A DNA stretch of 64,000 bases, taken from the NCBI RefSeq assembly GCF_900258515.1, contig NZ_LT984884.1, positions 2,052,744 through 2,116,743 on the forward strand. Reading direction: 5' to 3'. Below, one piece after another: positions 1-64,000 of this stretch. This DNA comes from Lentibacillus sp. Marseille-P4043. Its GTDB lineage: Bacteria; Bacillota; Bacilli; Bacillales; Amphibacillaceae. Position numbers and translations under genes: made by a program. Below the pieces are notes generated by a model. The model worked only from the letters and a program-made list of their open reading frames with translations. It did no database searches and was not told the origin of the DNA. Within the stretch, counting starts at the first letter, position 1. Every line of letters begins with the position of its first letter.

Positions 1-354
1 CACAATCGGAACCGACCCTATTTGATTTCCACTTGTAAAATAACTGGTAGTTTATCAAATAAAATAGCAGAGTGAGAATATCTATTCCCACTCTGCTAAA
101 GTTATTGCTATTTATCATGCTATTTTAACCAACAAATGGCCAAATGCATTGATATAACTACAAAAATAAGGGTGCGATACTGTATGTGATTTTGCACCCC
201 ATTTATATTGTTATTTGTTGTTTGGCAACCTTAAAGAGAACCCGTTATCTCCAAACGCGAGACCTTCTTTTTTATGTTCCTAAAAATTCCTTTTATATTT
301 TCCCTCTTTTATAACAAACTATTGATGACGGAATGAATTTGAGAGGAAAGCGAA
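1..354. other. gene-free left edge with two hairpins
   Basis: No convincing coding sequence is visible here. A 14-bp hairpin lies at 66-97 (arms AGCAGAGTG/CACTCTGCT, inner GAATA/TATTC). It is T-rich on the minus-strand exit side, so it could be a terminator in that direction. A second hairpin at 158-206 has arms GGGTGC/GCACCC flanked by A-rich and T-rich tracts and could terminate a plus-strand gene lying left of the window. The last 50 bases should hold the ykoP promoter, but I see no strong -35/-10 pair. Confidence 0.5.
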
Positions 355-891
355 ATGAAAAGCTATTTACTAAGTGTGTGGAATGCACTCGACCCTATTT
401 ACTTTCGTATGACCCGTTTACACTATGTAACGGATCATGAAAAACAAAATACATTATTTCGCGTTAGGCTTACCCGATATAAAGGAAAGTCGGTAGTGCT
501 AAACGATGGTACAGTAATAAACAAAAATGATTTACTTATAAAAATTCATTTGCATAATGTGAAGATGCTTCGCGAACTGAACCAAATAAATAGTGAGATG
601 AAGCGTGGAGTGTATGTCTATCATATGGTGAAACGCTCGTTGCCTCGACTCGCTAAATTTGTCCGGATGCATCAGAAAACAAATGAAATTAAAGGTATTA
701 TTGGGATAACAACCTTGTATCGTGGTGCAGACCGACTTGGATTTGATATCTGTCCAATCGGTAATTTTTATTATACTCTTTATAAAAAGTTGACTTTCCT
801 GCCGATTAACTTTTTGGCAAACACACCATACCTCCAACAGCCAGTTTATTTGTTTATGTCGAAAGAGCAATTACTAAAGCGAGGATTCTGA
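355..891 (+). CDS. ykoP: YkoP-like conserved protein of unknown function
   Basis: This encodes 178 residues with no signal peptide and no obvious catalytic motif. The sequence is basic, with an aromatic-rich N-terminus (SVWNALDPIYFRMTR). It resembles the uncharacterised YkoP protein of Bacillus. The identification is supported by context, because the next two genes look like YkoQ (phosphohydrolase) and YkoN (glycosyltransferase), which neighbour ykoP in B. subtilis. A GAGAGG ribosome site lies about 10 bases before ATG 355. The 3' end overlaps the convergent ykoQ by 18 bp. A role linked to membrane or glycolipid chemistry is inference from neighbours only. Confidence 0.7.
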   Translation: MKSYLLSVWNALDPIYFRMTRLHYVTDHEKQNTLFRVRLTRYKGKSVVLNDGTVINKNDLLIKIHLHNVKMLRELNQINSEMKRGVYVYHMVKRSLPRLAKFVRMHQKTNEIKGIIGITTLYRGADRLGFDICPIGNFYYTLYKKLTFLPINFLANTPYLQQPVYLFMSKEQLLKRGF

Positions 892-1704
892 TTGCGTTGT
901 AATACGATGGAACGTAATTTCTGGGCGGCTGCCAATGCGGATATTTAATCCTGTTTGACCTAACCCTTCACTAATGTAGTATGGCATGTCGTTTTGCTTA
1001 TGCAGCCCTTTAATAATATGTTGACGGGCAAGTTTTCCCATTTTAGCTAGATGGTATGCTTTTGGGTAACATATTTGTCCGCCGTGAAAATGACCTGCCA
1101 TCAAATAGTCGAATTTATAACTGTCCATGTCCAGAACTACTGTTGGGTCATGAGTCAGAATAATGTTTGTCCCATTTTTAACATGTTGAAAAGCTAATGG
1201 GATATTACTTCGATTCGTACTATAGTCATCAATGCCGATAATATTTACCTTGCTTTCGTTTATTGTGATTGTTTCACTAGCATTTTGTAAAACATGGCAA
1301 CCGTAAGTTTCTAACAGCATTTTAAGTTCATGAAGGTCTGTGTCATGAAGAACGTAATCATGATTGCCAAAGACAGCATAAATCCCGTACTTCGGATGTA
1401 AATGCTGGAGAACGTCCAAATAAGGTGCTAGTTTTGGAATACTTCGTTTGCGATCTAAGAAATCACCTGTTAGAGCAATGATATCAAACGATTCGTTTTT
1501 TAGTTTAGTTGCTAATTGTTCTGGTGTTATCGAGATATGTTCTACATGTATATCGGAAAGATGCAGGATGGATAACGACTGCTTCAGATTGTTTGGCTGA
1601 TTTGCGACTGTGATTTTATTAATTGTAACGTCTTTTGTGTTTTTATATGCTTTATAGATAAGAATAATGATAATGATCAAAATAAGCGTAAGTATAATTT
1701 TCAT
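874..1704 (-). CDS. ykoQ: membrane-anchored calcineurin-like metallophosphoesterase (YkoQ)
   Basis: This is a 276-residue metallophosphoesterase. The full dinuclear metal signature is visible in order: DIHVEH (DxH), GDFLD (GDxxD), GNHDY (GNHD), a later THD and GHFHGGQ (GHxH). The N-terminus MKIILTLILIIIIILIY is one hydrophobic helix, so the enzyme is probably membrane-tethered. Family members of this YkoQ/YaeI type hydrolyse phosphoesters, some on UDP-diacylglucosamine-like lipids; the substrate here is unknown. I chose ATG 1704 because a GGAGAGGAG site precedes it; an open frame continues to 1887 but has no ribosome site. It is divergent from ykoN and convergent with ykoP. Confidence 0.85.
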   Translation of the reverse strand: MKIILTLILIIIIILIYKAYKNTKDVTINKITVANQPNNLKQSLSILHLSDIHVEHISITPEQLATKLKNESFDIIALTGDFLDRKRSIPKLAPYLDVLQHLHPKYGIYAVFGNHDYVLHDTDLHELKMLLETYGCHVLQNASETITINESKVNIIGIDDYSTNRSNIPLAFQHVKNGTNIILTHDPTVVLDMDSYKFDYLMAGHFHGGQICYPKAYHLAKMGKLARQHIIKGLHKQNDMPYYISEGLGQTGLNIRIGSRPEITFHRITTQSESSL

Positions 1705-1853
1705 AGAAGAAATCTCCTCTCCACTTAAAATTATACCATGCGTCGTTAAGCTGATTGAGAGGTAATTGATGGGATTAGCTAATAGAGTACAAAAAAGTCC
1801 GGTGAAAATTTTTATCCTTCTCTTTGAACACAACTTATTTGGAGATGATCGCA

Positions 1854-2966
1854 ATGAACCAACGGATAGCAGCTTTGTTTTTGCCATTTATGCAAATTCA
1901 AACAGGGCATCATCATGTTGCAGATGCCATAATACATGATTTGAAAAAATGTGAGCAAAAAATAAGTTGTGAAAAAGTGGATATCTTGTCCTATAGTTAT
2001 GGGGGGATTGAGAAAGCAGTGTCATCCACTTATTTGACGTGGATCAAACTATTCCCAAATGTTTATAATTGGCTCTACCAGCATGCAGCATATAACCGAA
2101 CCATTCACTCCAGTCGTCATGTTCTTTATGAATTATTATTTACATATTTTTTTAAGCGATTGATTCAGGAGAAAAAGCCTCGAATAATTTTTTGTACACA
2201 TGCGCTTCCATCCATGATTGCCAGTAGATTAAAGGAGAAAAAACAGCTTGATGCGATAATTATTAATGTGTATACGGATTATTTTATCAATCGTATATGG
2301 GGGTTACATGGTATTGATTATCATTTTGTCCCAACTGCTATGGTCAAAGATTACTTAGTAGATCAAGGAATCCAAGCAGATCGTATTTTTATTACTGGCA
2401 TTCCTGTCCATTCTGCATTTTTCAGACAGGGAAAGGAGCGGCAGATGACAAGAACAATTACACTGCTTGTTACTGGTGGAAGTCTTGGGGTTGGGGCAAT
2501 CGCACGTTTACTGGATAAAATATGCGAAGATTGTCTTCGTTTTCATATCTTATGTGGTAAAAATAAAAAGTTGTACGAAGAGATTAAACGGAGAAGTAAT
2601 CCGAATGTTATCCCTCATTCTTACATAACATGCAGGGATGAAATGAATGATTTATACGAACAAGTTGATGCTGTCGTGACAAAACCAGGAGGTGTCACAA
2701 TCAGTGAAAGTTTACAAAAAAAGAAACCGATTTTTGTTTTTAATCCATTGCCGGGTCAAGAGGAAATTAATGCGGATCAATTGCAACAGCAAGGATTAAT
2801 AATACGATCAACACTAAACGATTTGGAACATCAAATTATTAGCTTTTTCTCGAACAGCAACCAAAGGGAAATGTACCAGCAAAAAATGAAGGCGTATCAC
2901 AAAAATCTCGTGGAGGAATCAATATACGAAATTGTTGACAAATTAATAGCTGCCCATACTAATTAG
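1854..2966 (+). CDS. ykoN: MGDG-synthase/MurG-like glycosyltransferase (YkoN)
   Basis: This 370-residue GT-B glycosyltransferase is of the family 28 / diacylglycerol glycosyltransferase type. The N-terminal acceptor half carries TGHHHVADA, equivalent to the GxGHxxAA loop of MGDG synthases. The C-terminal nucleotide-sugar half carries the hallmark TKPGG..ISESL and PLPGQEEINADQL motifs. Such enzymes transfer a sugar from UDP-sugar to a lipid acceptor at the inner membrane face. The start at 1854 is set by GGAG eight bases upstream. A hairpin terminator follows at 2969. The ykoQ/ykoN pairing suggests lipid-linked sugar metabolism, which is inference. Confidence 0.82.
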   Translation: MNQRIAALFLPFMQIQTGHHHVADAIIHDLKKCEQKISCEKVDILSYSYGGIEKAVSSTYLTWIKLFPNVYNWLYQHAAYNRTIHSSRHVLYELLFTYFFKRLIQEKKPRIIFCTHALPSMIASRLKEKKQLDAIIINVYTDYFINRIWGLHGIDYHFVPTAMVKDYLVDQGIQADRIFITGIPVHSAFFRQGKERQMTRTITLLVTGGSLGVGAIARLLDKICEDCLRFHILCGKNKKLYEEIKRRSNPNVIPHSYITCRDEMNDLYEQVDAVVTKPGGVTISESLQKKKPIFVFNPLPGQEEINADQLQQQGLIIRSTLNDLEHQIISFFSNSNQREMYQQKMKAYHKNLVEESIYEIVDKLIAAHTN

Positions 2967-2968
2967 AA

Positions 2969-2996
2969 AAACATCAGCGACTGGCTGGTGTTTTTG
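2969..2996 (+). terminator. intrinsic terminator after ykoN
   Basis: The stem ACATCAGC/GCTGGTGT with a five-base loop is followed by a TTTTTGTGTTT tract. Confidence 0.8.
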
Positions 2997-3063
2997 TGTT
3001 TGGCTAGAGATGATTTTATAGGTTAGATTTCGGGTACAATGGACAATAGATAAGCAAAGTGTT

Positions 3064-3077
3064 AGAATATTTGTTCG
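3064..3077. promoter_or_regulatory. LexA (SOS) operator upstream of uvrBA
   Basis: AGAATATTTGTTCG matches the Gram-positive LexA box CGAACN4GTTCG at GAA on the left and perfectly at GTTCG on the right. It lies 63 bp before the uvrB start. UvrBA is a classic SOS operon in Bacillus, so damage induction is expected. Confidence 0.75.
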
Positions 3078-3139
3078 CGTTTATGTTAAACTAGATAAAT
3101 AATGATAAGATGATTACGAAGATGAACGGAGGTTGCCTT

Positions 3140-5122
3140 GTGGAAGAACAGTTTGAACTAGTGGCTAAATATGAGCCTCAGGGAGATCAACCGAAAGCAA
3201 TAAAAGAAATAGTTGACAAAGTGTTGGCAGGTCAACGTCATCAAACGCTACTTGGGGCAACGGGTACAGGGAAAACATTTACCGTCTCAAACGTTGTCCA
3301 GGAGATCAACCGACCAACACTTGTTATAGCACATAATAAAACATTAGCAGGTCAGCTTTACAGTGAGTTTAAAGAATATTTTCCGAATAATGCTGTGGAA
3401 TACTTTGTAAGTTTTTACGATTACTATCAACCAGAAGCATATGTACCATCATCAGATACATTTATTGAGAAAGATGCTAGTATCAATGATGAGATCGATA
3501 AATTACGCCACTCAGCAACGTCATCACTTTTTGAACGTCGTGATGTTTTAGTAGTTGCTAGTGTCTCTTGTATTTATGGACTAGGTTCACCAGAAGAATA
3601 CGGTAGTCACATGCTTTCATTAAGAATGGGAATGGAAAAAGAACGTGATCAATTGTTACGAGACTTGGTAGATATCCAATATGCGAGAAATGATATTGAT
3701 TTTCAACGTGGTACGTTCCGTGTGCGGGGGGACTCTGTTGAAGTAATTCCTGCTTCTCGAGAAGAACATTGTTTGCGGATTGAATTTTTTGGTGATGAAA
3801 TAGATCGAATTCGTGAAGTTGATGCACTTACAGGAGAAATTATTGGTGACCGTGAGCATGTAACGATTTTCCCTGCTTCCCACTTTGTTACGCGGGAGGA
3901 AAGGCTGAAAAAAGCGATCGAAAACATTGAAAAAGAGTTGGAAGAACGATTAAAGGAATTACGCGATCAGAACAAACTGCTAGAAGCACAGCGACTAGAA
4001 CAACGGACAAATTATGACATCGAAATGATGCAAGAAATGGGTTTTTGTTCAGGAATTGAAAACTATTCAAGGCATTTAACGTTGCGTGAGGAAGGTGCAA
4101 CTCCTTATACCTTGTTTGATTATTTCCCAGACGACTTCTTGGTGGTTATCGATGAATCACACGCTACACTACCACAAATTAGAGGGATGTATAATGGTGA
4201 CAGGGCTAGAAAACAAGTATTAGTTGATCACGGGTTTCGGCTTCCGTCAGCATTGGATAATCGACCATTGAAATTTGGTGAATTTGAGAAGCAAACCAAT
4301 CAGCTCATCTACGTTTCGGCAACACCTGGACCATATGAAATGGAACACTCACCAGAAATGACCGAACAAATTATTCGTCCAACCGGTTTATTAGATCCCG
4401 AAATAGACGTTCGCCCAATTAAGGGACAAATTGATGATTTAATTGGTGAGATTAATAAGCGAACAGAACACAATGAGCGAGTGCTCGTTACGACATTGAC
4501 GAAGAAGATGGCGGAAGATTTAACGGATTATTTAAAAGAGCTTGGTATAAAAGTTGCTTACTTACATTCGGAAATTAAAACATTGGAGCGGATCGAAGTT
4601 ATTCGAGATTTGCGAACAGGAAAATATGATGTACTTGTGGGGATTAACTTATTACGAGAAGGGCTTGATATACCGGAAGTTTCACTCGTGGCTATTTTAG
4701 ATGCAGACAAGGAAGGTTTTTTACGTTCCGACCGTTCGTTAATCCAAACGATGGGGCGCGCAGCAAGAAATGAACATGGTGAAGTTATTATGTATGCCGA
4801 TAAAATAACAAAATCTATGCAGGTTGCGATCGATGAAACGAATCGGCGTCGTGAAAAGCAAATGGCCTATAATGAAGCACATCATATTACCCCAACAACA
4901 ATTAAGAAAGATGTACGCGATGTTATTCAAGCTACCGTTGCAGCCGAAGATCAGGAAACATACGATGAAAAGACGAAAGATATATCGAAGTTACCGAAGA
5001 AGGAAAAGAAAAAACTTATCGAGAATATGGAAAAAGAAATGAAAGATGCAGCCAAGGCGCTTGATTTCGAAAAAGCTGCGGAATTACGTGATATTGTTCT
5101 TGAACTAAAAGCGGAAGGGTGA
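3140..5122 (+). CDS. uvrB: excinuclease ABC subunit B
   Basis: UvrB, 660 residues, is the helicase-like damage-verification subunit of nucleotide excision repair; UvrA loads it and it then recruits UvrC. Walker A GATGTGKT lies at about residues 39-46, and the beta-hairpin region ([10 protein letters not shown]) follows. The DEAD-like box is IDESHA, and helicase motif VI is [10 protein letters not shown]-terminal UVR domain ([13 protein letters not shown]) contacts UvrC. I chose GTG 3140, preceded by CGGAGG, over an upstream ATG at 3110 that has no ribosome site. The length is normal. It forms an operon with uvrA seven bases downstream, under a LexA box. Confidence 0.97.
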
Positions 5123-5129
5123 CCGTCTT

Positions 5130-8006
5130 ATGCCTAGTAAAGCTATACAAATAAAAGGTGCCAGAGCACACAATTTAAAAAACGTTGATATAAACATCCC
5201 GAAAAACAAGCTTGTTGTCTTAACTGGTTTATCAGGATCGGGTAAGTCATCACTTGCATTTGACACAATTTATGCGGAAGGCCAGCGCCGTTATGTCGAG
5301 TCCCTTTCCGCATATGCACGCCAGTTTTTAGGACAGATGGATAAGCCTGATGTGGATGCAATTGAAGGACTGTCGCCAGCAATATCGATAGACCAAAAAA
5401 CAACAAGTAGAAATCCACGTTCAACAGTCGGGACAGTAACAGAAATCTATGATTACTTACGCCTGCTCTTCGCTCGAGTAGGGCACCCGACATGTCCGAA
5501 ACATGGTATTGAAATTAGCTCACAAACTGTACAACAAATGGTTGATCGTATTTTGGAATATCCAGAGCGCACCAAATTGCAAATTCTTGCACCAGTTGTT
5601 TCCGGGCGTAAAGGGGAACATGTCCAAACATTTGAGAAGTTAAAACAAGAAGGATATGTCCGGATTCGCGTTGATAAAGAGATGCGTGAAGTAACGGATG
5701 AAATCAAACTGGAGAAAAATAAAAAACATTCCATTGAGGTTGTTGTAGACAGGATTGTTGTAAAAGATGGGATTGCCGGTAGACTAAGTGATTCAATTGA
5801 AACAGCCTTAGCTCTTGGGGAGGGCAACCTAATCGTCGATGTGATTGGTGAAGAGGAATTAAAATTTAGTGAAAACCACGCATGTCCGATTTGTGGGTTT
5901 TCGATCAGTGAATTGGAACCTCGCTTATTTTCGTTTAATAGCCCGTTTGGAGCGTGTCCAACTTGTGATGGTTTAGGAACCAACTTGGAGGTTGATCTTG
6001 ATTTGGTTATTCCGGATTGGGATAAAACGTTAAATGAACACGCTATTGCTGCTTGGGAGCCAATTAGTTCGCAGTATTATCCACAATTATTAAAGAGCGT
6101 TTGTACCCATTATGGAATTGATATGGATACACCGGTTAAGAAACTTTCAAAAAAACAGCTAGATATTATTTTAAATGGGAGTGGCAAGGAAAAAATTCAT
6201 TTCCATTATGTAAATGATTTTGGGAAGATTCGTGACAATGAAATTATGTTTGAAGGGGTCTTGAATAACATTGCAAGACGATTTCGCGAAACATCGTCAG
6301 ACTTCATTCGGGAGACCCTGGAAAAATATATGGCCCATAAAGATTGTCCTACGTGTAATGGATACCGATTAAAAGAAGAAGCACTTGCTGTATTGATAAA
6401 TAATCTGCACATTAGTCAGGTTACAGACTTTTCCATTACTGAAGCGAAGGATTTTTTCAACAGCTTGGATCTAACTGAAAAGGAAGAAAAAATTGCCCAA
6501 ATGATTTTGAAGGAAATTGGTAATCGCCTTGAATTCTTAAATAATGTAGGGCTTGATTACTTAACATTATCGCGTGCTGCTGGGACACTTTCCGGTGGGG
6601 AAGCCCAACGAATCCGCTTAGCAACGCAAATTGGCTCCGCGTTAACTGGAGTATTATACGTGTTGGATGAACCATCGATTGGCTTACATCAGCGTGATAA
6701 CGATCGTCTAATTAATACGTTGAAGCAGATGCGTGATTTGGATAACACATTGATTGTTGTTGAGCATGATGAAGATACAATGCTTGCAGCTGATTGGCTA
6801 ATTGATATTGGACCAGGTGCAGGTGAACATGGTGGTGCAATTGTAGCAAGTGGGACACCTGAGAAAGTAATGAAAAATAAGAAATCCTTAACTGGTAAAT
6901 ATTTGGCTGGGAAAGAATTTGTTCCCCTTCCAGTCGAACGCAGAAAACCAACGAAAAAGCAAATTGAAGTAGTCGGTGCTGAAGAAAACAATTTAAAGAA
7001 TATAACAGCTGAGTTCCCACTTGGATTAATGACAGTTGTAACCGGTGTTTCTGGTTCGGGTAAAAGTACATTGGTGAATGAGATTTTATATAAATCATTA
7101 GCGAAAGAGCTTTATCGTGGAAAACACAAGCCCGGAAAACATAAAAAAGTTAATGGAATAAATAACATCGAAAAAGTAATTGATATTGATCAATCCCCAA
7201 TCGGGCGGACACCACGTTCGAATCCGGCAACATATACGGGTATGTTTGATAATATCCGTGATGTGTTCGCACAAACGAATGAGGCCAAAATTCGCGGTTA
7301 CAAAAAGGGACGTTTCAGCTTTAATGTAAAAGGTGGACGTTGTGAAGCGTGCCGAGGTGATGGCATTATAAAAATTGAAATGCACTTTCTGCCGGATGTG
7401 TATGTTCCGTGTGAAGTTTGTCATGGCAAACGCTATAACCGGGAAACATTAGAAGTGAAATACAAAGGCAAAAATATTGCTGATGTGTTGGAGATGACCG
7501 TCGAAGAAGCGCTGGACTTTTTTGCCAATATCCCTAAGATAAAACGAAAGCTGCAAACCGTTTATGATGTTGGACTAGGCTACGTCAAATTAGGCCAGCC
7601 CGCCACAACATTATCAGGTGGGGAAGCACAACGGGTGAAATTAGCTAGTGAATTACACCGAAGATCCAATGGCAAATCATTTTATATTTTAGATGAACCA
7701 ACAACAGGATTACATGTGGATGATATTAAACGGTTGTTAAGTGTACTGCAGCGGTTGGTTGACAATGGCGACACGGTGTTAATTATTGAACACAATCTTG
7801 ATGTCATTAAGACCGCCGATCATATTATGGATCTCGGTCCTGAAGGTGGCGACCGTGGTGGGCAAATTATCGCAACGGGAACACCTGAACAAATTGCGGA
7901 AACCGAAGCATCGTATACAGGATGGTATTTGAAGCCAATCTTGGAACGCGATCGAAAGCGGATGGAAGAAGTGCTTGAGAAGAAAGAAAAAGTTGGTTCG
8001 AAGTGA
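5130..8006 (+). CDS. uvrA: excinuclease ABC subunit A
   Basis: UvrA, 958 residues, is the dimeric ABC-type damage sensor of excision repair. The first Walker A is GLSGSGKS (residues 33-40) and the second is GVSGSGKS. Two ABC signatures LSGGEAQR are present. Two zinc modules are visible: CPIC...CPTC in the first half and CEAC...CEVC in the second. DNA binds across the dimer and UvrB is handed over. It starts seven bases after the uvrB stop and so is co-transcribed with it. A terminator hairpin follows at 8012. Nothing is truncated. Confidence 0.98.
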
Positions 8007-8011
8007 CGTTG

Positions 8012-8047
8012 CAGGCAGTAAGTCCTTTATGGGTTTACTGTCTTTTT
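8012..8047 (+). terminator. intrinsic terminator of uvrBA
   Basis: The stem GGCAGTAA/TTACTGTC with a short GC-paired inner part is followed by TTTTTATTG. Confidence 0.75.
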
Positions 8048-8095
8048 ATTGTTTGCTCAACGGATTTCATATCATCGGTAAAGCGGACAAATTTT

Positions 8096-8124
8096 TTGAC
8101 GCATTACTTATGTTTAGGTAATGT
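8096..8124 (+). promoter_or_regulatory. probable SigA promoter of yojF-bshB2
   Basis: TTGACG (8096-8101) and TAATGT (8119-8124) are separated by 17 bp, 33 bp before the yojF start. Confidence 0.55.
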
Positions 8125-8156
8125 AAAAAGAGAAGTTTCTGGAGAGGAGCAAAGCA

Positions 8157-8510
8157 ATGAAACCGATTGAAATTGAAAAAGTACAAGAATCGTTTAAACG
8201 TTTTATTAATAAAGACGTCTATGTTCATTTAGAAACAACCAATGGTGCCTACGCAAGTCATTTTGATGATAAAGCATATAATGTTGGAGCCTATATTCGT
8301 AATGCGAAAGTGAAATTTTCCCAAGCGAAGATTGTTGGCGATGGAAAAGCATATCGTGCTGGACTAAAAATGGAATTTGGTTGGATATATGCCGAGGGAT
8401 TAACGGATTGGACAATACAGGGAGATAATCAGTTACTACTAGCTGGACATGATCGTGAAGGACGTTTAATGGTTTCACTAGAAGTTAGTGAAACACCATT
8501 TCGTTATTAA
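8157..8510 (+). CDS. yojF: YojF family protein (DUF1806)
   Basis: This is a small soluble protein of 117 residues that looks beta-rich (KDVYVHLETTNGAYASH, VKFSQAKIVGDGKAYRAGLK). It resembles YojF of Bacillus, which has no assigned activity and is routinely encoded just before the bacillithiol deacetylase BshB2 (YojG), as here. GGAGAGGAG precedes ATG 8157, and bshB2 begins 30 bp after the stop. A role supporting BshB2 or bacillithiol metabolism is inferred from this conserved pairing only. Confidence 0.85.
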   Translation: MKPIEIEKVQESFKRFINKDVYVHLETTNGAYASHFDDKAYNVGAYIRNAKVKFSQAKIVGDGKAYRAGLKMEFGWIYAEGLTDWTIQGDNQLLLAGHDREGRLMVSLEVSETPFRY

Positions 8511-8540
8511 GAGCACATTTTAGAGGGGATAGGTGATAAA

Positions 8541-9206
8541 ATGGAAAAACACGTTGTTGTTATATATCCGCATCCAGATGATGAATCATTTGGTGCAGCA
8601 GGAACAATTGCGGAATTTCGTGAACAGGGTGTGCCTGTTACATACCTATGTGGAACATTAGGTGAAATGGGGCGCAATATGGGAAAACCCACATTTGCCA
8701 ATCGCGAAACATTACCGGAAATTCGCAAAGAAGAGTTAATAAACGCATGTAAAGCACTTGATGTAGAATTAAAAATGCTTGGCTATCGTGATAAAACAAT
8801 CGAATTTGAAGATCGTCAGGAAGTTGCTGAACATTTAAAAGGTATTTTAGAAGAAATTGAACCAAGTCTTGTAATCACCCATTATCCTGGATATGCAGTA
8901 CACCCCGATCATAATGCTTTAGGTGCAGCTGCTATTGAAGCGGTGTGGCAGATGGATGAGAATAAGCGTCCAACTGTATGGGCACAAGCAATTTCAAATA
9001 ATTCCGCTGAAGAATTAGGTAAGCCTGATGTAAAAAATGATGTTATGGGTGCTTTTGATAAAAAGCTAGCAGCTATATCTGCGCATAAATCACAGGCTTT
9101 CGGCATTATGGACCAGTTTAAAGAAAGTCAGGAAGATGACGCGGCAGTTAGTGAAGGCGCAAAAAAGGTACTTGGTAAAGAACAATTTTATATATGGAAA
9201 TTCTAG
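8541..9206 (+). CDS. bshB2: bacillithiol biosynthesis deacetylase BshB2
   Basis: This 221-residue PIG-L/LmbE-family zinc deacetylase removes the acetyl group from GlcNAc-malate during bacillithiol synthesis, the main low-molecular-weight thiol of Bacillaceae. The zinc and catalytic motif PHPDDESFGAAG lies at about residues 11-22, and the third metal His is in the HPDHNALGAAA segment. BshB2 is the paralogue that backs up BshB1. It is translationally linked to yojF and followed by a terminator at 9225. Mycothiol-conjugate-amidase-like activity on bacillithiol adducts is a possible alternative. Confidence 0.9.
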   Translation: MEKHVVVIYPHPDDESFGAAGTIAEFREQGVPVTYLCGTLGEMGRNMGKPTFANRETLPEIRKEELINACKALDVELKMLGYRDKTIEFEDRQEVAEHLKGILEEIEPSLVITHYPGYAVHPDHNALGAAAIEAVWQMDENKRPTVWAQAISNNSAEELGKPDVKNDVMGAFDKKLAAISAHKSQAFGIMDQFKESQEDDAAVSEGAKKVLGKEQFYIWKF

Positions 9207-9224
9207 GATCAGATCCCGGAAGAT

Positions 9225-9261
9225 AATAGGTTGCCGATTATGGTAACCTATTATACTTTTT
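9225..9261 (+). terminator. intrinsic terminator after bshB2
   Basis: The stem AATAGGTTGCC/GGTAACCTATT (one G-T pair) is followed by a T-rich run. Confidence 0.8.
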
Positions 9262-9344
9262 ATAGGCTGTTTCTAAAAGAATGTTGTTTTATCACAATAG
9301 ATATATAATGCGACGTAACTAAAAAATTGCTTTCCCACCGTTCC

Positions 9345-9531
9345 GGAAATACACTACGCTTTCCGCGGGCGGCTGCTGAGCCTCCTCGTGCTAGGTGCTC
9401 GCCCGAGTTGCAAGCAATTTCGGTGAAGTAGCGCTCCTCGCAACTCGAGGCTTATTCGGTGGGAGTATTGCTCGTCGCACTGCGGGGTCTCACCTAGGCC
9501 TCTCTTCCCGCAGGAGTCTCCGTGTATTTCC
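9345..9531. repeat. GC-rich palindromic module 1 inside E1
   Basis: The outer arms GGAAATACAC (9345-9354) and GTGTATTTCC (9522-9531) are perfect. The inner landmarks CTTTCCGCGGG on the left and CCCGCAGGAGTC on the right are those of an interspersed repeat also present at 25168-25278. Confidence 0.65.
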
Positions 9532-9606
9532 TCCACTTATATTGTATTTACTACCAGTAACTGTAGGTGTATGTGTTCTATCAAGTCACATCCTACCACT
9601 TTACTA

Positions 9607-9823
9607 GTCCGGGTGAGTGGAGGGTGGTGACTCCTGCGGGAACAATGGTTTTCGGTGGGGCGAGTTAGCGCAGCCCCAGCACGAGCTGAAGACCCCGCAG
9701 AGTGGTTTGAAAAGGAGGGTCGACTAAAACCGTCCTTTGCGGACAACGTCGACATACCCCTCGCCGGGGCAAGGAGGCTGAGGCCGTGCCCGCGGAAAGC
9801 ATCCACCCGGAGCGATCCCGGAC
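9607..9823. repeat. GC-rich palindromic module 2 inside E1
   Basis: The outer arms are GTCCGGG (9607-9613) and CCCGGAC (9817-9823). The left arm carries ACTCCTGCGGGAA and CTGAAGACCCCGC. The right arm carries GAGGCTGAGGCC and GTGCCCGCGGAAAGC. It is the same family as the modules at 25168 and 25381. Confidence 0.6.
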
Positions 9824-10001
9824 GGCGGCAAATACGCGTGCTTATAGAAAAGAGCCCAGCAGTTACGACGCATTTTCTATCAACTACGACAGTAAAAACA
9901 ACAAGCATTGCAAAAAAGTCAACAAAAAATCGCAGGCATTATACCTGCGAAGCATAAGATGGGTCTCAGTGAAATTTCCCCGGTTTCATATCAGTAGTTA
10001 G

Positions 10002-10358
10002 CTACCGCGTTGCATCTTTAACGAGTTGGTTTAGTAATAGATTTAAAATCGATATTACTACCGCCGCAATAATGGCAGTTCCAAAACCGTTAATAACAAA
10101 GGATGAGCCCATCACTCCTTGTGTGATCATTAGTGTAATCGCATTAATCACAAATAAAAATAAACCAAGTGATATAACTGTAATTGGTAATGTAAAAATA
10201 ATTAAAATTGGCTTAACAATGACATTCAAGATGGACAAGATGAAACTGGCCAGCAAGGCTGCACCAAATTCCTCTAAATGAAAGGAATCAAACAACTGTG
10301 CTACCGCAATCAATGCAACCGCATTTAGGAATACGGACAAAAACCAGCGTAGGAACAT
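10002..10358 (-). CDS. yvlD: YvlD-like four-helix membrane protein (phage holin IV superfamily)
   Basis: This is a 118-residue integral membrane protein with about four hydrophobic segments (FLNAVALIAVAQL, ALLASFILSILNVIV, PITVISLGLFLFVINAI, GTAIIAAVVISILNLLL). It matches the DUF360 / phage-holin-IV-like family, to which YvlD of B. subtilis belongs. Its start overlaps the yvlC stop by one base (TAATG), so translation is coupled. In B. subtilis yvlABCD is cell-envelope-stress induced and lies beside hprK, the same order as here, although yvlA and yvlB are missing. The function is unknown. Confidence 0.8.
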   Translation of the reverse strand: MFLRWFLSVFLNAVALIAVAQLFDSFHLEEFGAALLASFILSILNVIVKPILIIFTLPITVISLGLFLFVINAITLMITQGVMGSSFVINGFGTAIIAAVVISILNLLLNQLVKDATR

Positions 10359-10555
10359 TAATGCACCTCACCCTCATTTGGAATAATAATTGTTGCTACA
10401 AGGTAAATTAATGACAACGTAAATACACTTGAGATTAAAGCGATAATGAATACAAGTCTTACAATCGTAGCATCTATATTAAAGTATTCGGCAATTCCTC
10501 CTAATACTCCCGCAATTTTACGATCCATAATTGATCTGGTTAATCGTTTAGGCAT
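10358..10555 (-). CDS. yvlC: PspC domain membrane protein YvlC
   Basis: This 65-residue protein is essentially one PspC domain. The N-terminal part RSIMDRKIAGVLGGIAEYFNID shows the typical GVxxGxAxYF signature, and a single transmembrane helix follows (VFIIALISSVFTLSLIYLVATIIIP). PspC-type proteins belong to the phage-shock/envelope-stress response. It is the first gene of a two-gene operon with yvlD. A GGAGG-type site is visible upstream on the minus strand (AAAGGAGGCGAAAT). The pair is bracketed by elements E1 and E2. Confidence 0.85.
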   Translation of the reverse strand: MPKRLTRSIMDRKIAGVLGGIAEYFNIDATIVRLVFIIALISSVFTLSLIYLVATIIIPNEGEVH

Positions 10556-10687
10556 ATATTTCGCCTCCTTTTATTAGGACTTTCCTTTTTCTTATAGCTG
10601 ATAAACATCCTAATTAAATATACGATTACCTGTTGCAAAAAGTTTCATTTACAAATGGCATGTATATTTTTACTAGTCTTTACGTAA

Positions 10688-11065
10688 TGTTTGTTTATTT
10701 AATTTCGTAGTTGATAGAAACTGCGACACAGTGACAATTAATTTTTGTGATGCTTCCTCTCACTCTGACGTGGGTTGAGTGGTTGAACCCGAGCGCTAGA
10801 ACATCAACCCGAAACGAGGAAACATCGACCCAAGAACGAGAACATCAACCCGAAACGAGGAAACATCGACCCAAGAACGAGAACATCAACCCGAAACGAG
10901 GAAACATCGACCCAGGAACGAGAACATCAACCCGAAACGCAGAGCATCAACCCGAAACGCGAAAACATCGACCAGGAAACGAGAACATCAACCCGATCAA
11001 GATTCCGGCGGGTGAGCAACTTCTTACTTACGTCGCATTTTATATCTATTGTGTAAAAGGCAACA
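10688..11065. mobile_element. element E2: A/B terminal sequences around a tandem array
   Basis: The left end is B type (10688-10733: TGTTTGTTTATTTAATTT, then CGTAGTTGATAGAAACTGCG). The right end, read inward from 11065, is A type (TGTTGCCTTTTACACAATAG, then ATATAAAATGCGACGTAAG). The ends match those of E1 and E3, but the interior is a 20/21-bp tandem array rather than palindromes. E2 is inverted relative to E1, so the two copies bracket yvlDC with their B ends facing inward. No gene is visible; an open frame crossing it is a by-product of the repeat. Confidence 0.6.
10800..10998 (+). repeat. 20/21-bp tandem array (10 units), AACATC core
   Basis: The units begin AACATC at 10800, 10821, 10841, 10862, 10882, 10903, 10923, 10943 (AGCATC), 10964 and 10984. 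Two unit types alternate over most of the array: AACATCAACCCGAAACGAGG (plus A) and AACATCGACCCAAGAACGAG, giving a 41-bp higher-order period. There are no spacers, so it is not CRISPR. The core AACATCRRCNCGARA also defines the array at 46651. Confidence 0.9.
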
Positions 11066-11190
11066 GTCATTTAGGAAAAAGACCTTTTGTTTATCCAAGA
11101 ATTCATCGTAGTGTTTCTCTATACTTCATACCATAAAAATGTGCTACAATGAAAAGCAGTTATTGTGTGTCTGACTGGAGGTACCATTAT

Positions 11191-12126
11191 ATGGAAAAAG
11201 TACGTACAAAAGATTTACTGGCAAATTTTAATTTGACACTTGTTGCGGGGGAAGATGGGATACATAGAGAAATTACGACAAGTGATATCTCCCGTCCAGG
11301 AATTGAAATGACGGGGTATTTTAAGTATTATCCAAAAGAACGCTTACAACTTATTGGAAAAACAGAGATGGCTTATTTTTTAGATTTGACAGATGAACAG
11401 AAGAGAGATCGGGTTGAAAAGCTGTGTACAGACATTACACCAGGAATTGTCGTAAGCAGGGGGATGGATATCCCGGAAGTATTAATTGATGCAGCCAATG
11501 AATCTGGTGTACCTATTTTACATTCACCACGAAAAACTACACGCGTGATTAGCAGGTTAACCAACTATCTTGAAGCAAAATTCGCTCCATTTACAGCTAT
11601 TCATGGTGTGCTTGTAGATATTTATGGTGTAGGGGTACTGATAACAGGGCAAAGTGGTGTTGGTAAAAGTGAAACTGCACTTGAACTGGTAAAACGCGGT
11701 CATCGCCTGGTAGCGGACGATAGTGTAGAAATTCGCCAAGAAGATTATGATAGTTTGATTGGCAATGCACCAGACTTAATTGAACATTTGCTGGAAATTC
11801 GTGGTTTGGGAATCATTAATGTTATGACACTATTTGGCGCAGGTGCAGTACGCAGTTACAAAAAAATCTCATTAATCATTAATTTAGAATTATGGGATGA
11901 AAAAAAACAATATGATCGGCTTGGGTTGGACGAGGAAACAATGAAAATCATGGATGTGAAACTTCCAAAAGCGACTGTTCCTGTTCGTCCAGGAAGAAAT
12001 CTTGCTGTTATTATTGAAGTTGCAGCAATGAACTTTCGCTTAAAACGAATGGGTGTTAATGCAGCAGAAGAGTTTTCCGAGAGGTTAACAACCATGATTG
12101 ATCAGGAAAAAGATGGCATGGAATAG
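11191..12126 (+). CDS. hprK: HPr kinase/phosphorylase
   Basis: HprK, 311 residues, phosphorylates Ser46 of HPr and Crh with ATP when glycolytic intermediates are high, and removes the phosphate with Pi. It is the sensor of CcpA-dependent carbon catabolite repression. Walker A GQSGVGKS lies at residues 153-160, and the HprK signature [12 protein letters not shown] lies in the C-terminal catalytic half. The start ATG 11191 follows GGAGG; an upstream ATG at 11149 lacks a site. Its substrate Crh is encoded at 24738. It is first in a run with lgt, yvoD, ppaX and yvoF, as in B. subtilis. Confidence 0.97.
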
Positions 12127-12137
12127 GAGTGATTTTA

Positions 12138-12974
12138 GTGACTTGTAGTGCACCTACACTGGATCGTGTATTTTTAGAAATAGGTCCATTAACCATTTAC
12201 TGGTATGGGGTTATTATTGCATTTGGTGCCTTTTTAGGATTATATTTAGCAACTAGGGAGTCAGATCGACTTGGGCTAAAAAAAGATTTAGTCGTGGATC
12301 TAGTTGTATTTGCGATCCCTATTGCGATTATATGTGCCCGCATCTATTATGTGATTTTTGAATGGGAACAATATGAAGGTGGAACATGGTGGGATGTTTT
12401 TGCCATTTGGAATGGCGGTATCGCTATTCATGGTGCTTTAATTGGTGCGGTGTTAACCGCGATCGTATTCACCCGAGTGAGGAAAGTTTCGTTTTGGCAG
12501 TTGGCGGATGTTATCGCACCGAGTATTATTCTAGGGCAGGCAATTGGTCGCTGGGGTAATTTTATGAACCAGGAGGCACATGGTGGTGCAATTTCAGAAG
12601 CTACATATAATAGTTTCCACCAATATTTACCTGATTTTATTATGAATCAGATGTGTATTGATGGAATCATGTATCACCCAACATTTTTATATGAATCATT
12701 TTGGGATATTCTTGTGTTTATCTTCTTGTTGTTTTTACGCAGATTCAATCCAGTTCGTGGTGAAGTGTTCTTAAGTTACGCGATGACGTACTCTGTTGGT
12801 CGTTTCTTTATCGAAGGAATGCGTACCGATAGCTTAGTATCTGGAGGACTTCGCGCCGCACAAGTGATTTCTATTGTCATCATTGTAGTTGGTATTGCAC
12901 TAATTATCTATCGCCGGAAGTCTGGGATGGCTAAGTACCGTTACGATGGTACAAAAGTGAAACCGAAGAAGTGA
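12138..12974 (+). CDS. lgt: prolipoprotein diacylglyceryl transferase
   Basis: Lgt, 278 residues, is a polytopic membrane enzyme that transfers diacylglycerol from phosphatidylglycerol to the lipobox cysteine of prolipoproteins. The Lgt signature [13 protein letters not shown] is present, with the essential arginine and asparagine region, along with seven or so hydrophobic helices and the early [10 protein letters not shown] motif. I chose GTG 12138 because AGGAG (12125-12129) lies eight bases upstream. The gene begins 12 bp after hprK. It would process the lipoproteins encoded at 31417 and 55120 in this window. Confidence 0.96.
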
Positions 12975-13004
12975 ACAATTTTCTAATAAAGGGGGAATGA
13001 TGCA

Positions 13005-13964
13005 TTGGCTGGCATTTTTTATCGGGGTCTTCGTCAAGGGGCACATGTTACCTTTACATTGGGAAAAGTCATCTTTCCAATTACCTTGATTGTAACAATT
13101 CTACAATATACATCGATACTACCATGGATTATTAAGCAGCTAAGTCCTGTTATGGGTTTTATCGGCCTTCCTGGTGAAGCAGCAGTACCATTAGTGCTGG
13201 GAAACTCACTGAATTTATATGCGGGAATTGCGGCAATTGTATCATTCGATTTCTCTATCAAAGAAGTATTTATCTTAGCAGTTATGCTGTCGTTTTCACA
13301 TAATTTATTTATTGAATCGACAGTTGCTGCTAAAGTGGGGGTCAGTGGCTGGCTGATATCCGGTATTCGAATTGTTCTCGCCTTAATTGCTGCAGTTATT
13401 ATAAATTTACTATGGTCTGGCGGTGCTGAACCTGCGCAATATGGCTTTATTTCACCATCTGAACAAGTTCTAGATGGCTGGTTTGAAATCATTAGTCAAG
13501 GTGTCCAGACAGCAATTGTTGCAGTAGCACAATTAGCATTAATTGTTATACCACTCATGATCGTTATGCAGTTTTTGCGAGAAAAAGGCTTTTTAACCAA
13601 ATTATCGAATGGCTTGGCTCCATTCACTAAATTGCTTGGTATGGAAAAAAACACGTCCATGACACTTGTAGCAGGTTTAACAATTGGATTAGCCTATGGC
13701 GCAGGGTTAATGATCCAAGCGGTGAAAGAAGACGGTGTTTCGAAAAGAGATATGTACTTGGCTTTGATTTTTTTAGTATCTTGTCATGCTGTTGTGGAAG
13801 ACACCGTCATATTTATTCCACTGGGGATACCAGTTTGGCCATTGCTTGTAATTCGACTAATAACAGCAATACTACTAACAATCACGATTGCTTTTTTATG
13901 GAAACGACCAGAATTTTACCAAAGGAAGGGAACATCACATGAGCATTCATACAATACTTTTTGA
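13005..13964 (+). CDS. yvoD: YvoD-like nucleoside-recognition/gate domain membrane protein
   Basis: This 319-residue polytopic membrane protein has two gate-domain halves. Each contains a long hydrophobic bundle with LGNSLNLYAG or LTIGLAYGAG motifs typical of the nucleoside recognition / Gate family (SpmA/SpmB-like). The start is TTG 13005 with GGGGGA eight bases ahead. The hprK-lgt-yvoD-ppaX-yvoF order identifies it as YvoD, whose transport role is unproven. It overlaps ppaX by 26 bp. Confidence 0.85.
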   Translation: MAGIFYRGLRQGAHVTFTLGKVIFPITLIVTILQYTSILPWIIKQLSPVMGFIGLPGEAAVPLVLGNSLNLYAGIAAIVSFDFSIKEVFILAVMLSFSHNLFIESTVAAKVGVSGWLISGIRIVLALIAAVIINLLWSGGAEPAQYGFISPSEQVLDGWFEIISQGVQTAIVAVAQLALIVIPLMIVMQFLREKGFLTKLSNGLAPFTKLLGMEKNTSMTLVAGLTIGLAYGAGLMIQAVKEDGVSKRDMYLALIFLVSCHAVVEDTVIFIPLGIPVWPLLVIRLITAILLTITIAFLWKRPEFYQRKGTSHEHSYNTF

Positions 13965-14574
13965 TCTTGATGGAACATTGATTGATACGAATGAATTAAT
14001 AATTGCTTCTTTTAAGCATACGTTTGATCATTATGGAAAAAACTTCACACGGGAAAAAGCGATTGAATTTATTGGACCGCCGTTAAAAGAATCGTTCGAA
14101 ACCGTTGATCCATCACAAGCCGATACAATGGTGGAAACATATCGTCAGCACAATTTAGAGCATCATGATGAATATGTCACTGCTTTCCCTTTTGTTATCG
14201 AAACACTGGAACATTTAAGGGAGCAAGGCATTCAACTTGGTGTTGTGACGACAAAAATGTGGGATACAGTTGATAAAGGATTGAAGTTGACTGGTATGGA
14301 TCCCTTTTTTGAGACGGTTATAACACTTGATGATGTCACACATGCCAAACCTCATCCAGAGCCAATTATCAAAGCAATGCATGATCTGAATGCAAAAGCA
14401 GAATCAACGTTAATGGTCGGAGATAATTCACATGATATTGAAGCAGGACAGAACGCTGGGGTTCAAACAGCTGGTGTTGCTTGGTCATTAAAGGGAAAAG
14501 AGATGTTAGAAGCATATCACCCAACCTACATGTTGAACGATATTAGGGATCTATTTTCGATTTTAGGGGTGTGA
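13939..14574 (+). CDS. ppaX: pyrophosphatase PpaX (HAD superfamily)
   Basis: PpaX, 211 residues, is a HAD-family hydrolase. It hydrolyses the pyrophosphate released when HprK dephosphorylates P-Ser-HPr, which explains its conserved linkage to hprK. Motif I is FDLDGTLIDT (nucleophile Asp, acid/base Asp). Motif II is the TTKMWD region. Motif III/IV is KPHPEP followed by MVGDNSHDIEAG. ATG 13939 with AAGGAAGGG upstream is preferred to an in-frame ATG 17 codons earlier that lies well inside yvoD. Confidence 0.93.
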   Translation: MSIHTILFDLDGTLIDTNELIIASFKHTFDHYGKNFTREKAIEFIGPPLKESFETVDPSQADTMVETYRQHNLEHHDEYVTAFPFVIETLEHLREQGIQLGVVTTKMWDTVDKGLKLTGMDPFFETVITLDDVTHAKPHPEPIIKAMHDLNAKAESTLMVGDNSHDIEAGQNAGVQTAGVAWSLKGKEMLEAYHPTYMLNDIRDLFSILGV

Positions 14575-14577
14575 CCA

Positions 14578-15099
14578 ATGCGTAACACGAACCGATATCA
14601 GGTGAACAAAGCCAATTCATTGTGGCAGATTTACCAGACTGTTTCTTTCTGGAAGGTAATGAAAAACTTCATTGTGATTCAACTTGCACGATACACCCCT
14701 TTCTTGGCAATGAAAAATTGGCTGTATCGGACGTTTTTACGCATGGGAGTTGGCGGACAAACCGCTTTTGCCTTAATGGTTATGCCAGACGTGATGTTTC
14801 CTGAAAAAATAACGGTTGGAAGCAACAGTATTATTGGCTATAATACAACGATATTAGCACACGAATATTTGATTAAGGAATATCGAATTGGTAAGGTCGT
14901 AATTGGCGATGAGGTTATGATTGGAGCAAACTCAACAATTCTACCAGGTGTTACGATTGGTGATCGGGCAATTGTCTCTGCTGGAACACTTGTCCATAAA
15001 GATGTACCAGCTGGAGCATTCGTTGGCGGGAATCCAATGCGTTTGATTTATACGAAGGAAGAAATGGAAAAGCGGATGCAGGGAGATGCTGACGCGTGA
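14578..15099 (+). CDS. yvoF: acyltransferase with left-handed beta-helix (YvoF)
   Basis: This 173-residue protein has hexapeptide repeats forming a left-handed beta helix (VGSNSIIGYNTTILAHEYL, IGDEVMIGANSTILPGVTIGDRAIVSAGTLV), as in O-acetyltransferases using acetyl-CoA. It corresponds to YvoF, the last gene of the hprK cluster, starting three bases after ppaX. The acceptor is unknown. A long symmetrical terminator follows at 15119. Confidence 0.88.
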   Translation: MRNTNRYQVNKANSLWQIYQTVSFWKVMKNFIVIQLARYTPFLAMKNWLYRTFLRMGVGGQTAFALMVMPDVMFPEKITVGSNSIIGYNTTILAHEYLIKEYRIGKVVIGDEVMIGANSTILPGVTIGDRAIVSAGTLVHKDVPAGAFVGGNPMRLIYTKEEMEKRMQGDADA

Positions 15100-15118
15100 T
15101 CGTATTATTATAAATGAT

Positions 15119-15162
15119 AAAATTCTATTCCAATGTCATACTAACATTGGAATAGAATTTTC
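15119..15162 (+). terminator. terminator of the hprK-yvoF operon
   Basis: A 17-bp perfect stem (AAAATTCTATTCCAATG and its complement, nine-base loop) ends in TTTT. Confidence 0.85.
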
Positions 15163-15207
15163 TGCGTTATAATACAGGTAATAAGCAGGAAATGAAACGG
15201 ACATTAA

Positions 15208-16740
<1,533 letters not shown>

Positions 16741-16746
16741 AATCCT

Positions 16747-16774
16747 TTGCGAAAATCAAAAGATGTGATATGAT
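16747..16774 (+). promoter_or_regulatory. glpD promoter
   Basis: TTGCGA (16747-16752) and TATGAT (16769-16774) are separated by 16 bp, with a TG dinucleotide before the -10. Confidence 0.65.
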
Positions 16775-16809
16775 ACAAATAAGTTAATACATGGGACGGA
16801 GAAATGGAG

Positions 16810-16866
16810 AAACCACAAATCACAAATGGTGAAAAAACATTTGTGTATTTTGTGGTTTTTTTGTGT
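16810..16866 (+). terminator. GlpP-type leader terminator/antiterminator of glpD
   Basis: A long hairpin (arms AAACCACAAA..CACAAATG and CATTTGTG..TTTTGTGGTTT) ends in seven T residues. It lies between the promoter and glpD. In B. subtilis the protein GlpP plus glycerol-3-phosphate prevents termination at an equivalent inverted repeat in the glpD leader. The position and shape match, while GlpP control here is inference. Confidence 0.8.
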
Positions 16867-16993
16867 GCGATCCGGACCTAAATATGGCAAATTTTAACAT
16901 ACAATTTAAAAGAAATTCCAGTTAGAATACATGAATTTCCTAATAAGCGGGTAATGATATCTTGAGAGTGGAATTTTAGGGGAGTGATGGAAA

Positions 16994-18655
16994 ATGACGA
17001 ATTTTTCTAGTTTTAAACGTAATGATATTTTTAAAAAATTAACCGAAGAGCCACTAGATGTATTTGTAATTGGTGGTGGCATAACCGGTTCTGGAATAGC
17101 ATTAGATGCTGTAACACGTGGCTTATCAACAGGTGTTATTGAAATGCAAGACTTTGCAGCAGGTACTTCCAGCCGCTCAACAAAACTTGTTCATGGTGGA
17201 TTACGCTATTTACAACAATTTGAAGTGAAAATGGTTGCTGAAGTCGGAAAAGAGCGAGCAATTGTTTATGAAAATGGTCCACATGTAACAACACCAGAAT
17301 GGATGATGTTACCATTTCATAAAGGTGGTTCGTTTGGTCCATTTACGACGAATATCGGCTTACGGGTATATGATTTCCTTGCTGGCGTTAAAAAAGGGGA
17401 ACGCCGAAAAATGTTAAGTCCCGAAGAAGCATTGCAAAAAGAACCACTTATTAAAAAAGAGGAATTAAAAGGTGCTGGCTATTATGTAGAGTATAAAACA
17501 GATGATGCCAGATTAACTATTGAAGTAATGAAAAAAGCAGTTCAAAAAGGTGCTCATGCAGTTAACTATGCAAAAGCCACTGATTTTATTTATGGCGAGT
17601 CCGGAAAAATAGTTGGTGTAGTAGTTAGTGATCAGCTTACAGGTGAAACGTATAACGTGTATGCGAAGAAAATCGTTAATGCTTGTGGTCCTTGGGTTGA
17701 TGATCTACGCGAAATCGATGGTTCTAAACAAGGAAAATCGTTGCATCTAACGAAAGGTGTGCATTTGGTATTTCCTAAAAAACGATTCCCATTACAACAA
17801 GCGATCTATTTCGATGCCCCTGATGGCCGGATGATTTTTGCTATCCCACGAGATAATAAGACATATGTAGGAACAACCGATACGAGCTATGAAGGTAATA
17901 TTGCACATCCGACATTGACAGAAGCAGATCGAGATTATTTAATTGATGCGATTAATTATATGTTTCCTTCCCTTGAAATGAAAGCAGAAGATATTGAATC
18001 GAGTTGGGCAGGATTACGCCCGTTAATTGCTGAGGATGGAAAAAATCCTGATGAAATCTCCCGTAAGGATGAAATTTTCATTTCCGACTCTGGCTTGATT
18101 TCGATGGCTGGCGGTAAATTAACAGGGTACCGTAAAATGGCTGAACAGGCAGTGAATACAGTCGTTAACCAATTAAAAGACGAAGAAGGAATTTTATATT
18201 CTAAATCAGAGACCCTTAATTTACCTATTTCGGGTGGCGAAGTTGGTGGATCAACGGGATACAAACGTTTCAAGGATCGCAAGGTTAAAGAGGCTGTTGC
18301 TTTAGGAATGGATGAAGAAACAGCGCAAATGCTAGTTAAGAAATACGGGTCAAACATCGATACTATTTTTGAACTCTATCAGGCAAAACAAGAAGAAGCG
18401 AAGAAAGCAGCTATCGATCCAATAGTTTTTGCTCAGCTTATTTATGCATTAGAGTACGAATTAACCTATAAACCAGTTGACTTCTTTATTCGTCGTACAG
18501 GTGCACTTTTCTTTGACATTAATTGGGTTCGTACCCATAAGGATAATGTCATTGCCTACATGGCGAAAGCATTACAGTGGAGTGAAAAACAAACAAAAAC
18601 CTATCAAAATCAGTTAGATGAATTACTTCATGAAGCAGTGACCCCAGTTAAATGA
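16994..18655 (+). CDS. glpD: aerobic glycerol-3-phosphate dehydrogenase
   Basis: GlpD, 553 residues, is a membrane-associated FAD enzyme that oxidises glycerol-3-phosphate to dihydroxyacetone phosphate and passes electrons to menaquinone. The N-terminal Rossmann FAD site is VFVIGGGITGSGIALDA. STKLVHGGLRYL is the second family signature, and a C-terminal GlpD cap domain is present. It is controlled by the leader hairpin at 16810. Its product enters glycolysis through TpiA (41143). A terminator follows at 18663. Confidence 0.97.
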   Translation: MTNFSSFKRNDIFKKLTEEPLDVFVIGGGITGSGIALDAVTRGLSTGVIEMQDFAAGTSSRSTKLVHGGLRYLQQFEVKMVAEVGKERAIVYENGPHVTTPEWMMLPFHKGGSFGPFTTNIGLRVYDFLAGVKKGERRKMLSPEEALQKEPLIKKEELKGAGYYVEYKTDDARLTIEVMKKAVQKGAHAVNYAKATDFIYGESGKIVGVVVSDQLTGETYNVYAKKIVNACGPWVDDLREIDGSKQGKSLHLTKGVHLVFPKKRFPLQQAIYFDAPDGRMIFAIPRDNKTYVGTTDTSYEGNIAHPTLTEADRDYLIDAINYMFPSLEMKAEDIESSWAGLRPLIAEDGKNPDEISRKDEIFISDSGLISMAGGKLTGYRKMAEQAVNTVVNQLKDEEGILYSKSETLNLPISGGEVGGSTGYKRFKDRKVKEAVALGMDEETAQMLVKKYGSNIDTIFELYQAKQEEAKKAAIDPIVFAQLIYALEYELTYKPVDFFIRRTGALFFDINWVRTHKDNVIAYMAKALQWSEKQTKTYQNQLDELLHEAVTPVK

Positions 18656-18662
18656 TGTTAGT

Positions 18663-18698
18663 AAAACTTCTATCTTATATAAAAGGTAGAAGTTTTTC
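18663..18698 (+). terminator. terminator of glpD
   Basis: The stem AAAACTTCTA/TAGAAGTTTTT has a short AT-rich loop. Confidence 0.8.
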
Positions 18699-18863
18699 AT
18701 TTTGTTCTAAAAAAGCACCCCCTTTCCATTAGTAAATATGATATACTTTGTTCTAGTTTAAATACGCAATTAGGCCTGCTGACGTTACTGTTCAATGGAT
18801 TCAGTTATGTCAGCTTTAGTGCTTGTTTGTATTATGTATGTAAGAAGAAGCAGGGGGATAAGT

Positions 18864-19868
18864 GTGCAACATTTAGAGAATAATATCGTAAAGAGTAAAC
18901 AAAATAATGTTCTCCCTTTTATTCCTGAAGGTGATTTTTATTTTACAAAAGGTGTGGAAGCCTTCCGCAAAAGAAAATTTGATATTGCTTTGAAGTGGTT
19001 AAGAAAAGCAATTGAACAAAAGCCAAATGATCCGTTGTACCAATGTCAAATGTCTATTATTTATACGGAAATTGGTGCTTATCATGCCGCAAATCAATTG
19101 TTAACCAAAGTATTGCAATCAACTGATGACCAGTATATGGATTGTTACTATTTATTAGCAAATAATTATGCACATTTAGGATTACTGAATGATGCAAAAA
19201 AATACGCGGAATCATATCTTACTAATGAACCTGAAGGCGATTTTAGTGAAGAAGCTAAAAGTTTGCTACATTTAATTGATATAGATGAAGACGATGAAGA
19301 TGACTGGGATCTGGAAGAAGAGGATGAACTTCTAATTTATCAAGAAACGGTTTTTTATCATATGGAAAATAAAGAATGGGACAAAGCAATGCCAATCATC
19401 GAGGAGATGCTTACGTTATTTCCTGAACACAAACAGGCAACCCATGATTATGCACAGGCATTGTTTTATACCGGTTTTCCGGAAAAAGCAATTCAAGTGG
19501 AACTTGACATATTGCAAGACGAACCCGATTCATTAGTTAGTCATGCGAATTTGGCAGTTTTTTATTATGAGTTTGATCAAAAGGCAGAATATGAAAAACA
19601 TATTCAGTCATTGCAAAATGTATATCCAATTCAAGAACAGCAAAAATTACGAATAGCGGTTACACTTGCTAGAACAGGAATGTATCATGAAGCAGTCCCA
19701 CGATTTCGCGCACTTGCTAAGCGTGTAGTAAAAAATCATCCTTCTTATTATCGGTGGTTCAGCATTGCCAATTACTATGAAGGAGAACAGGCAAAAGCAA
19801 TGTCATTATGGAGAGAAGGCTGTCGACAACATTCGGTGCTTTCCAATGAAAAAGAACCGTGGTTATAA
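18864..19868 (+). CDS. yvcD: TPR-repeat protein (YvcD-like)
   Basis: This soluble protein of 334 residues is built of tetratricopeptide helices (for example FRKRKFDIALKWLRKAIEQK, YLLANNYAHLGLLNDAKKYA, and NEKEWDKAM-type repeats). They are interrupted at about residues 145-160 by a very acidic stretch (DEDDEDDWDLEEEDE). It corresponds by sequence type and position to YvcD, which precedes trxB in B. subtilis. No enzymatic motif is present, so it is presumably a protein-protein scaffold. GTG 18864 with GGGGGATA upstream is chosen over an ATG at 18795 lacking a site. Confidence 0.8.
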   Translation: MQHLENNIVKSKQNNVLPFIPEGDFYFTKGVEAFRKRKFDIALKWLRKAIEQKPNDPLYQCQMSIIYTEIGAYHAANQLLTKVLQSTDDQYMDCYYLLANNYAHLGLLNDAKKYAESYLTNEPEGDFSEEAKSLLHLIDIDEDDEDDWDLEEEDELLIYQETVFYHMENKEWDKAMPIIEEMLTLFPEHKQATHDYAQALFYTGFPEKAIQVELDILQDEPDSLVSHANLAVFYYEFDQKAEYEKHIQSLQNVYPIQEQQKLRIAVTLARTGMYHEAVPRFRALAKRVVKNHPSYYRWFSIANYYEGEQAKAMSLWREGCRQHSVLSNEKEPWL

Positions 19869-19951
19869 AGATTTGAGCAGAAAAATAGACGAAACGAACT
19901 GATTCTTATACGATTAAGTTGGCTGAACTATAATAGAGAAAAAGGGGCTGA

Positions 19952-20911
<960 letters not shown>

Positions 20912-20968
20912 AACAAACAAGTAATTGCATTTTAACGCTGTTGTAACATGCTCGAAACAATTTTGGGG

Positions 20969-21050
20969 TATAATATAATTAACTAATTGACCCCCTTTTA
21001 ATAGATAAATTAGTTTTTTACAGAGGCGCTAGTCGTCTCTGTCTTTTTTT
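20969..21050 (+). terminator. tandem hairpins after trxB; possible short RNA
   Basis: TATAAT (20969-20974) is followed by a stem AACTAATT/AATTAGTT (20981-21015) with six T residues. A second stem, ACAGAGGCG/CGTCTCTGT (21020-21042), ends in seven T residues. This could simply be a double terminator for trxB. The TATAAT placed just before the first hairpin also allows a short, roughly 70-nt independent transcript, although no -35 is seen. Confidence 0.6.
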
Positions 21051-21099
21051 ATGTTTGTCCAATTCTGTCGAGGCGAAATTACTCCTTCCAATCATATCC

Positions 21100-21129
21100 T
21101 TGTTGCTAAGGAAAAATTCATTGTATAAT
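21100..21129 (+). promoter_or_regulatory. probable promoter of the yvcI-rapZ-mgfK-whiA operon
   Basis: TTGTTG (21100-21105) and TATAAT (21124-21129) are separated by 18 bp, 41 bp before the yvcI start. Confidence 0.5.
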
Positions 21130-21170
21130 GGAGATAATGTTTTTTAATAAATTAATGAGGTGCAATGCAT

Positions 21171-21635
21171 ATGCAACGCGTGACAAACTGCATATTAATC
21201 AATAACAAAAAAGTATTAGTAATAAAAAAACCTCGACGTGGATGGTATGCGATTCCTGGCGGGAAAATGGAACAAGGTGAATCCATCAAGGAATCAGCAA
21301 CAAGAGAATTTTACGAAGAAACAGCTTTAACGTTGATCAATCCGAATTTAGCTGGTGTCTTTACCTTTAGTGTTTTTGAAAACAAGGCTATTACAGAGGA
21401 GTGGATGATGTTCACCTTTGTTTCCCGTTATTTTAATGGTGAGTTAACGAAACATTGTAAAGAGGGAGAATTGGAATGGGTTTCTCTTGATCGTGTGAAT
21501 GAATTACCAATGGCTGAAGGGGATCATCATATTTTCAACCATGTCTTAGCATCAAGCGAAACGTTATATGGGTCGTTTGCGTATACAAAAGATTACGAGC
21601 TGCTTGATTTACGCCTTGATCCAGCCACACCATAA
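21171..21635 (+). CDS. yvcI: Nudix hydrolase (YvcI-like)
   Basis: This 154-residue Nudix enzyme hydrolyses a nucleoside diphosphate linked to another moiety. The Nudix box is clear: GGKMEQGES...REFYEETAL, with the metal-binding REFYEE core. The usual glycine after EExG is alanine here. It is related to the MutT/8-oxo-dGTPase-like YvcI. The start at 21171 leaves eight bases after GAGGTG, whereas the ATG at 21165 would be too close. It is first in the conserved yvcI-rapZ-mgfK-whiA-crh cluster. The substrate is unknown. Confidence 0.85.
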
Positions 21636-21648
21636 GGAGGAGACTCGA

Positions 21649-22539
21649 GTGAACAATATAGATAAGGAAACAAGATTAGTTATTATTACCGGTATGTCTG
21701 GTGCCGGTAAAACGGTGGCTGTGCAAAGCTTTGAGGATCTTGGTTATTATTGTGTTGATAACTTGCCTCCAGCATTGCTGCCAAAGTTTTTAGAGTTAAT
21801 GAAGGATGCAACAAACAGTATTCAACGTGTTGCATTAGTGATGGATTTACGTGGTCGTGAATTCTTTGATTCATTAGTTGAAGCATTGGATATTTTAGGT
21901 GACGAGGATTGGCTCCAGGAACATATTCTCTTCCTTGATGCGAAAGATGAGTCATTAGTTACTCGGTATAAGGAAACGCGTCGTTCACATCCGTTAGCAG
22001 TCGGTGGATTACCACTAAATGGTATTAAACAGGAACGGAAAATATTAGACGAATTAAAAGGAAGAGCACAACGCGTGGTCGATACAACAAATTTAAAACC
22101 ACGGGAATTACGCGAAAAAATTCTCCATGCCTATTCAGAGGAAAAACAAGAGATTTTTTCTGTTCATATGGTTTCGTTTGGGTTTAAGTACGGGGTGCCA
22201 ATTGATGCTGATTTAGTCTTTGATGTGCGATTTTTACCAAATCCGCATTATGTTTCGCATTTACAGCCATTAACAGGACTGAATCAGGAAGTTTCATCAT
22301 ATGTATTTAAATGGTCAGACACACAAAAATTCAATGAAAAAGTACTCGATTTACTCCAATTTATGCTGCCGCAATACAAGAAAGAGGGCAAGTCACAGCT
22401 TGTTGTTGCAATTGGTTGTACAGGTGGCCAGCATCGATCTGTTGCTATCACCGAATACTTTGCGAAGAGATTATCTTCTGGCTATATTACTCATATTACC
22501 CATCGAGATATTGATAAAGGAAAGGGTCATCACTTATGA
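21649..22539 (+). CDS. rapZ: RNase adapter RapZ / nucleotide-binding protein YvcJ
   Basis: RapZ/YvcJ, 296 residues, has an N-terminal P-loop GMSGAGKT followed by a conserved C-terminal domain with [10 protein letters not shown]. In E. coli RapZ guides RNase E to the GlmZ sRNA. In B. subtilis YvcJ binds and hydrolyses GTP and affects competence. GTG 21649 has a perfect AAGGAGG site. The stop overlaps the mgfK start (ATGA). Confidence 0.93.
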
Positions 22540-23495
22540 GTAACAGAAAACAACCCAATGTAGTCGTTATCGGTGGTGGAACAGGGATGCCGGTCCTTTT
22601 GCGAGGTCTAAAGGATCTGCCAATAAATTTGACTGCACTAGTTACAGTTGCAGATGACGGTGGTAGTACGGGCAGGTTGCGTTCGGAAATGGCAATTCCA
22701 GCCCCGGGAGATATTCGAAATGTGATTGCCGCTTTATCTGATGCAGAGCCAATGCTACTTGATTTATTTCAGCACCGTTTTGCTAATGGTAATGGTTTAT
22801 CTGGTCATTCAATGGGCAATTTGTTACTAGCGGCTATGACTTCTCTTACCGGGGATTTTTATACCGGAATTAAAGAAATTTGCCGTGTACTTAATGTGAA
22901 AGGAAATATTTACCCAATATCAAATGAAAGTATGTCGTTGCATGCCGAAATGGATGATGGGTCAATTGTATCTGGTGAATCATCTATTCCATTAGCACAT
23001 AAAAAAATTAAACACGTATTTTTAGAACCACAGCCAGTTAAACCATTGCCTAATGCTGTCAAGGCCATTGAACAGGCTGATTTGGTCGTCATTTCACCGG
23101 GGAGTTTGTATACAAGTATCATGCCAAACCTTATTATCCCACAAATAGATGTTGCGCTTCGTAAGGCAAAAGGAAATGTAGTCTACGTTTGCAATGTCAT
23201 GACACAAGCAGGGGAAACAACAGGATATACTGCAAGTGACCATGTGCGAGCAATACATGATCATATTGGTGAGAGCTGTGTGGATTCGATTGTTGTACAC
23301 AATGAGCCGATTAGCGAAACTGTCCGTGAGATCTATGCAGAAGAAAATGCTGATCCCGTCGTTTATGATACGGATCAGTTACTTGCTATGAATTTGCAGA
23401 TTATTGAGGGGGATATTATTGATCATTCCCAAGCAACACTTCGTCATGATACAAATAAAATTGCTGCCTTACTATACTCAATCATCGATCAATAG
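22536..23495 (+). CDS. mgfK: gluconeogenesis factor YvcK/MgfK
   Basis: This 319-residue member of the CofD-like YvcK family has the N-terminal [18 protein letters not shown] nucleotide-binding loop. It also has the conserved [14 protein letters not shown] and APGDIRN segments. YvcK binds UDP-GlcNAc in B. subtilis and is needed for growth on gluconeogenic carbon sources and for correct PBP1 localisation. It is translationally coupled to rapZ and followed by whiA after 34 bp. Confidence 0.92.
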
Positions 23496-23529
23496 GTTTC
23501 AATAATTGGTAGGCAGGAGGTGAATTAAT

Positions 23530-24477
23530 TTGTCGTTTGCATCTGAAATAAAAAAAGAATTAACAGCAATGGAAGTAGATGACTGCTGTACGACTGCTGA
23601 ACTAGCTGCCTTAATCCGCATGAACGGTGCCATCTCGTTATCTAAACAAGATTATACACTTGACGTACAAACAGAAAATGCAGCTATTGCACGTCGTATC
23701 TATACGCTGATCAAATCATCTTATTCGTTTCCTGTTGAATTACTTGTTCGGAAAAAAATGAAGTTGAAAAAAAACAATATCTATATCGTCAGGATGAAAG
23801 AAGATGTTCAGGAACTATTATCGGATCTTGATATCCTAAGGGAGCCATATACATTTGTTCGCACGATCTCAAACCAGTTTCTTGAAAAGTCTTGCTGTAA
23901 GAAATCTTATTTACGTGGGGCTTTTTTAGCAGGTGGGTCGATTAATAATCCGGAAACATCATCCTATCATTTAGAGATTTATAATTTTTATCAAGAGCAT
24001 AATGATGCATTATGTGAATTGCTGAATAGTTTTGATCTAAAAGCGCGTAAGTTGGAACGCAAAAAAGGCTATATTGCGTATATCAAAGAGGCTGAAAAGA
24101 TTACAGAATTTCTTAATATAATTGGTGCACATAACGCATTATTTAAATTTGAGGATGTACGAATTGTTCGCGATATGCGGAATTCGGTCAACCGCTTAGT
24201 AAACTGTGAAACAGCTAACTTAAATAAAACAATTGGAGCAGCATTTCGGCAGATTGAAAATATTAATCTGATCGAGAAAGCGGTTGGTTTGGAAGTTTTA
24301 CCAGAAAAGCTACGGGAAATAGCAGTTTTGCGTGTTCAACATCAGGATGTTTCGTTAAAAGAACTTGGGGAACTGGTATCAAGTGGAAAGATATCAAAAT
24401 CTGGTGTCAATCACCGGTTGAAAAAGATTGATGAGTACGCTGAGAAAATTAGGAGCGGTGATTTAATCGAAAACTGA
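23530..24477 (+). CDS. whiA: sporulation/division regulator WhiA
   Basis: WhiA, 315 residues, has an N-terminal degenerate LAGLIDADG homing-endonuclease-like domain ([16 protein letters not shown]) and a C-terminal helix-turn-helix ([23 protein letters not shown] region). In Streptomyces it controls sporulation genes. In Bacillus it binds the nucleoid and affects division and chromosome segregation. The start is TTG 23530 after GGAGGTG. It belongs to the rapZ-mgfK-whiA operon. Confidence 0.95.
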
Positions 24478-24572
24478 ATAAGTATTCGTTTTAATTCGTT
24501 TTCATGGTATAATTGTTGATAATTTATCCCGCCCTAATAAGCAGTATTTTCAAATGAATGAGTTCTTCTTGC

Positions 24573-24637
24573 ATGGTGTTCAAGTCCGTAATGTTCTACA
24601 TTTTTAAAAAGTAGAAAACAACGGACATGAACATCTT
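24573..24637. repeat. long imperfect hairpin between whiA and crh
   Basis: The left arm contains GTTCAAGTCCG (24578-24588) and GTTCTAC. The right arm contains GTAGAAAAC and CGGACATGAAC (24622-24632). The arms are about 25-30 bp with a TTTTTAAAAA centre. There is no T run after it. It may be a short interspersed palindrome or an RNA processing/leader structure for crh. Confidence 0.6.
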
Positions 24638-24737
24638 GATTTACAATATCAGTATGAACTGATGGTGTTTTACTTAATTGTTTCGCTTTTCAAGAGATAT
24701 AATGACAGCGTTTACAACATTGGAGAGGATGATCAGA

Positions 24738-24998
24738 GTGGTTGAGCGATCAGTGACAGTTGAACTTGAAACAGGGTTACAGGCAAGACCTGCAGCAAGG
24801 TTTGTACAGGAAGCAAATCGTTACGGATCACATTTATTTTTAGAAAAGGATGGCAAGCGAATTAATGCAAAAAGTATTATGGGACTAATGAGTTTAGCGA
24901 TCGGAACCGGGGAAACGATTACGTTAATTGGTGATGGTATTGATGAAGATGATGCGATTACACATTTGGTTTCATTTGTTACAGAAAAGAGGATTTGA
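24738..24998 (+). CDS. crh: HPr-like catabolite repression protein Crh
   Basis: Crh, 86 residues, is an HPr paralogue. The position of the PTS phospho-His15 is Gln15 (TGLQARPAA), so it cannot carry PTS phosphate. The regulatory Ser46 (INAKSIMGLM) is kept, so HprK (11191) can phosphorylate it and P-Ser-Crh can act as CcpA corepressor. GTG 24738 with GGAGAGG nine bases ahead gives the exact length of B. subtilis Crh; longer open frames upstream are not used. It follows whiA, as in Bacillus. Confidence 0.94.
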   Translation: MVERSVTVELETGLQARPAARFVQEANRYGSHLFLEKDGKRINAKSIMGLMSLAIGTGETITLIGDGIDEDDAITHLVSFVTEKRI

Positions 24999-25167
24999 TC
25001 TATCCGTGAACGAATCCAAAAATATCAATTGCTTTTCCTTAAATTAGGCTCTTTTCTTAATGTTAGATGTTTTAAATTTCGTAGTTGATACAAAATGCGA
25101 CGTAGTGAATAATCACTTATAATACGCTTTTTCTTCCTCTAATGAGTAAGTGGCCGGATTCGCTCCG

Positions 25168-25278
25168 TCAGAATACTTCGCTTTCCGCGGGCACGGCCTC
25201 AGCCTCCTCGGAAGCAAAGAACGCTTCCTCCGGGGTCTTCGGACACGTGCTGTTCCCGCAGGAGTCTACGTATTCTGA
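25168..25278. repeat. GC-rich palindromic module 1 inside E3
   Basis: The outer arms are TCAGAATAC/GTATTCTGA and the inner arms CGGAAGC/GCTTCCTCCGG around an AAAGAAC loop. The left landmark is CTTTCCGCGGGCACGGCC. The right landmark is TTCCCGCAGGAGTCTACG. These are typical of a repeat family interspersed in Bacillaceae genomes. Confidence 0.7.
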
Positions 25279-25380
25279 CTACGCTGATATAGATCTTTGA
25301 TTGGAGAGTAGTGTGTGACCTATAAATTCAACATTTCATGAAGTTCTTCTCACTTATACTTATATAGAAATTTACACTAA

Positions 25381-25503
25381 GGCTTGGGAAAAATGCGAGA
25401 CTCCTATGGGAAAAGGAACAGTCTGAAGACCCCACAGCGAGCGTTCTTTGCGAGCGAGGAGGCTGAAGCGTTCCCCATGGAAAGCGAGTATTTTTCCCAA
25501 GCC
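25381..25503. repeat. GC-rich palindromic module 2 inside E3
   Basis: The 14-bp outer arms GGCTTGGGAAAAAT/ATTTTTCCCAAGCC are perfect. Inside are GACTCCTATGGGAA and GTCTGAAGACCCCACAG on the left, and GAGGAGGCTGAAGCG and CATGGAAAGCGAG on the right. Confidence 0.7.
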
Positions 25504-25616
25504 GCCGGGTTAGCACTTACCTTATAAAGGACGTCAAGAAAACACACTAAAAATTACTTCGCATTTTATGGATATTGTGTAAAAACAACAATCTTTGAGA
25601 AAACGGCGTTAATAAT

Positions 25617-25659
25617 TAAACAAGAAAATCCCCTGACCGGAATAGCAGTCAGGGGATTA
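25617..25659 (-). terminator. terminator of clpP
   Basis: The perfect 11-bp stem AATCCCCTGAC/GTCAGGGGATT is followed on the minus strand by a U-rich tail. Confidence 0.88.
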
Positions 25660-25663
25660 GTTA

Positions 25664-26254
25664 TTATTTATCGTCTTTGCGTTCTAAAACTTTATCGATC
25701 AAGCCGTATTCTTTTGCTCTTGCTGCAGTCATGAAGTTGTCACGTTCTGTATCACGTTGAATCACTTCTAATGGTTGACCACTACGTTCGGCAATGATTT
25801 GATTTAGTTTTTCACGCATTTCTAAAATACGTCTTGTGTGAATTTCAATATCAGTTGCTTGCCCTTGTGTACCGCCTAGTGGTTGGTGAATCATTACTTC
25901 ACTATTTGGTAGTGCATAACGTTTTCCGATTTCGCCGGCGGTTAATAGGAATGCTCCCATTGATGCTGCCATACCAGTACAGATTGTTGATACATCTGGT
26001 TTTATGAACTGCATCGTATCATATATCGCCATACCAGCTGTAATCGAGCCGCCTGGTGAGTTAATGTAAATGGAAATGTCCTTTTCAGGATCCTCTGCTT
26101 CTAAGAAAAGTAGTTGCGCAACAATCGAATTTGCTACGTTATCGTCAATTGCACTTCCTAACATAATGATACGGTCTTTAAGTAAACGTGAGTAGATATC
26201 GTATGCACGTTCTCCACGGTTTGTTTGTTCAATAACTGTAGGTATTAAATTCAT
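25664..26254 (-). CDS. clpP: ATP-dependent Clp protease proteolytic subunit
   Basis: ClpP, 196 residues, is the barrel-forming serine protease that works with ClpX, ClpC and ClpE. The catalytic triad positions match: Ser98 in GMAASMGAF, His123 in MIHQPLGG, and an Asp near 172 in the ERDTERDNF segment. The length is identical to the B. subtilis protein. It has AGGAGG before the start and a CtsR operator overlapping its promoter (26306-26335). It degrades ssrA-tagged proteins made with the tmRNA at 56736. Confidence 0.97.
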
Positions 26255-26305
26255 GTGTAAATCCTCCTAATTCTTCAAATTGATCCATTTGGATTGGATA
26301 GTTTT

Positions 26306-26334
26306 ATCATAACTAATAGGTCAAAAAAGGTCAA
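26306..26334 (-). promoter_or_regulatory. SigA promoter of clpP
   Basis: On the minus strand TTGACC (26334-26329) and TATGAT (26311-26306) are separated by exactly 17 bp. Confidence 0.85.
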
Positions 26335-26335
26335 A
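26319..26335. promoter_or_regulatory. CtsR operator of clpP
   Basis: GGTCAAA-AAA-GGTCAAA matches the CtsR tandem heptamer consensus (RGTCAAANANRGTCAAA). It covers the -35 box of the clpP promoter, as expected for heat-shock repression by CtsR. Confidence 0.92.
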
Positions 26336-26421
26336 CAAAAACGATCGATAAATTTGCTCAATAATAAAATACACCTTCCATCATTCCCGTTTAGAAGGAA
26401 TATAAACCGTCATGTAGGAAG

Positions 26422-27033
26422 TTAAATAAATTTGTAGGTGTTTTTTGGCCGTCCCTTTTTGCCGTATTGAGAAATCACCTCCACTTCGCCTTTTCCCTCA
26501 AGGTAATTTAAGTAACGATGTACGGTTTGATAAGCAACTGGTAACGCTTTTTGAATATCATTAATGGTTGATGGATCATCTTGCTGAATCAAATAATTTT
26601 TGATCGACATTAATGTGGCTTGATTGATTCCTTTATCAACAAATACGCTATTTTGATTTTCCGTCAGTTTACCAATTTTTAAGTTAATTCGAATCCGTGA
26701 GAGCAGGTCGGGGGCTTTAATTGGCTTTAAAGCAAAATCGGTTGCTCCAGCGTTGAGAAAGGTATCTGCTATTTCCTGCCGTTCGTCAACAGTTAACACA
26801 ATAATTGGCACCGTTTGACTTACGTTGCGTATTGCTTTTGTCGTTTTTACCCCGTCCCAATCTGGCATGTGATAGTCCAATAGAACAAGGTCAGGGTTCA
26901 TTTTTGAATACAAATCAATCGCTTGTTTACCTGTCGCTGCTTCTAATACGCTCCAGTTTGCATAATGACATATCTCTTTTAATGTGAAACGTATATCTTC
27001 ATTATCATCGACTATTAGAATGGTTGTACCCAT
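26422..27033 (-). CDS. response regulator with CitB-type C-terminal HTH
   Basis: This 203-residue response regulator has a receiver domain at residues 1-120 with the acidic pocket VDDNED, phospho-acceptor Asp in LVLLDYHMPD, and Lys in FALKPIK. The C-terminal helix-turn-helix (STINDIQKALPVAYQTVHRYLNYLEGKG split over two helices) ends in YGKKGRPKNTY, like the CitB/DcuR group. It overlaps the upstream kinase gene by 29 bp, so the two form a cognate pair. The genes it controls are unknown. The neighbouring peptide-type ABC operon is the obvious candidate target, which is inference. Confidence 0.88.
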   Translation of the reverse strand: MGTTILIVDDNEDIRFTLKEICHYANWSVLEAATGKQAIDLYSKMNPDLVLLDYHMPDWDGVKTTKAIRNVSQTVPIIVLTVDERQEIADTFLNAGATDFALKPIKAPDLLSRIRINLKIGKLTENQNSVFVDKGINQATLMSIKNYLIQQDDPSTINDIQKALPVAYQTVHRYLNYLEGKGEVEVISQYGKKGRPKNTYKFI

Positions 27034-28402
27034 TTATTTGTTCACCCTCTTTATGGATTGGAAGTAAAATATTCATTTGTGTATGGCTTCCAGGAATGCT
27101 GTTGACTGTAATACTCCCGCAATGATTTTCTACTACCTTTTTGACAAAAGAAAGTCCAATTCCAGATGATTTTTTTGTACTGAAGCCGTCTTGCCAAATA
27201 TTTTTTAAATGGGATGACTGAATGCCAGGTCCATTATCTTGTATGCGAAGTAAAATACCACTATCTACTCTTTTGACATGGATGTGAATATATCCTGCTT
27301 TTCCGGAAAATGATGTAATCGCATTTTCTAAAATATTCGAGATAGCGCGGGAAAATCGTATTTTATTAATATAGATTGGTGGTACATCTTCCTCCACTTT
27401 CATTACCAAATCAACTTGTTGTTCATTCAAATCAAGATGACTTGTAACATATTCTAGTAATTCTTGAACAGGAATTTGCTGTTTGATATTTTCGTAGAGA
27501 ATTTCCGATATCATATCCTTCATTTTTTCTAATGACTTGTCCATGCGGTCGAAATACTCTTGTACATATGTGTCGGTTGTTGGCTGCATTTTTAAATTTA
27601 TCAGTGAGGTTAATCCTTCCACCGTTACCAAAGGTGTTTTTAAATCATGTACTAAAGTATTTATTTCCTGATAAACAGATGATTCGATGAGTGCAATGCG
27701 TGTCTCCTTTAATTCTTCTTCTTGCTGTTGATATTTTTTTAAAGTATAAAATTGTTTGTTTACCAGATGAATGAGGAAACTTAAAATGACAGCAATAGTC
27801 AAAAAAGCAACAAAAAAGATCGTTGCCAGAGTGTTATACAATCTATTTTCAGTAAAATAACTATCAGCAATTTTGATACTAACTGCCATATCATTGGTTC
27901 CAAATCCAAATTGGGACAGTGCAGGAATCAGTTGCAGCCATTCACTAGCCATTAAAATGAGAAAAAGAACAATTGAAAATATAAAATAAAAATGCTTCTG
28001 TTTTGGTATGTATAGGTTTAGAAGGATAACGGTTCCGATCGTTACCATATGGCCAAGATAGGAAAAGTGTTCATGATAAAATTGGTTAAACAAAGTAATT
28101 GCTACCATTGTTATGCTAATAAATAATAAGGAAAAACGAATAGATTCTAGCTGTCTTGTAATAGCGTGGGCTAACAACATAGAACCAAAATAAATGAAAA
28201 AGTAAATTAATACATATTTTGCTATGAAAGCAAAAGCAGTCACCAAAAGTTGTCCGCTATCATGCATCACGATACTTTCATTAATATTGTCACTTATAAA
28301 TAGGGACCAGTTCGAAATAAAGGTTGGGAACAATTCACCATATGTAAGGAATAAAAGCCCTAGAAAACCAATTAGGGAATAACTTTTTTCTTTTTTACTC
28401 AT
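27005..28402 (-). CDS. sensor histidine kinase with multi-helix membrane sensor
   Basis: This is a 465-residue kinase. Residues about 1-225 contain roughly seven hydrophobic helices with no large extracellular domain, so sensing is probably within or near the membrane. A short coiled linker (KKYQQQEEELKETRIAL) leads to the H-box VHDLKTPLV, followed by the N-box NILENAIT, G1 DNGPGI and G2 GIGLSFVKK. It is followed by the overlapping response regulator. It lies downstream of a DUF6305-like gene and an ABC importer on the same strand, separated by a GC-rich repeat. Confidence 0.88.
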   Translation of the reverse strand: MSKKEKSYSLIGFLGLLFLTYGELFPTFISNWSLFISDNINESIVMHDSGQLLVTAFAFIAKYVLIYFFIYFGSMLLAHAITRQLESIRFSLLFISITMVAITLFNQFYHEHFSYLGHMVTIGTVILLNLYIPKQKHFYFIFSIVLFLILMASEWLQLIPALSQFGFGTNDMAVSIKIADSYFTENRLYNTLATIFFVAFLTIAVILSFLIHLVNKQFYTLKKYQQQEEELKETRIALIESSVYQEINTLVHDLKTPLVTVEGLTSLINLKMQPTTDTYVQEYFDRMDKSLEKMKDMISEILYENIKQQIPVQELLEYVTSHLDLNEQQVDLVMKVEEDVPPIYINKIRFSRAISNILENAITSFSGKAGYIHIHVKRVDSGILLRIQDNGPGIQSSHLKNIWQDGFSTKKSSGIGLSFVKKVVENHCGSITVNSIPGSHTQMNILLPIHKEGEQINGYNHSNSR

Positions 28403-28469
28403 ACTATCAGGCCCTTCTAAAAAGGTAAGAAATTATATAATTTGGCTCTAGTTTGCTTTCAGCGTGATG

Positions 28470-28625
28470 GGCCACGTCCAGCTCCAGCGCCCAGCGACTA
28501 GCGAGACTTCCCTCACCTCCGTACGATAAGTCAACATCGGTTCGCATCCGCTCGCCGTGTTTCCTTTATCTCCTACGGCTCAGTCCAGTCCGTACGTCGC
28601 TAAACGGGCGCTTGCGCTTTTGTTC
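28470..28625. repeat. interspersed GC-rich repeat with inverted ends
   Basis: The ends are AGCGCCCAGCGAC (28486-28498) and GTCGCTAAACGGGCGCT (28596-28612), which are complementary except for a four-base insert. They are bordered by GTCCAGCTCC and TTGCGCTTTTG. It lies in the 233-bp gap between the DUF6305-like gene and the kinase. This type of non-coding repeat recurs in Bacillaceae intergenic regions; its function is unknown. Confidence 0.65.
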
Positions 28626-28635
28626 AACATTACCA

Positions 28636-29226
28636 TTACCGAAATGCCGAGTTGAATGGGGTAGATATATCGTCTAATTGTTTAACCAAAGTTGTTGGCA
28701 CGTGATGTGTTTTCAGTGTGGATATTAATTGATCTGAATGCCTTAAATTTTTTAATCCGATGTAGTAATCGGCATAGGGAGCTGTCTCGTTAAAAAGTTT
28801 TATTGTTTCTTTATCTTCACGATGTCCTCCAGAAAGATTAACAAGAATGATCGGCAAATCCATTCGTTTTGATTCCTTTACAATCTGTTCTGTTCGTGAT
28901 AATTCATCTGTAAAGGATCTTGGGGTTTGCGCCAATCCGCTCGCACTATAGCCAAGGAGAATGACAACACTTTGATAATCATATAAATCGGTCGCCAAAG
29001 CCCGCGGACGGTAATCGGCTTCAAGGTTTAGGTTTTCAGCGATTGTGAGCAAAATTGTTCCCTCAGCTGCTTGACCAGCAGATGTGATTAAAATTTTTTC
29101 TTCACCAATCGGTGCTGGAAGGTTGGGGTAGGTGTTTATATGCTTGTCCACAGAACCATTGAAAGAAATGAAAAACAGGATAAATGTGAAAAAAACACAA
29201 ATCAAAACAGGAATATATTTTGTCAT
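28636..29226 (-). CDS. DUF6305-like exported/membrane-anchored protein
   Basis: The protein has 196 residues. The N-terminal hydrophobic helix (YIPVLICVFFTFILFFISF) is a signal anchor, and the rest would be extracytoplasmic. The body shows an ILITSAGQAAEGTILLTIAENL start and alternating beta-alpha segments, like the DUF6305 family; I recognise no catalytic motif. ATG 29226 with GAGGTG is preferred, because the longer frame to 29298 runs through the terminator at 29258. It lies after the peptide-type ABC operon and before a two-component system. A role as an extracellular partner of either is inference. Confidence 0.65.
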   Translation of the reverse strand: MTKYIPVLICVFFTFILFFISFNGSVDKHINTYPNLPAPIGEEKILITSAGQAAEGTILLTIAENLNLEADYRPRALATDLYDYQSVVILLGYSASGLAQTPRSFTDELSRTEQIVKESKRMDLPIILVNLSGGHREDKETIKLFNETAPYADYYIGLKNLRHSDQLISTLKTHHVPTTLVKQLDDISTPFNSAFR

Positions 29227-29257
29227 CTGATTTACACCTCGCTTTTTGCACCGCCTT

Positions 29258-29292
29258 AAAAAAGAAAAAGGTAAAGCGATTGCTTTACCTTT
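29258..29292 (-). terminator. terminator of the peptide ABC transporter operon
   Basis: On the minus strand the perfect 11-bp stem AAAGGTAAAGC/GCTTTACCTTT with a four-base loop is followed by TTCTTTTTT. Confidence 0.88.
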
Positions 29293-29322
29293 AATCATAC
29301 AATATTATTATCTGAAATGTCA

Positions 29323-30234
29323 CTATTGTTTTAACCTTGGATCTAATGCGTCACGCAATCCATCACCAAATAGGTTAAATCCAAGGACGACGAAGAAGAT
29401 GGCAATTCCTGGAAATGCTACTACCCATGGTGCATTCTGTAGTGCCGCACGTCCGTCGCTTAGCATTGCACCCCATTCAGGTGTTGGTGGTTGTGCCCCA
29501 AGACCTAAGAAGCTCAACCCAGCTGCATCTAAGATTGCTGTACCAACACTTAGTGTGGCTTGTACAATTATTGGGGCTACACAATTTGGCAGGACATGCT
29601 GCATTAAAACTCTTCCATGTTTAGCTCCAATAGCTTTTGCTGCCTCAACATATTCCGTTTCTTTGACAGATAAAACGGCCGAGCGAACAATTCTGGCAAA
29701 CTGTGGTACACCAACAATTCCGACAGCTATCATTGCGTTACGTAAACTGGGACCAAGCACAGCTACAAGAGCAATTGCTAAAAGGATACTAGGAAAAGCC
29801 ATCATGATATCAATAATTCGCATGATTACTTGGTCGATCCATCGTCCAAAATAGCCAGCGATACCACCTAATAGAACACCGACAATCATCGCGATTCCAA
29901 CAGCAATTACACCAATTTGTATGGAAATGCGCGATCCATGGACAATCCGACTGAATATATCACGTCCAAGCTCATCAGTTCCAAGTAAATGATCGGATGA
30001 TGGAGCCATGTATCGATCTATAATATTTTGATCTGTTGGGCTATGAGTCGCAATAACTGGTGCGAATATGGCGGTTAAAATGAGTATTAAAATGATACAC
30101 AATCCAATGAAGGAAGTTTTACTTTTAACAATTCGCGTTAATGAGTCTACCCATAATCGACTTGATTTCGTTTGTTCAGATTCGTTTGTGTCAATGGAGT
30201 CCGGATCTGGTATAGGATTTGGTTGAAGTGACAT
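29323..30234 (-). CDS. peptide-type ABC transporter permease (DppC/OppC family)
   Basis: This 303-residue inner-membrane permease has an N-terminal OppC_N segment (SKTSFIGLCIILILILTAIFAP). It also has the LGTDELGRDIFSRIVHGSRIS signature region of DppC/OppC and the EAA loop EYVEAAKAIGA, which contacts the ATPase. About six helices are present. ATG 30234 fits AAAGGA better than the GTG nine bases upstream. It is the last gene of a DFABC-ordered importer operon like B. subtilis app. The substrate (peptide, nickel or another compound) cannot be read from the sequence. Confidence 0.9.
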   Translation of the reverse strand: MSLQPNPIPDPDSIDTNESEQTKSSRLWVDSLTRIVKSKTSFIGLCIILILILTAIFAPVIATHSPTDQNIIDRYMAPSSDHLLGTDELGRDIFSRIVHGSRISIQIGVIAVGIAMIVGVLLGGIAGYFGRWIDQVIMRIIDIMMAFPSILLAIALVAVLGPSLRNAMIAVGIVGVPQFARIVRSAVLSVKETEYVEAAKAIGAKHGRVLMQHVLPNCVAPIIVQATLSVGTAILDAAGLSFLGLGAQPPTPEWGAMLSDGRAALQNAPWVVAFPGIAIFFVVLGFNLFGDGLRDALDPRLKQ

Positions 30235-30292
30235 GTGTTGCACATCCTTTCTTAATAAGAGTTCTGTTTTCAGCAGTTAGAAGGAAATAACA

Positions 30293-31297
30293 TTAATCAA
30301 ATCGTATCCTTGGATCCACGTATTTATAAAGAATGTCCGTTAGTAAATTTACTAAAACGAATATGGTTGCAATAATTAATATAGTGCTTTGTACGACAGG
30401 ATAATCACGGCCGAGCACGGCAAGATAGACATAACGTCCTACACCAGGCCATGAGAAAATGGTTTCCGTTAGTACAGCACCACCAAGCAATAGACCAAAT
30501 TGTAAGCCGATTACCGTTAATACTGGTAGAAATGCGTTTTTTAATGCGTGTTGAAAGACAACCAGATGCTTCCTAAGTCCCTTTGCACTTGCTGTTCGAA
30601 TAAAATCCTGGCGCATAACTTCTAACATACTTGAGCGAGTCATCCTGGCTATAATTGCCATTGGAATGGTTCCAAGTGCGAGACCTGGCATTAATAAATG
30701 TAAAAAAGCATCTTTAAAGGCGAGCCAATTACCAGTTAAAATACTATCTAATAAATAAAAGTTTGTGATGGTATTAAGTTCAATGCCTGCTGTTAATCTT
30801 CCTGATGGTGGCAAAATATTCAGTTTTACCGAGAATAGCCAAATCATCATTAATCCTAGCCAGAAAATGGGTAATGATACGCCGAATAAAGCACCAGTCA
30901 TGCTAATATTGTCAAACCAGGAGTATTGTTTAACAGCAGCAATAACACCAGCTAATATACCGATTACAATGGCAAGAATCATCGCAAAAATTGTTAACTC
31001 AATTGTTGCAGGCAATTTATGTAATAGTTCAAATGCAATATTTTCTTTTGATTGGACAGATTCGCCTAAATTACCTTGCAAAATATCCCCTAAAAACCGA
31101 CCATACTGAACGATATATGGGTCATTTAGTCCAAGTTCGGCACGTAATGATTCAAGCTGGGCTTCTGTCGCCTTTTCGCCAAGCATGCTCCTGGCAGGAT
31201 CGCCTGGTATTAAATGGATAAGAGAAAAGGTGAGAATGGAGACACCGATCAGCACGGGGATAAGCATGAATAGTCTTCGAATAATGAATTTTAGCAT
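30293..31297 (-). CDS. peptide-type ABC transporter permease (DppB/OppB family)
   Basis: This 334-residue permease starts MLKFIIRRLFMLIPVLIGVS, with the LIPGDPA motif conserved in DppB/OppB/NikB proteins. The coupling loop FIRTASAKGL is present in the C-terminal third, with six hydrophobic helices. It forms the heterodimeric channel with the product of 29323. A hairpin at 31330-31361 separates it from the binding-protein gene and may lower permease expression relative to it. Confidence 0.92.
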   Translation of the reverse strand: MLKFIIRRLFMLIPVLIGVSILTFSLIHLIPGDPARSMLGEKATEAQLESLRAELGLNDPYIVQYGRFLGDILQGNLGESVQSKENIAFELLHKLPATIELTIFAMILAIVIGILAGVIAAVKQYSWFDNISMTGALFGVSLPIFWLGLMMIWLFSVKLNILPPSGRLTAGIELNTITNFYLLDSILTGNWLAFKDAFLHLLMPGLALGTIPMAIIARMTRSSMLEVMRQDFIRTASAKGLRKHLVVFQHALKNAFLPVLTVIGLQFGLLLGGAVLTETIFSWPGVGRYVYLAVLGRDYPVVQSTILIIATIFVLVNLLTDILYKYVDPRIRFD

Positions 31298-31329
31298 GGT
31301 TCGATTCCTCCGTTTAGTTGGAGTTTTGT

Positions 31330-31361
31330 CTAGAGACCCGTATCTAACTACAGGTCCCTAG
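31330..31361 (-). other. intercistronic hairpin between binding protein and permeases
   Basis: The arms CTAGGGACC/GGTCTCTAG are read on the minus strand without a strong U tract. It is probably a stabiliser or partial terminator that raises binding-protein mRNA over permease mRNA. Confidence 0.5.
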
Positions 31362-31416
31362 AACTTCCCTCCATTAGGAAAATAATTATTTATCTTTCAT
31401 TAGGTTAAAAAAACTG

Positions 31417-33054
31417 CTATTTAATATCTAAAAAGTTAAATGGTTCACTGCCGGTTGCGTGTGGTACATAATCAACAACACTATTATTTGCCGCAATTGG
31501 TGGTGTTGTATGAGCGATTGGGAACCATGGTGCATCCTCATGAATGATCTCTTGTGCTTCTAAATAAAGCTCTGTACGTTTATCTTGATCCATTTCTGTT
31601 TGTGCTTGTTTTAATAAATCGTGTATCTCATCACTCTTATAAAAAGCAATGTTTCCTGCTGAACCCATTTTGGCATTGTCTTTATCCAGTAAAACGTATA
31701 AGAAGTTGTCAGGGTCACCATTATCACCAGTCCAGCCTAAGAATGCCATATCATGTTCACCATTTTCTGTTGCTGCTAAATGGGTATCCCAGTCATTTTC
31801 AACTATTTCAACGTTAATATTTACTTCTTTTAACATTTCCTGAATCGCTTGAGCAGTTACTTTCGGTTGTGGCATGTATGGCCTTGGATTAGCGAATGTA
31901 TACAGCTTTATGTCAAATCCATCCGCGTATCCTGCTTCAGCAAGTAATGCTTTTGCTTCTTCTACATCAAAACCATAATCTTCAACATCATCATTGAATC
32001 CCCATAAAGATGGTGGAAGTGGGTTTTTAGCTGCTTTTCCAATTCCCTCATACAATGTAATAAGCTTTTCTTTATCGATCGCTAAATTAATTGCCTGACG
32101 TACTAATTTTTCTGTCATTGGACCTTCTTTTTCTGTGTTCATTGCCATATAACTCACATTCATAGAAGGTCTGCGAATAATTTGCAAATTTTCATCATCT
32201 TCTGTTGTTTGAATATCCTGTGGGTTTAATCCCGTCATCATATCGATTGATCCGGATTGTAACTCCATAAATCTAGCACCATTATCTGGGATGGTACGGA
32301 AGATAACTTTATCAACGTTGGCAACTTCACCAAAGTAATCATCATTTTTCGTAATGGTTATACTGTCATCCGGAACCCACTCATCAAAGACAAATGGTCC
32401 TGTTCCAACTGGATTTTTAAAATAGTCTTCACCATACTCATCAACTGCTTCGGGACTTGCAATACCAAATGGAGGCATCGCTAACGTTTGCAGGAATGGA
32501 GCGTTTGGTTCTGATAGTGTGATTGTAACCTCGTAGTCACCGGTAGCTTCTACTTTTTCGATAATTCCACCAAGATCGTCTTCAGAAGCACCAAACATAT
32601 AACCATAGTAAATAAATTCAGCTGATGTTGCCCAACGCTCAAAGTTAAATACAACATCCTCTGCAGAAAAGTCATTGCCATCATGGAATTTCACGTCATC
32701 ACGTAGCTGGAAAGTCCAAGTTAAACCGTCATCAGATACATTCCATTCCGATGCTAAGGCTGGTCGTACTTCAGTGCTTTCTTCTTCATAACGTACTAAC
32801 GTATCATAGATTTGATTGGTTACATAAATAGATTCACCATCTGTTACTTTTGATGGATCCAATTGAATGGAATCGGCACCACGTCCGAATATAAGGGTTT
32901 TTTCCCCATCTGTTTCCTCGGCTTTTGCAGCATCATCTCCACTATCATCGGACGTATCCGTATCCTTTGTACTTGTATCGCTACTACAAGCACTAACGAC
33001 TAACGCAATGAATAAAAGTAAAGCAAATAGTGATAGTAAATTACGCTTTTTCAT
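31417..33054 (-). CDS. ABC transporter substrate-binding lipoprotein (SBP family 5)
   Basis: This 545-residue extracytoplasmic binding protein has a lipoprotein signal (lipobox VVSACSS, Cys about 23) followed by an acidic Ser/Asp/Thr linker. The family 5 signature region includes VTNQIYDTLVRYE, LRDDVKFHDGNDFSAEDVVFNFERW and the NPVGTGPFVFDEW segment. It is closest in style to DppA/DppE-type binders of dipeptides or related compounds. Anchoring needs Lgt (12138). It is the third gene of the operon. The ligand is unknown. Confidence 0.9.
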   Translation of the reverse strand: MKKRNLLSLFALLLFIALVVSACSSDTSTKDTDTSDDSGDDAAKAEETDGEKTLIFGRGADSIQLDPSKVTDGESIYVTNQIYDTLVRYEEESTEVRPALASEWNVSDDGLTWTFQLRDDVKFHDGNDFSAEDVVFNFERWATSAEFIYYGYMFGASEDDLGGIIEKVEATGDYEVTITLSEPNAPFLQTLAMPPFGIASPEAVDEYGEDYFKNPVGTGPFVFDEWVPDDSITITKNDDYFGEVANVDKVIFRTIPDNGARFMELQSGSIDMMTGLNPQDIQTTEDDENLQIIRRPSMNVSYMAMNTEKEGPMTEKLVRQAINLAIDKEKLITLYEGIGKAAKNPLPPSLWGFNDDVEDYGFDVEEAKALLAEAGYADGFDIKLYTFANPRPYMPQPKVTAQAIQEMLKEVNINVEIVENDWDTHLAATENGEHDMAFLGWTGDNGDPDNFLYVLLDKDNAKMGSAGNIAFYKSDEIHDLLKQAQTEMDQDKRTELYLEAQEIIHEDAPWFPIAHTTPPIAANNSVVDYVPHATGSEPFNFLDIK

Positions 33055-33121
33055 AATTGTTCCCCCTCCTGAGATTTACCAGATTTACTAGTTCAACATA
33101 AATGGATTGTAGAGGCTTTTT

Positions 33122-34102
33122 CTATTCAACCACCTCCTCAACAAAATGACACGCTGCCATTTGTCCAGTTGCTGAAACTTTCTTGAGTTTTGGTTCTTGG
33201 GTGCGGCATATTTCTTCTGCAAATGGACATCTTGTATGAAACTTGCAGCCTTGTGGTGGACTTGCCGGCGAAGGTAGATCACCGGTCAAAATAATGCGTT
33301 GTTTTTCTAGGTGTGGATTTGCTTCTGGTACAGCAGATAATAATGCTTGTGTGTACGGATGTTTTGGATTTTGATAAAGCTCTTGAACTTCCCCGGTTTC
33401 AACAAGTTCCCCCAGGTACATAACAGCAACGCGGTCACTAATATGGTGTACAACACTTAAATCATGGGCAATAAAAATGTATGTAAGGTTAAATTCCTCC
33501 TGAAGGTCCTCCATTAAATTAATAACCTGCGCCTGAATTGAAACATCCAACGCTGATACAGGCTCATCACAAATGACAAGTTCAGGGTCTAACGCAAGCG
33601 ACCGAGCAATCCCGATTCGTTGACGTTGACCACCACTGAATTCGTGTGGGTATCTATTTTTATGGTAGGAACTTAGCCCAACAACATCGAGTAAGCGAGA
33701 CAGCCTCTTGCTGCGCTCTTCCTTTGGGACGTTAAATATTTTCATTGGTTCGGTAATTGTTTGTTCAATCGTTTTTCTTGGATTTAATGAAGCATATGGA
33801 TCCTGGAAAATGATTTGCATGTCTTTTCTTAGTTTGCGGAGTTCTTCTCCACGAAAAGATGTGATATCTTCTCCTTTAAAAAGGATTTCGCCCTCTGTTG
33901 GTTCCAGTAATTTTAGAATTGTACGACCGGCTGTAGATTTTCCGCACCCACTTTCACCAACAAGACCTAATGTTTCCCCGGATTGGATAGACAGAGATAC
34001 GCCATCTACAGCCTTAAGAACAGGTTTATCCTTGGAAAATAATTTTTGTCCCTTTAATGGGAAATGCTTTTTTAAATTGTTAACTTCTAATAATGTACTC
34101 AT
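33122..34102 (-). CDS. peptide-type ABC transporter ATP-binding protein (DppF/OppF family)
   Basis: The protein has 326 residues. Walker A GESGCGKS, Q-loop, signature LSGGQ variant (FSGGQRQRIGIARSL), Walker B LVICDEP and H-loop IAHDLSVV are visible. The C-terminal oligopeptide/dipeptide domain carries cysteines (CKFHTRCPFAEEIC) that bind an Fe-S cluster in some relatives. The start at 34102 overlaps the stop of the preceding ATPase gene by four bases. It pairs with the product of 34099-35103. Confidence 0.93.
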   Translation of the reverse strand: MSTLLEVNNLKKHFPLKGQKLFSKDKPVLKAVDGVSLSIQSGETLGLVGESGCGKSTAGRTILKLLEPTEGEILFKGEDITSFRGEELRKLRKDMQIIFQDPYASLNPRKTIEQTITEPMKIFNVPKEERSKRLSRLLDVVGLSSYHKNRYPHEFSGGQRQRIGIARSLALDPELVICDEPVSALDVSIQAQVINLMEDLQEEFNLTYIFIAHDLSVVHHISDRVAVMYLGELVETGEVQELYQNPKHPYTQALLSAVPEANPHLEKQRIILTGDLPSPASPPQGCKFHTRCPFAEEICRTQEPKLKKVSATGQMAACHFVEEVVE

Positions 34103-35103
34103 GTTGATGTTGACACCGCCTTCTTTGCATCTTCGTATAATAAACAACGAACGAAATGATCATCGTCAACTGATTTTAAGTCAGGGTCAGTTGATAAACA
34201 GCTTTCCATAACATGTTTACATCTCGGTGCGAAACTACATCCTTTAGGCAGTGCACGTAAATCGGGTGGCAGCCCATCGATTGCTTCAAGTTTCTGTTTT
34301 TCCGTAGTTATTTTTGGGATTGAATTCATAAGGCCTAGTGTGTACGGATGCTTTCCATAGTCAAATAGTTTTTTAGTTTCGGTGAATTCAACTGGTTTAC
34401 CTGCATACATAACCATTACTCGATCACATACTTCAGCAACAACACCTAGGTCATGTGTAATCATAATAATTGCCATATCAAGTTCCTGCTGCATTTTTTT
34501 GAAAAGCTCCAGGATTTGGGCCTGGATGGTAACGTCTAAAGCAGTCGTCGGTTCATCAGCAATAAGCAGGGAAGGATTACATGATAATGCTATCGCTATC
34601 ATAACGCGCTGTCGCATACCACCACTAAACTCGTGTGGGTAATTTTTTAATCGTTTCTTCGGATCAGGAATGCCGACCAAATCTAATAATTCAATAGCTC
34701 GTTCCCTTGCTTGCTTCTTGGAAAAATTCTCATGCGCTAAAATAGTTTCGACCATTTGTTTTTCCACGGTGAAAACAGGATTTAGTGAGGTCATTGGATC
34801 CTGGAAGACCATTGCTATTTCTTTGCCGCGTATTTTACGCATTTGTTTTTCCGTTTTATGGAGAAGGTTTTCTCCTTTGAAATGGATTTCACCATCAACA
34901 ATTTTTCCAGGTGGGGAAGGTACTAAGCCCAGAATGGACATTGCGGTTATACTTTTACCTGATCCTGATTCACCAACAATCCCCAATGTTTCACCAGGTT
35001 TAATATCAAAATCAACACCGTCAACAGCTTTTACCACGCCAGATTTGGTAAAGAAATGTGTATGTAAATTACGAACGTTTAGGAGCGGTGATTCGGTTTG
35101 CAT
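34099..35103 (-). CDS. peptide-type ABC transporter ATP-binding protein (DppD/OppD family)
   Basis: The protein has 334 residues. Walker A is GESGSGKS, the signature is [15 protein letters not shown], Walker B is LLIADEP and the H-loop is ITHDLGVV. The C-terminal oligo_HPY domain contains CSFAPRC...C. It is the first gene of the operon (D-F-A-B-C order). ATG 35103 follows AAGGAGG; a longer frame to 35157 is unlikely. The AT-rich leader 35158-35320 should hold the promoter, but I cannot assign boxes confidently. Confidence 0.93.
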
Positions 35104-35320
35104 GGTATCCTCCTTCTTAGTGACTTTTGGACTAATTTGATTTTTTTGAATTAACATATATTATACATATAAAAATCCAATTTTAGGTTTTTTCTCTTTT
35201 TTCTCAAAGAAATAATAATTATTTTGTAATGGCTATCGTTCATAAATTAGGAAAAAGGGCTTGTATCTGATTCGCTATAGAGTTATAATAAATTTTGTCG
35301 CGTTATTTTACTTCTTGTAT

Positions 35321-35396
35321 GCGCCCGTAGCTCAGTTGGATAGAGCGTTGGTTTCCGGTACCAAGTCTGTCGGGGGTTCGAATCCCTCCGGGCGCG
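35321..35396 (+). tRNA. tRNA-Arg (anticodon CCG)
   Basis: A 76-nt cloverleaf: acceptor GCGCCCG/CGGGCGC with discriminator G, D-arm with AGCTCAGTTGGATAGAGC, anticodon stem TTGGT/ACCAA around loop TTCCGGT, and T-loop TTCGAAT. The anticodon is CCG, reading CGG. CCA is not encoded. It is a single tRNA, not in a cluster. Confidence 0.93.
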
Positions 35397-35410
35397 CTTA
35401 GGAATAAATA

Positions 35411-35452
35411 AAAAGGAAAGGATCCCTCATTCAGGGATCCTTTCCTTTTTTA
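35411..35452. terminator. terminator between tRNA-Arg and the convergent menA-like gene
   Basis: A near-perfect stem of about 17 bp (AAAAGGAAAGGATCCCT and its complement, five-base loop) has T residues on one side and A residues on the other, so it can serve both directions. Confidence 0.88.
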
Positions 35453-35534
35453 TTTTGTTAGATATGAGTGTATGAAGAAAAGCGAAAGAGCGGGAAAGTT
35501 GTCCGTAGCACACATACTTAATCAGAAACTTTAT

Positions 35535-36470
35535 TTAAACCATCAACCATATGCCGCAAGCAAATAATAATCCAAAGGCCCAATGATGCCATGCAGCCCA
35601 TTTCATACCTTCACGTTCCTCATTACGTTTAGCTCCTAGGCGAAAAGACCAACGTAATTTCATGGCTAATGGAAATGCAAATAGGACCACGCTAGATGTC
35701 CATGAAACAATGCCACTAAGAATCGCCCCAAACACCCAAAGGTAGGAAAGAATAAGTAAAGATTTTAACAGAATAACAGCTTTCTTGCGCCCTAACAGGA
35801 TTCCAAGTGTATGTCTAAATGATCGGTCCTTTTCGATGTCACGTATATTGTTAGTTAAAATCATGGACGCTATAAGTAGTGCAAATGTGATAGAAACAGT
35901 AAGAATCTGGCTGTTGACTAGGTTACCTTGAACAACATATGCCAAAATTGTCGTCGCAAGACCAAGAAAACAAGCTGCCACAAGTTCACCTAAACCGACC
36001 GAACACAATGGACGTGGCCCTGCGGAATAAAAGTAGCCGAACAGGATTCCAAGTGTTCCAACTAAAATAATCCAAAAACTAGTTTGGGCAGACAACCATA
36101 TGCCAAGTATAATTGCGATAGTAATCAACGTGCTGGCAACAAACGGGATCAAATGGTGTGCAGGTCTATGTAGAGACGATTGCCCTTCAGCTAAAACCCA
36201 TTTTTCCTTGTCCTGACCATGTTTAAAATCGAAATAATCATTTAACATATTTGTTGCTGCTTGAATAAATAAGGTAGCAATTAGTAGTGTAATAAAAATA
36301 TCAAATTGGATATGGCCTTTTTCAGCGGCTAATCCAGTTCCAACTAACATTGGACAAATGGTACCAGTAAAAGTCATTGGTCGTGCTAGTTTTATCCAAG
36401 AAAAGCGGTAGTGATATAAATCATTTCTTCTATATGTTGTGCTGATGGTTGTTTTCTTTATAGTAGTCAT
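35535..36470 (-). CDS. menA: UbiA-family prenyltransferase, MenA-like
   Basis: This polytopic prenyltransferase has 311 residues. The first Asp-rich motif is NDYFDFKHGQD and the second is NNIRDIEKDRSFRHT, the pattern of 1,4-dihydroxy-2-naphthoate polyprenyltransferase (MenA), which makes demethylmenaquinone. About eight hydrophobic helices are present. ATG 36470 is chosen after GAGGAG; the frame opens six codons earlier. It is in a two-gene unit behind a heme-like membrane protein whose promoter carries an FNR-type box. It may be the sole MenA or a specialised paralogue; other UbiA substrates are possible. Confidence 0.8.
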   Translation of the reverse strand: MTTIKKTTISTTYRRNDLYHYRFSWIKLARPMTFTGTICPMLVGTGLAAEKGHIQFDIFITLLIATLFIQAATNMLNDYFDFKHGQDKEKWVLAEGQSSLHRPAHHLIPFVASTLITIAIILGIWLSAQTSFWIILVGTLGILFGYFYSAGPRPLCSVGLGELVAACFLGLATTILAYVVQGNLVNSQILTVSITFALLIASMILTNNIRDIEKDRSFRHTLGILLGRKKAVILLKSLLILSYLWVFGAILSGIVSWTSSVVLFAFPLAMKLRWSFRLGAKRNEEREGMKWAAWHHWAFGLLFACGIWLMV

Positions 36471-36504
36471 GTTTTTATCACTCCTCATTAAAATGACAAT
36501 TCTA

Positions 36505-37005
36505 TTAGCCTAATAAAACCATACAGATGATTAATGCAATAAATCCAATCACTTCCACCGATTCAGCGACAGTGGTCATTGTCATTGATTTATTCAGTGG
36601 TTTCATATCGCCTGATTCTGCCTTGTTCCAAATCACATCATCTGCAAACACTTTCATCGATTGCTTATATCCAACAAATACTCCCCAAGCTAGAGTGAAG
36701 AGAGCGATGACAAGGGCTGTGAACCATATATTTCCATAAGTTGTATTCCAAACATTCTGCCAGTTGTGGATTGGTCCAACAACAGTACCTAGTAAAATCC
36801 CCGTAGTAATAACGCCAATTCCCGCAGCGGTAAACAACCAATGTGTCCATTGCATAAGTGATGATAAGAATCGTCGTTGTTCAGATATAGACATTTTTTT
36901 AACTGTTGGATAGACACCCCAACCTACAAAGAAAATACCGCCAACCCAAACGATAGCCAGAAGAATGTGTAATCCTAATAGAAGTTGATGAATAAACCAA
37001 AACAT
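36505..37005 (-). CDS. CopD-like four-helix membrane protein, possible heme protein
   Basis: The protein has 166 residues and four predicted helices (LLGLHILLAIVWVGGIFFVGW, WLFTAAGIGVITTGILLG, IWFTALVIALFTLAWGVFVGY, and SVEVIGFIALIICMVLLG). Histidines in or near the membrane (HQLLLGLHILL, MQWTHWLF) suggest b-heme ligands, as in CopD and related cytochrome-like families. I do not recognise a named orthologue. It is the first gene of the unit with menA, under the FNR-type box at 37066. A respiratory electron-transfer role is inference from that pairing. Confidence 0.6.
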   Translation of the reverse strand: MFWFIHQLLLGLHILLAIVWVGGIFFVGWGVYPTVKKMSISEQRRFLSSLMQWTHWLFTAAGIGVITTGILLGTVVGPIHNWQNVWNTTYGNIWFTALVIALFTLAWGVFVGYKQSMKVFADDVIWNKAESGDMKPLNKSMTMTTVAESVEVIGFIALIICMVLLG

Positions 37006-37038
37006 GGAAAATCACCTTTTTCTTTGGTGTTTAAGTCC

Positions 37039-37044
37039 ATTATA
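37039..37044 (-). promoter_or_regulatory. -10 box of the copD-like/menA operon
   Basis: TATAAT on the minus strand has no recognisable -35, as expected for an activator-dependent promoter. The predicted start of transcription is near 37032. Confidence 0.55.
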
Positions 37045-37065
37045 ATCCTGTGTGTGTTGGTGTTG

Positions 37066-37081
37066 TGTGATATATATCACG
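37066..37081. promoter_or_regulatory. FNR/CRP-type operator at -41.5
   Basis: TGTGATATATATCACG fits the Bacillus Fnr site TGTGA-N6-TCACA with one end mismatch. Its centre is 41.5 bp upstream of the inferred start (37032), the class II activator position. A second inverted repeat, CACGA-N5-TCGTG, overlaps at 37078-37092. Confidence 0.6.
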
Positions 37082-37148
37082 AAAATATCGTGTTCACAAT
37101 ATATTCAATATGAGTTCAAGTTGGTTGGGGTTGAGTTTACGACTATAG

Positions 37149-37292
37149 TTTTATCGCGTTTTATGGCAAAATAAAGCTGAAGCTGTTTTTTTAGGGAGTG
37201 GACCGATCACAAACTTTGCAATGGAAAATGTTATGAAATATCGGGAACAGATAAAAATACAGGCATCAACGAAACGAAAACAATGGGGGTAA
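37149..37292 (+). pseudogene. 3' remnant of sigma-54 gene (rpoN/sigL)
   Basis: In one frame ending at TAA 37290-37292, the codons from 37221 read MENVMKYREQIKIQ, then ASTKRKQWG. This resembles the C-terminal RpoN box and tail of sigma-54 (RRTVxKYREx..IxxSxxRKR), although the RRT of the box is lost. The frame is closed by a TAG at 37146 and nothing of the rest of the protein remains. In several Bacillaceae rpoN lies directly before the glutaredoxin-cggR-gapA genes, exactly here. I infer a deleted rpoN. Confidence 0.6.
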
Positions 37293-37296
37293 GCAC

Positions 37297-37554
37297 ATGT
37301 TTAATGTTATCTTTTATACAAAAGAAAATTGTTCATTATGTGAGGATGCACACTCACTTCTCAATTTACTTCAACATGATTATTCGTTTACAATTGAAGA
37401 ACGGGATATCTATACCAACGATGAGTGGTTAGAAAAATATCAATTGTTAATACCTTATGTAAAAATAAACACAACCGAATTGAATTGTGAACAAATAAAT
37501 TATGACTCACTTGAACGTGTATTAAAAGAGGCGAACGGTAAGCATAATAGTTGA
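37297..37554 (+). CDS. glutaredoxin-family thiol protein
   Basis: This 85-residue thioredoxin-fold protein has the redox motif CSLC at residues 12-15 after a FYTKENC strand. It has the cis-proline region IPYVKIN, typical of short DUF836/glutaredoxin-like proteins. It may act in thiol-disulfide exchange, possibly with bacillithiol; the partner is unknown. GGGGG lies ahead of ATG 37297. It lies between an rpoN remnant and cggR and is followed by a weak terminator. Confidence 0.8.
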   Translation: MFNVIFYTKENCSLCEDAHSLLNLLQHDYSFTIEERDIYTNDEWLEKYQLLIPYVKINTTELNCEQINYDSLERVLKEANGKHNS

Positions 37555-37581
37555 ATTAATTTTGCATTATGATAATATAAA

Positions 37582-37614
37582 AATATACAAAATAATTGTT
37601 TGTGTATTTTTTTT
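37582..37614 (+). terminator. weak terminator before cggR
   Basis: The AT-rich stem AATATACAAA/TTTGTGTATT is followed by eight T residues. Confidence 0.55.
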
Positions 37615-37622
37615 GCTCTGTG

Positions 37623-37658
37623 CGGGACATAATATGACCATCCGGGACATTATTGATC
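37623..37658 (+). promoter_or_regulatory. CggR operator (two direct repeats)
   Basis: CGGGAC-N6-TGAC-N4-CGGGAC-N6-GATC fits the CggR consensus CGGGACN6TGTCN4CGGGACN6TGTC with exact spacing and two half-site deviations. It lies 20 bp before cggR. CggR bound here blocks transcription until fructose-1,6-bisphosphate accumulates. Confidence 0.9.
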
Positions 37659-37677
37659 CAATAAAGGAGCTTTATTG

Positions 37678-38706
37678 ATGAGAGCTTTAATAGATTTACA
37701 AAAGAAATTATACCCAGACCTGCTTCATGTTATGCAACAGCGTTATTCCATTCTAAACAGTGTTAGTCTTTTTCAACCAATAGGGAGGAGAGGGCTTGCG
37801 GAACATGTAGCTCTTTCGGAACGTATTGTTCGGGCAGAGGTTGATTTTTTACATAACCAAGGTTTGCTCAATATAACAACAAAAGGAATGCTTATCACGG
37901 AAGAGGGAAAAGTAGTAGTGGATCAACTTGCTGTCTTTATGAAAGAAGTAATGGGTCTGAGTGTTTTAGAAGAGCAATTAAAGGATAAATTACATGTAGA
38001 GCAAGTGATGGTTGTTCCGGGTAATAGCGACAACGAATCTTGGGTAAAACAAGAAATGGGAAAAGCGTGTGTATCGTTTTTTAATTCAACTGTTGCTGCT
38101 GATCAAACAATTGCAGTCACTGGTGGTACAACGATGGCTGCAGTGGCACAAGCAATGACCCCTAGTGATATTTCGGGTCCGTGTCTATTTGTCCCTGCGC
38201 GAGGTGGTATCGGAGAGAAGGTAGAAAATCAAGCGAACACGATCGTTGCGGAAATGGCTCGAAAAACAAATGGTGATTATCGAATGCTTTATGTACCTGA
38301 TCCGTTAAGTGAAACATCCTACCATACAATGCTTCGTGAGCCATCAATCAATGAAATTTTAGAGTTGATTCGCAAATCAGATGTTGTTTTACATGGGATT
38401 GGTGACGCATTAACAATGGCGAAGCGCCGCAAAACTGGAAATGAGATCATGCGGCAATTGGCTGATAAGCATGCAGTAGGTGAAGCTTTTGGTTATTACT
38501 TCAATAAGGCAGGTGATGTCGTCTACAAAGTACGAACAATCGGCATCCAACTAGAAGATCTCGATTCAGCTAAATGTGTGATCACCGTCGCTGGTGGAAG
38601 TTCCAAGGCACAAGCAATCGCTTCCTATTTCGAACAAGGTAAGAGTGATTTATTTATTACTGACGAAGCGGCAGCAGAGCAGATATTAGGGGATGAATCC
38701 CTTTAA
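37678..38706 (+). CDS. cggR: central glycolytic genes regulator
   Basis: CggR, 342 residues, is a SorC/DeoR-family repressor of the gapA operon. The N-terminal winged HTH covers GLAEHVALSERIVRAEVDFL. The C-terminal sugar-binding domain contains TGGTTMAAVAQAM and FVPARGGIGEKVENQANTI, which bind fructose-1,6-bisphosphate. ATG 37678 has AAGGAG ten bases ahead; a TTG codon directly before it is not needed. Its own operator lies just upstream and the genes it controls follow immediately. Confidence 0.96.
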   Translation: MRALIDLQKKLYPDLLHVMQQRYSILNSVSLFQPIGRRGLAEHVALSERIVRAEVDFLHNQGLLNITTKGMLITEEGKVVVDQLAVFMKEVMGLSVLEEQLKDKLHVEQVMVVPGNSDNESWVKQEMGKACVSFFNSTVAADQTIAVTGGTTMAAVAQAMTPSDISGPCLFVPARGGIGEKVENQANTIVAEMARKTNGDYRMLYVPDPLSETSYHTMLREPSINEILELIRKSDVVLHGIGDALTMAKRRKTGNEIMRQLADKHAVGEAFGYYFNKAGDVVYKVRTIGIQLEDLDSAKCVITVAGGSSKAQAIASYFEQGKSDLFITDEAAAEQILGDESL

Positions 38707-38740
38707 ATATATTGTAATAAAAATTGAAATAATACTTTAG

Positions 38741-39760
<1,020 letters not shown>

Positions 39761-39777
39761 GAAACATTTAAGCTATA

Positions 39778-39811
39778 ATGGAGGAGGATATGTTTTTCCT
39801 CCTCCTTTTTC
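39778..39811 (+). terminator. hairpin after gapA
   Basis: The perfect 9-bp stem GGAGGAGGA/TCCTCCTCC is followed by TTTTT. It probably gives higher gapA than pgk-eno expression. Confidence 0.85.
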
Positions 39812-39940
39812 AAGATTAAAATAAAAAAATGAGTTTTTTTGTTATGACGTTGTCTAAGCCTTTGTTCTTACGGTTAAAAAAGGCTTTCTAAGGGAAAAAC
39901 AAAGTCGATACATATTATTATTCAAGGGAGGCTTTCAGTT

Positions 39941-41122
39941 ATGAATAAAAAAACACTGCAAGACCTTGAGTTACAAGGAAAAAAGGTCTTTTGTCGCGTG
40001 GATTTCAATGTGCCAATGAAAGATGGCAAAGTAACGGATGATACACGTATAAAAGCAGCATTACCGACAATTAATTATTTAACGGAACATGGCGCAATCG
40101 TTATTTTAGCAAGCCACCTTGGGCGACCTAAAGGTGAAGTAGTTGAAGAATTACGCTTAGATCCAGTTGCAGACCGACTAAGCGATCTTACGGAAAAAGA
40201 TGTTGTTAAAACAGATGCAGTCTATGGTGCAGAAGTAAATGAAGCAATTTCTCAACTAAGCGATGGGGATATCCTGCTAATTGAAAATGTACGTTTTGAT
40301 CCAGGAGAAGAAAAAAACGATCCGGCATTAGTGGATGAATTTTCAGCTATGGCAGATATGTATGTAAATGATGCGTTTGGGGCTGCACATCGAGCACATG
40401 CTTCGACAACCGGTGTTGCGGAAAAATTACCTGCAGCAGCTGGTTTTCTTATGGAGAAAGAAATCAATGTACTTGGGAAGGCGCTAGCGGAGCCTGAGCG
40501 CCCGTTTACTGCTATTATTGGTGGAGCAAAAGTAAAAGATAAAATCAATGTCATCGACAATCTTTTAGATAAAGTAGATAATTTAATTATTGGCGGTGGA
40601 CTTGCTTATACGTTTATTAAAGCGCAAGGGCACGAAATTGGTAAATCATTATTAGAAGAAGATAAAATTGATTTAGCTAAGCAATTTATGAAAAAAGCTG
40701 AAGACAAGGGTGTTCGTTTCGTGTTACCAGTCGACGTTGTTGTTGCTGATGACTTTTCAGAAGATGCTAATACTAAAATCGTTGCAATTGACCAAATTCC
40801 AGCTGACTGGGAAGCATTGGATATTGGACCTGAAACACGGGAATTGTACAGCGAAATTGTTGGAGATTCAAAGCTTATCATTTGGAATGGTCCAATGGGC
40901 GTTTTTGAATTGAATGCCTTCGCCGGCGGTACAATGGCAGTTGCTGAAGCATTAGCGAACACAGGAGGCTATACCGTAATTGGTGGTGGTGATTCAGCTG
41001 CTGCTGTTGAAAAATTTGATCTAGCAGAAAAAATGGACCATGTTTCAACTGGTGGTGGAGCATCATTAGAATTTATGGAAGGAAAAGAACTTCCAGGTGT
41101 ACAAGCACTAGATGAAAAATAA
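39941..41122 (+). CDS. pgk: phosphoglycerate kinase
   Basis: Pgk, 393 residues, transfers phosphate from 1,3-bisphosphoglycerate to ADP. The substrate signature [13 protein letters not shown] lies near the N-terminus, followed by ASHLGRPKG. The nucleotide site region is WNGPMGVFE, with [13 protein letters not shown] near the end. The length is typical. It has GGGAGG ahead of the start and tpiA 20 bp after. Confidence 0.98.
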
Positions 41123-41142
41123 CTTTTAGATGGGGTGAGACG

Positions 41143-41901
41143 ATGCGGAAGAATGTTATCGCAGGAAATTGGAAGATGAACAAGGTATTGTCAGAGGCAA
41201 ATCAATTCGTTGAGGATGTTGCGAAAAAGGCTCCAGAAAGTGATCGTGTAGAAACGATAGTTTGTGCGCCTTTTCCTTTTTTACCTTCGTTAGTCGAAAA
41301 AGCAAAAGGATCTAGTGTGAAAATTTCTGCACAAAATATGCATTTTGAAAATAATGGGGCATTTACTGGTGAAGTTAGCCCAGTTATGCTAAACGATTTA
41401 GGTGTTACACATGTTGTGCTGGGCCACTCAGAACGTCGGGAATATTTTGCGGAAACGAATGAAACGGTAAATAAAAAGACCCATGCAGCATTTAATCATG
41501 ATCTAGTTCCAATTATCTGTGTTGGTGAAACACTTGAACAGCGTGAGGCAAATGAGACAATGAACCATGTGGAAAATCAAGTTACGGAAGCACTCAAAGG
41601 TTTGACCAATGAACAAGTTACTCAAACGATTATTGCTTATGAACCTATTTGGGCAATCGGAACTGGAAAAACTGCAACAAGTGAAGAAGCAAATGAAGTG
41701 TGCACCCATATACGTAATGTTGTTAAAGGAATTACTTCAGATGAAATTGCTGAAAAAGTGGTTATCCAATATGGCGGAAGCGTTAAACCAGCCAATGTTG
41801 ACGAACTATTAGCGCAGTCAGATATTGATGGTGCATTAGTTGGTGGCGCAAGTCTTGAAGCTGATTCATTTCTTCAGCTCGTGGAGGCAGGTACAAAATG
41901 A
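41143..41901 (+). CDS. tpiA: triosephosphate isomerase
   Basis: TpiA, 252 residues, interconverts dihydroxyacetone phosphate and glyceraldehyde-3-phosphate. Asn and Lys are in GNWKMNK, the catalytic His in GHSERREYF, and the catalytic Glu with its lid in [14 protein letters not shown]. Its stop overlaps the gpmI start (ATGA), so the two are translationally coupled. It also receives the product of GlpD. Confidence 0.98.
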
Positions 41902-43433
41902 GTCAAGATAAATTAGCTGCATTTATTATTTTAGACGGATTTGGTATTCGTGGGGAAGAAAAAGGGAATGCAGTAAAACAAGCCAATAAACCAAATTTTG
42001 ATCGACTTTGGAAAAAATATCCGCACAATCAATTAGAGGCAAGCGGTGAAGCAGTAGGATTACCTGAAGGTCAAATGGGTAATTCGGAAGTTGGTCATCT
42101 AAATATTGGTGCAGGACGAATTGTTTACCAAAGCTTAACAAGGGTAAACCTATCCATTAAAGAAGGAGACTTTTTCGAAAAGGGTGCCTTTGTTAAATCA
42201 ATGCAACATGCGAAAGAGCACAATAAGGCATTACACATATTTGGCTTACTGTCTGACGGTGGAGTCCATAGTCACATTAGCCATCTGTTCGCACTTTTAA
42301 AGTTGGCAAAAGAACAAGAACTCGAAAATGTTTATGTGCACGCGTTTTTAGATGGGCGTGATGTAGGTCCGCAAACTGCAAAAGAATTTATCAAACAAAC
42401 AGAAGACAAAATGAGCGAGTATGGTGTTGGAAAATTTGCCACGATTTCTGGTCGTTATTATTCGATGGACCGTGATAAACGCTGGGACCGCGTAAAAAAA
42501 GCGTATGATGCGATGGTTTATGGAAAAGGACCAGCCTATCAAGATCCATACGAACTAGTTGATGACTCCTATGAAAATGGCATTTATGACGAGTTTGTAA
42601 TACCTTCTGTTATCACAGATGAAAATGGAAAGCCAAATGCTACCATTGAAGATGAAGATTCTATTATTTTCTACAATTTCCGGCCTGATCGTGCTATCCA
42701 GATTTCCCGAACATTTGCTAATGAGGATTTTCATGATTTTGACCGTGGTGATGGGGTTCCAAAAAATCTTGACTTTGTCATGTTGACGAATTTTAGTGAA
42801 TCTGTCGACGGTTATGTAGCGTATGAACCAGTGAATTTAGACAATACAATTGGAGAAGTACTTTCGCAAAACGACATGAACCAATTGCGTATTGCCGAAA
42901 CGGAAAAATACCCACACGTAACATTCTTCATGAGTGGTGGTCGCGAGCAGGAATTTCCTGGTGAAAAACGAATACTGATCGATTCACCAAAAGTAGCCAC
43001 ATACGATCTGAAGCCGGAAATGAGTGTTTACGAAGTGACGGATGCATTATTGGACGAACTTGATACTGGTGAACAAAATGCTATTATCTTGAACTTTGCC
43101 AATCCTGATATGGTCGGGCATTCTGGTAAACTTGAACCGACGATTAAAGCAATTGAAGCGGTTGATGAATGTTTAGGTAAAGTAGTTGATAAAATTACTG
43201 GACTTGGTGGACATGCCATTATCTTTGCGGATCACGGGAATTCAGATGAAGTTGTAACAATTGAAGGAAAGCCAATGACAGCACATACAACAAATCCTGT
43301 TCCAGTTATTGTTACGAAAGATAATGCTGAACTAAGAGATGGTGGTATTTTAGCTGATTTAGCGCCAACCATGCTTGATTTATTAGATGTTGAAAAACCA
43401 AAAGAAATGACTGGCGAATCGTTAATCAAATAG
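41898..43433 (+). CDS. gpmI: 2,3-bisphosphoglycerate-independent phosphoglycerate mutase
   Basis: GpmI, 511 residues, is an alkaline-phosphatase-superfamily, Mn-dependent mutase. The N-terminal metal Asp is in IILDGFG, and the phosphoserine nucleophile is in [11 protein letters not shown]. Later metal ligands are in [12 protein letters not shown] and FADHGNSD. It converts 3- to 2-phosphoglycerate. The Mn requirement makes the enzyme pH-sensitive in sporulating bacilli. It lies between tpiA (overlap) and eno. Confidence 0.97.
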
Positions 43434-43439
43434 TTTTAG

Positions 43440-44756
<1,317 letters not shown>

Positions 44757-44805
44757 ATGATGTAGAGAAATATGCTGGTTTAATGGAGTTAACAGGATAC
44801 AAAAT

Positions 44806-44848
44806 AAATGCTATCTATTTATGATTAACATGAATAGATAGCATTTTT
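44806..44848 (+). terminator. terminator of the glycolytic operon
   Basis: The 14-bp stem AAATGCTATCTATT/AATAGATAGCATTT is followed by T residues. Confidence 0.87.
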
Positions 44849-44993
44849 AAATTGGGTTAAAAGTTATAGTCTAGGACAATACTAAGAGGCAATAAAATGT
44901 AAAGAGGAATTATTTTACACTTTGATAAGCTTTTGCATCCGCAATAGTGTGGGGGATGCAGAAATTTTCCTAACAAGAATAGGGAGGCTTTTT

Positions 44994-45950
44994 ATGACTG
45001 TAAAGGTTTTGGTCTTCGGTGATATTGGTATTGATGACACAATTGCACTCATATATGGCTATTTTAAAGAAGAGGTTGATATTGTTGGGGTTGTAGCAGA
45101 TTATGGAAATGTGTCGAAGGACCGGGCAGTAAAAAATGTTCAATACGTATCTAATTTACTCGATATTACAAAGAAGGAAGTTAAGATTATTGGTGGTGCT
45201 AATATACCGTTGAATGGAGAAAAACCAGCATTCTTTCCGGAAATTCATGGGGAATATGGACTTGGGCCGATCATACCACCAGAAAATATGCATGATGGTG
45301 TGTTTGAAAACTTTTTTGAAATCATTAACATTATTAAACAATATCAGGATGAATTAATTGTTGTCAACATTGGTAGACTTACCTCTCTAGCTACGATGTT
45401 TATTTTATATCGGAAATTAATGAAAAAGGTTAAGTCTTTTTATATTATGGGAGGAGCATTCTGGGTTCCTGGAAATATTACAGCTGTTTCAGAAGCCAAT
45501 TTTTATGAGGATCCTATCGCTGCAAAAACAGTATTAATGTATGCACATAATGTAACAATAATCCCATTAAATGTAACAGAACAGGCAATCGTTACACCGC
45601 AGATGGTTGATTATATTGATTACATCGGTAAAACAAAAATTATAAAACCTATGTTGGATTATTATTATAATTTTTATAAAAAACGGAATCCCAATGTTCA
45701 GGGAAGCCCAGTCCACGACGCCTTAACCTTAATTGCTACCATTCATGAGGAGATGTTTATCTTCAAAAAGTTACCTGTCCATATTGTTCAAAAGAGCGAA
45801 GGAATTTCGAAAGGGCAGAGTATTGCTGATATCCGACCGTATTTAAATCCCAAAAATGAAAAAGGAAAAGAACATCGAATTGCTTTTAAACTGGATTATC
45901 CAAAGTTTTATAAGGAATTTATGTCGGTGATGACAGGAGAATCATTCTAA
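44994..45950 (+). CDS. nucleoside hydrolase family protein (IunH-like)
   Basis: The protein has 318 residues. Family features are a DxGxDD-type N-terminus (FGDIGIDDTIAL), HGEYGLGP, the MGGAFWVPGNIT loop, SEANFYEDPIAA and the late metal Asp in VHDALTL. These enzymes hydrolyse the N-glycosidic bond of purine or pyrimidine nucleosides. Unusually, the first aspartate of the DxDPGxDD signature is replaced by Phe, while the catalytic Asp and the DD pair are kept. ATG 44994 follows GGGAGG. It is monocistronic after the eno terminator. The substrate is unknown. Confidence 0.82.
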   Translation: MTVKVLVFGDIGIDDTIALIYGYFKEEVDIVGVVADYGNVSKDRAVKNVQYVSNLLDITKKEVKIIGGANIPLNGEKPAFFPEIHGEYGLGPIIPPENMHDGVFENFFEIINIIKQYQDELIVVNIGRLTSLATMFILYRKLMKKVKSFYIMGGAFWVPGNITAVSEANFYEDPIAAKTVLMYAHNVTIIPLNVTEQAIVTPQMVDYIDYIGKTKIIKPMLDYYYNFYKKRNPNVQGSPVHDALTLIATIHEEMFIFKKLPVHIVQKSEGISKGQSIADIRPYLNPKNEKGKEHRIAFKLDYPKFYKEFMSVMTGESF

Positions 45951-46017
45951 ATGGTTCTGTTATGGTGGCACAATATGCTAATCTATTTTTAGGAAATAGA
46001 TTAATGAGGTGAGAACC

Positions 46018-46596
46018 ATCGATATTTTACAGGCAATCAAGGAAAGAAGAAGCACCTTCAGTTTTAGTCCAGAGGAAGTCGATTTGCAAATGTTAAAAGA
46101 GATTTTTACATACGGATCATGGGCGCCTACCCATTATATGAAAGAATCCTGGAATATTAAACTCTATCAGGGAGAAGGAAAAAAGTCCTTTGTTGATGCG
46201 ATTATTGCAAGTTACCAGCGAATCGGCATGCTTAAAGGCGATGATGATCCAAAGACAGTAAAGATGATCGACTCGATGAAACAGTTTTTGTTAGAAATTC
46301 CACACCATGCGTTAATATTTTTTGAAAAGAATCAAGATCTGATCCGGTATGAAGAGGAGTATTCATCTGTTTGTGCCTTTATTCAAAATTCGCAACTGGC
46401 AGCATGGTCATATGGGGTAGGAATGCTTTGGACGATTACACCCTACATGCACGATCCAGGTTTTGCACACGATATCGGGCTGGATAGTGAAAAAGTGAAG
46501 ATAGCTGCTGTTATGCAAATTGGCTATCCGAAACAGACTTCACGAAATAAAGGAAGGACTTCGATTGAAGAGAAGCTTGAGATTATTTCGGAATGA
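46018..46596 (+). CDS. nitroreductase family protein, apparently with AUC start
   Basis: The protein has 192 residues. The FMN-binding N-terminus IKERRSTFSFSPEEVD and GSWAPTHYMKESW segment are those of short nitroreductases. The C-terminus has IAAVMQIGYPKQ. No ATG, GTG or TTG stands at a proper distance from a ribosome site. GAGGTGAG (46006-46013) sits just upstream of ATC at 46018, where the family start is expected. The GTG at 46009 is inside the ribosome site itself. Either AUC is used or a sequencing or real mutation changed ATG. Confidence 0.75.
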   Translation: MDILQAIKERRSTFSFSPEEVDLQMLKEIFTYGSWAPTHYMKESWNIKLYQGEGKKSFVDAIIASYQRIGMLKGDDDPKTVKMIDSMKQFLLEIPHHALIFFEKNQDLIRYEEEYSSVCAFIQNSQLAAWSYGVGMLWTITPYMHDPGFAHDIGLDSEKVKIAAVMQIGYPKQTSRNKGRTSIEEKLEIISE

Positions 46597-46650
46597 CTGT
46601 TGTTGAGTGTGGGCGATCGGAATCGACAAGTAGATTGGGCGAAGTATGGA

Positions 46651-46930
46651 GACATCGGCGCGAAAGCAGAAACATTGGCTCGAGAGTAAAAACATCGGCC
46701 GGAGAGCAGAAACATCGGCGCGAGAATGAAAACATCGGCTCGAGAGCAGAAACATCGGCCGGAGAATGAAAACATCGGCGCGAGAGGAGAAACATCAGCG
46801 CGAAAGCAGAAACATCGGCCGGAGAGCAGAAACATCGGCGTGAGAGGAGAAACATCGGCTCGAGAGGAGAAACATCGGCCGGAGAGTGAAAACATCGGCG
46901 GGAGAGCAGAAACATCAACAAGGAGATTAA
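46651..46930 (+). repeat. 20-bp tandem array (13 full units plus one decayed)
   Basis: The period is exactly 20 bp from 46651, with unit AACATCGGCNSGAGAGNARA. Variant dinucleotides after GGC run GC, TC, CG, GC, TC, CG, GC, GC, CG, GT, TC, CG, GG, so a 60-bp higher-order period of three units is visible. There are no spacers. It sits between the convergent nitroreductase and ptsI genes. It shares the AACATCRRC core and orientation with the array at 10800. Open frames through it are artefacts of a unit that lacks stop codons. Confidence 0.92.
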
Positions 46931-46967
46931 AACCCCACTTGGATATCCATATCCGAGTGGGGTTTCA
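46928..46967. terminator. bidirectional terminator between the 20-bp array and ptsI
   Basis: The stem AAACCCCACT/AGTGGGGTTT with inner GGATAT/ATATCC pairing has A and T residues on both sides. It serves ptsI on the minus strand. Confidence 0.85.
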
Positions 46968-46976
46968 CTTCATAAT

Positions 46977-48689
46977 TTATTCCGTCTTCTCTTTCACAAA
47001 TTCCACAACTTCTTCTGCAGTTCCCATTCCTAAAAGCTTGTCCTTATAGGAAACTAATTTTTCTTGTGATAAGTCACGAATCTGAGTCCGTGCTGGTAAA
47101 ATTGATGTTGCACTCATACTGAATTCATCAAGGCCAAGGGATAAGAGAATTGGTATAGCAATTGGATCGCCAGCCATTTCACCGCACATGCCAACCCATT
47201 TGTCTTCACCGTGCGCTGCCTCGAGTACATTGTTGACTAAATTCAATATTGCTGGATGGTATGGTTGATAAAGGTAAGTAACGCGTTCGTTCATACGGTC
47301 TGCGGCCATCGTATATTGAATCAGATCATTTGTACCGATACTGAAAAAGTCTACTTCTTTAGCGAATTGTTTGGCGATTACTGCCGTAGATGGGATTTCA
47401 ACCATAATTCCAACTTCAATATCATCCGAAACATCTACGCCTTCAGAAGTTAAATTGTCTTTCTCATCTAACAAAATTGCTTTAGCTTGACGGAATTCAT
47501 CTAGTGTTGCAATCATTGGGAACATAATTTTTAAATTTCCGTGCACGCTTGCTCGTAACAAGGCACGTAATTGGGTTCTAAATACGGATTCATTTTCTAA
47601 GCAAAAACGAATAGCGCGAAAACCTAAAAATGGATTAAGTTCTTTTGGCAAGTCTAAATAGCTTAATTCTTTGTCACCGCCAATATCTAACGTTCTGACA
47701 ACAACCGGCTTATTACCTACTTGTTCCAATACTGATTTATAGGCATCATATTGTTCGTCTTCAGTCGGTAATTCAGTTTTGCCCATATATAAAAATTCTG
47801 TTCGGTAAAGTCCAACACCTTCTCCGCCATTGGCTAAAACGCCTGTTATGTCTTCGGGGGTACCAATATTAGCTACTAATTCTACTTGTTCGCCGTCAGA
47901 TGTGATGGTTGGTTCATCTTTTAGTTTTGCCCATTCTTCTTTCTGCTTGGCAAAATTCGCTTGTTTTTCCTTGTACTTGGATAGTTCCTCATCAGATGGA
48001 TTGATCTTAACAGTTCCTTCTATCCCATCCACAATAACCATGTCACCTTGGGAAACGACATTGGTGATTTCTTTAGATCCAACTACAGCCGGGATTTCTA
48101 ATGATCTTGCCATAATTGCCGAATGGGATGTACGACCACCTACATCAGTAGCAAAACCTTTTACAAATTGGCGATTTAACTGTGCGGTATCTGATGGGGT
48201 TAAATCACGCGCAATTACAATTACCTCTTCGTCAATTAATGCAGGATCGGGAAATGTAACGCCTAACAAATGTGCCATCACTCGTTTTGTCACGTCTTGA
48301 ATATCAGCTGCACGTTCACGCATGTATTCATTATCCATATTTTTAAACATGTCGATAAACATGTTTGCTGTTTCATCTAGTGCACTTTCAGCGATAACAT
48401 TTTCAGATTTAATTTTGTCCTTGATAGGATTAATCAATTCTGGGTCACTTAAAACAAGTAAATGTGCTGAGAAAATTTCCGCATGCTCATCGCCAATCTC
48501 CTGCTTGGCATGTGCTTTGATCTTTTCTAATTCCTGCTTTGATATTTCCAGTGCTTTATCTAAACGTTCGATTTCTGCATTGGGATTATCAATCGTCTTC
48601 TTATCAAATGACAAATCAGGTGTAACAAGTTGATAAGCTTTGGCGATTGCAATTCCATTTGATGCAGCAATTCCGTCAATCGTTGCCAT
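46977..48689 (-). CDS. ptsI: PTS phosphoenolpyruvate-protein phosphotransferase (enzyme I)
   Basis: Enzyme I, 570 residues, takes phosphate from phosphoenolpyruvate and passes it to HPr His15. The phospho-His is in [17 protein letters not shown] (about residue 190). The PEP-binding domain contains [12 protein letters not shown], the MFPMIAT motif, and [10 protein letters not shown] with the active Cys. The length is normal. ptsH is not next to it, unlike most Bacillaceae where ptsH precedes and overlaps ptsI. A separate promoter at 48740-48769 supports independent expression. No good ribosome site is close to the ATG (AGGAAAGG is about 14 bases away). Confidence 0.95.
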
Positions 48690-48739
48690 TATTTTACGAC
48701 CAGCCTTTCCTAATAAAAAATATGTAAATCCTACTTCTT

Positions 48740-48769
48740 ATTTTAACCTCTTTAGCTCGGCGGTTTCAA
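48740..48769 (-). promoter_or_regulatory. probable ptsI promoter
   Basis: On the minus strand TTGAAA (48769-48764) and TAAAAT (48745-48740) are separated by 18 bp. Confidence 0.6.
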
Positions 48770-48833
48770 GTTATGAAGCGGTTTTGGACAATCATTTTGA
48801 ATGGAAACGCTATCTTTTTCCATTAACTGCAAA

Positions 48834-49766
48834 TTAACCGCTAATACTGGTTGAATGAAGATTTTTCTCGACCCATTCCAGAACGCTTTGATGAACTTCT
48901 TCTTTATTAATTTCGTTTAAAAGTTCGTGACGGCCATCGTGGAAAAGTTTTACTGTGACGTTTTCAAGGCCAGCTTTTTCATATAAATGTGCTGTTTTCC
49001 AAATACCTTTTGCATAGTCGCCAACAGGATCCGCATCTCCACTCATTAGGAGCATCGGTAAATCATCTCGTATGCGCAAATTTCGTTTTTGTTGATGAAT
49101 AATGGAAAGTCCTGTCATTAAATCAACAAAGAATCGTGCTGTTGGAACATGGCCACAATAGGGATCATCCATATAAGCTTGGACAATTTGATCATCGCGA
49201 GTTAACCAATCGAACGTTGTTTTCTGCTGTTCAATGCGTCTGTTGTAAGCATTAAAAGCAATGAAATTCATCAGCTTGCTTGGCTTTTTAGGTGCAAGTA
49301 AAGAGGCGATTTTCCGTCCGGTATAGGAGGTGATTTTCGGGTAAAAACCGGTTCCAGATAATAGAACACCATCAAGTTCACTACTGTGTGTTTGAATATA
49401 ATATCGTGCTAAAAAGGACCCCATACTATGTCCAAACAAGAAAATGGGTGTGTCAGGAAACTCCTGCTTAATGGTTCTTGTAATGGTGAATAGATCTTCC
49501 ATTGTTTTTGTAAACCCATTTTCATCAGCTAGATAGCCAAAAGAGCCCTGTCGTTCACCAGTTTTTCCATGACCACGATGATCATTTCCATAAACAAAAA
49601 TATTTTTCTTCACTAGAAAATTGGCAAAATCATTGTAGCGATTGATATGTTCAACCATACCATGGGCAAGCTGGATGATAGCTTTTGGTTGTTTGTTTTC
49701 CTCATACCACTTTTTGACATATACATCCACGTTATCCTTCATTGTTAACCAATATTCTTTTTCCAT
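48834..49766 (-). CDS. alpha/beta hydrolase, monoacylglycerol-lipase-like
   Basis: The protein has 310 residues. The serine hydrolase lid-type family (Hydrolase_4) is indicated by AIIQLAHGMVEHINRY (HG oxyanion motif), the nucleophile elbow GHSMGS, the acid region SGDADPVG and the late catalytic His in DGRHELLNE. There is no signal peptide, so it is cytoplasmic. The likely role is monoacylglycerol lipase or lysophospholipase, but the substrate is not shown. It is on the minus strand between ptsI and the divergent secG. Confidence 0.88.
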   Translation of the reverse strand: MEKEYWLTMKDNVDVYVKKWYEENKQPKAIIQLAHGMVEHINRYNDFANFLVKKNIFVYGNDHRGHGKTGERQGSFGYLADENGFTKTMEDLFTITRTIKQEFPDTPIFLFGHSMGSFLARYYIQTHSSELDGVLLSGTGFYPKITSYTGRKIASLLAPKKPSKLMNFIAFNAYNRRIEQQKTTFDWLTRDDQIVQAYMDDPYCGHVPTARFFVDLMTGLSIIHQQKRNLRIRDDLPMLLMSGDADPVGDYAKGIWKTAHLYEKAGLENVTVKLFHDGRHELLNEINKEEVHQSVLEWVEKNLHSTSISG

Positions 49767-49932
49767 TTTTTCACCTGTTTCTATACGTAGTCTTGCTTAT
49801 ATGATAAAATTTAATTTGTAACTCGTCCAAAGTTAAGTAGAGTTCTGGTATTTTCTAAAGATTCACTTGCTATATAAAACAAACTTATGCTAAAGTACTA
49901 ATAGGTATTTGTACGTTACAGGAGGTGCCGAA

Positions 49933-50166
49933 ATGGTAGGGGCAGTACACGTATTATTAGTTATAGACGCAGTAATTATGATTATTTTAGTACTATTACA
50001 ATCGGGCAAAAGTGAAGGTCTATCTGGCGCTATTTCAGGTGGAGCGGAGCAATTATTTGGGAAACAAAAAGCAAGAGGTGCCGATCTGATCTTACATCGC
50101 AGTACAATTATAACCGGTGTTCTCTTCTTTGTTCTCGCTTTCTTAAGTGCATATGTACTACAATAG
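49933..50166 (+). CDS. secG: preprotein translocase subunit SecG
   Basis: SecG, 77 residues, is an auxiliary subunit of the SecYEG channel. Two transmembrane helices ([17 protein letters not shown] and [20 protein letters not shown]) flank the conserved [29 protein letters not shown] cytoplasmic loop (quoted in part: [10 protein letters not shown]). ATG 49933 with GGAGGTG is right; an earlier ATG at 49909 precedes the ribosome site. It is the first of secG-est-rnr, as in B. subtilis. Confidence 0.95.
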
Positions 50167-50168
50167 AC

Positions 50169-50208
50169 AATAACCCTTATCACAAATTGCGTGATAAGGG
50201 TTATTTTT
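50169..50208 (+). terminator. terminator after secG
   Basis: The 15-bp stem AATAACCCTTATCAC and its complement with a seven-base loop is followed by TTTTTT. Confidence 0.9.
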
Positions 50209-50273
50209 TGTCGTATCATGTACAATAGATAAATAATAACGATGCTAAGGATTTTTGAAGGAGTTTGAGCATA

Positions 50274-51020
50274 ATGAAAATAAAACAACCAGAACCTTTT
50301 ACGTTTGAAGCAGGTCAACGTGCGGTATTATTATTACATGGGTTTACAGGCCATTCAGCAGATGTAAGAATGCTTGGTCGCTATTTAGAAAAACAGGGGT
50401 ATACAACTCACGCGCCGATTTACCGTGGACATGGACTTCCACCAGAGGAATTGATTAAAGCAAATCCAGATCAGTGGTGGGAAGATGTTCAGAACGCGTT
50501 AAAACATTTACGTGATCTCGGTTATCAAGAAATAGCTGTTGCCGGCTTATCACTTGGTGGTGTTCTAGGACTGAAATTAGCATACTCGGAAAAATTAAAA
50601 GCTGTTATCCCAATGTGTGCACCGATGTTTTTTGATAACGAGACACAGCTAACGCAAGGACTCAAGACATTTGCTAAAGAGTATAAGCAATTAGAAGAAA
50701 AAGAAGCCACTGTCATCGAACAAGAAGTTGCTGATCTGGTGAAAAACTCTAACCAAATGTTTGAGGAGTTAGGCTCACTGATTACAGAAGTGAAAAATAA
50801 TGTCGATACTATATACACACCGACATTTGTAGTACAAGCAAGAAAAGACCAAATGATAAATACAGCTAGTGCCACATATATCTATGACAATGTTGAAGCA
50901 GATCATAAAGATATAAAATGGTATGAGGAATCTGGACATGTCATTACATTGGATGACGAAAAGCAACAGCTATATCAAGATATTTATGATTTTCTAGAAT
51001 CGCTTGACTGGCAGGAATAG
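50274..51020 (+). CDS. est: carboxylesterase Est (YvaK-like)
   Basis: The protein has 248 residues. It is a cytoplasmic alpha/beta hydrolase of the Est30 type from Bacillus/Geobacillus. HGFTGHSADV carries the oxyanion loop, the nucleophile elbow is GLSLGG (Ser about 94), the acid is in ARKDQMI and the catalytic His is in ESGHVITLD. It prefers short acyl esters in characterised relatives. AAGGAG precedes ATG 50274. It is conserved between secG and rnr. Confidence 0.93.
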   Translation: MKIKQPEPFTFEAGQRAVLLLHGFTGHSADVRMLGRYLEKQGYTTHAPIYRGHGLPPEELIKANPDQWWEDVQNALKHLRDLGYQEIAVAGLSLGGVLGLKLAYSEKLKAVIPMCAPMFFDNETQLTQGLKTFAKEYKQLEEKEATVIEQEVADLVKNSNQMFEELGSLITEVKNNVDTIYTPTFVVQARKDQMINTASATYIYDNVEADHKDIKWYEESGHVITLDDEKQQLYQDIYDFLESLDWQE

Positions 51021-51084
51021 AATGATTTTTCGATTATAAAACAATACTAACAGGTAAACAATAGAGTAGAAAGAAGGTGAGCTT

Positions 51085-53283
51085 ATGGACGAATTGAAAG
51101 AAAAAATACTTACTTTTTTTAATGAAAATGGTACAAGGCCCTTGTCTGTTGATGAATTAGAGGGAGTCTTAGACCTGGAATATGCAGAGGAATTTAAAGA
51201 GCTCATAAAATCCCTAAATGAACTAGAAGAAGCAGGAGAACTCGTTCGCACTCGGAAAAATCGCTTTGGCTTGCCGGAAAAAATGAATCTTATCCGTGGA
51301 AGAATTCAAATGCATGCTAAAGGATTTGCATTTTTGATTCCGGATGATGAGGAACAACGGGACATTTATATCCATCATTCCGACATGGCATCGGCTATGA
51401 ATAATGATAAAGTGTTAGTTCGTTTGGAGAAGAAAAGTGAGGGTGGCAATCGGCCTGAGGGGACGGTTATCCGCATACTGGAACGGGCAGTTCATACGGT
51501 TGTCGGAACATTTGAGAATAATCGTTCATTTGGCTTTGTCATTGCGGATGATAAGCGAATTCCAAATGATATTTTTATCCCCAAAAGTATGACACATGGT
51601 GCAGTGAGTGGCCATAAGGTTATTGTTTATATTACAAAATATCCAGAAGGAAGAAAGAGTGCGGAAGGGGAAGTTATTCAAATTCTTGGGCATAAAAATG
51701 ATCCAGGAATTGATATTATTTCGATCATTTACAAGCATGGGATTAAGATAGACTTTCCTGACGAAGTATTGGCTCAAGCGGCAAAAGCTCCAGAACAAAT
51801 TAGGGACGAAGAACTGACACTAAGACGTGATTTACGCGATGAGGTTATCGTAACGATTGATGGAGCGGATGCGAAAGACCTAGATGATGCAGTATCAGTA
51901 AAAGAGCTCGACAATGGGAATTATCAGCTTGGTGTTTACATTGCGGATGTCAGCTATTACGTAAAAGAAGGCACACCAATGGATAAGGAAGCATTCGAAC
52001 GGGGAACGAGTGTTTATCTAGTTGACCGCGTGATTCCGATGATTCCCCATCGTTTGTCTAACGGAATTTGTTCGTTAAATCCACAAGTAGATCGATTAAC
52101 ACTTGGCTGTCAGATGGAAATTAATACGAAAGGTGAAGTTGTCAATCACGAAATTTTTCAGAGTGTGATTAAGACAACGGAACGAATGACATACAGCGAT
52201 GTAAATAAAATTTTAGTTGATAAAGATGAGGAAGTTCGTAGCAAATACGAAGCGCTTGTGCCGATGTTTGAGAAGATGGAAAAGCTAGCGGCTATTTTGC
52301 GTGGAAAGCGAATGGGACGCGGAGCAATTGACTTTGACTTTAAAGAAGCACAAGTATTAGTTGATGAGAACGGTAAAGCAGAAGACGTTGTACTACGTGA
52401 GCGATCGGTTGCTGAACGGTTAATTGAGGAATTTATGCTAGCAGCCAACGAGACAGTTGCCGAACATTTTCACTGGATGGATGTGCCATTTATTCATCGG
52501 ATTCATGAGGAACCGGATCAAGGAAAATTGCAGAGCTTTTTTGAGTTTTTAGGTGGTCTCGGTTATGTTGTTAAAGGTACTGCGAATGAAGTACACCCAC
52601 AAGCATTGCAAAAGGTAATTGATGAGGTTCAAGGAAAGCCTGAAGAAATGATCGTTTCCAAACTTATGCTGCGTTCGATGAAACAAGCAAGATATGATCC
52701 TCAAAGTATTGGTCATTTTGGTTTAGCAACGGAATTTTACACGCATTTTACCTCACCTATACGGCGGTATCCTGATTTGATTGTGCATCGCTTAATTCGG
52801 ACTTATTTAATTGAGAAACAGATGGACAAACAGACAATCACACAGTGGAAAGAACGGTTACCGGAAATTGCTAGACATACATCCGAAATGGAGCGAGCTG
52901 CAGTGGATGCAGAACGTGACACGGATGATCTGAAAAAGGCGGAATATATGAAAGATAGAATTGGTGAGGAATACACGGGTGTGATTAGTTCAGTTACCAA
53001 TTTTGGCATGTTTGTCGAGCTGGAAAATACAGTAGAGGGCCTTGTTCACGTGAGCACCTTGACTGATGATTATTATCATTATGATGAAAGCAGCCATGCC
53101 TTGATTGGGGAACGTACAGGTACGGTTCATCGGATTGGGGACGAAGTTGACGTTCGGGTTGAAAGCGTGAATTTGGATGAATATGCTGTTGATTTTGAAT
53201 TAGCTGGGACTAAAAAGCCAAAAAAACGTGAAAAAGAACCAGGGCGTCGTAAACCAAAAAATAAATCAAAGAAAAAATCATAA
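51085..53283 (+). CDS. rnr: ribonuclease R
   Basis: RNase R, 732 residues, is a processive 3'-5' exoribonuclease that degrades structured RNA and helps trans-translation remove faulty mRNAs. The order is an N-terminal HTH-like segment, cold-shock domains ([21 protein letters not shown]), the RNB catalytic core with [13 protein letters not shown] (metal Asp residues), a C-terminal S1 domain ([21 protein letters not shown]), and a basic Lys-rich tail. It is slightly shorter than the B. subtilis enzyme. smpB usually follows directly; here a metal ABC operon lies between. Confidence 0.96.
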
Positions 53284-53284
53284 T

Positions 53285-53323
53285 GAAAAATGCTGATTCG
53301 AAAAGCGGGTCAGCATTTTTTTG
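53285..53323 (+). terminator. terminator of rnr
   Basis: The stem AAAAATGCTGA/TCAGCATTTTT has inner wobble pairs. Confidence 0.85.
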
Positions 53324-53391
53324 TGCCTTTTACCAAAAAAACTAATTTTATTGTCATCAATTTATATAACTAGCATACGATTTAATTATAT

Positions 53392-53411
53392 AAGTTGCAC
53401 ATAGGAAACTT
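53392..53411. promoter_or_regulatory. MntR-like operator of the metal ABC operon
   Basis: AAGTTGCACATAGGAAACTT resembles B. subtilis MntR sites (TTTGC..AGGGAAACTT type), with AGTTGC/GGAAACT dyad halves. It is placed about 90 bp before the first transporter gene. Mn-dependent repression is inferred. Confidence 0.65.
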
Positions 53412-53503
53412 TATTGTTAATATATAATTAATTATCATAAATACAATTAATTAGGTTAAGAGCAAATGACGGATTAGGAAAATAAAGGAAAGAAGGGTTA
53501 AAA

Positions 53504-54247
53504 ATGAGCAGATCTATTGCTGTTGATCATTTACATGTATCTTACTATGGCAAGGAGGCTATAAAGGATGTTTCATTTTCCATTACCCCTGGAAAGATGG
53601 TCGGAATAATCGGACCTAACGGGGCTGGAAAATCCACGTTGCTAAAATCAGTTCTAGGTTTAATTCCTAAAGACCGTGGTGAAATTACCATATTAAATAA
53701 AGATAGGAAAGCGGTTAGAAAAGAAATTGCCTATGTGCCGCAACGAAATAATATTGACTGGGATTTCCCAATTTCGGTGATTGATACCGTTTTGATTGGA
53801 ACATATCCGCAGCTAGGAATGTTTAAAAGGCCCAAAAAACAAGATAGAGCCCTGGCACTAAAATGCCTTGAAAAAGTAGATATGTTGGAATTTAAAAATC
53901 GACAAATTGGCGAATTGTCTGGTGGGCAACAACAGCGTGTATTTATAGCACGCGCACTAGCTCAGCAAGCTGAATTGTTTTTTCTTGATGAGCCATTTGT
54001 TGGGATCGATATCAGTAGTGAAGAGACGATCATTCGAATATTAAAGGAGCTTAAAGATCAAGGGAAGACGATCTTAGTTGTCCACCATGATCTAAGTAAA
54101 GCGAAAGATTATTTTCAACAAATACTCTTACTGAATCAGGAGTTGGTTGAATTTGGTGATGTAGAGGATGTAATGCGCCCGGAAACAATTGCTCGTGCAT
54201 ATCAAGGCCAACTTTCCTTTCTTAAAGAATTGGAGGTGAAATCATGA
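53504..54247 (+). CDS. mntB: manganese/zinc ABC transporter ATP-binding protein
   Basis: The protein has 247 residues. Walker A is GPNGAGKS, Q-loop YVPQRNNIDWDFP (the IDWDFP is typical of the metal-importer subfamily), signature LSGGQQQRVFIARAL, Walker B LFFLDEPFVGID, and H-loop VVHHDL. It energises import through the next permease and uses the binding lipoprotein at 55120. A MntR-like site upstream points to manganese, although zinc or iron cannot be excluded. Confidence 0.87.
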   Translation: MSRSIAVDHLHVSYYGKEAIKDVSFSITPGKMVGIIGPNGAGKSTLLKSVLGLIPKDRGEITILNKDRKAVRKEIAYVPQRNNIDWDFPISVIDTVLIGTYPQLGMFKRPKKQDRALALKCLEKVDMLEFKNRQIGELSGGQQQRVFIARALAQQAELFFLDEPFVGIDISSEETIIRILKELKDQGKTILVVHHDLSKAKDYFQQILLLNQELVEFGDVEDVMRPETIARAYQGQLSFLKELEVKS

Positions 54248-55101
54248 ACTTTATCGAAGCGATTATGCATTATGAGTTTTTGCAAAAAGCATTGCTAACA
54301 TCCATTATGGTTGGAATTATCTGTGGGGTAATTGGTTGTTTTATTGTCCTGCGTGGAATGGCTTTAATGGGAGATGCCATTTCACATGCGGTTTTACCAG
54401 GTGTAGCGGTTTCCTATTTTTTAGGAATCAACTTTTTCTTTGGAGCAGTTTTTACAGGGGTACTCACAGCAATTGGAATTGGCTATATTAGTCAAAACAG
54501 CCGAATTAAAAACGATTCATCAATCGGAATAGTGTTCACTTCTGCCTTTGCGCTCGGGATTATTTTAATTACGCTAATGAAAAGCAGCACTGATTTATAT
54601 CATATCCTGTTTGGAAATGTGTTGGCTGTCAGACCTTCGGATATGTGGATGACTTTAGTAATCGGGCTGATTGTACTCGTAAGTGTGTATGTTTTTTACA
54701 AGGAATTACTGGTGACTTCCTTTGATCCGACAATGGCGCAAGCATATGGCTTACCAAATAAGTTAATTCACTACTTTTTGATGACATTATTGACGATGGT
54801 AACTGTTGCATCATTGCAAACTGTTGGGATTATCTTGGTAGTTGCTATGTTAATTACGCCTGCAGCTACAGCATATTTGTTAACCAATCGGCTATCGACC
54901 ATGATATTTCTCTCATCAGGATTTGGTGTTATTGCGGCTGTAATCTGCCTCTATATCAGTTATAAAGCAAATCTAGCTTCAGGTGCAACGATAGTACTGG
55001 TTGCAACCATTTTGTTTTTCATAACATTTATTATTTCACCAAAGCATGGTGTTCTATGGCGAACGATACGGTCCCGTAAGCAACGCGCATCGTATTCATA
55101 A
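54244..55101 (+). CDS. mntC: manganese/zinc ABC transporter permease
   Basis: This 285-residue ABC-3 family permease (ZnuB/MntC type) has about eight hydrophobic helices and the GDAISHAVLPGVAVSYFLGI signature. It has PAATAYLLTNR late in the protein. It is coupled to the ATPase gene by a four-base ATGA overlap. Only one permease gene is present, so it should homodimerise, whereas B. subtilis has two (mntC and mntD). Confidence 0.87.
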   Translation: MNFIEAIMHYEFLQKALLTSIMVGIICGVIGCFIVLRGMALMGDAISHAVLPGVAVSYFLGINFFFGAVFTGVLTAIGIGYISQNSRIKNDSSIGIVFTSAFALGIILITLMKSSTDLYHILFGNVLAVRPSDMWMTLVIGLIVLVSVYVFYKELLVTSFDPTMAQAYGLPNKLIHYFLMTLLTMVTVASLQTVGIILVVAMLITPAATAYLLTNRLSTMIFLSSGFGVIAAVICLYISYKANLASGATIVLVATILFFITFIISPKHGVLWRTIRSRKQRASYS

Positions 55102-55119
55102 AAAGGGAGGATTTTGAAA

Positions 55120-56061
55120 GTGAAAAAAGGCTTAGTTTTCATAGTGATGTTTACGGTAGTTTTTATATTTGCTGGATGTTCGGGAAATGAAGAAGGAGCT
55201 GCTGATGCGAAACAAAACGGAGAAAAGCTTCAGGTTGTCACGACGTACTCGATTTTATACGATATTGTGCAAAATGTTGCTGGTGACCTTGCAGAGGTCC
55301 ACAGCTTAGTACCAATTGGAACGGACCCGCATTCATATGAACCATTGCCAGAGGATGTGCAGTTAACGTCTGATGCAGATATTGTATTTTATAACGGTTT
55401 CAATTTAGAGGCGGGTAATTCTTGGTTTCATAAGATGGTTGAGACAGCCGGAAAGTCAGAAGAAGACGAGACAGTTTTTCGCATTACGGAAGGGATCGAT
55501 CCACAATTGTTAAAATCAGGCGGACATAAAGGAGAACCCGATCCACATGCGTGGCTGGATGCAAAAAATGGAATCGTTTATGCGGAAAATGCAAGGGATG
55601 CATTAATGAAGGCAGATCCGGATAATAAAGAAATATATGAACAGAATGCTGCGGATTATATTAAAGAATTAGAGGCAATGGATAATGAAATAAAACAAAA
55701 AGTCAATAAAATCCCTGAAGAAAAACGAGTTTTAGTAACAAGTGAAGGTGCGTTTAAGTATTTCTCGGCAGCATACGGCTTTCATGCGGCATACATTTGG
55801 GAAATCAATGCAGAAAATCAAGGTACACCTGATCAAATAAAGTCAGTTGTTGATACTATTAAGGAAAAAGAAATTCCGGGGTTGTTTATAGAAACTAGTG
55901 TTGATCCTCGTAGTATGGAAACAGTGTCCAATGAGACAGGGGCACCGATTGTAGGAAAAATATTTACGGATTCATTAGGAGAAGCGGGAGAAGAAGGGGA
56001 TACGTATATAAAGATGATGGAATGGAATGTCGATATGATTACAAAAGGTTTGATGGAGTAA
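55120..56061 (+). CDS. mntA: manganese/zinc-binding lipoprotein (SBP family 9)
   Basis: The protein has 313 residues. A lipoprotein signal ending FIFAGCSG (lipobox AGC) precedes a cluster A-I metal receptor. The metal ligands are recognisable: His in GTDPHSYEP, His in DPHAWLD, Glu in VLVTSEGAF and Asp in KIFTDSLGEAG. This set is typical of Mn/Zn receptors. It has no His-rich loop, which favours Mn over Zn. GTG 55120, nine bases after GGGAGG, is preferred to TTG 55114. Confidence 0.87.
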   Translation: MKKGLVFIVMFTVVFIFAGCSGNEEGAADAKQNGEKLQVVTTYSILYDIVQNVAGDLAEVHSLVPIGTDPHSYEPLPEDVQLTSDADIVFYNGFNLEAGNSWFHKMVETAGKSEEDETVFRITEGIDPQLLKSGGHKGEPDPHAWLDAKNGIVYAENARDALMKADPDNKEIYEQNAADYIKELEAMDNEIKQKVNKIPEEKRVLVTSEGAFKYFSAAYGFHAAYIWEINAENQGTPDQIKSVVDTIKEKEIPGLFIETSVDPRSMETVSNETGAPIVGKIFTDSLGEAGEEGDTYIKMMEWNVDMITKGLME

Positions 56062-56157
56062 TTTGTTAAAAATACGGGCAGCACTGTTTTAGATGGTGGC
56101 TAATTACGCTAATTTTTGGTAGAATAAAGTTCACGTAAGTAGTAGGAGGAAGCCGAT

Positions 56158-56625
56158 ATGCCAAAAGGAACAGGAAAAACAATTGCCCAAAATAAAAAAG
56201 CATCCCATGATTACTTTATTGAAGATACGTATGAAGCGGGTATTGTACTGCAAGGTACGGAAATCAAATCAATCCGTGCAGGCCGAATCAATTTAAAGGA
56301 TTCACATGCACGAATCGATCGTGGCGAGGTAAAACTTATTAACATGCATATAGCAACGTATGAGCAGGGAAATCGGTTTAACCATGATCCAACACGAACA
56401 CGTAAATTGCTGCTTCATCGCAAAGAAATTGATAAGTTGATTGGTTTAACACAGCAACAGGGTTATGCCCTCGTTCCATTAAAGGTTTATATTAAGAACG
56501 GTGTGGCAAAAATCCTTATTGGACTTGGCAGAGGGAAAAAGAAATATGATAAACGGGAAGATCTGAAGCGGAAACAAATGAAACGTGATATTGCTAGGGC
56601 GATAAAAGATCGTGATCATATGTAA
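56158..56625 (+). CDS. smpB: SsrA-binding protein SmpB
   Basis: SmpB, 155 residues, binds the tRNA-like domain of tmRNA and brings it to stalled ribosomes. The conserved N-terminal [40 protein letters not shown] and the basic C-terminal tail ([19 protein letters not shown]) are present. Its partner ssrA begins 110 bp downstream. AGGAGG lies ahead of the ATG. Confidence 0.97.
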
Positions 56626-56638
56626 ATCCTTCCAGCCC

Positions 56639-56666
56639 TTGATATTATAACGATTCATGTTATAAT
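56639..56666 (+). promoter_or_regulatory. ssrA promoter
   Basis: TTGATA (56639-56644) and TATAAT (56661-56666) are separated by 16 bp. The start should be near 56673, leaving a leader of about 63 nt that is removed on maturation. Confidence 0.8.
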
Positions 56667-56735
56667 AAGAATTGTCATCAAAAGACATAAAACTTAATAA
56701 TTGCTCGATTTAAACCCCGAGCGTTTCTCTTTTAT

Positions 56736-57101
56736 GGGGACGTTACGGATTCGACAGGGGTAGATTGAGCTCAGGTTGCACGTCGAGGTTACGGCTCGTA
56801 AAACGTTATTCGCCTAAATATAACTGGCAAAACTAACAATCAACCAGCTTTAGCAGCTGCGTAAGTAGTTCTAAAGCGATCCTTCCTGCATTCGCCCGTG
56901 ATGCAGATTGAAGGGTCTCAAATGAAGCGGGCTATACTGTCATTCGCCGTCTGAGGATGATAGTTGAAACTAATCAGACTAGCTACTCGGAAGCCTGTTG
57001 GTAGGCTGAAGATGTAGCGAAGGATAATATACCAACTATGCGTGTAGAAGCCTGAGTGGCGATATCTCTGGACGTGGGTTCGATTCCCACCGTCTCCACC
57101 A
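56736..57101 (+). ncRNA. ssrA: transfer-messenger RNA (tmRNA)
   Basis: It starts GGGGACGTTACGGATTCGAC, with the 5' acceptor strand GGGGACG pairing with CGTCTCC before the encoded CCA. The 3' T-arm is GTGGGTTCGATTCCCAC. The tag reading frame runs from GGC 56826 to TAA 56862-56864 and encodes GKTNNQPALAAA, to which the tmRNA alanine is prefixed. It rescues stalled ribosomes with SmpB and tags proteins for ClpXP (clpP at 25664). A terminator stem overlaps the CCA end. Confidence 0.96.
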
Positions 57102-57125
57102 ATACATAAGTTGGTGGTTTTTTAT
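57096..57125 (+). terminator. ssrA terminator overlapping the mature 3' end
   Basis: The stem CCACCAA/TTGGTGG, with an eight-base loop, is followed by TTTTTTATTTTTT. The left arm includes the encoded CCA. Confidence 0.8.
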
Positions 57126-57349
57126 TTTTTATAATGTAAAGCATAAAATTTCCGTTTGGAAGTTTTTATGCTTTATTTTATTTTAGGAACTTTATGCTGT
57201 ACGTAACACAATAAAATTTACGCAAAGCTACATGCTTTCTTCCGTGTGGGAAATAACCTTGTGGAAATAGAAAAAATATTTACTAAAAATTATTGCAAAT
57301 GAATATATAGTTGTATAGCATAAAAGGAAATTAAATTGGAGGAATGATC

Positions 57350-58294
57350 ATGCCTGTGAATCCTAAAATTCAGTTTTTCTTGGACAAATTGAATGCGCTT
57401 CCTAAAACACCGTTGGATGAAATAACACCGGAAGCTTATCGAGCAATGGAAACAGAGTCAATAAAAAATCTTCCGCAATTGGAAGAACCGGTTAAAAAGG
57501 TTGAGGATCGGGTTTTAAAATTAAAGGGAAGGGATATCCCTGTCCGTGTTTACACCCCGAATAAAGGGACAGCCCCACATCCTGGTTTAGTTTATTACCA
57601 CGGAGGTGGATGGGTATTGGGGGATTTAGAAAGTCATGATGCTGTTTGCCGATTTCTTGCAAATACAGCATCGTGTGTCGTTATTTCGGTAGACTATCGT
57701 TTAGCTCCAGAATCAAAATTTCCCGCTGCAGTAGATGATGCTTATGATTCATTGGAATGGATTGTGGAACACGAAGAGGAGTTTGCAATTGATCGAAGTC
57801 GGATTGCTGTTGGAGGTGATAGCGCTGGTGGGAATCTTGCAGCAGTTGCCTGTATCATTGCGAAAGAGCGGAAAGCACCAGAAATATGTCATCAGTTGCT
57901 TTTGTATCCGTCAACAGGTTTTAAAGAGGAGCCGCCTTCATTAAAAGAAAATGCAGAAGGGTATTTTTTAACTGCAGAATCCATGGAATGGTTTAGAAAG
58001 CATTATTTTAATAGTGATGACGACATGCTTCATCCATATGCTTCGCCGATTCTTTATCATGATTTAAGTGGCTTACCGTCCGCTACTATTTTGACTGCTC
58101 AGTATGATCCGTTGCGCGATGTGGGTAAGGCTTATGCAGAACAACTGGAAGTAAATGGGGTAAACGTTGTATATAAAAACTATGAAGATTTGATCCATGG
58201 ATTTGCTAACTTTGCCGGATTTGTTCCAGAAGCTAAAGATGCCCTTGAAGATGGGGCGCGAAGTCTGGAAAAAGCCTTTGCATCATCCAAATAA
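57350..58294 (+). CDS. alpha/beta hydrolase of the HSL (acetyl esterase) family
   Basis: The protein has 314 residues. Hormone-sensitive-lipase group IV esterase motifs are clear: HGGGWVLGD (oxyanion), nucleophile elbow GDSAGGN, acid region QYDPLRDVG and catalytic His in LIHGFANF. There is no signal peptide, so it is cytoplasmic. It cleaves short-chain esters in related enzymes. ATG 57350 has GGAGG seven bases ahead. The next gene, a CMD-domain protein, lies on the same strand 79 bp later. Confidence 0.92.
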   Translation: MPVNPKIQFFLDKLNALPKTPLDEITPEAYRAMETESIKNLPQLEEPVKKVEDRVLKLKGRDIPVRVYTPNKGTAPHPGLVYYHGGGWVLGDLESHDAVCRFLANTASCVVISVDYRLAPESKFPAAVDDAYDSLEWIVEHEEEFAIDRSRIAVGGDSAGGNLAAVACIIAKERKAPEICHQLLLYPSTGFKEEPPSLKENAEGYFLTAESMEWFRKHYFNSDDDMLHPYASPILYHDLSGLPSATILTAQYDPLRDVGKAYAEQLEVNGVNVVYKNYEDLIHGFANFAGFVPEAKDALEDGARSLEKAFASSK

Positions 58295-58373
58295 AAACTG
58301 CGATAAATTAATATATGGATGTTTGCTTTTAAATTGGTAGGGAATAGTGATATATAGAGAAAGGGTGGTAGCA

Positions 58374-59027
58374 ATGTCGACTATTCTATATCAAAAAGAA
58401 TACATGAAAAATTTAAATCAGTTAAAAGATTTGGCTCCCGAACAGATGAAAGCCTTTTCCGAGTATAATGATGGCGTTTTTAAAGATGGAGCTTTGACGA
58501 AAAAGGACAAAGAAATTATTGCTGTAGCGATAGCACATGTAACACAATGCCCGTACTGTATTGATTCGCATACACGTAGTGCAAAAAAAGCAGGTGCTTC
58601 GCTTGAGGAATTGGTGGAAGCTGTATTTGTCGTTTCCGGAGTAGAAGCTGGTGGGGCAGTAACCCATAGTACGAATATGCATAATGCGAAAGACCCGGAA
58701 GCAGATGATACACTTTATGTAAGATCTAATTTGAAAAAGCTTGGTCAATTAGGAAAAAGTGCTCCTGACGCTTTTAAAGGGTATTCAAACTTTAATGCTG
58801 CAGCCATGAAAGAAGGAAAGCTAAGCGCCAAATTTAAAGAAATCATTGCAGTAGCTGTTGGACATGCCACGTTATGTCCATATTGTATTGATGTTCATAC
58901 CAAAAATGCCGATAAAGCCGGTGCTACAGATGAAGAGCTTTCAGAAGCAGTATTGGTTGCGTCCGCTCTACTAGCTGGCGGATCGTATGCACACATGGCA
59001 AATATGATAAAAAGTTATGGAGAATAA
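58374..59027 (+). CDS. double carboxymuconolactone-decarboxylase (AhpD-like) domain protein
   Basis: The protein has 217 residues with two tandem CMD domains. Each has the AhpD-type redox motif: CPYC after AVAIAHVTQ and again after AVAVGHATL, followed by IDSHT or IDVHT. The domains are similar to each other, so an internal duplication is likely. AhpD-type proteins act as peroxidase-linked or thiol-disulfide reductases. AGGGTGGT lies ahead of ATG 58374. It is followed by a terminator and a TetR regulator gene, which may control it (inference). Confidence 0.9.
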   Translation: MSTILYQKEYMKNLNQLKDLAPEQMKAFSEYNDGVFKDGALTKKDKEIIAVAIAHVTQCPYCIDSHTRSAKKAGASLEELVEAVFVVSGVEAGGAVTHSTNMHNAKDPEADDTLYVRSNLKKLGQLGKSAPDAFKGYSNFNAAAMKEGKLSAKFKEIIAVAVGHATLCPYCIDVHTKNADKAGATDEELSEAVLVASALLAGGSYAHMANMIKSYGE

Positions 59028-59058
59028 GCATGGTTCAAAAATGAATACTTATAATGTA

Positions 59059-59091
59059 AAAAAAGGCCTCCAATTCATGGAGGTCTTTTTA
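59059..59091 (+). terminator. terminator after the CMD-domain gene
   Basis: The stem AAAGGCCTCC/GGAGGTCTTT has a seven-base loop and a T tail. Confidence 0.85.
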
Positions 59092-59196
59092 AACTTTTCA
59101 AAAACTTATACATAATTTTCCTTGACTAAGGTTCAAAAGTATCAGATAATACTCATGAGTAATATAATTAACATCTTAGCTGGAGTTGTCACTAAA

Positions 59197-59790
59197 ATGG
59201 GGAAACGCGGAAGAAAAAAAGGTGCAAATGGAGAACAAAGCCGGAAGCAATTACTGGATATTGCAGCGGAAGAGTTTGCACATAATGGATATTATGAAAC
59301 AAAGATTAGCACTATTGTAAAACGGGCTGAGTTAACCCAACCAACTTTTTATTTATATTTCAAAGGAAAAGAGGAAATATTTCAGGAATTAGTCAATTTG
59401 TTTCGAGCCGAACTATCCAATCTTATAAAACAAAGCCGGCTTGAACCCGGAATTAGTTTGACTTCCTTTCCTGATAATATAAAGGGAAAACTAACAGCTA
59501 TATTTCAGTTTTTTAAAGGAAATCCAAATTTAACGCAGATCGGATTATTTTTCGCACTCGAAGCAGAAAAAATAAAGCAACAATTATCTGATCAAATAGA
59601 GATGAACCTTATCGCCGAACAACAAGATGGTTATTTTCGCACAGACATCGATATGGGGATAGTAGCTGATAGTATTATGGGGATTATCGAACGGCTTACC
59701 GTTACCAAATTACTAAGTGGATTAAAAACCCCGGAAATGCTTGCAAATGAAATTGTCAACCTTTTGGTGTACGGACTGCATTATCAATAG
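59197..59790 (+). CDS. TetR/AcrR family transcriptional regulator
   Basis: The protein has 197 residues. The N-terminal TetR HTH is complete: RKQLLDIAAEEFAHNGYYET, then ISTIVKRAELTQPTFYLYFKGKEEIF. The C-terminal ligand-binding helices are variable and give no clue to the effector. The start is uncertain: ATG 59197 begins with a basic tail (MGKRGRKKG) and has GGAG 12 bases upstream, while an upstream ATG at 59158 is possible. It may regulate the preceding esterase and CMD genes or the following SinI-like gene. Confidence 0.88.
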   Translation: MGKRGRKKGANGEQSRKQLLDIAAEEFAHNGYYETKISTIVKRAELTQPTFYLYFKGKEEIFQELVNLFRAELSNLIKQSRLEPGISLTSFPDNIKGKLTAIFQFFKGNPNLTQIGLFFALEAEKIKQQLSDQIEMNLIAEQQDGYFRTDIDMGIVADSIMGIIERLTVTKLLSGLKTPEMLANEIVNLLVYGLHYQ

Positions 59791-59923
59791 GTATGTATCA
59801 CGCGGACGGCATGGTGCAAAAAAATTGATCAAAGAATTTCTCTCTTCTTCTAGGTCTTTGAACAGCTTCATTCAGTTGGGCGTTCCTTGTCGTTGTAAAA
59901 ATATAAAGGGAGCTGATTAAATA

Positions 59924-60109
59924 ATGGAAGTGCTAGGGGAAGCAAAAACGGAATCGGTTGATGATGACTGGGTTGCCTTAATCCTGATGGCAAAACAGAT
60001 TGGACTTACACAGGATGACGTTAGGAGGTTTATTCGAAAACAGCAAAGCATACAAATTCCTCAAAGGGGTAGTTCGTTATATAACAGTGAATTAAAAGAG
60101 ATCAAATAA
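59924..60109 (+). CDS. SinI-domain anti-repressor-like protein
   Basis: The protein has 61 residues. The segment DDDWVALILMAKQIGLTQDDVRRFIRK matches the helix-hook domain of SinI (EWVxLMxEAKxxxISxEEIRKYL pattern; quoted here by its key residues W, AK, and the RxF/YL end). In B. subtilis SinI sequesters SinR, the master biofilm repressor. No sinR is adjacent here, so the target would be elsewhere or another protein with the same dimerisation domain. GGGAG precedes the ATG by about 12 bases. Confidence 0.72.
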   Translation: MEVLGEAKTESVDDDWVALILMAKQIGLTQDDVRRFIRKQQSIQIPQRGSSLYNSELKEIK

Positions 60110-60188
60110 ATCACTGTAAATTCTTTTTTTTCGGAGACATAAGCGGTAAAATAGCAGTATTGAAGATATTTTGAGAGGAGTAATTATA

Positions 60189-61244
60189 ATGAGTACATAC
60201 CCAAACGTTAACGAAACAAAAGAGATTATTAAACAGTTAGTGTCGATCCCAAGTCCTTCAGGTTACACGGAAAACGTAATTCAGTATGTCGATCGTTTTT
60301 TACAGGATTTACAGGTGGAAACTAGACGTAATCATAAAGGTGGATTAATTGCAACATTGCCTGGAGAAAATGATAAAGAACATAGAATGCTAACTGCACA
60401 TGTCGATACATTAGGGGCGATGGTGAAGGAAGTAAAGGATAATGGCCGGCTTCGTCTGGACCTTATTGGCGGATTCAAGTATAACGCAATAGAGGGTGAG
60501 TACTGTGAGATACATACATCTAGTGGTAAGGTTTTTACCGGAACCATCTTAATGCATCAAACATCTGTTCATGTTTACAAGAATGCTGGGGATGCGAAAC
60601 GTAATCAAGAAAATATGGAAGTTCGGATTGATGCCAAGGTGGAAAACGCTAAGGAAATTCGTGAACTTGGTATTGAGGTTGGGGATTTTGTGTCATTCGA
60701 TCCACGAGTTCAGCTTGCCGATAACGGATTCATTAAATCCCGTCATTTAGATGACAAAGCAAGTGTTGGGATTTTGTTGCAGCTGATTAAGCGACTGAAA
60801 GAAGAAAATGTGACACTTCCATATACGACACATTTTCTAATTTCAAATAATGAGGAAATTGGCTATGGTGGAAATTCTAATATCACACCTGAAACGGTTG
60901 AATATTTAGCAGTTGATATGGGTGCCATGGGAGATGGCCAATCAACCGATGAATACACCGCTTCCATTTGTGTGAAGGATGCAAGTGGACCGTACCATTT
61001 TGGGTTGCGTAAACATCTTGTAGAGTTGGCGGAATCGAATGACATCGGCTATCAATTGGATATTTATCCGTATTATGGATCAGACGCATCGGCAGCGATC
61101 AGAGCTGGTCATGATATTGTTCATGGACTTATCGGACCAGGTATTGACTCATCCCATGCATATGAAAGAACACATGAAACATCTTTAGACTATACGGAAC
61201 AATTGCTGTATCATTATGTTCTTTCTGGAATGGTAAAATATTAA
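60189..61244 (+). CDS. M42 family metallopeptidase (glutamyl aminopeptidase type)
   Basis: The protein has 351 residues. A dinuclear zinc aminopeptidase is indicated by AHVDTLG (His/Asp), the bridging Asp in RHLDDKASVG, the catalytic Glu pair in SNNEEIGYGG, the Asp in VDMGAMG and the final His in DSSHAYERTH. It forms self-compartmentalised tetrahedral particles in relatives and trims peptides in the cytoplasm. ATG 60189 follows GAGAGGAG. It is monocistronic with a terminator at 61258. Confidence 0.9.
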   Translation: MSTYPNVNETKEIIKQLVSIPSPSGYTENVIQYVDRFLQDLQVETRRNHKGGLIATLPGENDKEHRMLTAHVDTLGAMVKEVKDNGRLRLDLIGGFKYNAIEGEYCEIHTSSGKVFTGTILMHQTSVHVYKNAGDAKRNQENMEVRIDAKVENAKEIRELGIEVGDFVSFDPRVQLADNGFIKSRHLDDKASVGILLQLIKRLKEENVTLPYTTHFLISNNEEIGYGGNSNITPETVEYLAVDMGAMGDGQSTDEYTASICVKDASGPYHFGLRKHLVELAESNDIGYQLDIYPYYGSDASAAIRAGHDIVHGLIGPGIDSSHAYERTHETSLDYTEQLLYHYVLSGMVKY

Positions 61245-61257
61245 GGAAATAATTTTG

Positions 61258-61298
61258 AAAAAGGCGAACCTACTCGTTTGGAGTGGACTCGTCTTTTT
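61258..61298 (+). terminator. terminator of the M42 peptidase gene
   Basis: The stem AAAAAGGCGA/TCGTCTTTTT has inner AC..GT pairs. The following 260 bp (61299-61559) hold no visible gene. Confidence 0.75.
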
Positions 61299-61559
61299 GT
61301 TTATCCATTTAAGTCTATTTTTCTTGAATAGAATGGGGATTTTTTGATATTCATAAGAAAGAAATATTAAAATATAGAAGTTGTTCGGTTGACCACTTTG
61401 AAGATGTTTCAATTTGGGAACATTATTTTCAGTGAAAAAGAAGTTTTGAAACATTTCACGGAAGCATTGAGTAAATTCCAGTTATATTTCGCGGGTCCGA
61501 ACGTTAATTAACAGATCGAATATGATACAATAGTAAAAAAATACTGGATGGTGATTACC

Positions 61560-61904
61560 ATGAGCTTTTATCAGCAAAGTAGGGATCAGATATTGCTGCA
61601 TCTAAAAAATATAATTGATACAACATTAAAGGATATCCCGGCTGATGTGTATCTTTTTGGCTCATGGGCTCGGAAGGAAGAGAAAAGAACTTCTGATATT
61701 GATGTTGCACTTCAATCACCGGAAGAAATTCCGATAATAAAGTGGGTTGAACTCCGTGAAAGAATAGAAGAATCACCCCTTCCATATCGTGTTGATTTAG
61801 TCGATTTGTCAAAGGCAGATCAGGATCTTATTAATAGAATTAAAAAGGAGGGGATACAATGGAAAGGTTACTCGAACGAGTTCAAGTCGCAAACAAAGCC
61901 TTAA
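61560..61904 (+). CDS. mntA: MntA-type nucleotidyltransferase antitoxin
   Basis: The protein has 114 residues. This is a minimal nucleotidyltransferase with the intact motif GSX10DXD (GSWARKEEKRTSDID) and a third acidic residue in PYRVDLVDL. MntA-type antitoxins neutralise their HEPN toxin by transferring AMP to a tyrosine of it. ATG 61560 after GGATGGTG is preferred to 61548. It overlaps the hepT gene by 46 bp, as expected for a translationally coupled toxin-antitoxin pair. The name coincides with, but is unrelated to, the manganese gene. Confidence 0.85.
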   Translation: MSFYQQSRDQILLHLKNIIDTTLKDIPADVYLFGSWARKEEKRTSDIDVALQSPEEIPIIKWVELRERIEESPLPYRVDLVDLSKADQDLINRIKKEGIQWKGYSNEFKSQTKP

Positions 61905-62266
61905 GGACATTTAATGAGGTGGTTAAAATTGAAAGCCCTTCCGCTATTGAACGCGATGCAGCAATTCAGCGCTTCGAATTTAGTTTTGAAGCATGTTGGA
62001 AAGCAGGTAAACAATATTTGTATAATGTTGAGGGCCTGGACATTGGTTCGCCAAAGGGCGTTATTCGTTCTTTTCGGGAAGTTGGTGTCTTTAGTGAAGA
62101 GGAAACTGTTCTTGGTTTACGGATGGTCGATCACCGTAATTTAACCGTGCATACATATAATGAGGATTTATCAATTGAAATTTCGGGAATGCTTCCACAA
62201 TATTATCAGCTGTTGTGTAACTGGATGGAGCGTATACATAATAGGATTCACATGGATACGAAATAG
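61859..62266 (+). CDS. hepT: HepT-like HEPN ribonuclease toxin
   Basis: The protein has 135 residues and is helical (HI0074 / nucleotidyltransferase substrate-binding family). The HEPN catalytic motif RX4H is present as RNLTVH and is followed by TY, giving RX4HXY, the arrangement in which MntA AMPylates the tyrosine. The expected activity is RNase cleavage that arrests growth, held off by the preceding antitoxin. AAGGAGGGG precedes ATG 61859 inside mntA. The family assignment is firm, while toxicity here is inference. Confidence 0.85.
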   Translation: MERLLERVQVANKALRTFNEVVKIESPSAIERDAAIQRFEFSFEACWKAGKQYLYNVEGLDIGSPKGVIRSFREVGVFSEEETVLGLRMVDHRNLTVHTYNEDLSIEISGMLPQYYQLLCNWMERIHNRIHMDTK

Positions 62267-62276
62267 GAGGGTTCCT

Positions 62277-62474
62277 GTGGTTTTTTTCTTTTATACGTTG
62301 GCGATTTTATTGATTTTTAGTGGTTTAGTTGCATTCTTTCGATCGGTCAAATATCGATTTAATCATGTATATATTAAGCTAGGCCAATTAAAAGTACCAT
62401 TTTGGATCTGTAAAATGGCAGCTGCTGTTTTTGTTTTTGGCCTGGGGATTTTTTTATTAAGACAGTGGATATGA
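62277..62474 (+). CDS. small two-helix membrane protein
   Basis: The protein has 65 residues. It starts at GTG 62277 with AGGAGGG six bases ahead, ten bases after hepT. Two hydrophobic helices (VVFFFYTLAILLIFSGLVAFF and ICKMAAAVFVFGLGIFLL) flank a basic loop (RSVKYRFNHVYIKLGQLK). I do not recognise a family. The close spacing suggests co-transcription with the toxin-antitoxin pair, but a functional link is unproven. A longer frame to 62160 lies inside hepT and is not used. Confidence 0.65.
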   Translation: MVFFFYTLAILLIFSGLVAFFRSVKYRFNHVYIKLGQLKVPFWICKMAAAVFVFGLGIFLLRQWI

Positions 62475-62590
62475 TAAATAGAACGTGAGGACGAGATGAC
62501 TTGCCATTTTGGGTAAGTCATTTTGCGTTCTGTAGATAGAAGATTATAATTAGGCCTAACAGATATTTGAAGTGGGAAGTAGGTATATTG

Positions 62591-63598
62591 ATGAAACTTA
62601 GCATTTTAGATCAAGCACCAATTGCATCGGGAAAAACAGCCCAAGAAACGCTTGAGGATTCAATAAAACTTGCACAACTTGGAGACCGATTAGGCTATAC
62701 GCGCTACTGGATTGCGGAACATCATGATATGTCCGGTTTAGCATGCCCCAACCCCGATGTGATGATTGGGATTATTGCCTCAAAAACAGAAAAAATCAGG
62801 ACTGGCGCAGGTGCAGTATTATTGCCGCACTATAAACCGTTTAGGGTAGCAGAGACCTATAATTTGCTAGCAACTTTATTTCCTGACCGTATTGATTTGG
62901 GGATTGGGCGAGCACCGGGTGGATCCGCCGAAGTTACAATGGCACTGTCCGATAATTTTTTAGAACAAGTACGAAAAGTTCCAGAAAAACTTGATGATTT
63001 ATTGCGTTTTTTACATCATGATTTTCCGAAAGATCATATGTATGCGAAAATCAAACCAACACCAGTTCCAAAAAAATCACCAGAACCATGGATGCTCGGA
63101 ACAAGTGGGAAAAGTGCTATTTTAGCAGCTGAGAAAGGAATGGCTTATACATTTGGCCACTTCATGAGTGATCAAGATGGCCCAGCAATTGTTACCAACT
63201 ATAAGGAACTATTCAAGCAAAAACATCCGGCATTAACGCCAAAGGTTATTGTGACGATAACAGTTATTTGTGCAGAGACAACCAAGGAAGCTGAAGAAAT
63301 TGCAATGAGCAGCTTATTGTGGAATGTTCTTCGTGCTAAAGGGGAAGGAAACGATGGGGTACCTTCTGCTCTAAATGCACTAAACTATTCGTTTTCAGAG
63401 GAAGAGGCAGAAAGGCTTAGTAAAGCCAAAGAAAAAATGATTATCGGGAACCCAACAGAAGTGAAACAACAACTTGAGAACCTGCAGCAGGCATATCAGG
63501 TAGACGAATTTATGATTGTTACGATCACACACGACCATGAGGCAAGAAAAATGTCATATAAACTGATTGCCGAGGAAATAATGAAGGATAAAACGTAA
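62591..63598 (+). CDS. LLM-class flavin-dependent oxidoreductase
   Basis: The protein has 335 residues and is a luciferase-like TIM-barrel monooxygenase using FMNH2. The family start MKLSILDQAPIASG is intact. Also present are LGYTRYWIAEHHDM, TGAGAVLLPHYKPFRVAE and LGIGRAPGG, typical of this alkanal-monooxygenase-like subgroup common in Firmicutes. ATG 62591 with AAGTAGGT ahead is chosen; the frame opens eight codons earlier. The substrate is unknown. A terminator lies at 63683. Confidence 0.9.
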   Translation: MKLSILDQAPIASGKTAQETLEDSIKLAQLGDRLGYTRYWIAEHHDMSGLACPNPDVMIGIIASKTEKIRTGAGAVLLPHYKPFRVAETYNLLATLFPDRIDLGIGRAPGGSAEVTMALSDNFLEQVRKVPEKLDDLLRFLHHDFPKDHMYAKIKPTPVPKKSPEPWMLGTSGKSAILAAEKGMAYTFGHFMSDQDGPAIVTNYKELFKQKHPALTPKVIVTITVICAETTKEAEEIAMSSLLWNVLRAKGEGNDGVPSALNALNYSFSEEEAERLSKAKEKMIIGNPTEVKQQLENLQQAYQVDEFMIVTITHDHEARKMSYKLIAEEIMKDKT

Positions 63599-63682
63599 TA
63601 TATTTGTTGTTAAGTGTGTATTAACTATTGAAATTTTCGTAACCTGTCTCATCGTTTAACACGTGGGACCTTAAACTAATTT

Positions 63683-63725
63683 TAAAATGGCGAACTCGTC
63701 TTTTGATGGGCTCGTCATTTTTTTA
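63683..63725 (+). terminator. terminator after the LLM oxidoreductase gene
   Basis: The stem AAATGGCGA/TCGTCATTT has inner CTCGTC pairing and a seven-T tail. Confidence 0.8.
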
Positions 63726-63846
63726 TTCTCTAGCACTAGACCAAAATAAGACTAGAGACCTACTGCAAAATATAGCTTAGGCTCATTATCGTTTTTTCAT
63801 TTGCTAGGTATGATAGAGACAAGATAATGAAAGGAGGCAGAAATGA

Positions 63847-64000
63847 ATGAATAAATTTTTATTGTTTCTAGGCGGATTAGCTGCATTGTTAGTATTACTG
63901 GCAACATTAGGTCCGATGATTCTGCTAGGTGTCAGCATTTGGTTGCTATATGTGATCTTTAAACAGTTTATGAAAAGTGACTCAACAGTTGGAAAAATTG
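63847..64000 (+). CDS. membrane protein, 5' part only (Lmo0954-like)
   Basis: The frame runs off the right edge after 51 codons. It starts MNKFLLFLGGLAALLVLLAT with AAGGAGG eight bases ahead, followed by a second hydrophobic stretch and KQFMKSDSTVGKI. The pattern resembles the small Lmo0954-type membrane proteins often encoded next to pspA-like genes. An overlapping ATG at 63843 is closed after three codons. The assignment is tentative because the rest is missing. Confidence 0.55.
   Translation, partial: MNKFLLFLGGLAALLVLLATLGPMILLGVSIWLLYVIFKQFMKSDSTVGKI

Follow-up and report, generated by a model that had tools for sequence, protein, structure and literature searches.

How do closely similar pairs of unlike ends come to enclose such different non-coding interiors at three places, and what moved them there? 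The question is raised by a window of 64,000 nucleotides from Lentibacillus sp. Marseille-P4043 (G000:C1:2052744-2116743, in a genome of approximately 3.92-3.93 Mb), in which three elements, here called E1, E2 and E3, each carry one end of type A and one of type B. The initial annotation of this DNA proposed, in place of a single decaying transposon, a mobilisable shell served by a trans-acting recombinase, and this proposal is supported by the pairing of the ends, by 8-bp target duplications, by a site in related genomes that is free of E3 and by IS1595 relatives bounded by ends of the same kind. It is very probable that E1-E3 belong to a large family of MITEs that were moved in trans by a transposase of the IS1595 family and are now orphaned, and whose modular interiors have been exchanged.

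The arrangement first described, in which each of the three elements pairs an A end with an inverted B end and the ends have an inner core in common, is borne out, as are the GC-rich palindromes in E1 and E3 and the 20/21-bp array in E2. The boundaries required correction. All six ends had been taken to start at TGTT, which gave elements at 9282-9903, 10688-11065 and 25068-25590; when the 100 bases outward from the ends are aligned, conservation runs beyond TGTT as far as GGCT, and these aligned flanks rule out TGTT as the terminus and make it internal to the element. The true termini lie 14-21 bp outside TGTT and resemble GGCTGTTTTCTAAAAGATTG (A) and GGCTCTTTTCGTAATGTTTG (B), so that the boundaries move outward to 9265-9920, 10674-11084 and 25047-25608. 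The layout of an A end is GGCTGTTTTCTAAAAGATTGTTGTTTTTTACACAATA followed by the core and that of a B end GGCTCTTTTCGTAATGTTTGTTGCTTTTTAATTTCGTAGTT followed by the core, the core being the 18-bp sequence GATATAAAATGCGACGTA.

E1 (656 bp) has its A end on the left and its B end on the right, and therefore lies on the plus strand when strand is defined from A to B. Its A end (9265-9317, plus strand) runs from an outer IS1595-type terminus beginning GGCTGTTTC through to the left core, GATATATAATGCGACGTA, at 9300-9317 (plus strand); the interior with its GC-rich palindromes follows at 9318-9863 (plus strand), and the B end occupies 9864-9920 on the minus strand, with its core at 9864-9881. Near-full-length copies of this interior are found elsewhere in the genome, one of them within an IS4-type shell. 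E2 (411 bp) and E3 (562 bp) have B on the left and A on the right, and are thus on the minus strand from A to B. In E2 the B end (10674-10730, plus strand, core 10713-10730) and the A end (11029-11084, minus strand, core 11029-11046) enclose the tandem array at 10787-11000 (plus strand), and in E3 the B end (25047-25104, plus strand, core 25087-25104) and the A end (25555-25608, minus strand) enclose an interior (25105-25554, plus strand) with 90-nt palindromic arms that are 77% complementary. Terminator-like hairpins adjoin the A end of E1 (9223-9254, plus strand) and its B end (9930-9950, minus strand), in both cases outside the element. Mobile insertion cassettes such as MIC231 carry passenger genes between IS231 ends; in contrast, the elements here are non-coding, and no passenger genes were found in E1-E3, whose open reading frames are only short and apparently spurious.

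These ends recur throughout the genome, and they recur in pairs. With up to three mismatches allowed, a 25-nt A pattern has 53 genome matches and a 26-nt B pattern has 40, the reversed-pattern control giving none in either case. Among these matches there are 23 inward-facing A/B pairs within 1.5 kb, where 2000 random draws average 0.41 and reach at most 4, and two further A-B neighbours that do not face inward. A profile search (E<=1) recovered 207 ends and at least 87 inward A/B pairs from 396,811 bases of the same genome, which were picked around matches so that the counts are lower bounds; the 87 elements span 97-849 bp, with a median of 554. In the pattern search, the number of paired ends that the initial annotation had asked for is far above chance. 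Ends that were mostly unpaired, randomly spaced or mere promoter or terminator parts, the outcomes set against a mobile shell at the outset, were not what was found, yet 33 of the 207 profile-found ends lie outside A/B pairs, two of them forming a single A/A pair. The family also extends beyond this genome: the core at one mismatch or fewer occurs in 11 of the 61 genomes searched, the present one included, and a combined outer-end pattern (up to three mismatches) occurs in 29 of the 61, with a reversed control of 0. The exact core was found in 52 stretches of named genomes, 50 of which are from Aquibacillus, Oceanobacillus, Salinibacillus or Virgibacillus and two from Clostridia-type MAGs; in the latter, a Clostridiales MAG (L112) and a Christensenellaceae MAG (L131), the end search returned the 18-nt match alone, and they were treated as chance.

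The flanks of the A/B pairs show target duplications at the level of the family. The comparison began with 91 pairs from this genome and named relatives, of which 54 were usable and 37 were dropped for poorly aligned outer ends. Across the 54, the 8 bases to the left of A and to the right of B agree at 0.606, whereas re-paired flanks agree at 0.423 (sd 0.020, maximum 0.479 of 500), and 11 pairs have a perfect 8/8 duplication. Agreement peaks at a length of 8 and zero shift, and is lower in shifted, shorter or longer comparisons. E3 is absent from the same site in both congeners compared (G001 and G002), where the anchors that define the site are 133 bp apart in G001 against 689 bp here and 81 bp apart in G002 against 635 bp here; the congener site is about 555 bp shorter, but the intergenic sequence has diverged so far that the empty site cannot be placed to the base. 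The target duplications and empty sites that the initial annotation asked for are present as an 8-bp signal in better-preserved members of the family and as an element-free E3 site, but no clear duplication is recognisable at E1, E2 and E3 themselves, where 2, 4 and 4 of the 8 flanking bases agree by eye.

The same annotation called for an autonomous copy with a transposase between the same ends, and an IS1595 transposase does lie between ends of this kind, in other genera and not in the present genome. IS1595 elements have GG ends. Two intact relatives from two other genera are bounded by similarly unlike ends, which lie 1880 bp apart in L250 (in G021) and 1466 bp apart in L251 (in G035), with 8/8 duplications of ATAATTAA and TTAATGAA, respectively. 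Their intact transposases match the IS1595 model NF033547 (E 3.4e-63 and 9.3e-62) as well as PF12762 and PF12760, and both elements combine the DDE domain with zinc finger, the 8-bp duplications and the GG ends that characterise the family. Searched against the 61 genomes, this IS1595 protein has matches in 20 and none in the present genome, where PF12762 likewise has no match at E<=0.001. Five transposase copies are near full length: both ends accompany the three at 67% identity or more (G035, G021 and G041, the last with a duplication of 7/8 by eye), and no end accompanies the two at 40-44%. Of the 30 transposase loci retrieved, 15 have one end-like match or more, and the congener G002 has decayed IS1595 copies with an end.

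The asymmetry of the shell can be related to that of the IS. Over its outer 28 bases, A matches the IS end far from the transposase at 26 (G035) and 27 (G021) positions and the near end at 23; B matches the near end at 23 of 28 against 21-22 for the far end, which hardly discriminates, and GTTGATATAA is common to B and the transposase-side ends of the G035 and G021 copies. The G041 copy separates neither end (A 22 far and 23 near, B 23 and 23) and lacks GTTGATATAA. A is best read as the transposase-distal end of the IS, and B, less certainly, may be the transposase-proximal end. In G035, G021 and G041, the relatives of full length, the ends examined lack the 18-bp core, and the exact parent IS has for that reason not been found. 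The family has the features of an IS1595-driven MITE, with IS1595-matching termini, an 8-bp duplication at the level of the family and many copies free of a transposase gene, together with an autonomous partner with the same ends that is found in other genera and is without the core.

The termini, the family-level duplications, the pairing of asymmetric ends, the intact IS with matching ends elsewhere, the lack of a transposase match in this genome and the exchange and inversion of modules are all read from sequence; we infer that the elements were probably mobilised in trans by IS1595. A transposase supplied by another element would act on the A and B ends, and each copy would have one of each as a consequence of the two unlike ends of the IS. 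Transposition would duplicate 8 bp of A+T-rich target, with insertion beside the T-tail of an intrinsic terminator in about a third of copies. With no IS1595 source left in the genome, the copies seem to be orphans whose target duplications are decaying. The modules, which comprise GC-rich palindromes, short stretches and a captured minisatellite, have been exchanged and inverted between copies, joining at the short core.

The interiors are the second point on which the earlier description departs from the present results. They had been called unrelated, but there are other elements (for example near 384,500-384,970 and 863,380-863,990 of the genome) that contain parts matching E1 as well as parts matching E3, and the interiors constitute a recurrent, invertible repertoire. 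The E1 interior alone has 89 matching pieces in the genome. Modules start directly after the core, and clustering of the 40-nt inner flanks at an edit distance of 12 or less with single linkage, which can chain, used the 82 of 87 elements whose interiors reach 80 nt and gave 12 clusters with at least three members, 11 of which occur beside both A and B. There are 42 ordered combinations of modules, and 11 unordered combinations are found in both orders. In an element with the opposite shell orientation (B left, A right), the interior nevertheless aligns with that of E1 strand for strand, at 83% over 546 columns, and the outer parts of the two elements agree crosswise (73% and 73%) better than side by side (59% and 51%).

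The same interiors occur in a second, unrelated shell, represented by 14 pairs with CTCAACTTTCGCA-type ends and duplications of about 7 bp (flank agreement 0.684 at 7, 0.512 at 6 and 0.312 at 8, for 14 pairs and without a shuffle control). One such shell, at 3738174-3738983, contains the E1 interior (query positions 1-546) at 88%. An IS4 transposase lies between CTCAACTTTCGCA ends, which places the second shell with IS4: the congener G001 has an IS4 copy with a protein matching NF049925 at E 8.2e-184 (L335), in which both ends are present and flanked left and right by TTATTTA (L359), and the present genome has a copy of 1614 bp (L358), 43% identical to the L335 protein over 454 columns and with TTATATAA on both sides, that is apparently an intact IS4 relative. 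In the second shell, the junction at the C end has a shortened core, and a variant A end has an insert that is also present inside IS4-type ends, which is likely a trace of nesting between the two shells.

Such exchange admits a stronger reading, in which the shell of an IS1595 MITE would hold true cassettes as interiors, which a dedicated recombinase inverts and exchanges at the core GATATAAAATGCGACGTA, within and between IS1595-type and IS4-type shells. This would accommodate modules that begin directly after the core, the 11 of 12 clusters found at both A and B, the 11 combinations found in both orders, the inversion of a whole interior relative to its shell with cores intact, and the sharing of interiors with IS4-type shells. 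If exchange at the core were true, one cargo would gain two independent ways to spread. However, a second core, GAAGGATTATGTGCAATA, occurs with both kinds of outer end (3 A and 5 B, where the main core has 48 A and 46 B) and with the shortened core at the C end indicates that the junctions are not one fixed site, and ordinary recombination is possible because there are many related copies. It is unlikely that the 18-bp core functions as a site at which non-coding cassettes are exchanged, and the swapping of interiors in this IS1595-driven MITE family is most likely caused by recombination among copies and by nested insertion.

Far less probable is a reading of the conserved ends as pieces of promoters, terminators or structured RNAs and not as transposon ends at all. 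The motif GTTGATATAA in B does resemble the transposase-side IS ends, where on our interpretation a promoter would lie, and the interiors are palindromic; the inverted pairing, the 8-bp duplications and the element-free E3 site in congeners are left unexplained. Rfam at gathering score found tRNA and tmRNA only and no other family, and in 9200-11150, the stretch scanned, neither promoter-like sites (5 against 4.0 in shuffles, sd 2.1) nor terminator-like sites (2 against 1.8, sd 1.3) are in excess. Least credible of all is an ISL3-type element: GG ends and 8-bp duplications are ISL3 features, the B end resembles an ISL3 terminus and ISL3 transposases occur in 29 of the 61 genomes searched, but the present genome has no ISL3 match, the transposase between matching ends is IS1595, and none of 30 fetched ISL3 loci (L190-L219, with flanks of up to 1.5 kb) is bounded by convincing A and B termini: L197 has a lone A end that points away, and L205 is flanked on both sides by weak matches (5-9 bits) to the inner part of the ends.

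IS1595-driven MITEs are themselves already known, and it is the shared, invertible interiors that set the A/B family apart. Members of IS1595 are described as having a DDE domain with a zinc finger and usually 8-bp duplications, and the related Merlin elements as having GG ends (PMC8101967). In H. walsbyi a 165-bp MITE tied to ISHwa6 is listed with 7 copies, IR 25 and DR 8 (PMC3852290); as far as that entry describes it, it is likewise short, without a transposase and with IS1595-type ends and 8-bp duplications, whereas the present family spans 97-849 bp, has at least 87 copies and combines a conserved inner core with an exchangeable, invertible interior. Among interspersed repeats, pneumococcal BOX elements have modular parts in variable copy number, and movement of RUP in trans by the resident IS630-Spn1 has been hypothesised (PMC3049150). 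The A/B family has parallels with both, in its modular interior and in its proposed mobilisation, but differs from them as portrayed there in the agreement of its ends with an IS1595 element that has perfect duplications, in the inversion of its interiors and in their occurrence within two unrelated shells. TIMEs and mobile insertion cassettes are also non-autonomous shells that use the transposase of another element, and mosaic formation is reported for TIMEs (PMC4133298; mobile insertion cassettes, PMC6542083); TIMEs are Tn3-derived in that account, unlike the non-coding elements with IS1595-type or IS4-type ends considered here. No description of this A/B family was found in the open-licence library that was searched, and a term search of the main text of PMC10969869 returned neither IS1595 nor Bacillus. 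What is new here is the mosaicism, with interiors that are invertible and common to two unrelated shells. These results link a transposase family to intergenic repeats that are widespread in Bacillaceae-type genomes and in other families of the order, and provide a natural case of one non-coding cargo common to two transposon shells, so that how bacterial MITEs gain and swap interiors becomes testable by strain comparison.

The interior of E2 is a case apart. The tandem array reported there is present, with its 20/21-bp period, but is kin of a separate minisatellite that is dispersed through the genome, and we read it as a captured repeat and not as part of the shell. The 20-nt minisatellite occurs at 40 loci, 10 of them inside A/B shells, 17 outside and 13 only partly covered by the sequence examined; of the 17 outside, five have one recognised end (one of these weak) and 12 have none.

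Intrinsic-terminator-like hairpins that are aimed at the element, and whose T-tails end no more than 20 nt from one of its ends, accompany 28 of the 87 A/B elements in the genome; in the window, terminator-like hairpins adjoin the A/B element E1 at 9223-9254 and 9930-9950. The T-tail distances from 158 flanks place 29 in the first 20-nt bin and 11, 7, 2 and 1 in those that follow, and a stricter terminator scan scored 11 of 172 flanks, spread over 10 of 86 elements, versus 1 of 486 shifted windows. These distributions, uncorrected for the clustering of intergenic terminators, suggest that the elements insert into terminator tails, with the qualification that hairpins directed away from them likewise cluster nearby.

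Within the order but outside this family, some genomes carry elements of 181-209 bp with the same outer ends (L242, L248 and L286), and the GC-rich interiors of these elements are related to those of the Lentibacillus genome, matching 34, 61 and 37 of its 87, respectively. Nine of the 12 foreign interiors tested have such a match, and none was found for the other three (L241, L247 and L227). Arrays of a 20-nt minisatellite occupy 40 loci in the Lentibacillus genome, as exemplified by the 42 copies at L025:1412-2266 (consensus AACATCGGCCCGAGCGCAGA). At 12 of the 27 loci covered in full a shell end is absent nearby, and comparison of the flanks inspected in this genome revealed no obvious common sequence.

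The same genome carries an IS4-type copy (L358:344-1957) with a 424-aa ORF and TTATATAA at either side, which is apparently able to move the second, IS4-type shell. Within L250, the intact IS1595 copy of a genome from another genus (G021), a plus-strand ORF of 133 aa (792-1193) appears membrane-like by eye, had no match in Pfam or NCBIfam, and is possibly a passenger gene. A solitary weak B-end match on the minus strand of the window (19628-19660; 9.4 bits, E 0.33) is probably due to chance.
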